The position numbers and the translations under genes are program-made. Source: Thermoplasmata archaeon (GTDB lineage: Archaea > Thermoplasmatota > E2 > DHVEG-1). Taken from it: a DNA stretch of 38,598 nucleotides. Positions 1 through 38,598 of this stretch are shown here, one piece after another. Positions within the stretch are counted from its first letter, which is position 1. Every line of letters begins with the position of its first letter. Below the pieces are notes generated by a model. The model was not told the origin of the DNA, did not search any database, and saw nothing but the letters and a program-made list of their open reading frames with translations. The DNA lies in assembly GCA_020054475.1 (NCBI GenBank), contig JAHWGJ010000016.1:1-38598 (forward strand). The letters are read 5' to 3'.

Positions 1-81
1 AAAGGTTTTAAATCTTTTTATTAAAAAAATGATAAAATAATATTATCTATATTTAAATATTTTATAATAATTTTATCAATG

Positions 82-597
82 TTATTCATTTTTTATTTTC
101 AATAAATCATCAATTATTATTTCGGCAGTCCATTTTGCTACTTTACCAGATACATCAGTACATTTATCTACATGGGCTCCTGCTTTTTCAAATTCAATAT
201 AATCATTTTTATCTAATAAATCAAACGTTCTTCCAAAAATTTTTTTATGAACTCCTTTACAAACAGGAGATTGATATTCGTTAACGAATTTATCATATAA
301 TTTTTTTGAATATTTAAAAACAAGTCTTTTTCTTTTTCCTTCTTTAAAATCATTATATTCTCTTCCAACAATTGAACTAATTGCAACAAGACCACCAATC
401 AAAGCTCCGCAGGTTCCTTCTGTTGATAAAGACGTTCCACCAGCTAAAGCATCAACTGCTTTAATTATATCTGGATCACCGATATCTAAAGTTTCATATA
501 ATGCAGCTAATACACATTGTGGACAACTTCCCAATTCAGCTTCATATTTAAAAGCTAAATTATATACTTCATCAACTAATTCCTTTCTTTTATTCAT
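82..597 (-). CDS. C_GCAxxG_C_C family (putative redox-active) protein
   Basis: 171 aa ORF with conserved Cys and Gly-rich pattern (GSCPQCVLAAL...GTCGALIGGL...CTDVSGKVAKW). Confidence 0.8.
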   Translation of the reverse strand: MNKRKELVDEVYNLAFKYEAELGSCPQCVLAALYETLDIGDPDIIKAVDALAGGTSLSTEGTCGALIGGLVAISSIVGREYNDFKEGKRKRLVFKYSKKLYDKFVNEYQSPVCKGVHKKIFGRTFDLLDKNDYIEFEKAGAHVDKCTDVSGKVAKWTAEIIIDDLLKIKNE

Positions 598-630
598 TCT
601 ATCACAACTTTTAATTTATATTCAATAAAT

Positions 631-1230
631 TTATGTAATTAAAATATCCAAAATTTTAGAAAATTTATTAACTTTGTAGTCAGCATTAATATTTATACCA
701 ATTACTTTACATTCTAGATTTTTACCTGCTTCAATATCACTTATAGTATCCCCTATTATTACTACCTCTTTTGGTTGAACATCAAGTAATTTACAGGCTT
801 TAATAATAATTTCAGGATTTGGTTTTCCATATTTTACATCATCACTAGTAACAATGATATTAAAATATTTTAAAATATTAAATTTTTCAAGCAAATATTG
901 GGCAATTTTTTTCGGTGTGTTAGTTATTATTCCTTTTTTAAAATATTTTAGATATTTCAAAGTTAATTCAACATCAGAAAAAATTTTGACTCTATCGATA
1001 TTCTTAAGATACGTTTTATTGACAATGTCCAATGCTTTATTAGGTAATCCCAATAATTCTAAAGTATTATTTACATCATTTCCCCAAAATTTTTCATTAA
1101 ATAAATCAAGACTTATTGGTTTATGATCAAAATATTCTAAAGCCATATTTAATGATAATAACCATACATCTGCTGAATTTACTATAACACCATCCAAATC
1201 AAATAATAATGTAGTCGGTTCAAATTTCAT
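631..1230 (-). CDS. HAD-superfamily hydrolase (phosphoglycolate phosphatase-like)
   Basis: LLFDLDGVIVNS motif, IITNTPK, KPNPEII and GDTISDIEAGKN motifs. Confidence 0.9.
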   Translation of the reverse strand: MKFEPTTLLFDLDGVIVNSADVWLLSLNMALEYFDHKPISLDLFNEKFWGNDVNNTLELLGLPNKALDIVNKTYLKNIDRVKIFSDVELTLKYLKYFKKGIITNTPKKIAQYLLEKFNILKYFNIIVTSDDVKYGKPNPEIIIKACKLLDVQPKEVVIIGDTISDIEAGKNLECKVIGININADYKVNKFSKILDILIT

Positions 1231-1324
1231 ATTACTTCTTCCGCAAATTATGTATTGATATTAGATAATAAAACTTTTTTAAAAATGAAAAAAATATTTT
1301 AATATATAATTTAATGTTAATTAA

Positions 1325-1723
1325 ATGATTGAATTAAAATTAAGTTCAAAAAAAAGAAATGAAATGATTGATATTACAAGTGATATTGTAAAAATTGTTA
1401 AAAAAGAAAAAATTGAAAATGGATTTTTAATTATTTTTATTCCTCACACAACAGCAGGAATAATAATTAACGAAGGTGCTGATAAAAATGTCAAACACGA
1501 TATTATCGAAAAATTAAAAGAGATATTTCCAATGAATAACGATTACCTTCATTTAGAAGGTAATAGTGATGCACATATTAAAACAAGTTTATTTGGATCA
1601 TCAGAAATAATTCTTATTGAAAAAAACAATTTGATATTGGGGACTTGGCAGCATATTTTTTTCTATGAAGGAGATGGTCCAAGAAATCGAAGAATTTTAG
1701 TTAAAGTTATAAGTAATTTATAA
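1325..1723 (+). CDS. YjbQ family protein (UPF0047, secondary thiamine-phosphate synthase-like)
   Basis: IFIPHTTAGIIINEGAD ... HLEGNSDAHIKTSLFGSSEIILIEKNNLILGTWQHIFFYEGDGPRNRRI is characteristic of YjbQ. Confidence 0.9.
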   Translation: MIELKLSSKKRNEMIDITSDIVKIVKKEKIENGFLIIFIPHTTAGIIINEGADKNVKHDIIEKLKEIFPMNNDYLHLEGNSDAHIKTSLFGSSEIILIEKNNLILGTWQHIFFYEGDGPRNRRILVKVISNL

Positions 1724-2099
1724 ATTAGAATATCTGTTATTTTATCATAATAACTTCATACTATTTGGGCCCAGGTAGAAATTTAAAAATATAAATATTA
1801 TTATTTAGTTTAATTAATTAAATATTTATATGAAAGGTTATGTTAAAATGTCATTTTTGTAATAATATCAGAAATATTTTATATATTTTAATTTCAAGAA
1901 ATATCAAATATGAAAATTATTAATTTATCAAATAAGGATGGATTTTATTTTTTTACATTTTTTTTTTATATATCATGCATTGTAATTATAAATATATAAT
2001 AAATATTCATTTTTCAAAAACAATTTGATGTTTATTAAATAAATGTAAAAGAGTAAATTTATTATTATATTATGAATTACACTAAAATCGGTAAATAAA

Positions 2100-2654
2100 T
2101 TGAAACAAAATAAAATATATTATATTCATGGTTATTTATCTAGTCCTCAATCAAGAAAAGGGGAATTGTTAAAAGAAAAATTGAATGTTATACCAATTAA
2201 ATATCGAGATTGTGAACCAGAGAATTTGGAAATATCTGATTGTTTAAAAAATATTTATGATAAAATACGAAATGATAAAGAAGCCATTCTTATTGGTTCT
2301 TCATTTGGCGGATATCTCTCTGTAAGAGCTTCAAAAACATCTCAAAATATTAAAAAATTGATATTATTGAATCCATCAATTATTCCCCCTGAAGTGGATA
2401 TTAATACGATTAAAAATATGCCAATAAGAATTCTAAAAGAAATGAAGGACATTAATTTATTTAACAGTAAACTAGAAAGTTCAATTTATATTATTTTAGG
2501 TTCTGAAGATATAGTTGTTCCAAATTGTTGGAGTATAGAATTCGCTAAAGCCCAGAAAGCTAAGTTATTATTTTTAAATGATGATCATAGTTTTTCAAAA
2601 AATCTTGGTAAAATTCCAAATATTATTAATCAGATTATAAACCAAAAAAATTAA
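2100..2654 (+). CDS. YqiA-like alpha/beta-hydrolase (esterase)
   Basis: YIHGYLSSPQSRKG, IGSSFGGYLSVRAS nucleophile elbow, DDHSF; TTG start. Confidence 0.8.
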   Translation: MKQNKIYYIHGYLSSPQSRKGELLKEKLNVIPIKYRDCEPENLEISDCLKNIYDKIRNDKEAILIGSSFGGYLSVRASKTSQNIKKLILLNPSIIPPEVDINTIKNMPIRILKEMKDINLFNSKLESSIYIILGSEDIVVPNCWSIEFAKAQKAKLLFLNDDHSFSKNLGKIPNIINQIINQKN

Positions 2655-2686
2655 TTTATGTATTCTATTACGAGTTTGATATTAAG

Positions 2687-3646
2687 ATGTTTGATATTTG
2701 GATTGAGAAATATAGGCCTAAGGTTCTAAACGATGTTGTAGGTCAAGATGATATTATTGAACGATTAAAAGCTTATGTAAAAATGAGAAATGTTCCTCAT
2801 CTTATTTTTTCAGGATCAGCGGGCACAGGTAAAACTACAAGTGCATTAGCTTTATCTAGAGAATTATTCGGTGAGAGTTGGAAACAAAATTTTATTGAAT
2901 TAAACGCAAGTGATGAGAGAGGAATAAACATTATAAGGGGGAAAATTAAAAACTTTGCTAGAACTGCACCAATGGGACAAAATCAATTTAAAATTATTTT
3001 TTTAGATGAAGCAGATTCACTTACAATGGATGCTCAAGCTGCTTTAAGAAGAACAATTGAAAAATATTCTCATATATGTAGATTTATATTATCAATCAAT
3101 TACTCTTCAAAAATTATTGAACCAATTCAATCAAGATGTACTGTTTTTAGATTTGGTTTAATTAAACCAGATTCAGTTAAAAATTATCTTCAAAAAATTG
3201 CTAAGGAAGAAAAACTTGAAATTACACAGGATGGTATTGAAACTTTAATTTTTGTTTCAAAAGGTGATCTTAGAAAAGCAATAAATGTTTTACAAGTAGG
3301 GGCATCAATTAGTAAAAAAATTACAGCTGAATTATTATTTGAAACAAGTTCAATTGCAAAACCAGGAGATGTAAAATTACTTATTAATTCTGCTTTATCA
3401 GGCAATTTTATGGCAGCAAGAAATCAATTATATGATCTTTTATTAAAATATGGTTTAAGTGGCGAAGATTTAATAAAACAAATTCATCAAACCATTTTTG
3501 ATCTCACCATATCTGACGAAAGTAAAATTAAACTAATAGAAAAAACTGGTGAAACTGAATTTAGATTAGTTGAAGGATGCAATGATCACATACAATTAGA
3601 GGCGTTATTGGCACAATTTGCAAAGGAAGGTGAAAAATTAAGATAG
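2687..3646 (+). CDS. rfcS: Replication factor C small subunit
   Basis: WIEKYRPKVLNDVVGQ, Walker A GSAGTGKTT, DEAD box, sensor SRCTVFRF. Confidence 0.97.
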   Translation: MFDIWIEKYRPKVLNDVVGQDDIIERLKAYVKMRNVPHLIFSGSAGTGKTTSALALSRELFGESWKQNFIELNASDERGINIIRGKIKNFARTAPMGQNQFKIIFLDEADSLTMDAQAALRRTIEKYSHICRFILSINYSSKIIEPIQSRCTVFRFGLIKPDSVKNYLQKIAKEEKLEITQDGIETLIFVSKGDLRKAINVLQVGASISKKITAELLFETSSIAKPGDVKLLINSALSGNFMAARNQLYDLLLKYGLSGEDLIKQIHQTIFDLTISDESKIKLIEKTGETEFRLVEGCNDHIQLEALLAQFAKEGEKLR

Positions 3647-4975
3647 ATTTTTTTTGATAAAATCATTAACAATTTTTTCTAATTCATCAGATGTGCTTTT
3701 TCCAACATCGTATTTAACTCTAAGAATTTTTTTATTAGTTTTTATTATTCGATTTAAATCTATTGGGGTTCCACTAACCACAATATCACAATCTGCGTTA
3801 TTTATTGTTTGTTCAAGTTCATCAATTTGATTTTTTCCATAACCCATAGCCGGTAAAACATTTGTCATATGGCTATATTTATCGAATGTTTCTTTTATGG
3901 ATCCCACTGCAAATCTCCTTGGATCTATTATCTCTTTTGCATTATTGTCTTTAGCAGCAACTATTCCTGCACCATATTTCATGCCCCCGTGAGTAACTGT
4001 TGGCCCATCTTCAATTACTAAGACTCTTTTACCTGTAATTAATTCAGGATTTTCAACATCTACTGATGATATTCCGTTTATGATCTTTGATTCAGGATTA
4101 ATTTTTACTATATTTTTTCTAACTGTTTCAATATCTTCTCTTTTTGCTGTATTTACTTTATTAATAATAATTATATCAGCAGCTATTGCATTAACCTCAC
4201 CTGGATAATAAGATATTTCATGACCAGGGCGATGAGGATCGGCTAAAGTAATCAATAGATTTGATTTGTAAAATGAAAAATCATTGTTACCACCATCCCA
4301 TATGATAACATCAGCTTCTTTTTCAGCTTCTAATAATATTTTTTCATAATCTACACCCGAAAAAATCACTCCACCCATATCAATATATGGTTCATATTCT
4401 TCCCTTTCTTCTATAGTGCAATTATATTTATCTAAATCACTATATGATGCAAAGCGTTGACATATCTGAGTCGTTAAATCTTTATCATAAGGCATTGGAT
4501 GACGAATTGAGGCAACTTTTAATCCCTTTTTACGAAATAATTCAAAAATTTTTCTTGATATCTGAGATTTCCCGCAGCCGGTTCTAACCGCACAAACTGC
4601 AATAACAGGTTTTTTTGATTTTATCATAGTATTTTTTGGTCCAAGTAATGTAAAATCAGCTCCAGCTGCATTTACTATTGCTGATTTCTTCATAACATAT
4701 GAATAAGTTAAATCACTATATGCAAAAATAACCTCATCAATATTGAATTTTTTAATTAAATTTGTTAATTCATCCTCAGAATATATTGGGATTCCATCGG
4801 GATATAATTCACCTGATAATTCCGTGGGATATTTTCTTCCAGCAATATCAGGAATTTGTGTAGCTGTAAAAGCAACAACCTCATATTCTTTATTATTTCT
4901 AAAATATACGTTAAAATTATGAAAATCTCTACCAGCTGCCCCCATGATGATAATTTTTGTTTTTTTAGTAATCAT
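3638..4975 (-). CDS. Cyclic 2,3-diphosphoglycerate synthetase-like protein
   Basis: GAAGRDFHNFNVYFRNN..., VRTGCGKSQISR P-loop, DGPTVTHGGMKYGAG; convergent 9-bp overlap with rfcS. Confidence 0.85.
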   Translation of the reverse strand: MITKKTKIIIMGAAGRDFHNFNVYFRNNKEYEVVAFTATQIPDIAGRKYPTELSGELYPDGIPIYSEDELTNLIKKFNIDEVIFAYSDLTYSYVMKKSAIVNAAGADFTLLGPKNTMIKSKKPVIAVCAVRTGCGKSQISRKIFELFRKKGLKVASIRHPMPYDKDLTTQICQRFASYSDLDKYNCTIEEREEYEPYIDMGGVIFSGVDYEKILLEAEKEADVIIWDGGNNDFSFYKSNLLITLADPHRPGHEISYYPGEVNAIAADIIIINKVNTAKREDIETVRKNIVKINPESKIINGISSVDVENPELITGKRVLVIEDGPTVTHGGMKYGAGIVAAKDNNAKEIIDPRRFAVGSIKETFDKYSHMTNVLPAMGYGKNQIDELEQTINNADCDIVVSGTPIDLNRIIKTNKKILRVKYDVGKSTSDELEKIVNDFIKKNLS

Positions 4976-5188
4976 AGATGATAACCCCGGCTTGTCAGGG
5001 GTATATATTTTCCGTTTATAGACTTTTCTAGATAAGATATTTATCAGTTTTATACTTTTTTTTTTATTTAAATTTTGGTCATGTAATTAATTTTATGTAA
5101 ATATATTATATTTTTTCCAATAGGATAATAACAAGTAATAAATAGATTAAATTAATTATATTCATATATTAATAAAAATTGATTGAAC

Positions 5189-7333
5189 ATGAAAAAATTA
5201 ATAGCATTAATATTTACAGCACTTTTTATATTGAGCAATTACTCAGTTGCCTCTGAAATTAATAATAATGATGAAGATATTCAGATTATAATTGATACGA
5301 TATCTTTTTCAAATATTATAATAAAAGAAAAAAAAGAGTACGTATCTATTGAATTAAATGAATCTACATCAAAACTAGTTGAACCAGGAAAACCAATTTT
5401 ACCAATAATAACAAAATTTTTCACCTTTCCATTAGGGACAAAAATTCATGAAATAACTGTAACATATGAGACAAGAGACATAATTTTAAATAAAACCATT
5501 CAAGTTTCTCCAACACCATTTTATAATTCGCGAATTGAACAAAAAAATAAATTAAACAATTTTTTCAAATACTTTGATAAAGAAAATTACAAAATATACC
5601 CAGATAAAATTTATTATATATCTAAGGGGGCTGGCCATAATAATAATGAGCAAATAAATTTTTTAAAGTTAAGTTTTAATCCACAATACATTCCGATTAA
5701 AAATATCATTTTAATAGCAGATGACATCAAAATAGAGATAAAATATTCATATTCATTTAATAATTTAAAAATCTCTAATGATTATGATATGGTTATTATT
5801 TCTCCTGAAGAATATTCTCAATCGTTGCAGAAATTAATTGAACATAAAAATAATATTGGAATCCAAACTTTTCTAAAAAACACTGAAGATATTTATGATG
5901 AATATGAAGGTAGAGATGAAATTGAAAAAATTAAATATTTCATTAAATATTCTATAGAAAATTGGAACATCAAATATGTTTTACTTGTTGGTGGCGCTGA
6001 GAAACTCCCTGCAAGATATACTCATATATTTTTTGAAGAATTTGATTTATATCATATTCCGGGAGAATGGATATTTCCCTCTGATTTATATTATGCTGAT
6101 ATTTACAACTTCAATGGAACTTTCTCAAGTTGGGATACTAATAATAACAATATTTTTGCCGAATATAATTGGAAAGGAAAAAATGATGAAATAGATCTAT
6201 ATCCTGATGTCAATCTTGGAAGACTTGCATGTATCGATACCAATGAAGTTGAGATATGTGTCGATAAAATAATTACTTATGAACAAGATAAAGCATATTC
6301 ACAAAATTGGTTTAATAATATTACATATATTGGGGGTGATTCATTAGCAGGAGATGAATTTGAAATTGATGAAGGTGAATATGTACATCAAAAAATAATG
6401 GAAATCCTTAAAGGATATAATCAAATAAAAATATGGGCATCCAATTATAAATTATTTGATGTGGAAAATATAAATATGGCAATAAACAATGGTTCAGGTT
6501 TTGTTTTTTTTAATGGGCATGGTAACTTAGATTTATGGGGGACTCATCCTCATGGAAATAATAATAGATGGATTCCTGAAGGTTTCTATAAAAATCATCA
6601 TATTGAATCTCTAAATAATGAAAATAAGCTTCCAATAATTATTTCAGATGCTTGTTATCATTGTACATATAATGTGAAAAATGATTGTTTTGGATGGAAA
6701 TTTTTAACTAATCCAAATGGTGGAGCTATTGCCTTTATAGGTGGAACAGATGTAGATCTATCTTATCCGGGATATGATATAATTACAAAAGGAGTTGAAA
6801 AATTATGTTTAGAATTATCTAAACATTATATGAATGGTACAAGAACATTTGGAGAATTATGGACAAAATCAATTACATCATATATATTATCAGCTCCAAT
6901 GGATGAAATTGATTTAATCACCATAGTAGAATCACAACCATTTGGGGATCCTTCATTAATAATTGCTAGCGAATCTCAACCACCAATAAAACCTGAAAAA
7001 CCTAATGGTACAATAAATGGACAAATTAAAACAGAATATACTTATTCAACAATATCATTTGATCCAGAAAATGATAAGATATTTTATTTATTTGAATGGG
7101 GTGATGGAACAAATACTGATTGGATAGGTCCTTATGAATCAGGAGAAAAAGTTGAAGCAAATCATACATGGATGGAAAAAGGAAATTATAATTTAAGAGT
7201 TAAAGCAAAAGATGAAAATGGAGTGCAAAGTGATTGGTCAGATCCTTTGCCAATAAATATGCCATATAATGAAAAAATAAATTTCATAAGATTTTTTATT
7301 AATTTTTTTGAAAGATATTTTAACAATAACTAA
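5189..7333 (+). CDS. Secreted C25 (gingipain-like) cysteine peptidase with C-terminal PKD-like domain
   Basis: Signal peptide; VLLVGGAEKLPAR; FVFFNGHGNLDLWG (His) and SDACYHCTY (Cys) motifs; GDPSLII; C-terminal YLFEWGDGTNTDW...YNLRVKAKDENGVQSDWSDPL. ATG at 5189 preferred over the TTG at 5183. Confidence 0.9.
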   Translation: MKKLIALIFTALFILSNYSVASEINNNDEDIQIIIDTISFSNIIIKEKKEYVSIELNESTSKLVEPGKPILPIITKFFTFPLGTKIHEITVTYETRDIILNKTIQVSPTPFYNSRIEQKNKLNNFFKYFDKENYKIYPDKIYYISKGAGHNNNEQINFLKLSFNPQYIPIKNIILIADDIKIEIKYSYSFNNLKISNDYDMVIISPEEYSQSLQKLIEHKNNIGIQTFLKNTEDIYDEYEGRDEIEKIKYFIKYSIENWNIKYVLLVGGAEKLPARYTHIFFEEFDLYHIPGEWIFPSDLYYADIYNFNGTFSSWDTNNNNIFAEYNWKGKNDEIDLYPDVNLGRLACIDTNEVEICVDKIITYEQDKAYSQNWFNNITYIGGDSLAGDEFEIDEGEYVHQKIMEILKGYNQIKIWASNYKLFDVENINMAINNGSGFVFFNGHGNLDLWGTHPHGNNNRWIPEGFYKNHHIESLNNENKLPIIISDACYHCTYNVKNDCFGWKFLTNPNGGAIAFIGGTDVDLSYPGYDIITKGVEKLCLELSKHYMNGTRTFGELWTKSITSYILSAPMDEIDLITIVESQPFGDPSLIIASESQPPIKPEKPNGTINGQIKTEYTYSTISFDPENDKIFYLFEWGDGTNTDWIGPYESGEKVEANHTWMEKGNYNLRVKAKDENGVQSDWSDPLPINMPYNEKINFIRFFINFFERYFNNN

Positions 7334-7387
7334 CACATTTTTAAGTTAAATATCTATAATTAATAAATATCATATTTCAAATAAAAA

Positions 7388-8504
7388 TTAATCTAATTTC
7401 TTCACTAATTCTTCCGCTACTTCTAAACTGGAGTTATTTCCTCCTAAATCATATGTTTTTACTTTACCCTCTTTAATAACAAAGGATATAGCTTTTTCAA
7501 TTTTGTTTGCAATTTTTTTTCTCCAAGCCAATCTAACATCATTTTTAAAGATAAAATCATGGCAGTCGGATTAACTTTGTATTGTCCTGCATATTTTGGT
7601 GCAGAACCATGGGTTGGTTCAAAAACTGCAAAATTATCGCCAATATTACCACTAGCTGCAAACCCTAGTCCTCCAATGATTTGAGCTGATAAATCATATA
7701 ATATCTCCAAACATATTTGAAGAAACAAGAACATCATAATCTTGAGGATTTTTTACAAGCTACATACACATAGCATCTATATTTGTTTCCCAAAATTTAA
7801 TATTGGGATACTTCTCTGAAATTTTTCTATCTTCCTTTGTCATCATGCCGCTAGTTTCTCTAATTACATTAGGTTTTTCCACAAGGGTAACACTTTTTCT
7901 ATCATGTTTTTGGGCATATTCAAATGCTTTTCGGATTATTCTACTACAACCAGCTTTTGTGAAAATTCTTGTTGATATTGCAATTTCATCAAGTGGTATA
8001 TTTTCAAATTTCTTCATTTTATCATGAGTCAAAAGAGCATTAAAAATATGATCTGGTACTGGACTAAATTCAACACCGGCATATAAACCTTGAGTATTTT
8101 CTCTAAAAACGACAAGATCTATATTATCACGATAATTTAATGGATTTCCTTCATAGGCTTTGCATGGTCTCATATTTGTATATAAATCAAAAATTTGTCT
8201 TAACCTCACTATTGGACTTGAATATATATGCCCTTTGTTTTTAATATCTGGAGAAAGTTCTTTTTGTGCTTCTATATTTGGTTTTGATGTTATAGCCCCA
8301 AACAATCCACAGTCTGATTCTTTTAACAAATCAATCGTTCTTTGAGTCAAGGGGATCTCCTTCTTTTTTCCAAAACTCCCAACCAATATCTCCCGGGATA
8401 TATTCAGCATTTAAATTAATTGAATCTAAAACAATTTTTGCAGCATCCATCACATCGTTTTCGACTCCATCTCCAGGTAAACAAGCAATATGATATTTCG
8501 ACAT
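7388..8504 (-). pseudogene. Isopropylmalate/isocitrate/homoisocitrate dehydrogenase family, disrupted
   Basis: One collinear protein is spread over several frames: MSKYHIACLPGDGVENDVMDAAK...EYIPGDIGWEFWKKEGDPL / TQRTIDLLKESDCGLFGAITSKP...NIDAMCM / stop / [20 protein letters not shown] / [19 protein letters not shown]...[10 protein letters not shown] / [39 protein letters not shown]. Confidence 0.9.
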
Positions 8505-8549
8505 AACTTGAGTTTAATTAAGATTTATTTTTTATAGTTTATTACTGTA

Positions 8550-9425
8550 CTATGTCCTAAGTTCTCCAAGGGTGGTTATTCTCTCAGCAAAGGCATTGTG
8601 TTTATGAATCGATTCTTCACTTTCACTTTTTACAATAACCAAAACGTCTTTAGGCAAATTTGAATATTTTTTTAATATTAATCTCAATATATCTCTAACA
8701 ACATCCTCAACAAATTTTGGATTTTTATGAGCATTAAAAACAATTTTACCTTCTTCATTTCGTTTTAAAATTCCATATGTTGGACTACTAAATGATTTTT
8801 CTGTAATATCAATGAGATCATTTGCATCAACAGATTTATCGTCAAATGGTACTTCAATCATCAAAGTTGTAATGTTGCGTTGATTATGCGTTGGCGGTAC
8901 TTCATTCTCTTTATAATGACCAATTTTTCTAATAACTTCTTTTGCACAGGGGCAGGTTGTCATACCTATTACCTTAACTCCAATTAATTTTTTTATTCCC
9001 CCATTCTTTTTTGCCTTTGCTTCAGCCACTAATTTATAGGGTTCTAATCCCTTTTTTCCAGAAGGGTATATTCTTTCTAGAAAATAATCGGCTTCAGCTC
9101 TTATTTCCGAATACGTTGCATAATCATGTTTTTTTAGCAAAAGTTTAGCAGTTTCTGCACAAAATGTTTCAAGATCAGGCACTGGTTTTGCTAAGTTCAT
9201 GTCAATAATTTCAGATACAAGTTCAAGATTTCGTGACATATGACTACCCTTTTGCGATGCGGGAAGATCGACAAAAAGATCCATTTTTACGACAAGAGAT
9301 ATAGATTTTTTCCTTGGTCTTTTTATACTTAAAAGTTTTTTAACTCCAGTTACTCCAACTCTTGTTAATTTAAAATTTGAATGTGAAGGGCTCGATTGAA
9401 CATCTGGTAAATCTATAGATTTGAT
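8550..9425 (-). CDS. mptA: GTP cyclohydrolase IV MptA (FolE2 family)
   Basis: SxxxSRNLE, GMTTCPCAKE, PTHNQRN motifs. Track ORF starts at internal ATG 9284, but the conserved N-terminus (IKSIDLPDVQ...LTRVGVTGVKKLLSIKRPRKKSISLVVKMDLFVDLP) continues in frame to an ATC at 9423-9425, six nt after AGGTGA; no ATG/GTG/TTG in that stretch. Confidence 0.85.
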   Translation of the reverse strand: MKSIDLPDVQSSPSHSNFKLTRVGVTGVKKLLSIKRPRKKSISLVVKMDLFVDLPASQKGSHMSRNLELVSEIIDMNLAKPVPDLETFCAETAKLLLKKHDYATYSEIRAEADYFLERIYPSGKKGLEPYKLVAEAKAKKNGGIKKLIGVKVIGMTTCPCAKEVIRKIGHYKENEVPPTHNQRNITTLMIEVPFDDKSVDANDLIDITEKSFSSPTYGILKRNEEGKIVFNAHKNPKFVEDVVRDILRLILKKYSNLPKDVLVIVKSESEESIHKHNAFAERITTLGELRT

Positions 9426-9533
9426 TACAAATCACCTAAACTTATTGTAGATAAACGTATTATATTAAATTTAGTATTTTACTCAATTTTGCAAAAAGTA
9501 AAATAAGACTCTTTATATTCAGAGAATAAAAAT

Positions 9534-9605
9534 GCCGCTGTGGCTTAGAGGTATAGCGATTCCTTGGTAAGGAATAGGTCGTGGGTTCAATTCCCACCAG
9601 CGGCT
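9534..9605 (+). tRNA. tRNA-Thr(GGT)
   Basis: Acceptor GCCGCTG/CAGCGGC, anticodon arm ATTCC-TTGGTAA-GGAAT, T arm GTGGG-TTCAATT-CCCAC. Confidence 0.95.
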
Positions 9606-9628
9606 CCATGTTACTATTTAGCATGATT
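9590..9628 (+). repeat. tRNA-Thr 3' end plus flank, att-like copy 1 (within the intact tRNA)
   Basis: attcccaccagcggctccatgttactatttagcatgatt; further copies at 23098 and 25363. Confidence 0.85.
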
Positions 9629-9685
9629 TAATAATCTTCAAATATATAACAAATATATTAAATTTAAAAAATGGTAATTTTTTAA

Positions 9686-9720
9686 GAGTTTTAAGCCTGT
9701 ATACAGAATTATAACATTAT
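9686..9720 (+). repeat. 35-bp direct repeat, copy 1
   Basis: gagttttaagcctgtatacagaattataacattat; compare 13363-13397 and 17061-17095. Confidence 0.9.
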
Positions 9721-9813
9721 CCAATGGTAAAACATTTTCTTTCCTTTCTTTTTATAGAATCATAGAAAAATTAAAATCTAACGGGCATCATATATATTAT
9801 TGGAGGGAGTAAT

Positions 9814-10983
9814 ATAAATAAAATTCTTCCATTAATCATAATTATTCTTATTCTATCCTCATTTTCAAATATAACATTTGCTGAGGTTTCAAACAATATC
9901 ATCTATGTCGATGATGATGGTGGTGCGGATTATACAAGGATTCAAGATGCAATTGACAACGCAAGTGATGGAGATACCATTTTTGTATATGATGGATTTT
10001 ACAAAGAAAATCTCCGTATTGATACACCATTGGTTATCATTGGCCAGAATAAAACATCAACAAAAATATATGGGTATGGTGGTACCAAAGAGCTCATTAA
10101 TATAACATCAGATGATGTATCAATCAGTAATTTCCTTATTAATTATGAGTTCTTGCAATCTGTTGAAAGTTATACATATTTACTAAATCTATTCCACGTC
10201 AATAACGTTTCGATAACATCAAATAACTTTAAATCAAATATTGAATGGGGGGACCTTTGGGCGTATATCCTGGTTGATTTTTCATATAATTGTTATATTG
10301 ATAATAATGATTTCAATGGCTCTTCCCCGGAAATTGGTGGATATAATGTTTGGGGTATTCGTTTATCTGAATCATATAACAATATTATATCAAATAATAT
10401 TATTACTTATTACTGGGAATCTGGTATATTGTTATCCAATTCAAATAATAATATAATATCAAATAATTCTATTAAATACACCAGATGGGGTCTTATATTA
10501 GATTATAGTAATTACAATAACATCAAAGGAAATATAATCAGTCATAATGAATTTGAAGGAATTCAATTATTCAAAAGTTCATATAATATAATTCAAAAAA
10601 ATCAAATAAGTTATAACAATGGAACTGGTTTGTATATATTTGAGGGAAGCTATAATAATATTACAAATAATGATATAAGTTCAAATACTTTTTATGGAAT
10701 TGAGATAATCAGTAATAGTTTTATATGGAATTTCATAAGCCCAGATTTGAACAGGACTTCTTCATTATATAATATTATTGCTTATAATAATTTTATAGAT
10801 AATGGAGAGAATGCTTTCTTTGTATCATCTTTTTTTACAAGTTGGAAAATGAATTATTGGGGAGAATCAATAGAACATCCACACCCCATTTTTGGGAAAA
10901 TAGGACCATTTTCAATTATAGCATCACTATGGATAAATTTTGACTGGAATCCTGCTCAAGAACCATACGATATATCATCCTAA
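9814..10983 (+). CDS. Secreted NosD-like parallel beta-helix repeat protein 1
   Basis: Frame of track ORF 10030..10983 stays open upstream to ATA 9814: (I)NKILPLIIIILILSSFSNITFAEVSNNIIYVDDDGGADYTRIQDAIDNASDGDTIFVYDGFY..., matching the N-termini of the next two paralogues. GGAGGGAG lies just upstream. Confidence 0.8.
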   Translation: MNKILPLIIIILILSSFSNITFAEVSNNIIYVDDDGGADYTRIQDAIDNASDGDTIFVYDGFYKENLRIDTPLVIIGQNKTSTKIYGYGGTKELINITSDDVSISNFLINYEFLQSVESYTYLLNLFHVNNVSITSNNFKSNIEWGDLWAYILVDFSYNCYIDNNDFNGSSPEIGGYNVWGIRLSESYNNIISNNIITYYWESGILLSNSNNNIISNNSIKYTRWGLILDYSNYNNIKGNIISHNEFEGIQLFKSSYNIIQKNQISYNNGTGLYIFEGSYNNITNNDISSNTFYGIEIISNSFIWNFISPDLNRTSSLYNIIAYNNFIDNGENAFFVSSFFTSWKMNYWGESIEHPHPIFGKIGPFSIIASLWINFDWNPAQEPYDISS

Positions 10984-11064
10984 CCATCAACATCATATTC
11001 ACCAAGCAACAATGCTACAAATGATTTTATATCAGAACATCTAATGTTATATTGGGGGGTATAA

Positions 11065-11913
11065 ATGAAAAACAAATCCATCATCTGGGGCATTATTCTA
11101 GTTTTATTACTTTCAAGTATAATTCCAATTACGTATAGTTATGAAATTACTTCAAACAATATTATCTATGTAGATGATGACGGCGGTGCTGATTACACTA
11201 AGATTCAGGATGCGATTGATAATGCAAGTGATGGTGATACTGTTTTTGTATATGGTGGAATCTATTATGAGACTTTAGTCCTTAGAAAATCTATTTTACT
11301 TGAGGGGGAAAATAAGTATACTACAATTCTTGATGGAAAGTCTATTGATTATTCATATGGAATTAGACTATCTCATTATTCTCGATGGTTTAGTCCTATG
11401 ATAACAGGATTTACAATCCAAAATTTTGATGTTGCAATTATTCAACCAGCGCCAATAGGTGGTTTATTGAATATTAACATTTCAAATAATATACTTACCA
11501 ATAACGGTGGTGGGATAGCTATATCGGGCACAATTGGCGGTTTACACGTAGGTTTTGATATTACAAATAATATTATAGAAAATAATTATTATGGCGTATA
11601 TCTAACCTGTTTTAAAAATATTTTAATTAAAAGAAATAAAATTGCATCGAATAGTGGATATGGTATAAAATTAGATGGTGGGAGGAATTATGTTAGGATT
11701 ATTGAAAATAACATATTCAATAATACTGTTGATGCCTTTGTAAATAGCTATGGTTATTTGGGGATGTTTAGCTCAGTTTTTTTAAATAAATGGAATAGGA
11801 ATTATTGGGGGGGCGATTATCAAAAAATAAAAGTTATACCTGGTGACCCTTGTAATGTATATGACTGGAATCCAGTTAAGGAACCATATAATATTCAGGA
11901 GGGAAAACATTGA
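11065..11913 (+). CDS. Secreted NosD-like parallel beta-helix repeat protein 2
   Basis: Signal peptide, IIYVDDDGGADYTKIQDAIDNASDGDTVFVYGGIY, repeated N-x-I beta-helix pattern, C-terminal YDWNPVKEPYNI. Confidence 0.9.
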   Translation: MKNKSIIWGIILVLLLSSIIPITYSYEITSNNIIYVDDDGGADYTKIQDAIDNASDGDTVFVYGGIYYETLVLRKSILLEGENKYTTILDGKSIDYSYGIRLSHYSRWFSPMITGFTIQNFDVAIIQPAPIGGLLNINISNNILTNNGGGIAISGTIGGLHVGFDITNNIIENNYYGVYLTCFKNILIKRNKIASNSGYGIKLDGGRNYVRIIENNIFNNTVDAFVNSYGYLGMFSSVFLNKWNRNYWGGDYQKIKVIPGDPCNVYDWNPVKEPYNIQEGKH

Positions 11914-12869
11914 ATAAATGTATTCTGCAAATAATAACTATCATTTTTCTAATTTCTTCATTCATTCAAATTATATTCGCTGATGAGAATACCTCAAATA
12001 ATATCATTTATGTCGATGATGATGGAGATGCGGATTATACTAAAATACAGGATGCAATAAATAATTCAAATAATGGAGATACTATCTATGTCTATAATGG
12101 ATTTTATACTGAAAATGTTTTTGTTAATAAATCAATAATATTACAAGGTGAAGATAGGAATTTTACAATTATTGATGGCAATAAAACAGGAAAAACAGTT
12201 AGTGTAATAGTAAACAATGTTGAAATCTATGATTTTACATTACAGAATAGTGGACATAAAGCAGTAGATGCTGGTATTAGTGCTATAACAAACTTCAGTT
12301 TATTTTCAAGTAATATATTACTAAATAATGAAGGCTCTGGTTTTTATATTAACGGAGATGATAATACAATTTCAAAGAATAATATTCAAAACAATCGTAA
12401 TGGTATAAAAATTGCTAGTGCAAAAAATAATACCATTACTAAAAATATTATTAATGATAATGGAGATGGAATTACAGTATCCTCTTCAAATAATAATGAG
12501 ATAAAGGAAAATAAAATATCTAATAATTCATATGGTATTTTGCTATGGAGCTGGTATAATATTCCAGGTTCTGAATATACTTCAATATATCATAATAATA
12601 TAACTAAAAACAATATTGGAATTACTTTATCAGAAGCAAAATATACAGACATAAACGGAAATAATTTCTATAAAAATACAAAAAGTGTAAAATTTTGGCA
12701 GAGTCATACTAATAATTGGGATAATAATTATTGGGATAGACCAAGAATATTTCCAAAGATTATTATTGGAAAAACTGGAAATATTTGGTTTGGAGCACTC
12801 TGGATTAATATTGATTGGCATCCAGCAAAAGAACCATTTGATATGCCATTTCTAGAGGTGATACTCTAG
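11910..12869 (+). CDS. Secreted NosD-like parallel beta-helix repeat protein 3
   Basis: Signal peptide, IIYVDDDGDADYTKIQDAINNSNNGDTIYVYNGFY, NNTITKN repeats, C-terminal IDWHPAKEPFDM; TTG start with GGAGGG upstream, overlaps gene 2 by 4 bp. Confidence 0.9.
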   Translation: MNKCILQIITIIFLISSFIQIIFADENTSNNIIYVDDDGDADYTKIQDAINNSNNGDTIYVYNGFYTENVFVNKSIILQGEDRNFTIIDGNKTGKTVSVIVNNVEIYDFTLQNSGHKAVDAGISAITNFSLFSSNILLNNEGSGFYINGDDNTISKNNIQNNRNGIKIASAKNNTITKNIINDNGDGITVSSSNNNEIKENKISNNSYGILLWSWYNIPGSEYTSIYHNNITKNNIGITLSEAKYTDINGNNFYKNTKSVKFWQSHTNNWDNNYWDRPRIFPKIIIGKTGNIWFGALWINIDWHPAKEPFDMPFLEVIL

Positions 12870-12870
12870 A

Positions 12871-13371
12871 ATGAAGAGATTATTTCTCTTATTAGCATTC
12901 TTTAGTTGTTTTCTAATCTTGTCTATGTCTATTATCCCATCTGCACAATCATCTATGGTAAAAGAAGATATTGAAAAATCTAGTACTAAATTTTTTATAA
13001 ATAACAATTTAAAAGGATTAAGGAATTTAATAATTAGGATTGTTATTTATTTAGTTGACTTTATATTTAAGATTGCTCTACATTCTATATCAGCAGTTGG
13101 TAGAATTTTTATCAGAATTAATGAAATGTTATCCGCACTTGATAATATAGTAAATAGTCGATTATTATCTTTATTCTTAAATATTCTTAAAATAATTGTA
13201 TTTATATTTTTTAATTATCCTCTTTCACTTTTGTTGAGTTTTGTTTCAACTAGCAATTATTTCATTGTTATGTTTCTATATACTTTATTAAAAGAGGCTA
13301 ATAACAATTTAATTAAGTATAACATTCAAATAATAAACTGCATAAAAAACGCAATTTTGAAAGAGTTTTAA
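12871..13371 (+). CDS. Hypothetical membrane protein with N-terminal signal/anchor
   Basis: Hydrophobic segments; directly follows NosD-3; its stop codon lies inside repeat copy 2. Confidence 0.7.
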   Translation: MKRLFLLLAFFSCFLILSMSIIPSAQSSMVKEDIEKSSTKFFINNNLKGLRNLIIRIVIYLVDFIFKIALHSISAVGRIFIRINEMLSALDNIVNSRLLSLFLNILKIIVFIFFNYPLSLLLSFVSTSNYFIVMFLYTLLKEANNNLIKYNIQIINCIKNAILKEF

Positions 13372-13397
13372 GCCTGTATACAAAATTATAACATTAT
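13363..13397 (+). repeat. 35-bp direct repeat, copy 2
   Basis: gagttttaagcctgtatacaaaattataacattat. Confidence 0.9.
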
Positions 13398-13422
13398 TGA
13401 TTACTATTCAGATTTGATTATT

Positions 13423-13938
13423 ATGAGTGATGAGGTAAATATTAATGATAAGGGTTTAGAGAAATATCCAATGTCTACAATTTTATTTGGGAATATTATA
13501 ATGATTTTAATAATGGTTGTAGGTGCAATAGCAGTTTGGTATCTACTTGATTGGTGGGCTTGGCTTTATCTCGCAGTATCATTGATTATGGTTTATATTG
13601 TTTTAAGGAAGTTAGTATGCATGAATTGTTATTATTATGATAAATGGTGTGCTCTTGGATGGGGTAAACTATCTGCTAGGGTTTTTAAAAAAGGCAAACT
13701 AGAGGATTTTGCTGAAAGCTCAGGTTTAAAATTTGCACCAACAGTGTATGGTTTAATGATGTTTATCCCAATAATCGCAATTATCATATCAATAATCCTG
13801 ATATTTGATTACGCTAAGGTTGGAATCTTAATTTTATTAATTATTTTCTCAATTTATAGTGCTGGAGTTGGTAGGAAATCTGCTTGTTCTAAATGTAAAA
13901 TGAATATCGCTTGTCCAGGTAGTGTAGTGAAAAGTTAA
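13423..13938 (+). CDS. Membrane protein with conserved Cys clusters, unknown function
   Basis: Transmembrane segments plus CMNCYYYDKWCALGWGKLSARVFKKG and CSKCKMNIACPG; ATG at 13423 is the likely start. Confidence 0.7.
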   Translation: MSDEVNINDKGLEKYPMSTILFGNIIMILIMVVGAIAVWYLLDWWAWLYLAVSLIMVYIVLRKLVCMNCYYYDKWCALGWGKLSARVFKKGKLEDFAESSGLKFAPTVYGLMMFIPIIAIIISIILIFDYAKVGILILLIIFSIYSAGVGRKSACSKCKMNIACPGSVVKS

Positions 13939-13972
13939 ATAATCTTGAATTTAATTGGTTGGAAGTGATGCT

Positions 13973-14521
13973 ATCATTGAAGATTTTTTCATTCCATTAA
14001 TCGCAATTGCTATTGCTGAACTTGGTGATAAAACACAGATATCAATTCTTCTTTTATCATCTAAAACGAAAAAACATTTACATTTATTGATTGGGGTAAT
14101 TATCGGTTTTATAATTGTTGATGGAATAGCTGTTCTTGCAGGTTCGTGGATTACAACAGTTGTTCCTATTAATATCTTAAAAATTATATCTGGCGTAGTA
14201 TTCATATTCTTTGGATTATTGATGCTTTTTAAGAAGGAGAAAGATGAAGAAAAGAAGACATATGATAAAAATATCTTTATGGCTGGCTTTCTTCTAATAA
14301 TGTTAACTGAATGGGGTGATAAAACACAGATTGCAGCTGCACTTTTTTCGACAAATTACAATCCAATAATTGTACTTATTGGAACTATATTAGCACTTTC
14401 ATTACTTTCTATTATTGCAATATATTTTGGTAAATTTATATCAGAAAGAATAAATGAAAAGCTTATTACAAAGGTTGGTGGAATTGCGTTTATTATTCTT
14501 GGAATATTTTTCTTTATCTAA
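13973..14521 (+). CDS. GDT1/TMEM165 (UPF0016) family transporter
   Basis: Two ExGDKTQ repeats (AELGDKTQISIL and TEWGDKTQIAAAL). Track start TTG 13955 lies before the GGAAGTGA motif; ATC 13973 or ATT 13976 follows it. Confidence 0.85.
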   Translation: MIEDFFIPLIAIAIAELGDKTQISILLLSSKTKKHLHLLIGVIIGFIIVDGIAVLAGSWITTVVPINILKIISGVVFIFFGLLMLFKKEKDEEKKTYDKNIFMAGFLLIMLTEWGDKTQIAAALFSTNYNPIIVLIGTILALSLLSIIAIYFGKFISERINEKLITKVGGIAFIILGIFFFI

Positions 14522-14574
14522 TTTTAATACAAAGTTTTTTAAGGCAGTAATTGCATAGTTAACAATTGTTAATT

Positions 14575-14859
14575 ATGTTTGAAAATGTTGTATTAGATTG
14601 TTGCGGGTTTTACAATATGATGGATTGGGGACATATGAATTGGCGGGGATTCCCATTTTTTGGTCTTTGGTTTATCGGTATTTTCGTTGTAATAATTCTT
14701 GTTGTTGTCTATTTGATTATTCATAGTGAAAAAACAGAGGAAAAAGAAATTATGAATGATGCTCAGAAAATATTAGATGAACGATACGCGAAGGGTGAAA
14801 TGACTCGAAGTGAATATATTCAGGCAAAAGATGATTTAAATAATTTTAAATCAGAATAA
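14575..14859 (+). CDS. Small membrane protein with C-terminal SHOCT-like domain
   Basis: One hydrophobic segment then AQKILDERYAKGEMTRSEYIQAKDDL. Confidence 0.8.
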   Translation: MFENVVLDCCGFYNMMDWGHMNWRGFPFFGLWFIGIFVVIILVVVYLIIHSEKTEEKEIMNDAQKILDERYAKGEMTRSEYIQAKDDLNNFKSE

Positions 14860-14891
14860 TCTTTAAAAAATAAAAAAAGAATAGTATTGAT

Positions 14892-15071
14892 TTAATCTGT
14901 AGTATCTACTATTTCTGCATTTGGTGCATTTGTTTTAACAGATTCAATGCCATTCTGACAATTTTGTTTTGAAGTGTACATCTCACTTGTAGCAATAATT
15001 TCATTATTTGCTGCTTTTAATGTAAAATAAAATTGTCCATCATCTGATTCATTTATTTCAAATTGTTCTAT
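14892..15071 (-). CDS. DUF1508 (YegP-like) protein
   Basis: FEINESDDGQFYFTLKAANNEIIATSEMYTSKQNCQNGIESVKTNAP; start inferred at ATA 15069-15071 after GGAGGTGA-GAAC. Track ORF starts at an upstream TTG (15104). Confidence 0.8.
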   Translation of the reverse strand: MEQFEINESDDGQFYFTLKAANNEIIATSEMYTSKQNCQNGIESVKTNAPNAEIVDTTD

Positions 15072-15211
15072 GTTCTCACCTCCATCATTTAAACAACCAT
15101 ACAATTGAAGCTTAAGTATCTATGTGTATTTTATTTTTTATATATTTCATTAGAAATAAATCGGATAAATTAAATATTTTTAATTAATGCCTTAACTTAC
15201 AGGTTTTGAAA

Positions 15212-15592
15212 ATGAATATCAAGAAAATTGCATCAATATATTCAATAATAATAGGAATAGCAATGATTTGTATGTGGCTTGTTTTTATAGCTATAAATCA
15301 AGTTCCAGAAATTAACACAGCACCAATCAAAATCAGTTATCACTTAATCGCTGAGTTTCTTTCAGCAATATTATTACTAATAGGAGGATATGGCCTATTA
15401 ACAAAACGTGTGTGGGGTTTTCATATTTATTTGATTTCAATGGGGATGTTACTTTATACTGTTATCGTAAGTGCTGGATACTATGCTAATCTTGGAGATA
15501 TGATGATGGTCGGGATGTTTAGTTTATTTCAAATATTAACACTTGTTTTCATTGGTTTATCATTTCATAAGCATAAGGATTTTAAAAATTAA
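15212..15592 (+). CDS. Four-TM hypothetical membrane protein
   Basis: MNIKKIASIYSIIIGIAMICMWLVF... hydrophobic segments. Confidence 0.6.
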   Translation: MNIKKIASIYSIIIGIAMICMWLVFIAINQVPEINTAPIKISYHLIAEFLSAILLLIGGYGLLTKRVWGFHIYLISMGMLLYTVIVSAGYYANLGDMMMVGMFSLFQILTLVFIGLSFHKHKDFKN

Positions 15593-15809
15593 TTAAAAAG
15601 GTTAGTAACCAAAAATACAATAAACATTGAATAATAAAATTATAATTAAATCTCTTCACTATCCACCATATCATTATTTATCGCATTTTTTATTTATACG
15701 TTTCTTGTAAAAAATACAGAATCCTAGTATCTTCATTTCGATAATTTAACACATCCCTTTTAAATATAATTACAAACAGAGTATAACATATAAATGAGGT
15801 GTTAGGAAA

Positions 15810-15890
15810 ATGGGTTTGTTAGAAAAAGCACTTGAAATAAAAAGAATTAATGAAATATATAAAGAAGAACAAAAATATTATTATGAATAA
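15810..15890 (+). CDS. Short ORF (26 aa) MGLLEKALEIKRINEIYKEEQKYYYE, possible truncated gene start
   Basis: Upstream GAGGTG/AGGAAA; resembles the N-terminus of larger archaeal proteins, from memory. Confidence 0.35.
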   Translation: MGLLEKALEIKRINEIYKEEQKYYYE

Positions 15891-15929
15891 TAACATAATA
15901 TTATTTTAGAATTATTTAGGGAAAAATAA

Positions 15930-16298
15930 ATGAAGAAAATATTTGTTGTTGATGATGAACAAGATTTGCTTTTTACAATAAAACAAGTATTAGAATTTTA
16001 CAACAAAGATTACAGAGTCACAACAATAGATAGTGGAAAGAGACTATTCGAATTATTAAAAGAAGATACTCCTGACCTTATTTTACTTGACATAATGATG
16101 CCCGATATTAACGGATGGGATATATTTAAAAAACTAAAATCAAATCCAAAATGGAAAAAAATGCCTATTATCTTTATTTCATCAGTAACAGATGATACAA
16201 GAAAGAGAACAGCGAATACAATAGCAGATGATTTCATAGAAAAACCATTTGAAGCAGAAATACTTCAAAGAAAAATCAAGTATTTCTTAAAGAAATAA
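15930..16298 (+). CDS. Response regulator receiver domain protein
   Basis: FVVDDEQDLL, LILLDIMMPDINGW, PIIFISSV, EKPFEAE. Confidence 0.95.
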   Translation: MKKIFVVDDEQDLLFTIKQVLEFYNKDYRVTTIDSGKRLFELLKEDTPDLILLDIMMPDINGWDIFKKLKSNPKWKKMPIIFISSVTDDTRKRTANTIADDFIEKPFEAEILQRKIKYFLKK

Positions 16299-16443
16299 TA
16301 ATATTAAAGGAAATTATTAGGTTTATTTTCTAATTTTTGTATCTATATAGCCATAACTGTTATTATTGCGATATGGAAAATTACTCAAAAATGATTTTAT
16401 AGTATTATTAATGAAAATAGATGGTATAGGAGATGAAAAAAAT

Positions 16444-16911
16444 ATGAGAAAGAGGATTTTTTATGCAGTAATATTTGCATCTATATTAATCTCAAGTTCA
16501 GTAGTTATTGCAACACCAAAAGAAACTCCACCAGGACAATTAAAAGAAAAAAATGCACCTGGTCAATGGAAAAAAACAACGGAATTCGCAAGTCAAAAAG
16601 ATTTTGTTATGGCAGTTCATATGCGAATCTGGGAACGAATGCAAGCACGTAATGAATTGAGGATACTTGCAGGAAAAGTAAATCTTGTTAATCCAATAGG
16701 ACTTTTAAAACTTCTAAATCTAATAACATTAGAATCTGAATTAGAAGAAGAGGAAGAAGAATTAGAACCCGAAGAAGAACTGGAACCTGAGGAAGAGCCC
16801 GAACCAGAAGAGGAACCAGAACCAGAAGAAGAACCAGAAGAAGAACCAGAAGAAGAACTAGAAGAAGAACCTGAAGAAGAGCCAGAAGAAGAACCTGAAG
16901 AAGAGCCATAA
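16444..16911 (+). CDS. Secreted protein with Glu/Pro low-complexity C-terminal tail
   Basis: Signal peptide MRKRIFYAVIFASILISSSVVIA; tail of (E)n-P repeats; GGAGATGA upstream of ATG 16444. Confidence 0.75.
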   Translation: MRKRIFYAVIFASILISSSVVIATPKETPPGQLKEKNAPGQWKKTTEFASQKDFVMAVHMRIWERMQARNELRILAGKVNLVNPIGLLKLLNLITLESELEEEEEELEPEEELEPEEEPEPEEEPEPEEEPEEEPEEELEEEPEEEPEEEPEEEP

Positions 16912-17060
16912 AAGAAGAAATAATTTCTATTTTCTCCTTATTTTCTTTTTAATAAATATTATTATATATATTCCATCGGAAATAAAGGGGATAAAGTAAT
17001 TGTTTTGCATAAGTGTATCACGATTATGGGTTTTTAGAATTATAAAATGCCAAATTTTGA

Positions 17061-17095
17061 GAGTTTTAAGCCTGTATACAAACTTATAACATTAT
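17061..17095 (+). repeat. 35-bp direct repeat, copy 3
   Basis: gagttttaagcctgtatacaaacttataacattat. Confidence 0.9.
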
Positions 17096-17412
17096 TTATA
17101 ATTCATTTGAATATTTTGTCTTTTGAGAGAATCTTAAAATTTTTTCTATTAAAATATTAATATTTTCTGTTGAGGCTTTGATGGATTGTTACTATAGCCC
17201 ATCAGCGGCTCTTAACCAAAGATTTATAATAACAATTTTTCTTATTTTATATGATAAAAACCTTACTTTAAATAAATTTAATTTTAATAATTTTTTAATA
17301 TGTTAAAATCTCGAGTAATATTGTTTTATTATAATAAGTAGAACGAAAGTTTGAATTAATTATAGTTTAAAAGGAGAGAATTGAATTTTTTCGAACTTTG
17401 GATGATGATAAT

Positions 17413-17808
17413 ATGGTAAAAAAGTATTCTGTTGAAGAAAGAAGAAATGAGATATGTGAATTGATATTAAATGAGGGTTTATTTTCGATTAATAAATCTG
17501 CTCTTGGTAGAAAATATGGTGTATCTGATGTTATGATAGGAAAGAATATTGATATAATATTAAAAAAAATACCTAAAGAGAAAATTGAAGATATAATTGA
17601 CAAAATATATGTTCAATATATGCATATTTTAATAACTAATGAAAAACTTTTAATGAGCGAGGATGAAAACATAAAATTGAAAGCAATAAATTCAATAATA
17701 AAAGTTATAAATGAATATCTAAAATTTTTAAAGTATGTTGCTAAGGATAATGAATATACTAATTATAAATCAAAACAATTATTAGGTTCAACTTTAAATT
17801 TTAATTAA
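17413..17808 (+). CDS. Hypothetical protein with N-terminal helix-turn-helix-like segment
   Basis: FSINKSALGRKYGVSDVMIGKNIDIILKKIP resembles an HTH. Confidence 0.5.
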   Translation: MVKKYSVEERRNEICELILNEGLFSINKSALGRKYGVSDVMIGKNIDIILKKIPKEKIEDIIDKIYVQYMHILITNEKLLMSEDENIKLKAINSIIKVINEYLKFLKYVAKDNEYTNYKSKQLLGSTLNFN

Positions 17809-17822
17809 TGATAATTTAAGAA

Positions 17823-18104
17823 ATGAAATCATATCGTTTTGAAAAAGATACTTATGGTGGTGGTGTAGCAACAATTGGAGCAACAAGAAATGCTTATGGC
17901 GGCTCAATAGGTAATCCTTTAGATTCAGGTGGTTCACGAATAGAAATTGATTTCTTTGAATCATATGAACCAGGTATTAAATTATCACAGATGTTGACAA
18001 ATTCACAAATAAAATATCTTAATAATGTTTGGAAAGATTATATCACATTGGAAGAATTCATCTTATTGGGGGATCCAAGCTTAATGATCGGAGGATATTC
18101 TTAG
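17823..18104 (+). pseudogene. C-terminal fragment of a C25 peptidase
   Basis: GGGVATIGATRNAYGG...RIEIDFFESYEPGIKLSQMLTNSQ...YITLEEFILLGDPSLMIGGYS matches the catalytic-domain end of the C25 family; catalytic His/Cys part absent. Confidence 0.75.
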
Positions 18105-18113
18105 TTTTGTACT

Positions 18114-18138
18114 CCAATTTTATTAAATTGGTTTTTTT
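18114..18138 (+). terminator. Hairpin plus T-run terminator-like structure
   Basis: CCAATTT-TATT-AAATTGG followed by TTTTTTT, directly after the C25 fragment. Confidence 0.6.
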
Positions 18139-18306
18139 AGTATTGTACAAATTTTTAAACCCAGTTATTAAGTACCTGAAAAATGGTTTATTATATAGTG
18201 GGAAGTGATATGTGAAAAAAATCCTCTCAATTTGTGTAATAAGTTTCCTAATCCTTTATAGTTTTGAAGTTAAGTTTTTTAATTTTAATAAAAAAGGTGA
18301 TGCAAC

Positions 18307-19752
18307 ATCAATACTGTGAAAAATCCAGATAGTTTAAAAAGTCAAAAATGTGAAAAAATTGTGATTTCAGAATCATTATCTAAATTTCAACGTATTGTAA
18401 CTCTGCAAGAAAGAAGATTTCTCATGTCCCCTTGTGCTCATATCTCACTTGGATTAAAACTAATAGGAAATATATCTATAGAGAAATTGAGAAATTCAGT
18501 AAAAAAGATGCTTAGAACATATCCCCTCTTTGGTGTACGAATTGAGTTGGATAATAATGTATTATATTCTACAACAAAAAATGCTACCGCCGTACCAATT
18601 AAAATTTACAAGAGAAAATCAGATTGGACCTGGTTAGAAGTACTAAATATGGAACACTCAATTCCAGTTAAACCTTCAATTGGCCCACTAACGCGCATTA
18701 TTTTTGTGGAAGATTCTAACATATCTGAATTGTTCATATTCTGTCATCATTCTATCTGTGATGGTAGATCACTTGAATTTGCTCTCAGGGAGATTCTTCT
18801 AAATCTTAGAAACCCCAACAGGATACCGCTGTTAATGCCAGAAATCCCACCTCAGACTCCAGAAATTTTCCCATCAGGTGTTTCAAAGAACCGATTTACA
18901 TCTTGGTTCATTGAAAGAGTGAACAGTAAATGGCAGAAGGAGAAAGTATTATTTGATGAAGAAGACCTTGTGAATATATATGAATCATTTTGGAAGAATT
19001 CAAGTTATTGTGTTGAACTAATTACTCTGAATAAAGTTGATACTCAGAGATTTGTAGAAATCTGTAGAGCCAATGATGTTACAGTCAACTCTGCATTACT
19101 TGTTGCTTTTGTAAAAGCAAGATGGGATGCTTATAAACCCTACAAAGGGAAAGTGAAAATCGGTACAGCTGTTGATAGTCGTAATCGACTTCGAATTGAA
19201 ATTGGAGATGCTGTTGGTCTTTATGCAGGAGGAGTAATTTATAAGTTTAAATATATCAAGGATCGTTCATTTTGGGGTAATGTAAGAGAATATCATAAAG
19301 TTGTTAAAAAAACTCTTAATGATAATAATGTTTTTAATCCTATATATAATCAGTTTTTTTTAGATCCTACTTTATCTGATGCAATGCTATTTGCTATTAT
19401 TGGTAATCAGGTACAATCTCACCAGAGCAGATATGATAAAATATTTGATTTTGCAAATAGTCATGATGGTCTTGTGGCAAAATATCTGAAAAAAATGTCA
19501 AGCAACATATCAGATGTCATGAGCACTAATCTTGGAAGATTAAACATTCCAGATGAAATTGATGGGATTAAAATTGAAAGAGCTTACTTTACTCCATCAT
19601 CGGGCTTAAAGCTTGAGATTGTTCTTGGTGTTGCAACTGCAGGTGGTCGTCTTACAATCTCTTTGAATTATCATAATGGATATTTCGATGGTAATAATAT
19701 TAAAAAAGTTCGTGATAGAGCAGAGATAATCTTAAAGAATATTCTTAAATGA
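18307..19752 (+). CDS. Stand-alone condensation-domain (NRPS C / PapA-like) acyltransferase
   Basis: FCHHSICDGRSLEFALREIL carries HHxxxDG; overall C-domain layout. Track start GTG 18316; in-frame ATC 18307 is better spaced from AGGTGAT (18295-18301). Confidence 0.8.
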   Translation: MNTVKNPDSLKSQKCEKIVISESLSKFQRIVTLQERRFLMSPCAHISLGLKLIGNISIEKLRNSVKKMLRTYPLFGVRIELDNNVLYSTTKNATAVPIKIYKRKSDWTWLEVLNMEHSIPVKPSIGPLTRIIFVEDSNISELFIFCHHSICDGRSLEFALREILLNLRNPNRIPLLMPEIPPQTPEIFPSGVSKNRFTSWFIERVNSKWQKEKVLFDEEDLVNIYESFWKNSSYCVELITLNKVDTQRFVEICRANDVTVNSALLVAFVKARWDAYKPYKGKVKIGTAVDSRNRLRIEIGDAVGLYAGGVIYKFKYIKDRSFWGNVREYHKVVKKTLNDNNVFNPIYNQFFLDPTLSDAMLFAIIGNQVQSHQSRYDKIFDFANSHDGLVAKYLKKMSSNISDVMSTNLGRLNIPDEIDGIKIERAYFTPSSGLKLEIVLGVATAGGRLTISLNYHNGYFDGNNIKKVRDRAEIILKNILK

Positions 19753-19775
19753 TTTCTCTTTAATTAAAAATTATT

Positions 19776-19798
19776 GCCTCTCAGGAGGCTTCAAAACA
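19776..19798 (+). repeat. 23-bp repeat A with small hairpin
   Basis: gcctctcaggaggcttcaaaaca; 21/23 match to 23021-23043. Confidence 0.7.
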
Positions 19799-19877
19799 TG
19801 CTAGCCATCTCCATAATAATCAGCAAGTAATAATTTAATTCTTGTGTTGATTATATACTTATATAAAAATTCGAATT

Positions 19878-20621
19878 TTAGTATAATGGATCTTTTGTCA
19901 AATCCGATTGTTTAATTTCTATATCAGTCAATCCAAATTTATTCATAATGGATCTAATCAATTCAGCAAACCAATCTGGAGCAGTTGGTGATACAACAAC
20001 ATTTTCAATAAGAACACTTAGATCAGATTCGACATAATTTCCAATCCATTCTGGATCAACATACAAAATATGTTTTCCTTTTGTTTGTTCTGCCAAGGCA
20101 AATTTCATTATGATTGCCCTTAGTTCTTTTTCATGTTCAAAACTCTTTCGTTTATATAAAAAGGGATTGAATATATTTCCCCCTGGAATACTATCCTTTT
20201 CATAGTCAATATATTTTACAAATCCTATGTATATCTCATCAACCTTATTTACTTTGAAACTATCTTTTAAACGTTTGAAAGTAGATTGAATAGCAACCCC
20301 TTCTTTGCTGGTGAGATACAATTTCCACATGGCAGCAGATTCATATTCATTTATATGCCAACTACTAATGTTAATAACCTTCCTAAAACCATTTAGAATT
20401 TCGATTTTCTCTGTTTTTCGTTTTATTTTTAAAACATCCTTCCATCTATTTATATCTTCATCAGTAAACTTTCCTTCGAATCTATCATCTAATTTATCTG
20501 CCCGGGTAAAAAATAAAGCCTTTTTATTTAGATAAGATACAAATTTTGTGAAATCCAAATATCGCCATATTTTTATTTCTTCATCTTGAGGTTCTTCAAA
20601 TTCTGGGTGTTTTTGATACAT
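19878..20621 (-). CDS. DUF2971 family protein
   Basis: IWRYLDFTKFVSYLNKKALFFTRADKLDDRFEGKF ... ESAAMWKLYLTSKEGVAIQSTFKRL ... KRKSFEHEKELRAII. Confidence 0.85.
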   Translation of the reverse strand: MYQKHPEFEEPQDEEIKIWRYLDFTKFVSYLNKKALFFTRADKLDDRFEGKFTDEDINRWKDVLKIKRKTEKIEILNGFRKVINISSWHINEYESAAMWKLYLTSKEGVAIQSTFKRLKDSFKVNKVDEIYIGFVKYIDYEKDSIPGGNIFNPFLYKRKSFEHEKELRAIIMKFALAEQTKGKHILYVDPEWIGNYVESDLSVLIENVVVSPTAPDWFAELIRSIMNKFGLTDIEIKQSDLTKDPLY

Positions 20622-20838
20622 AGTTATTACCTAATTTTTTTTCTAATATTTTTTTCCTTTTTTCACTATATCCCCATTTATAACCGGGATATCTCATTAA
20701 TTTGAAATCTTCTATAAACTTGTTAAAATCTCTTTGATTTTTAAAATGAATTTTTCTCACTATTTCATTAGTTTTTTCATCAAATAACTCTATTACTTCT
20801 CTAAATTTCTCTTTAGATTTTTTTCTAAGATAAAACAT
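20596..20838 (-). CDS. Small hypothetical charged protein
   Basis: 80 aa ORF overlapping the DUF2971 gene start, same strand. Confidence 0.5.
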   Translation of the reverse strand: MFYLRKKSKEKFREVIELFDEKTNEIVRKIHFKNQRDFNKFIEDFKLMRYPGYKWGYSEKRKKILEKKLGNNYVSKTPRI

Positions 20839-20861
20839 TTAATCCATATTAATTATACAAT

Positions 20862-20972
20862 TCAAGTTCTATATTTCTTTTTATAACGAAATTTAGAATC
20901 TCTCATTCTTTGATGTAATTCGCTTATTCTTTTTTCAGTATGCCTAGTAAATTTATCTGATATTTCAGACAT
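20862..20972 (-). CDS. Small ORF (36 aa) MSEISDKFTRHTEKRISELHQRMRDSKFRYKKKYRT
   Basis: Read directly from the minus strand; upstream of the previous small ORF. Confidence 0.35.
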   Translation of the reverse strand: MSEISDKFTRHTEKRISELHQRMRDSKFRYKKKYRT

Positions 20973-21091
20973 TTATAACCTCTGCCATATGTTATAACTA
21001 AAATATATCTATAAAAAATTTTTTAATGGAAATAATTTCATTATTTTTTATATATTTGGATGATTTCTATAATCCGCCCCTTTTTTATCAG

Positions 21092-21256
21092 TTATCCCTC
21101 ATAATCTGGATGGATTTTTTCTTTGAATTCATGTCTCATTATTTCTTTTTGTGTTAATCCTCTATTCATTGCATTTTGTATACAAGTTGTAATTTGTTTT
21201 CTTGCCTGTTGAAAGTTTTTTACACATTTTCCAAATTCTTTTTGTAATTCATTCAT
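21092..21256 (-). CDS. Small ORF (54 aa) MNELQKEFGKCVKNFQQARKQITTCIQNAMNRGLTQKEIMRHEFKEKIHPDYEG
   Basis: Read directly from the minus strand; not in the supplied track because of length. Confidence 0.4.
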   Translation of the reverse strand: MNELQKEFGKCVKNFQQARKQITTCIQNAMNRGLTQKEIMRHEFKEKIHPDYEG

Positions 21257-21549
21257 ATTTATTAATGGACGATATGTTTTTTTAAACTATTATAAAATAT
21301 TTATGAATTGCACATCAAATGTCATCACTTTTCATCATTTATTCGAATATTTAAAAAGTATTTTTTTTAATACTATTGGAGATGGCAGAGAGAGTAAGTA
21401 TTTCTTTAAACAATTAATCTTCAAAAATATTAATTCATATTAATTAAATGTGCACTATATTTTCCAATAAAAAAAAGGCGATAACATTAAATCAAAAAAT
21501 AAAAAATATTTATAATCCAGTTGGAAAAAGGTAAAGATACCAAACCTAA

Positions 21550-21672
21550 ATGTCACAAGTAATGATTATTAATAATGGAAGTACTGTTTTGGAAATAGAT
21601 TTATGTAGACTATGTAGGATGATGAACAAAAATAATCCTTACCATAATACAATAAATAATAAATTAGGTTAA
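21550..21672 (+). CDS. Small ORF (40 aa) MSQVMIINNGSTVLEIDLCRLCRMMNKNNPYHNTINNKLG
   Basis: Read directly; CxxC motif; no recognised family. Confidence 0.25.
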   Translation: MSQVMIINNGSTVLEIDLCRLCRMMNKNNPYHNTINNKLG

Positions 21673-21773
21673 TTACAATAATAGCTTATGATAATGTTGG
21701 AAATAAGGGCAATTATAAGGCATTATAGTTCAAAGAAAAAACACTTTATTGTAATAATAAATCACAATTTGAA

Positions 21774-22991
21774 ATGTTAAAATCTATTAAATTTAAAATT
21801 ATACCTGATTACGGTGACTCAGATAACCCTCAAATACGAGCAAAATATGGATATCTAGAAGCAGCTGTAAGTATAATTGGAAATACATTACTTTTTTTAT
21901 TGAAATTGATTCTAGGTCTTTATATTAACAGCATTGCTCTAATTGCTGATGGAGTACATTCAATATCAGATACTGCAACCTCTGGTGTAGTCATATTTGG
22001 ATTTAGAATTGCAGCGAAAAAACCTGATAAAGAGCATCCACATGGTCATGGGAGAGCAGAATATATTGCAACCTTGATAATCGCAATATTATTAATTATA
22101 GTAGGACTTAGTTTTATTCAACAGTCAATTGATCGAATTATCAATGGGGGAACATTATTACATAGAGAATTTGCTATTTTTATCAGTATAATTGTATTAA
22201 TATCTGCAGTAGCAAAAGAGCTAATGGCAAGATATTCAAATGTTATAGCAAAAAAAATAGATAGCGATGTTCTAAAAGCTGATGCATGGCATCATCGAAG
22301 CGATGCAATATCCTCAATTGGAGTTGCAATAGGAATTTTAGGTGCAAGATTTGGTTTTCCAATTCTTGATCCAATATTTGGATTATGTGTCTCAATAATA
22401 ATCATATATGTTGGTGTAAACCTTCTCAGAAATGCATCAAATTTTTTTATGGGAAAAGCTCCTGATGAAAAATTAGTTAAACAAATTAAAGAAATTGCAG
22501 AAACAACTGACAATATTAAAGGAATACATGATATCTCCTTACATGATTACGGAACTACGAAAATTCTAACTATACATGTAGAAGTGGATAGCAATCTACA
22601 ACTTGATGAAGCACATAAAATAGCAGATAATTTAGAAGAAAATATCAAAAATCGAACTAAATACTCCACGATTATACATTTAGATCCATCACCGATCATC
22701 TCAAAAACCTCTAAGGATAAGATAGAAAAAAGAAATATTATTAATGCTATTTTGGAAAAACAAAGAGAAATAAAATCATTTCATAAAGTAAGTATTATCC
22801 AGTCTGGAGAAAAGGATAAAATTAAAATGCATCTCGTTGTTGATAAGAATATGCCTATACATGAATCACATGAGCTTTGTCATGCCTTAAAATCACTTCT
22901 TAAAAAACAATTCGGATTCTGTGAAATAGATATACATTTTGAACCATGTATTGATAATTGTAAAATATGTACTTTATCATGTGAAAAATAA
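21774..22991 (+). CDS. Cation diffusion facilitator (CDF) family transporter
   Basis: SIALIADGVHSISDTATSGVV, HPHGHGRAEY, ADAWHHRSDAISSIGV; long C-terminal extension ending CIDNCKICTLSCEK. Confidence 0.95.
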   Translation: MLKSIKFKIIPDYGDSDNPQIRAKYGYLEAAVSIIGNTLLFLLKLILGLYINSIALIADGVHSISDTATSGVVIFGFRIAAKKPDKEHPHGHGRAEYIATLIIAILLIIVGLSFIQQSIDRIINGGTLLHREFAIFISIIVLISAVAKELMARYSNVIAKKIDSDVLKADAWHHRSDAISSIGVAIGILGARFGFPILDPIFGLCVSIIIIYVGVNLLRNASNFFMGKAPDEKLVKQIKEIAETTDNIKGIHDISLHDYGTTKILTIHVEVDSNLQLDEAHKIADNLEENIKNRTKYSTIIHLDPSPIISKTSKDKIEKRNIINAILEKQREIKSFHKVSIIQSGEKDKIKMHLVVDKNMPIHESHELCHALKSLLKKQFGFCEIDIHFEPCIDNCKICTLSCEK

Positions 22992-23020
22992 TCTAATTAT
23001 ACTACTGTCTTTTCCTTTTT

Positions 23021-23043
23021 GTCTCTCAGGAGGCTTTAAAACA
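23021..23043 (+). repeat. 23-bp repeat B with small hairpin
   Basis: gtctctcaggaggctttaaaaca; 21/23 match to 19776-19798. Confidence 0.7.
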
Positions 23044-23072
23044 AAGTTTTTTGTGTTGAATGATCTCTAAAA

Positions 23073-23377
23073 GGTCTTAAACTTAACTTTTTTATCGATT
23101 CCCACCAGCAGCTCCATGTTACTTTTTAGCATGATTAAATTATGTCCACCCCCATTCGATTTATTATATTTTTATTTTTTCAATATGATATTTTTCAAAC
23201 TTATGGGTATTTATACATAGTTCTCGTAGAAAAAAATTCAAGAAAATACGAAAAATCGTCTTCTTGAATTCCAGACAATATGGAAATTCGTATCTTTCTC
23301 ACTAAAACCTTTATTTTTTCTTTATAATTCTTTATGCTCGGGGGAAGAAAAATTATCTAAAAGTTAAGTTTAAGACC
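23073..23377. mobile_element. MITE-like element with perfect 19-bp terminal inverted repeats
   Basis: ggtcttaaacttaactttt (23073-23091) and its exact reverse complement aaaagttaagtttaagacc (23359-23377); non-coding interior with a 10-bp hairpin. Confidence 0.6.
23098..23136 (+). repeat. tRNA-Thr 3' end plus flank, att-like copy 2
   Basis: attcccaccagcagctccatgttactttttagcatgatt; 37/39 match to 9590-9628. Confidence 0.85.
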
Positions 23378-23616
23378 ACTAATTTTAATATTATAACCGC
23401 CACATAACAAAGTAGTTATCTAATAAAAATTAATCCAAAATATAAAAACTTGTTAAAAAATATTAAAAAATTAATTTTGTTTGTTTTTTTTGTTTAATTT
23501 TTTTTTTCATATATTTCATATATTATTGTTTCAGAATACAATAATAGCTTTTATTAATAAATTTCTTATTAAATAACATATTTATAGTTTTTAGTGATTT
23601 ATAAACGGGAGATCAG

Positions 23617-25167
23617 ATGAAAAAATATTTTGTAATAATATTAAGTTTTTTATTAATTTTAGAATTTTCAGGATGTATAGAAAATTCTTCAATAGATGAT
23701 AAATTAAAAAGTATTTCAATAGCTATAAATCAAGATATTATAGGATTCTATCCATGGGTTAAAAGTTATGAAATATTTACACTTCTTATCAATAGAAATA
23801 TTTATAATAGTCTCGTAGAATTTGATGAAATTTATAAGATAAATCCTAGTCTTGCAAAATCATGGAGTAACCCAGATAACCTTACATGGAGGTTTTCTCT
23901 AAGAGAAAATGTTACGTTTGATAATGGATATAGATTTAATTCAAGTGATGTTAAATATTCGATTGATTTGATACTAAAAAATGAAAGTAAAGACAATCAG
24001 TTAAAAGAATTATTAAAATTAGTAGAGGAAGTAAATATAATAGATAATTACACAATTGATATAAAAACTATTAAGACTTGCCCTATTTTATTAAACCTTT
24101 TAACTGATATTTTTATTGTATCAAAAAAATACCAGGTGGAAACAGATTATGAATGGCCTATTGGAACAGGAGCGTATAAATTAGTTGAACATGTTGCAAA
24201 TCAATATATTAATTTTGAAAGTTATGATAATTATTGGAAAAAACCTTTACCTGATATAAAAAATGCAACATTTAAGATAATAAATAGTTATAAAAATTGT
24301 ACTAAAGCATTTATCGATCAAGAATTAGATATCACAAAAATTAATCAAAAATATTTAGATAATAATTCAATTGAATATTCTATTAAAACAATAGAGAATC
24401 CAACTGTTGCCTATATTAGTTTTGATTTCAGAGAAAATAGTAGTATTAATGGATATAATGAAAAAAATCCATTGTCAGATGTTAGAGTAAGAAAAGCAAT
24501 ATATCAAGCTATCAATATTGAAGAAATGATAGGTAATTATTCTGAAACATGGTCACCTTGTTCACAATTTATTATTCCATCAATTTTTGGATATAATCCA
24601 GAAATTAAAAGAGTTTCATATGATTTGGAAAATGCACAGCAATTAATCAAAGATGCGGGTTATAAGGATGGGTTTGAATTGATATTTTATTATTCTTATG
24701 ATGTCTTTTCTGAAGATATTATTGAGTACGTAAAAAAACAGATTTCAAGGATTAATATTAATATGACGATTAAATCTTTATCTTATGAAGATTTCTTATC
24801 TAAACTAATGACTAATAATTGCTCTGTTTATGCAAATTGTTGGACAACTGGAACCGGTGATGGAGGAGAGATTTATGATTATTTGATTGGAACTAATAAT
24901 GAGGAAAAGGATATTGGATTATTTAACATAGGTCATTACTCAAATCCTGAAGTGGATAGGCTTGGTGAAAATGCTTCAGTCTGTATGAATGCATATGAAA
25001 GAAAAATATTTCTTAAAGAATGTTTTAGACTAGCGATGGAAGATGTCGCTTGGATTCCGCTTTTTACTTGGAAAATATCATATGGTATAAGCAATCATTA
25101 TGATTGGAAACCAAGGTTTGATCAACAGATAATACTAGAAGATATTAAATTCGGAATTAAGATATAG
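23617..25167 (+). CDS. ABC transporter family-5 (peptide/nickel) solute-binding lipoprotein
   Basis: Lipobox-like LEFSGC; LAKSWSNPDNLTWRFSLRENVTFDNGYRFNSSDVKYS; LSDVRVRKAIYQAIN. Confidence 0.92.
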   Translation: MKKYFVIILSFLLILEFSGCIENSSIDDKLKSISIAINQDIIGFYPWVKSYEIFTLLINRNIYNSLVEFDEIYKINPSLAKSWSNPDNLTWRFSLRENVTFDNGYRFNSSDVKYSIDLILKNESKDNQLKELLKLVEEVNIIDNYTIDIKTIKTCPILLNLLTDIFIVSKKYQVETDYEWPIGTGAYKLVEHVANQYINFESYDNYWKKPLPDIKNATFKIINSYKNCTKAFIDQELDITKINQKYLDNNSIEYSIKTIENPTVAYISFDFRENSSINGYNEKNPLSDVRVRKAIYQAINIEEMIGNYSETWSPCSQFIIPSIFGYNPEIKRVSYDLENAQQLIKDAGYKDGFELIFYYSYDVFSEDIIEYVKKQISRININMTIKSLSYEDFLSKLMTNNCSVYANCWTTGTGDGGEIYDYLIGTNNEEKDIGLFNIGHYSNPEVDRLGENASVCMNAYERKIFLKECFRLAMEDVAWIPLFTWKISYGISNHYDWKPRFDQQIILEDIKFGIKI

Positions 25168-25362
25168 ATATAATCAAATTTCATATAATTATTACTTGCT
25201 TATTATGATTAAGAAAATAAGCTGTCTGCTAGAGTTTAAATAAAAGTTTAAAATATTTTATTTTTAATTAATAAATTTGGGTAATCTTTTTCAAACATAA
25301 AATAATGTCTTGGAGAAACATGTTAAAAAACAGTCAGGGGAATTCAACCTATATCCTATAAG

Positions 25363-25398
25363 CCCACCAGCGGCTACATGTTACTTTTTAGCACGATT
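25363..25398 (+). repeat. tRNA-Thr 3' end plus flank, att-like copy 3
   Basis: cccaccagcggctacatgttactttttagcacgatt; 33/36 match to 9593-9628. Confidence 0.85.
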
Positions 25399-25571
25399 AA
25401 TTTCATATATGTTTTACAAACATTTGTTATCATTGAAACCATCATTTTATAGGCTGAAAAATAACATAAATTACACAATAGCAACATTACTATTTGCTAA
25501 CAAACATTATCAGTATATATGGATATTTAATGTCAAATCTAAAGATTAAAATCTGCTAGATATTGCTTCCA

Positions 25572-26441
25572 TTATCCTTCCTTTCTAGATATAAAATATA
25601 GACCAAGCAACAAAAACCCAACACCTACAATTTGCATAATCGTTGGAACTTCAGAAAGAAATAAAAATGCAAGAAATGTAGCAAACACTGGAGTAGAAAG
25701 TTCAAGGGCAGAGGTTTGAGCAGCTTTTATTCTTGTAAGAGATTCGTAATATAGAACTGTACCAAGACCAACTATTATTCCAACTGCGACTTGATAATTA
25801 TTTTCAATAAAAAAACTATTATTTATTATCAAATAAATAGAAAGAACAACAGCAGCGATTGAAAATCTATAAAATGCAAGAACACCTGTATTTAGATGCT
25901 TTACATATTTTCTTGTTACAATTGCTGTGGTTGCCCATGCAATTGTAGCAGATAAAACAAACAAATTTCCAATTGAACCAAATCTAAAGCTAATTAAATT
26001 TTCAAGAGTCCCAGTTGTCACAAAAATTCCTGATACAATCATTAGTAAAATTCCAATATAATCAAAAGAGTTAAGTTTATCTGATTTAAGAGTAAAAATT
26101 CCAAATAAAACAATAAACACAGGCTGCATATGACCTATTATTACAGCATTTACTACAGCCACCTGAGAAAGTGAAAAAACATACATGAAATCAGCAAAAA
26201 GAGTTGCGATAAGTGCAATATAAATCATTGGAGCAACATCTTTCTTCGATATTTTGAGTTTCTTTGGCTTTCTTTTTATTAAAATATAAACAAAAGCGAC
26301 AAGCAAAGCAAAAATCGCACGAATTGTATTGGTTTGAATAAAATCTGAAGTTTCAAAAGATAATTTTACAAATATAGGTTCAATTGCCCACATTATGCTA
26401 GCAAATAGAATTGATATAACTCCAATCTTTTTATTATCCAT
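25572..26441 (-). CDS. EamA/DMT-superfamily transporter
   Basis: Ten-TM duplicated EamA pattern (GVISILFASIMWAIEPIFVKLSF..., ELSTPVFATFLAFLFLSEVPT). Confidence 0.92.
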   Translation of the reverse strand: MDNKKIGVISILFASIMWAIEPIFVKLSFETSDFIQTNTIRAIFALLVAFVYILIKRKPKKLKISKKDVAPMIYIALIATLFADFMYVFSLSQVAVVNAVIIGHMQPVFIVLFGIFTLKSDKLNSFDYIGILLMIVSGIFVTTGTLENLISFRFGSIGNLFVLSATIAWATTAIVTRKYVKHLNTGVLAFYRFSIAAVVLSIYLIINNSFFIENNYQVAVGIIVGLGTVLYYESLTRIKAAQTSALELSTPVFATFLAFLFLSEVPTIMQIVGVGFLLLGLYFISRKEG

Positions 26442-26491
26442 TAAATCACATTATGTTAAAAATTATTATGCAATTTTTCAATTTAATCCTA

Positions 26492-27643
26492 TTAAATATT
26501 CATTATTTTAGTATTAACAAAATAATTAAAATTATATTCTGTCATATCGCGATAACTTTTATTTGGAATTGGCATTAATCTAGCTGACAATGGTTTATCA
26601 AGTTTATTAGATAATGATGCAATATCATATAAGAGAGAATTAATTCTATTTTCAGAAATATTACCAGGTAATGGAATTGTATCTAATCCTATTCCACAAA
26701 CAGCTGAATAAATTAGTAAATTGTTAATATTGAAAGTTCCTTCATTATTTCTTTCAGAAAGACCAAAATCTTCTAAAACAGGTAACATAAGACCACAATA
26801 TCCGCACTTTTTAATTCTAAGATTCTTTAAAGTTTCAGTAATAATTTTCGATATTGCAAGAGTTCCAGGATCACCAAATTTTTCAATTCCAAGATTTTCA
26901 TATGCATAAGCTATACTCTCATTTTGTTTAACTGAAGGACTTATTGAGGGATCAATTCCCCCATATCTAATTTTCTCTTTTTGACTCATTATTTTGCTTA
27001 AACTTTCAATTTTCATATATTCTTTTTTTAGAATATTATTCAAATGAATGCCTGCGGTTTTAATATTTCTTGATTCAGAAAATGCCTTATAAACTAAATC
27101 ACTATTTTCTAATCCTATTGAAAATGATGGATAATTTCCTTTATGAAATGATGAGGGATAAAAGGGACATCCAGACTTAACATTAAATAAAGCTGCAAAA
27201 CGAAGATTTGCAAAACCATCGTTATTGATTTTAGATAATTTTTTAATCAATTTTGATGTCTGTCTAATTCCCTCATAATTAATTATTTTCTTTTTTGATA
27301 AATTTTTGGATAAATGAGCTGTACAGAAGCCAATTGAAGTTTTATTTATGATATCATATATTAAGGAAATATTTTCAGTATTGTATGTTGGTCCAATATT
27401 GAAATAATCGATATTATATTTTTTTGAATATTTTTCAAAATTTTGAACTAATTCAATAATTTGATTTTTTGAATTATAATAATTATCCCAGGTTTGAGTA
27501 GAAGTTCTTATAGTTTGAACGAAATATTTCTTTTGTTCAAAAAATTTTTTAATTTTATTTAATAAAATTCCAATTTTATTAAAATCTTTTTCTTCTGAAT
27601 TTCTTCTATAATTAAATCCTAATGTAATGGTTCTAATTTTCAT
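26492..27643 (-). CDS. DUF711 (UPF0210/PFL-like) family protein
   Basis: RTITLGFN, KYGGIDPSISPS-like RYGGIDPSISPSV, GYCGLMLPVLED, AVCGIGLDTIPLPG. Confidence 0.85.
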   Translation of the reverse strand: MKIRTITLGFNYRRNSEEKDFNKIGILLNKIKKFFEQKKYFVQTIRTSTQTWDNYYNSKNQIIELVQNFEKYSKKYNIDYFNIGPTYNTENISLIYDIINKTSIGFCTAHLSKNLSKKKIINYEGIRQTSKLIKKLSKINNDGFANLRFAALFNVKSGCPFYPSSFHKGNYPSFSIGLENSDLVYKAFSESRNIKTAGIHLNNILKKEYMKIESLSKIMSQKEKIRYGGIDPSISPSVKQNESIAYAYENLGIEKFGDPGTLAISKIITETLKNLRIKKCGYCGLMLPVLEDFGLSERNNEGTFNINNLLIYSAVCGIGLDTIPLPGNISENRINSLLYDIASLSNKLDKPLSARLMPIPNKSYRDMTEYNFNYFVNTKIMNI

Positions 27644-27659
27644 TTTAATGTGTTGATTA

Positions 27660-28004
27660 TTATTTTCTTATATTAACACTTTTATACATATGTTTACCGA
27701 CTAATCCTTTTATAGTTCCTGAAGTTCCCAAAGTAATTAATTCCATATTAATTGATGATATTTTTTTTATTGATTTTAATATTTTAATAGTCTCTTCTTT
27801 ATTCATATTATTACATTTGATTATTCCCCTATTACCATCAAATCTAATTAAATAAATCCCCATCTCGCTTAAATTTTTGTTAAAAAGAATAATACTATTT
27901 TTAATAATTTCAGTTAATAAATTATTTCTTGTTATAGTAAAATTTTTTTTAGATTTATGAACATAAAAACCAATATATCTACGTCTTAATCTTTTTTTTA
28001 ATAT
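27660..28004 (-). CDS. RNase P protein component Pop5 (Rnp2)
   Basis: RRRYIGFYV...GIYLIRFDGNRGIIKCNNMNKEETIKILKSIKKI...LITLGTSGTIKGL matches archaeal Pop5. Track ORF starts at internal ATG 27863; frame stays open to ATA 28002-28004 (ATA TTA AAA AAA AGA TTA AGA CGT AGA TAT ATT GGT), preceded by an in-frame TAA and GGGGTG. Confidence 0.85.
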   Translation of the reverse strand: MLKKRLRRRYIGFYVHKSKKNFTITRNNLLTEIIKNSIILFNKNLSEMGIYLIRFDGNRGIIKCNNMNKEETIKILKSIKKISSINMELITLGTSGTIKGLVGKHMYKSVNIRK

Positions 28005-28031
28005 AGCTTACACCCCTACATTATATTACAA

Positions 28032-28769
28032 TTATTCTGATTCTATACGAGGTGCAAGTAAATATTTAACATGTCCTTTATTATTTGCAATATTAAATTC
28101 AAGTTTTATTGGATTGTCATTTCCGAGATGTATTGTAACATTATCATCTCCTTTAACAGGCTTAATCATATTGCTAAAATAATCAATAGAAAAAAGACTT
28201 TTATAATTACCTTCAGAGGTTAATTCTACTAGTAAATCTTTAGATAGTTTAAGATTTACAGTGTCGGTATCACCTTCTGCAAACATTTCAAAATTATCTT
28301 TATTTACTATTACTGCAAGATGATCTGAAACAGCTTCGGATGCTTTAACACCTCGGTTAATTTCAGAGGCCTTTATTATTGCCTTTGCAGGAAGATTTAA
28401 ATTTGGCATTTTTGGATCAGGCATACCTGCGGTATCAATAAGAGACATTTTTCGTACTAGATTTCCAATCGTAATAATTAATCTATTTTCTGTTTCATCA
28501 TAATTAAGTGATACTAAATCCCCTGAACTTGAAAGTCTCATAATACCTGATAATTTATCCATGTCCACTCCAAGTTCCATATCATCTGCTTTAAATTCTT
28601 CAAAAGCTTTGCAATCAATATTTAGATCAATCATTGCAACATGTGCAGGATCAACTGCTCTTAAAAAAATACCTTTTGAATTAATATTGAATTTTACTTC
28701 ATTAACTAACGGAGATGTTACATCAATTATTCCTTTAAGTACTTCAGATTTTACTATTGCATTAAACAT
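28032..28769 (-). CDS. pcn: DNA polymerase sliding clamp (PCNA)
   Basis: IKSEVLKGIIDVTSPLVNEVKF, FLRAVDPAHVAMIDL, KYLLAPRIE. Confidence 0.97.
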   Translation of the reverse strand: MFNAIVKSEVLKGIIDVTSPLVNEVKFNINSKGIFLRAVDPAHVAMIDLNIDCKAFEEFKADDMELGVDMDKLSGIMRLSSSGDLVSLNYDETENRLIITIGNLVRKMSLIDTAGMPDPKMPNLNLPAKAIIKASEINRGVKASEAVSDHLAVIVNKDNFEMFAEGDTDTVNLKLSKDLLVELTSEGNYKSLFSIDYFSNMIKPVKGDDNVTIHLGNDNPIKLEFNIANNKGHVKYLLAPRIESE

Positions 28770-28878
28770 AATTTCATTTCCTCCCCAATAAATATTTTCT
28801 AAGGTAATTTTAAAAAAGAGAAATGTGATAAGTGTTTATAATAATGACGGTTTTTTAGATTAATATAAGATATCAATA

Positions 28879-29178
28879 TTAATCCTCCCTCCATTTATAA
28901 TTACATTTAGTACATGTATAAAATCTACTTTCGGGTTCATCGCTACCTCTCATTTGCCTCATAATCCAAAAAGCTTCATTATTTTCACATTTTGGACATT
29001 TTATACGTGTCTTTGGGAGTACATTATTATCATTATTTTCAATTATTGTAACGTCTCTATTCTTTTGCATTGTTTTTACTATATTTCTACCTGATTTTTT
29101 CTTTTGAAAATTACATTTTCTACAGATATAATTCTCATCTATAGGATACATGAGAGATTTACATTTTGGACAAAACAT
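28879..29178 (-). CDS. Transcription factor S (TFS/RPB9-like)
   Basis: MFCPKCKSLMYP...YICRKC, C-terminal ribbon IKCPKCENNEAFWIMRQMRGSDEPESRFYTCTKCNYKWRED. Confidence 0.95.
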   Translation of the reverse strand: MFCPKCKSLMYPIDENYICRKCNFQKKKSGRNIVKTMQKNRDVTIIENNDNNVLPKTRIKCPKCENNEAFWIMRQMRGSDEPESRFYTCTKCNYKWRED

Positions 29179-29179
29179 A

Positions 29180-29584
29180 TTATATCGCCTCTTTCAAATA
29201 GTCCTGAATAATTTTTTTATGATCAAAAGATAATTTTTCTGGTAAGTTATAAATATTAAAAAAATTCGCAAGAGAGGCATCATCTCCTCCAGCTAATTTT
29301 CCTTTAATTATTTTTAATTCATAAATTATTGATATAGTATGACCTCTAGGATCTCTTTTTGGATCAGAGTAAACTCCAAATAGATTTTTTATTTTTGTCA
29401 AGATTCCAGTTTCCTCAAATATTTCTCTAATTACTGCATCCTCTGTTTTTTCATTATATTCGACATATCCGCCAGGTAATGCCCATAAATTTTTGTAAGG
29501 ATTATTCTTTCTTTTTATCAAAATTATTTCATCGCCTTTTTTAACAATACCATCTACTGTAATTTTAGGAGTTTTATATTTCAT
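29180..29584 (-). CDS. NUDIX hydrolase
   Basis: LPGGYVEYNEKTEDAVIREIFEETGI Nudix box. Confidence 0.95.
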   Translation of the reverse strand: MKYKTPKITVDGIVKKGDEIILIKRKNNPYKNLWALPGGYVEYNEKTEDAVIREIFEETGILTKIKNLFGVYSDPKRDPRGHTISIIYELKIIKGKLAGGDDASLANFFNIYNLPEKLSFDHKKIIQDYLKEAI

Positions 29585-29663
29585 AATTTTTTTGAAATAA
29601 TGTTAATAATATTTAATTGTTAATAAGAAAATTTGATAAAAATATTTAAATTAATGTTCTTAT

Positions 29664-29831
29664 CTAAAATCTATTCATTATTTGCCAAAAAGAAGGTAAT
29701 TCCTTTTGCAATTCTGATTTCCACAATATAAATGTTGATTCATCTATATCTTCATTAATTTTATTTTCACTCAAATTTTGAATATTCTCACCAATTTGCA
29801 TCCCAATATTTTTTGTCACTGTATTTCCCAT
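29664..29831 (-). CDS. Small ORF (55 aa) MGNTVTKNIGMQIGENIQNLSENKINEDIDESTFILWKSELQKELPSFWQIMNRF
   Basis: Read directly from the minus strand. Confidence 0.35.
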   Translation of the reverse strand: MGNTVTKNIGMQIGENIQNLSENKINEDIDESTFILWKSELQKELPSFWQIMNRF

Positions 29832-29985
29832 CCAATTTAGAGAAGATAAATATATAAAATTAGTTTAATTAACTTTTTAGCAGGTATTTATGTAGATAAA
29901 TATGTAGATATTTAAAGAATTTATTATTCGCCAATTAGTAAAATAAAAAAATGATAACTATATTACCATAGTATTAAACAAAAAA

Positions 29986-30058
29986 GGGCTCGTAGTCTAG
30001 TGGTTATGACGTCGCCTTGACATGGCGGAGGTCGAGAGTTCAAATCTCTCCGAGCCCA
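29986..30058 (+). tRNA. tRNA-Val(GAC)
   Basis: Acceptor GGGCTCG/CGAGCCC, anticodon loop TTGACAT, T arm GAGAG-TTCAAAT-CTCTC. Confidence 0.95.
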
Positions 30059-30248
30059 TTTATTATTTAATTTATAGAAAATAATTAACTATAAAATAAT
30101 TAATTTCTCCCCTTCATATAATTATAAGTTTTATACAGAACAAGTTTTATAAATAGGAAGCATATACGCTATCAAAATTGAAAAGTAGTATATATGAAAA
30201 AATCTATATAGCCTAATGAAAATTGAGTTTGATAGGAGGTAATGTATT

Positions 30249-31535
30249 ATGGCAGATAAACCACATATGAATTTAGTAATTATTGGTCATGTCGATCATG
30301 GAAAATCCACTTTAGTAGGGAGAATCTTGTTAGAAACTGGACAATTTCCCCAACACATGCTCGACAAATATAAAGAAGAAGCAAAAGCAAAAGGTAAAGA
30401 AAGTTTTGCTCTTGCATGGATATTTGATAACTTGAAAGAGGAAAGAGAGCGAGGAGTAACAATTGATGTAGCTCATAAAAAATTTGATACAGATAAATAT
30501 TATTTTACGATTATTGATGCACCAGGTCACAGGGATTTTGTTAAAAATATGATAACAGGAACTTCCCAAGCGGATGCTGCAATTCTTGTTGTAGCAGCAC
30601 CTGAAGGAGTAATGGCTCAAACAAAAGAACATATGTTTCTAGCAAGGACTCTTGGGGTAAAACAAATGATTGTTGCATTAAATAAAATGGATGACACAAA
30701 ACCTCCATATGATAAAGCTCAGTTTGAAACTGTTAAAGAAGAAGTTCATAAACTTGCAAAAAGTGTTGGATATAAAGACGATCAATTACAATTTGTACCA
30801 GTTTCTGCTTTTGTGGGCGATAATACTGCAAAAGATAAAGGGAAAATGGATTGGTGGACTGGAGACACAGTTCTTCAGGCAATTGATAAATTCATTGTCC
30901 CAGATAAACCAACAAATCTACCACTTAGATGGCCAATACAAGACGTTTATACGATCAAGGGAGTAGGCACTGTCCCGGTAGGAAAAATTGAAACTGGAAT
31001 AATGAAACCCGGAATGAAAATGATGTTCAAACCTAGTATGAAACCCGGAGGTGCAGTTGGAGAATGCAAAACCATTGAAATGCATCATGAACAAATCGCT
31101 CAAGCCGTACCCGGTGATAATGTCGGAGTGAACATGCGAGGAATAGCAAAAAACGAAATTAGGAGAGGAGATGTAGCTGGACCAATGGATGATCCTCCAA
31201 CAGTTGCAAAATCATTCAAAGCTCAAATAATGGTCTTGAATCATCCATCTGTAATTACTGCAGGCTATACACCAGTATTTCATTGTTATACTGCACAGGT
31301 TGCTTGCAGATTTGATAAAATTGAAAAGAAACTTGATCCAAAAACTGGTCAAGTTAAAGAGGAAAACCCTGATTTCATTAAAACAGGAGATGCAGCAATA
31401 GTAAAAATTGTTCCAACAAGACCAATGGTTATTGAATCATCAAAAAAGATACCACAGTTAGGACGATTTGCTATTAGAGACATGGGGCAAACAGTAGCAG
31501 CTGGAATATGTCTTGAAGTAGAAGAAGCCAAATAG
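30249..31535 (+). CDS. tuf: Elongation factor 1-alpha
   Basis: [39 protein letters not shown] upstream. Confidence 0.98.
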
Positions 31536-31594
31536 GCTTCTCCTAAAATTTTTATAAACACAAAAAATATGAGATAATTTGGAGTTCAACAAGA

Positions 31595-31906
31595 ATGGCA
31601 CAGAAAGCAAGAATATCCCTAGTTAGCACTAATGCAGAAAAACTTGATCAAGTTTGTAATCAAATTAAAATGATAGCAGAAAAAACGGGTGTTGCTTTAA
31701 GTGGACCAATCCCTTTACCAACTAAACATTTAAAAGTGCCTTGTAGAAAATCACCTGATGGTGAAGGTACTGAAACTTGGGATAGATGGGAATTACGTAT
31801 ACATAAACGTCTGATAGACCTTGATGCCAGTGATAGAGCACTTCGACAATTAATGCGAATTCAGGTACCAGATGGCGTAAATATTGAAATTGTATTGAGA
31901 TCTTAA
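31595..31906 (+). CDS. rpsJ: 30S ribosomal protein S10
   Basis: Follows EF-1[44 protein letters not shown]. Confidence 0.98.
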
Positions 31907-32037
31907 TTTAATAAAAATATAAACTTTGAATTGATATTTTATTTATCTATATTTATAATATTATTCCTTTTTTACCGAAAGTTTTAATAAAAATAAATGC
32001 AATATATTAATAAATTTATTAAAAAGGTAGTTTCATA

Positions 32038-32721
32038 ATGAAAAAAAATATAATTATAGGTTGCATAATTTCAACTTTCATAATATTAATGATTCCCTCA
32101 ATTTCTGCAATAGAATATAATAACGTTGTAGATGAATATAAAATAAATATTTTAAATGAATTCAAATCAATAGATTTTGAAAATTTTATTAATAAATTCA
32201 ATAATATTAATAAAAAACAATTAACAAATGATTTTTTTATGGGATTTAAAAATTTAATTAATGGATTTAATGAAAAATTATTTAATGATCCTGAACAACC
32301 ATTATTTTTCCCAATATTAGGAATTGTATTCTATGGTTTAATTGCAATAATAATACTTAGTATTTTATTTAGTATTTTTAATTCAATATTTACAGTAATA
32401 AAATTAATTTTAGGGGCAATTATTGGCACAATAACCGGAGTTCTAGGTTCAGTATGGAATATTGTTGTAGGGGCTGCAAATATTGTTGTTATTATTTTAA
32501 CATTAATTGTTGATGTAATAGTTGCAATAATCAATGGATCAATTGGAACAATAGCTAACATCGGAAAATTTATTATAGGTATATTGGTTAATTTGTATAA
32601 TTTTATTTCAACAATTACTAATCAAATGTGGGAAAAATATATTATAATTTTAGGCTTAATTCTTGATATTCTAAAAATGATATATGATACAATATTCAAC
32701 CCTGGATCGATCTTAACATAA
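32038..32721 (+). CDS. Hypothetical membrane protein with signal peptide
   Basis: Signal peptide then several long hydrophobic Ile-rich segments. Confidence 0.65.
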   Translation: MKKNIIIGCIISTFIILMIPSISAIEYNNVVDEYKINILNEFKSIDFENFINKFNNINKKQLTNDFFMGFKNLINGFNEKLFNDPEQPLFFPILGIVFYGLIAIIILSILFSIFNSIFTVIKLILGAIIGTITGVLGSVWNIVVGAANIVVIILTLIVDVIVAIINGSIGTIANIGKFIIGILVNLYNFISTITNQMWEKYIIILGLILDILKMIYDTIFNPGSILT

Positions 32722-32835
32722 ATCTTTATATATACTCCTATAAAGTTAGTCAATTAAATTTTTTAATAATGTCATTCATTTAGTAGATAATTTTTTATTA
32801 CATAGAAATATTTCCATTGAAAAAATATTTTTTTT

Positions 32836-32923
32836 GCCGAGGTAGCAAAGTCTGGCCCAACGCGCCGGCCTTGAAAGCCGGTTCTCCATCCGGGGAGCAG
32901 GAGTTCAAATCTCCTCCTCGGCG
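32836..32923 (+). tRNA. tRNA-Ser(TGA)
   Basis: Acceptor GCCGAGG/CCTCGGC, anticodon arm CCGGC-CTTGAAA-GCCGG, long variable arm, T arm AGGAG-TTCAAAT-CTCCT. Confidence 0.95.
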
Positions 32924-32985
32924 TTTAAGTTAGATTTATTTTTACGAAACATGTAAAAACTAGTTCTTTATTTTCCATCTTAATA

Positions 32986-33417
32986 ATGAAAATAAAAAAT
33001 ATTCAATTAAAATCAATTGAAGCAAGAAGATATTCAAAATTAAATGAAAGACCCCAAAAAATTAGGATAGATCATAATAGTAACATTACAAATATGCAAG
33101 ATGAAAAAAAAGGTGAAACATTAATTGATTTCCAATATACCGCAAGTTATGGCCCTGTAGGGGTAATTAAAATTGAAGGGTCATTAGTTTATATAGGTGA
33201 AGATGCAAATAAAATTTCGAAAGAATGGAGAAATACCAGAAAGATGCCGGATCAAATTGCTAGTCAATTTCATACTGCTGTTATGCATGCATGCGTACCT
33301 GAGGCAGTTGGCATCGCAAAAGATCTTGCATTACCACCACCAATTCCATTACCTCAGGTAAAACTTGGGGGGCCCCAACCTACTAAAATGGGGCAAGATG
33401 GTCCTGAAGTGGCATAA
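32986..33417 (+). CDS. Conserved hypothetical protein
   Basis: 143 aa ORF with Pro-rich end; no confident family from sequence alone. Confidence 0.6.
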   Translation: MKIKNIQLKSIEARRYSKLNERPQKIRIDHNSNITNMQDEKKGETLIDFQYTASYGPVGVIKIEGSLVYIGEDANKISKEWRNTRKMPDQIASQFHTAVMHACVPEAVGIAKDLALPPPIPLPQVKLGGPQPTKMGQDGPEVA

Positions 33418-33460
33418 TAATTAATAAAACTAATATATCAAAATACTTTATCAATTTTAA

Positions 33461-34141
33461 ATGAAAACTATTGTTATTTCAATTGGCGGATCAGTAATTT
33501 TGTCCAAGGATATTGATTTTCAATATTATAAAAAATTAGCGGATTTAATAATGAGAATTGCTAAAGATTATAAAATTTATATTGTTGTTGGTGGTGGAAA
33601 AATTGCCAGAGATTATATAAAAATTGGAAGAAAATTAAATTTTGATGAAAAAACCCTTGATATATTTGGGATACTGGTTACAAGAATAAACGCCAAATTA
33701 TTAACTAATATTATAAATAATTCAAATTCAAAAATACCTGAAACAACTGATAATGCACTAAAAATGAAAAATAGAATAATTATTATGGGTGGAACTATAC
33801 CGGGCCACAGTACGGATTATGTTGGATCTGAAATTGCATCAAAAACCAAAGCAGAAAAGTTTATAATTGCAACAAATGTGGATGGAGTTTATGATAAAGA
33901 CCCTAAAGAATATAATGATGCTAAACAAATTATAGAAATCACTCCAGATAAATTAATTAATAAATATGGTATTTCATGGAAATCTGCGGGATGTAATGTT
34001 GTTATTGATGGCCCCGCTTTAAATGTTATTAAAAACAAAGATTTATTGACATATGTATTAAACGGTAAAAAGATTGAGGAATTAGAAAAAGTTTTGTTAG
34101 ATAAAAAATTTAATGGGACAGTAATAAAAAATAAAAAATAA
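33461..34141 (+). CDS. pyrH: UMP kinase (archaeal PyrH)
   Basis: ISIGGSVI, VVGGGKIARDYI, IMGGTIPGHSTD, ATNVDGVYDKDPKE. Confidence 0.93.
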   Translation: MKTIVISIGGSVILSKDIDFQYYKKLADLIMRIAKDYKIYIVVGGGKIARDYIKIGRKLNFDEKTLDIFGILVTRINAKLLTNIINNSNSKIPETTDNALKMKNRIIIMGGTIPGHSTDYVGSEIASKTKAEKFIIATNVDGVYDKDPKEYNDAKQIIEITPDKLINKYGISWKSAGCNVVIDGPALNVIKNKDLLTYVLNGKKIEELEKVLLDKKFNGTVIKNKK

Positions 34142-34156
34142 GGTAAAGAATATTTA

Positions 34157-35269
34157 TTACCTTACAAAATCAATATTATATTTGGGGCTAGTAACTACTT
34201 GTTTTGTTGGAGTATTTTGCATTGTTACTGCACTTTTTGGACCTAAAAGATTTGGGGATTGAACTCCAGTCATAATTGCCATAACTCTACATTTTCCTTC
34301 AAATTCAGGTTGTACTCTTGCACCAAGTATAACGTTTGAATAACAATCAAGATCTTCAGTTAATTTCTTTGCTACATCTTGCACATATTTTAAACTCATA
34401 TTTGGTCCACCTGTAATATGTACTAAAGCACCATTTGCTCCCTTATAGTCAACGTTTAATAGTGGATGATTTAATGCTTCTGTAACAACGGCCTCTACGC
34501 CAGCCTCTTCATCAGCTTCCCCCCATAACATTATTGAAAGTCCGCCTTGATCCATAATTGATTTCATATCTGCATAATCTAGATTAATAAGTGAGGGAAC
34601 TGTAATTGTTTCTGAAAGACCTTTTACTGTTTCAGCTATCATTTGATCCATAACAGAAAAAGCTTGGTTAATAGGTAAATTTGGAACAAATTCCATTAAA
34701 CGATTATTATCAAGAACTACTGTACTATCTGCTTTAATTCTAAGTTGATCAAGGCCCTCATCTGCCTTTATCAATCTCGCTCTTTCAACGTTAAATGGAG
34801 TTGAAACCATACAGGTTACAACTGCATTATGTTTTTTTGCAATTTCAGCTACAACAGGTGCAGAACCTGTACCAGTTCCACCACCCATACCCGCAGTGAT
34901 AAAAACTAGATCAGAACCTTTAATTAATTCTTCAATTTCTCTACTAGATTCCCTTGCACATCTCTCAGCAACATCTGGGTATCCGCCAGCGCCTAAACCT
35001 CTTGTTACGTTTCCACCGATTAATATTTTTTTATCACATTCAACAAGATCTAAAGCTTGTTTATCGGTATTTATTGCAATCGTTTCAGCACCTTTAACAC
35101 CTAATTTATTTAATCTTGTGATGGTGTTACCCCCGGCCCCTCCACATCCAACTATAGTTATTCTTGGAGTACCAAACATATCATCATCAAATTTTAATTT
35201 ACTTTCTTCTTCTTTTTTATTTTCAATAGCATTTTCGACAAAAGATTTCATACCTTCATTTTTTCCCAT
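34157..35269 (-). CDS. ftsZ: Cell division protein FtsZ
   Basis: [40 protein letters not shown]. Confidence 0.98.
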
Positions 35270-35295
35270 CTCATTCCTCCTATTCTGGTAGTTTG

Positions 35296-35320
35296 AAGGA
35301 CGCCTTATAAAGGCGTCCTT
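35296..35320. promoter_or_regulatory. Perfect 10-bp hairpin in the ftsZ 5' leader
   Basis: AAGGACGCCT-TATAA-AGGCGTCCTT between the copG-like gene and ftsZ. Confidence 0.6.
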
Positions 35321-35360
35321 CGTTAAGGGTGCATCCCATCCCTCTCCATATCGATAAACT

Positions 35361-35588
35361 TTATTTTTTAGTGTAAGGCTCTAAAGATTCAACGGCTAAT
35401 TCTAAAGCTTGAACTTTTTTTATTTTTTCTGCTTTATCAATAACCTCAGTAGCATATTCCTTGATAAAATCATGTACTGCATGTCGTATAACCTCTGATC
35501 TTGATGCAAACTCACCTGCTCTAATAAATAGATCTATTGAATGTAGATCCCGCTGAGGGAGTCTGACGGTTATACGTTGGGCTTCCAT
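35361..35588 (-). CDS. Ribbon-helix-helix (CopG-like) regulator
   Basis: [41 protein letters not shown] 35588 after GTGAGGAGA. Confidence 0.93.
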
Positions 35589-35877
35589 ATTTCTCCTCAC
35601 ACACCAATAAGTTGTCGGAATAGCGTCAAATAATCATATTTTATTAGACTTATAGATGCCTTAAATATGTCCATCGGATGATAAAAGACATCTTTTGTCT
35701 GACAACCCATGCCATAATAGTCACTTATATTTAAATAATTTTCGTTATTTTTATAAGATTAATTAAAAATAACCAGAGGATCCGGTATTAAAAAAAACTG
35801 AATACTTTTTGAATGTTACCATTAATTTTAATTAAATTGATGAGATATAAATATTTTACAAATGTTATTTATTATTT

Positions 35878-36501
35878 CTAGGTTGTTAAAATTCTACCAA
35901 AGGCCACTGAACCAGAAATTTTTTCAATTTTAACCTTAACTTTTGAACCTTTAATAGCACCAGCAATGTATATTGTATATTTATCAAGATAAGCAACACC
36001 ATCACCCTTTCTTCCAATATCTTTTATTGTTAAATCTAGTATAGAACCTTCCTTGATTTTTTCTGAAGTTTGTGTAATTACTTTTCTCTTTCGAGATTTT
36101 ACCGAGCGAAATGCTCCGCATGCATCACATCTAACTAGAATAGTTCTTGCTTGTTTAACAAGATGAGTATCAGGTCTATTACATTCAGAACACATTACAA
36201 AAGTATCAATATATTCTTTCATTCGATCTTGAATACTTTTTGAAGGTATTTTACCTTGGAAAGTTAATCTACCACTATTAATTTCACCAGCAGTTCCAAG
36301 ACCCCCCAATAATATTTTTAGAATATGATCCTGATCTCGATTAACTGCATCGGATATTTTATCAAAATTTTTAACTACAGTTGTATTCCCTTCATAAAAA
36401 ATTTCAATTTCAGGTAATTTAAAACGATCATCATTACCTGTTCTTGAAAAAGATTGATCTTGAAATTTTTTTAATAATTTTCTATATTCTAAATCGGTCA
36501 T
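35878..36501 (-). CDS. Translation initiation factor aIF2-beta with C-terminal TRAM domain
   Basis: FVMCSECNRPDTHL...RCDACGAFRSVKSRK zinc ribbon; TRAM-like EGSILDLTIKDIGRKGDGVAYLDKYTIYIAGAIKGSKVKVKI. Confidence 0.95.
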   Translation of the reverse strand: MTDLEYRKLLKKFQDQSFSRTGNDDRFKLPEIEIFYEGNTTVVKNFDKISDAVNRDQDHILKILLGGLGTAGEINSGRLTFQGKIPSKSIQDRMKEYIDTFVMCSECNRPDTHLVKQARTILVRCDACGAFRSVKSRKRKVITQTSEKIKEGSILDLTIKDIGRKGDGVAYLDKYTIYIAGAIKGSKVKVKIEKISGSVAFGRILTT

Positions 36502-36591
36502 ATTAGCTGGGGTTAATACATTTAATATCTAAAAAACTTCTGGTAGTCATATAAATATTATTTTTAATTTGTTTATTGAATAATGAAAATT

Positions 36592-36729
36592 TTAATATTT
36601 AATGATATTTGGTTTAATTTTTTTAACTATTACTGTTAAACCTTCTTTTATTGCTTTTTCTGCAACATCTTTTTTTTTTGTGAAAAATTTACTATTTCCC
36701 TTGGTCCAATGCCATATTAGTTGTGTCAT
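36592..36729 (-). CDS. Small basic ORF (45 aa)
   Basis: MTQLIWHWTKGNSKFFTKKKDVAEKAIKEGLTVIVKKIKPNIIKY, preceded by GAGGG. Confidence 0.4.
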   Translation of the reverse strand: MTQLIWHWTKGNSKFFTKKKDVAEKAIKEGLTVIVKKIKPNIIKY

Positions 36730-37086
36730 TTTTCCCTCTTAATTGAATAATTTGTTTAGACGATTAATAAATGATTTATATATTTTCTCTTTTAATCAAA
36801 TTTTTCAAGTATATATTAATTCAAATTGACAATTTTTTTTTACATTGGAAAGAAGATTAATAGAAATATTTTATAAAAATATTGTAGAAGGATATAATAT
36901 AAATGTTGGAGGTGGATCTAGTATTAAATATTCAATATAGCTACATAATCTTTTCATTCAAATATTTTAATTAAAATACTCTTCTCATATATACTAATTT
37001 ATGATTTAATATTTTGTATTGATAAAAGCGATGATATTATTTTTATTACAACTTATATATCGATATTTATACTAACTTTCATCATA

Positions 37087-37218
37087 CTAATTTTGAAGTT
37101 TATTATGATAATTCCAACAATAGTTTATGATTTTATCCTTACATTTCTGACAGAAATGAGTTCCTTCTTCCTCTGGTTTAATCCTACCACATTGTATACA
37201 TAGTTTTCTAGAATTCAT
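37087..37218 (-). CDS. Small zinc-ribbon-like protein (43 aa)
   Basis: MNSRKLCIQCGRIKPEEEGTHFCQKCKDKIINYCWNYHNKLQN with two CxxC motifs. Confidence 0.5.
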   Translation of the reverse strand: MNSRKLCIQCGRIKPEEEGTHFCQKCKDKIINYCWNYHNKLQN

Positions 37219-37318
37219 AATAAATAATGTTGGTAATAATTTTTAAATAAATTTAGAGGGAAATTGAAAGTATAAGTTTTATAATTAAAATATAGTAATT
37301 AAAAATAATAAGTTAATT

Positions 37319-37358
37319 GTAGGAACTTGAACTTATAAGTAATGAGTCGGGGGCGAGA
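37319..37358 (-). repeat. Degenerate copy of the tRNA-Met 3' end plus flank
   Basis: About 30/40 identity to 37422-37461, including gtcgggggcg. Confidence 0.6.
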
Positions 37359-37447
37359 ACAGGGATTAGAGGTTCAGTCATTTTTTCTAAAAAAGTATAT
37401 ATCATCCACTATAAAAATATTGTGGGAACCTGTACCTCTAGATGATG

Positions 37448-37570
37448 TGTCGGGGGCGGGATCTGAACCCGCGACCTCCTGATTTCTTAGCACAATAGCT
37501 AAAGAATATTCGAACCCTTATAGCTTAAGCTTATGAGTCAGGCGCTCTAACCAGGCTGAGCCACCCCGAC
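37448..37570 (-). tRNA. tRNA-Met(CAT), elongator-type, with about 48-nt intron at 37/38
   Basis: GTCGGGG-TG-GCTC...CCTGA-CTCATA [intron about 37484-37531] A-TCAGG...GCGGG-TTCAGAT-CCCGC-CCCCGAC-A. Confidence 0.93.
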
Positions 37571-37627
37571 ATTATTTAATAAGATATTTTACTTGGAATA
37601 TATATCTTATTAATAAAAATTTTCTAA

Positions 37628-38053
37628 TTACCTATAATTTCCTTCTAAAAACAATTTTTGTTTTCCACGAAGATATACAACTGAAATAGATTCATTTCTA
37701 AGTCTTTTTCTTAGTTCTATATCATTAGTTACTACAATTCCATTAAATTTTTTTGCATAAAGTATTACTGCATCATCAGCCTTTTTTTCAATATTTATAT
37801 CAATTATTTCATATTTTTTTTTAATTAATTCTAAACTACTTTTTGCAATATTTTTCTTTTTACCTTTGCCTTTAACTGATAGTAATTTAATTTCATTAAA
37901 TATTGGTTTTGGTATAATAATACGTGATTTTCCAATTAGAATTAAAATTTCATTTTCTATATCAATTGAAAATTCGAAACTCATAAATATTGCACTTGTA
38001 TCAAGAATCACAACTTTGATATCTCGATTTCCCCATAACCTATTAAATGCCAT
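37628..38053 (-). CDS. PIN-domain protein (archaeal Fcf1/VapC9-like)
   Basis: VVILDTSAIFMSF...IIPKPIFNEIKLL...VVTNDIELRKRLR; follows and overlaps the aIF2-gamma gene. Confidence 0.88.
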   Translation of the reverse strand: MAFNRLWGNRDIKVVILDTSAIFMSFEFSIDIENEILILIGKSRIIIPKPIFNEIKLLSVKGKGKKKNIAKSSLELIKKKYEIIDINIEKKADDAVILYAKKFNGIVVTNDIELRKRLRNESISVVYLRGKQKLFLEGNYR

Positions 38054-38598
38054 CTGCTGTCAATCCTTCTACTTATTGCAATCCTTTGCCCCTCTTCAGC
38101 ACAAACAGGTAATTTCAATTTCAATCCAATTTTTTCTTTTTTAATATCGTTCACTATTCCAACAGTTGTTGCAGTGCCTATAGTTAACATGAGTGGTTCA
38201 TTAGTTTTAATCGGTTCAACATTTTTCTCTTCGATTGTACCAACAACTCTTTTCAATAGATTTATTGATAGATTGAAACTATCTAGTATTAAGGGTAATT
38301 TTTCAGGATGTCCAACAACTTTTCCAGAATAAGAATCTGATTTTGTTCTACTAGGATCTAAATTTGTCCCTATTGCGAGTAAACCGCCGGGATTTGCTTC
38401 ATTTACTGATTTACCTCCTGTATATAATGAGTCTATCTTAGTAATAATTGGTTCTAACTTTTTTTTACCTTCAATTGAGATTTCTCTACCTGGTGCAATT
38501 TCAATATTATCGCCCTTTTTTAATATACCTTTTAAAAGAGATCCGCCAATAACTCCGCCTTTTAATTCTTTAGCATTAAAACCTGGTTTATTGATATC
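38008..38598 (-). CDS. Translation initiation factor aIF2-gamma, C-terminal part (runs off window)
   Basis: Frame open to window edge: DINKPGFNAKELKGGVIGGSLLKGILKKGDNIEIAPGRE...NPGGLLAIGTNLDPSRTKSDSYSGKVVGHP...EGQRIAISRRIDSRWHLIGYGEI. Confidence 0.95.
   Translation of the reverse strand, partial: DINKPGFNAKELKGGVIGGSLLKGILKKGDNIEIAPGREISIEGKKKLEPIITKIDSLYTGGKSVNEANPGGLLAIGTNLDPSRTKSDSYSGKVVGHPEKLPLILDSFNLSINLLKRVVGTIEEKNVEPIKTNEPLMLTIGTATTVGIVNDIKKEKIGLKLKLPVCAEEGQRIAISRRIDSRWHLIGYGEIEISKL

Follow-up and report, generated by a model that had tools for sequence, protein, structure and literature searches.

The archaeal gene pop5, which encodes the RNase P protein component 2 (Pop5/Rpp14), was found to carry a non-canonical start codon that is conserved across a lineage and lies at normal spacing behind a strong Shine-Dalgarno (SD) motif. 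Conservation is shown here by sequence comparison; initiation at the codon is inferred. The position of the codon, its SD, their conservation, the ATG of the adjacent PCNA gene as a control and the unusual starts of other genes were all shown in sequence, the evidence being comparative throughout, without N-terminal protein, ribosome-profile or RNA data.

The pop5 locus and its product

The window analyzed here is a 38,598-nucleotide stretch of DNA from a Thermoplasmata archaeon, in which Pfam, alignment and model fold place pop5 (114 aa) at 27660..28004 on the minus strand. At this locus the minus strand reads TGTAGGGGTG TAA GCT ATA TTA AAA AAA AGA TTA AGA CGT AGA TAT ATT. The ATA (28002..28004) follows, at a distance of 6 nt, the SD motif GGGGTG (28011..28016), which takes the form GAGGTG in most relatives and whose register fits the SD-to-ATG spacing of the complete relative genome G002. 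An in-frame TAA (28008..28010), two codons before the ATA, bars any start further upstream, and the open frame (28007..27660, minus strand) contains no ATG, GTG or TTG before codon 48, its first ATG being at 27863, 47 codons after the ATA. We consider the ATA at 28004, with high confidence, to be the only sensible pop5 start in the window, initiation there being inferred from sequence comparison and not measured. If ATH codons initiate, the predicted Pop5 N-termini are (M)LKKRLR in the window and (M)VKEGRRRRYIGF in relatives. The adjacent upstream gene on the same strand, encoding the DNA polymerase sliding clamp PCNA (28032..28769), starts with ATG and served as a within-locus control.

The gene is an archaeal Pop5/Rpp14, as shown by a match to Pfam RNase_P_Rpp14 (PF01900) over residues 9-100 (E 3.5e-7; 30.7 bits against a cut-off of 23) and by its fold; a function in the RNase P holoenzyme is inferred. 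The Pop5 profile also matched PDB Pop5 chains. In the AlphaFold model (pLDDT 88.8) the first beta strand spans residues 8-17 and a helix residues 26-41, and the best Foldseek matches were archaeal Pop5 2czv/2av5 (P. horikoshii/P. furiosus; TM about 0.76). Within an alignment of 21 sequences, the N-terminal residues R7, R9, Y10 and F13 were invariant. A start at 27863 would therefore cost the model its first strand and the helix at 26-41.

An original prediction, made from sequence alone, had claimed that the gene is pop5, that an in-frame TAA two codons upstream leaves no ATG, GTG or TTG for the N-terminal strand, that starting at the ATG at 27863 would drop 47 residues, and that the expected, conserved Pop5 N-terminus is encoded. 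All four claims held: the first by Pfam match, fold and alignment, the second on rereading the sequence, the third from the distance of 47 codons between ATA and ATG, and the fourth from the invariant residues. These residues also dispose of an unconserved N-terminus, which had been named as a possible refutation. The start set assumed there (ATG/GTG/TTG) omitted ATA, ATT, ATC and CTG, all of which NCBI table 11 formally admits as possible starts.

Conservation of the pop5 start among relatives

Homologs of pop5 were found in 32 of the 45 genomes of the window genome's family (f1), and 32 homologous loci, from independent assemblies, were compared. Nearly all named records among the relatives are Thermoplasmatota MAGs; one, SG8-52-3 (locus L047), is listed as Thermoprofundales/MBG-D (PMC6461988). 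The start was ATH in 29/32 loci (ATA in 15, ATC in eight, ATT in six), and in most loci it sat 5-7 nt after GAGGTG, GGGGTG or a close variant. The exceptions were L017, with ATG, L019, with TTC at that place and a probable ATG start one codon later, and L078, which was ambiguous; given L017 and L019, ATH is therefore not indispensable for pop5. The start of a further locus, L024, is ambiguous, with an in-frame TTG three codons before the ATA. The PCNA start could be read in 31 loci and was ATG in every one. On a tree of PCNA and Pop5, made by a quick method with modest support and many weak forks, the pop5 start switches at least eight times among ATA, ATC and ATT, with ATG solely in L017.

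The DNA pattern GGTG-N-ATH-...RxRYIxF matched pop5 in 24 f1 genomes and in one genome of family f3, of the same order, where pop5 also starts with ATA (L027; G039 by pattern search), with no match in the other families of the class that were searched. When ATH was replaced by [AGT]TG, no in-frame canonical start was found at that place in f1; the two f1 matches were both pop5 genes with ATH starts, in which the TTG/GTG letters fell outside the frame or at codon 2. The original claim that pop5 starts at ATA thus held in sequence terms, and a sequencing error turning ATG into ATA, the other refutation it had named, failed, since about 29 genomes have ATA, ATC or ATT at the corresponding place. 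That prediction had missed the GGGGTG SD at normal spacing, the family-wide conservation of the unusual pop5 start, and the unusual starts in other genes of the lineage.

Several observations concern individual loci. Within the sister family f2 (L021, L022, L025, L028, L029), pop5 overlaps the 3' end of PCNA in a different frame, and where it starts is uncertain. Genome G032 has two different pop5 loci (C130, C177), both with ATA, reflecting either duplication or a mixed bin, and L040 (JADFUS010000017.1) is titled a Bacteroidetes MAG yet carries an archaeal pcn-pop5 pair, the contig being mislabelled or misbinned. Between PCNA and pop5 (28017-28031 in the window; the equivalent interval in L002-L078), the spacer of relatives is rich in T (49%), with runs of at least five T in 20/32. 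Lying just before the pop5 SD, these runs resemble archaeal terminator T-tracts; T-runs are known to terminate archaeal transcription. The spacer may add transcriptional attenuation, an inference from sequence.

Near-cognate starts in other genes

Three further genes of the window have probable non-canonical starts: a folE2/MptA-like GTP cyclohydrolase I (PF02649; 8550..9425, minus strand), with ATC at 9425-9423 after AGGTGAT and the next ATG some 47 codons on; a NosD-like secreted protein (9814..10983, plus strand), with ATA at 9814 after GGAGGG; and a DUF1508 protein (14892..15071, minus strand), with ATA at 15071-15069 after GGAGGTG, whose G002 homolog has ATG at the same place. Positions 9775-12869 (plus strand) hold a tandem array of three NosD-like beta-helix genes whose signal peptides match; at corresponding places they start with ATA, ATG and TTG, respectively.

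Among genes of the translation apparatus, trmJ (tRNA 2'-O-methyltransferase, TIGR00050) started with ATH in 20/30 family loci (L219-L248) and with a canonical codon in most others; in many loci an in-frame TGA lies just upstream of the ATH. The pattern CTG-GGN-AAY-ATH, which we take to mark ribosomal protein eS17 on the strength of its N-terminal motif and general knowledge, without a family-library match, was present in 42/45 family genomes and in none of 35 genomes outside the family, among which f2, f6, f8 and f11 yielded ATG/GTG forms. The eS17 leaders were read directly in G002 and G000 (G000:C18:19844, G002:C1:1731305). Some family genomes carry additional ATG or TTG matches to eS17 elsewhere, possibly paralogs. 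A membrane protein gene likewise has an ATH start, as ATA in the window genome and as ATT in G002, and near-cognate starts also occur in aconitase; some genes with such starts have ATG in relatives. ATA/CTG starts were seen in DtdA and dihydroorotate dehydrogenase (DHODH), for which conservation in relatives was not established. Within G002, Orc1/Cdc6 apparently starts with ACG, and DHODH and an RNase J-like MBL protein with CTG, each behind an SD (154131, minus; 505958, plus; 1344615, minus).

The genome-scale comparison drew on 345 kb of the window genome, the complete genome of G002 and 400 kb of the outgroup G041. SD-to-ATG spacing in G002 was mostly 5-8 nt. Where an SD in G002 led no canonical start, ATH was enriched at the right spacing, making up 20 of 93 codons at 5-8 nt versus 29 of 285 in bins 2-4 and 9-17; the 0-1 bin (14 of 41) is inflated because GGTGATH itself lengthens the SD. 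Starts led by an SD of at least 5 comprised 63 canonical, eight ATH and three other in the window genome sample; 431 canonical, 13 ATH, seven CTG, two ACG and 30 other in G002; 132 canonical, two ATH, two CTG, one ACG and 13 other in sister family f2; and 76 canonical, no ATH, one CTG and two other in a control, the L. salivarius plasmid pMP118 (32% GC). We infer from these comparisons that, in this lineage (Thermoplasmatota, the Thermoprofundales/MBG-D group), several percent of SD-led genes begin at near-cognate codons (AUH, CUG, probably ACG). Given the many G002 SD sites without a plausible start (the 30 "other"), calls for single genes from the SD alone are uncertain. Lists of homology before the first canonical start served as leads only; many of the upstream extensions in them were spurious.

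Initiation machinery

In archaea, aIF1 guards start codons and destabilizes non-AUG complexes (PMC6237735), and in the relevant passages of a review AUG, GUG and UUG are the only archaeal starts mentioned (PMC7531240). We found aIF1 in 55 of the 60 relatives searched, including 33/36 in the family, the remainder being incomplete MAGs; its sequence is unremarkable, with the KRRYGK loop present, and it starts with ATG in G000 and G002. The initiator-like tRNA of G002 is ordinary, with anticodon CAU. Loss of aIF1 as the cause of near-cognate starts was accordingly rejected, as was infC-like autoregulation of aIF1, given its ATG start; an altered initiator tRNA is not supported. With aIF1 unremarkable and the initiator tRNA ordinary, nothing that was found accounts for tolerance of near-cognate codons.

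Discussion

The best reading of these data, and in our view a very probable one, is that near-cognate initiation by an ordinary initiator tRNA is positioned by the SD and that selection maintains it in particular genes. What remains inferred is initiation at AUA, the N-terminal methionine, co-transcription with PCNA and a regulatory purpose. The strong SD (GGGGUG) would place the 30S subunit, with initiator Met-tRNA (anticodon CAU), on the AUA at 28004, where the tRNA would pair with the A and U and not with the third base. Near-cognate starts would be kept gene by gene, AUH in pop5 and trmJ and CUG in eS17, and the pop5 codon would drift among AUA, AUC and AUU, AUG occupying that position in 0 of the 29 loci that show the arrangement. 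From this drift within AUH in the absence of AUG, selection appears to favor a weak start codon preceded by a strong SD. By inference, such a start most likely keeps Pop5 output low, or tied to initiation stringency, relative to the co-oriented PCNA gene just upstream.

The rival that deserves most attention is neutral drift: these archaea may initiate well wherever a near-cognate codon follows an SD, in which case AUH in pop5 would have no regulatory meaning. This remains possible, and it is favored by the presence of near-cognate starts in unrelated genes (folE2, NosD-like, DUF1508, DHODH, orc1, aconitase), some of them ATG in relatives. Free codon exchange would, however, mix ATG with ATH, and the absence of ATG at that place in the 29 of 32 pop5 loci with ATH, despite at least eight codon changes, argues against neutrality, as do the CTG of eS17, kept in 42 genomes, and the ATG of the adjacent PCNA in 31/31 loci.

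The other alternatives fare worse. Initiation at the GTG that ends the GAGGTG motif, with ATH a plain isoleucine codon, is allowed by an open, in-frame GTG in 14 of the 29 ATH loci, but GTG runs immediately into a stop in seven loci, including the window, and is out of frame or absent in eight; moreover, no separate SD would precede it. For the window itself GTG TAA rules it out, and overall we regard it as practically eliminated. The same holds for a sequencing error (ATA for ATG) or a decaying pop5 pseudogene starting at 27863: the data are from MAGs and no in-frame ATG occurs until 47 codons in, but ATH recurs in independent assemblies of many genera, and pop5 shows an uninterrupted frame, a conserved protein and a complete fold. 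Readthrough of the stop or frameshifting could instead yield a PCNA-Pop5 fusion that would need no pop5 start, and this finds some support in the shared frame of PCNA and pop5 in the window and in the f2 overlap in another frame. A fusion is nonetheless highly improbable: three in-frame stops lie between the two genes in the window, and the frame of one gene relative to the other varies among relatives, whereas the SD and ATH do not move.

If selected, SD-positioned near-cognate initiation is the correct reading, then Pop5, TrmJ, eS17 and many other proteins in one of the commonest groups of sediment archaea, which is uncultured, would be cut short or overlooked by gene finders that consider only ATG/GTG/TTG. 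Across a whole archaeal family, named core genes appear to retain AUH or CUG, although AUU and similar non-canonical starts are very rare: a change from AUG to AUU was seen for one of 61,358 ancestral AUG starts in 36 groups of bacterial and archaeal genomes (PMC5622118). How an ordinary-looking aIF1 and initiator tRNA accept these codons, and whether their weakness serves control, are the questions raised.

The window Pop5 resembles archaeal RNase P Pop5 proteins (2czv, 2av5, 3wz0, 6k0a) in sequence and fold, but has an ATA start; for those four, a non-canonical start is not reported in the literature searched, their genes not having been compared individually. No prior report of such conserved starts in archaea was found in the open-access literature searched. 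Start selection by aIF1, studied in Pyrococcus and Saccharolobus (PMC6237735), has in common with the present lineage both aIF1 and SD-positioned initiation; there, however, aIF1 destabilizes non-AUG complexes, whereas the lineage studied here appears to keep near-cognate starts.

The closest parallels are bacterial. Like pop5, infC, which encodes IF3, has a conserved AUH start (AUU/AUC) in a gene of the translation apparatus, and this start gives control via initiation fidelity (PMC5472188). Pop5, however, is not an initiation factor, so that a direct feedback loop is absent and the requirement of infC-type autoregulation that the product be an initiation fidelity factor is not met; moreover, the host is an archaeon with aIF1, itself started by ATG. 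Streptomyces sigR, which has a GTC start and is repressed by IF3 (PMC5472188), is likewise a non-initiation-factor gene with a conserved non-canonical start that limits output relative to a partner gene. It differs from pop5 in being bacterial and in having GTC in place of ATH, and its effect is experimentally shown, while that for pop5 is inferred. By analogy, the strong SD and weak start codon of pop5 would represent the infC/sigR design (PMC5472188), repression by a fidelity factor being inferred. A bolder reading, toward which we lean slightly less than away, is that Thermoprofundales tune parts of their translation apparatus by start-codon stringency, through gene-specific near-cognate starts (AUH in pop5 and trmJ, CUG in eS17) behind strong SDs; were this so, it would be an archaeal counterpart of infC-type control spanning several genes.
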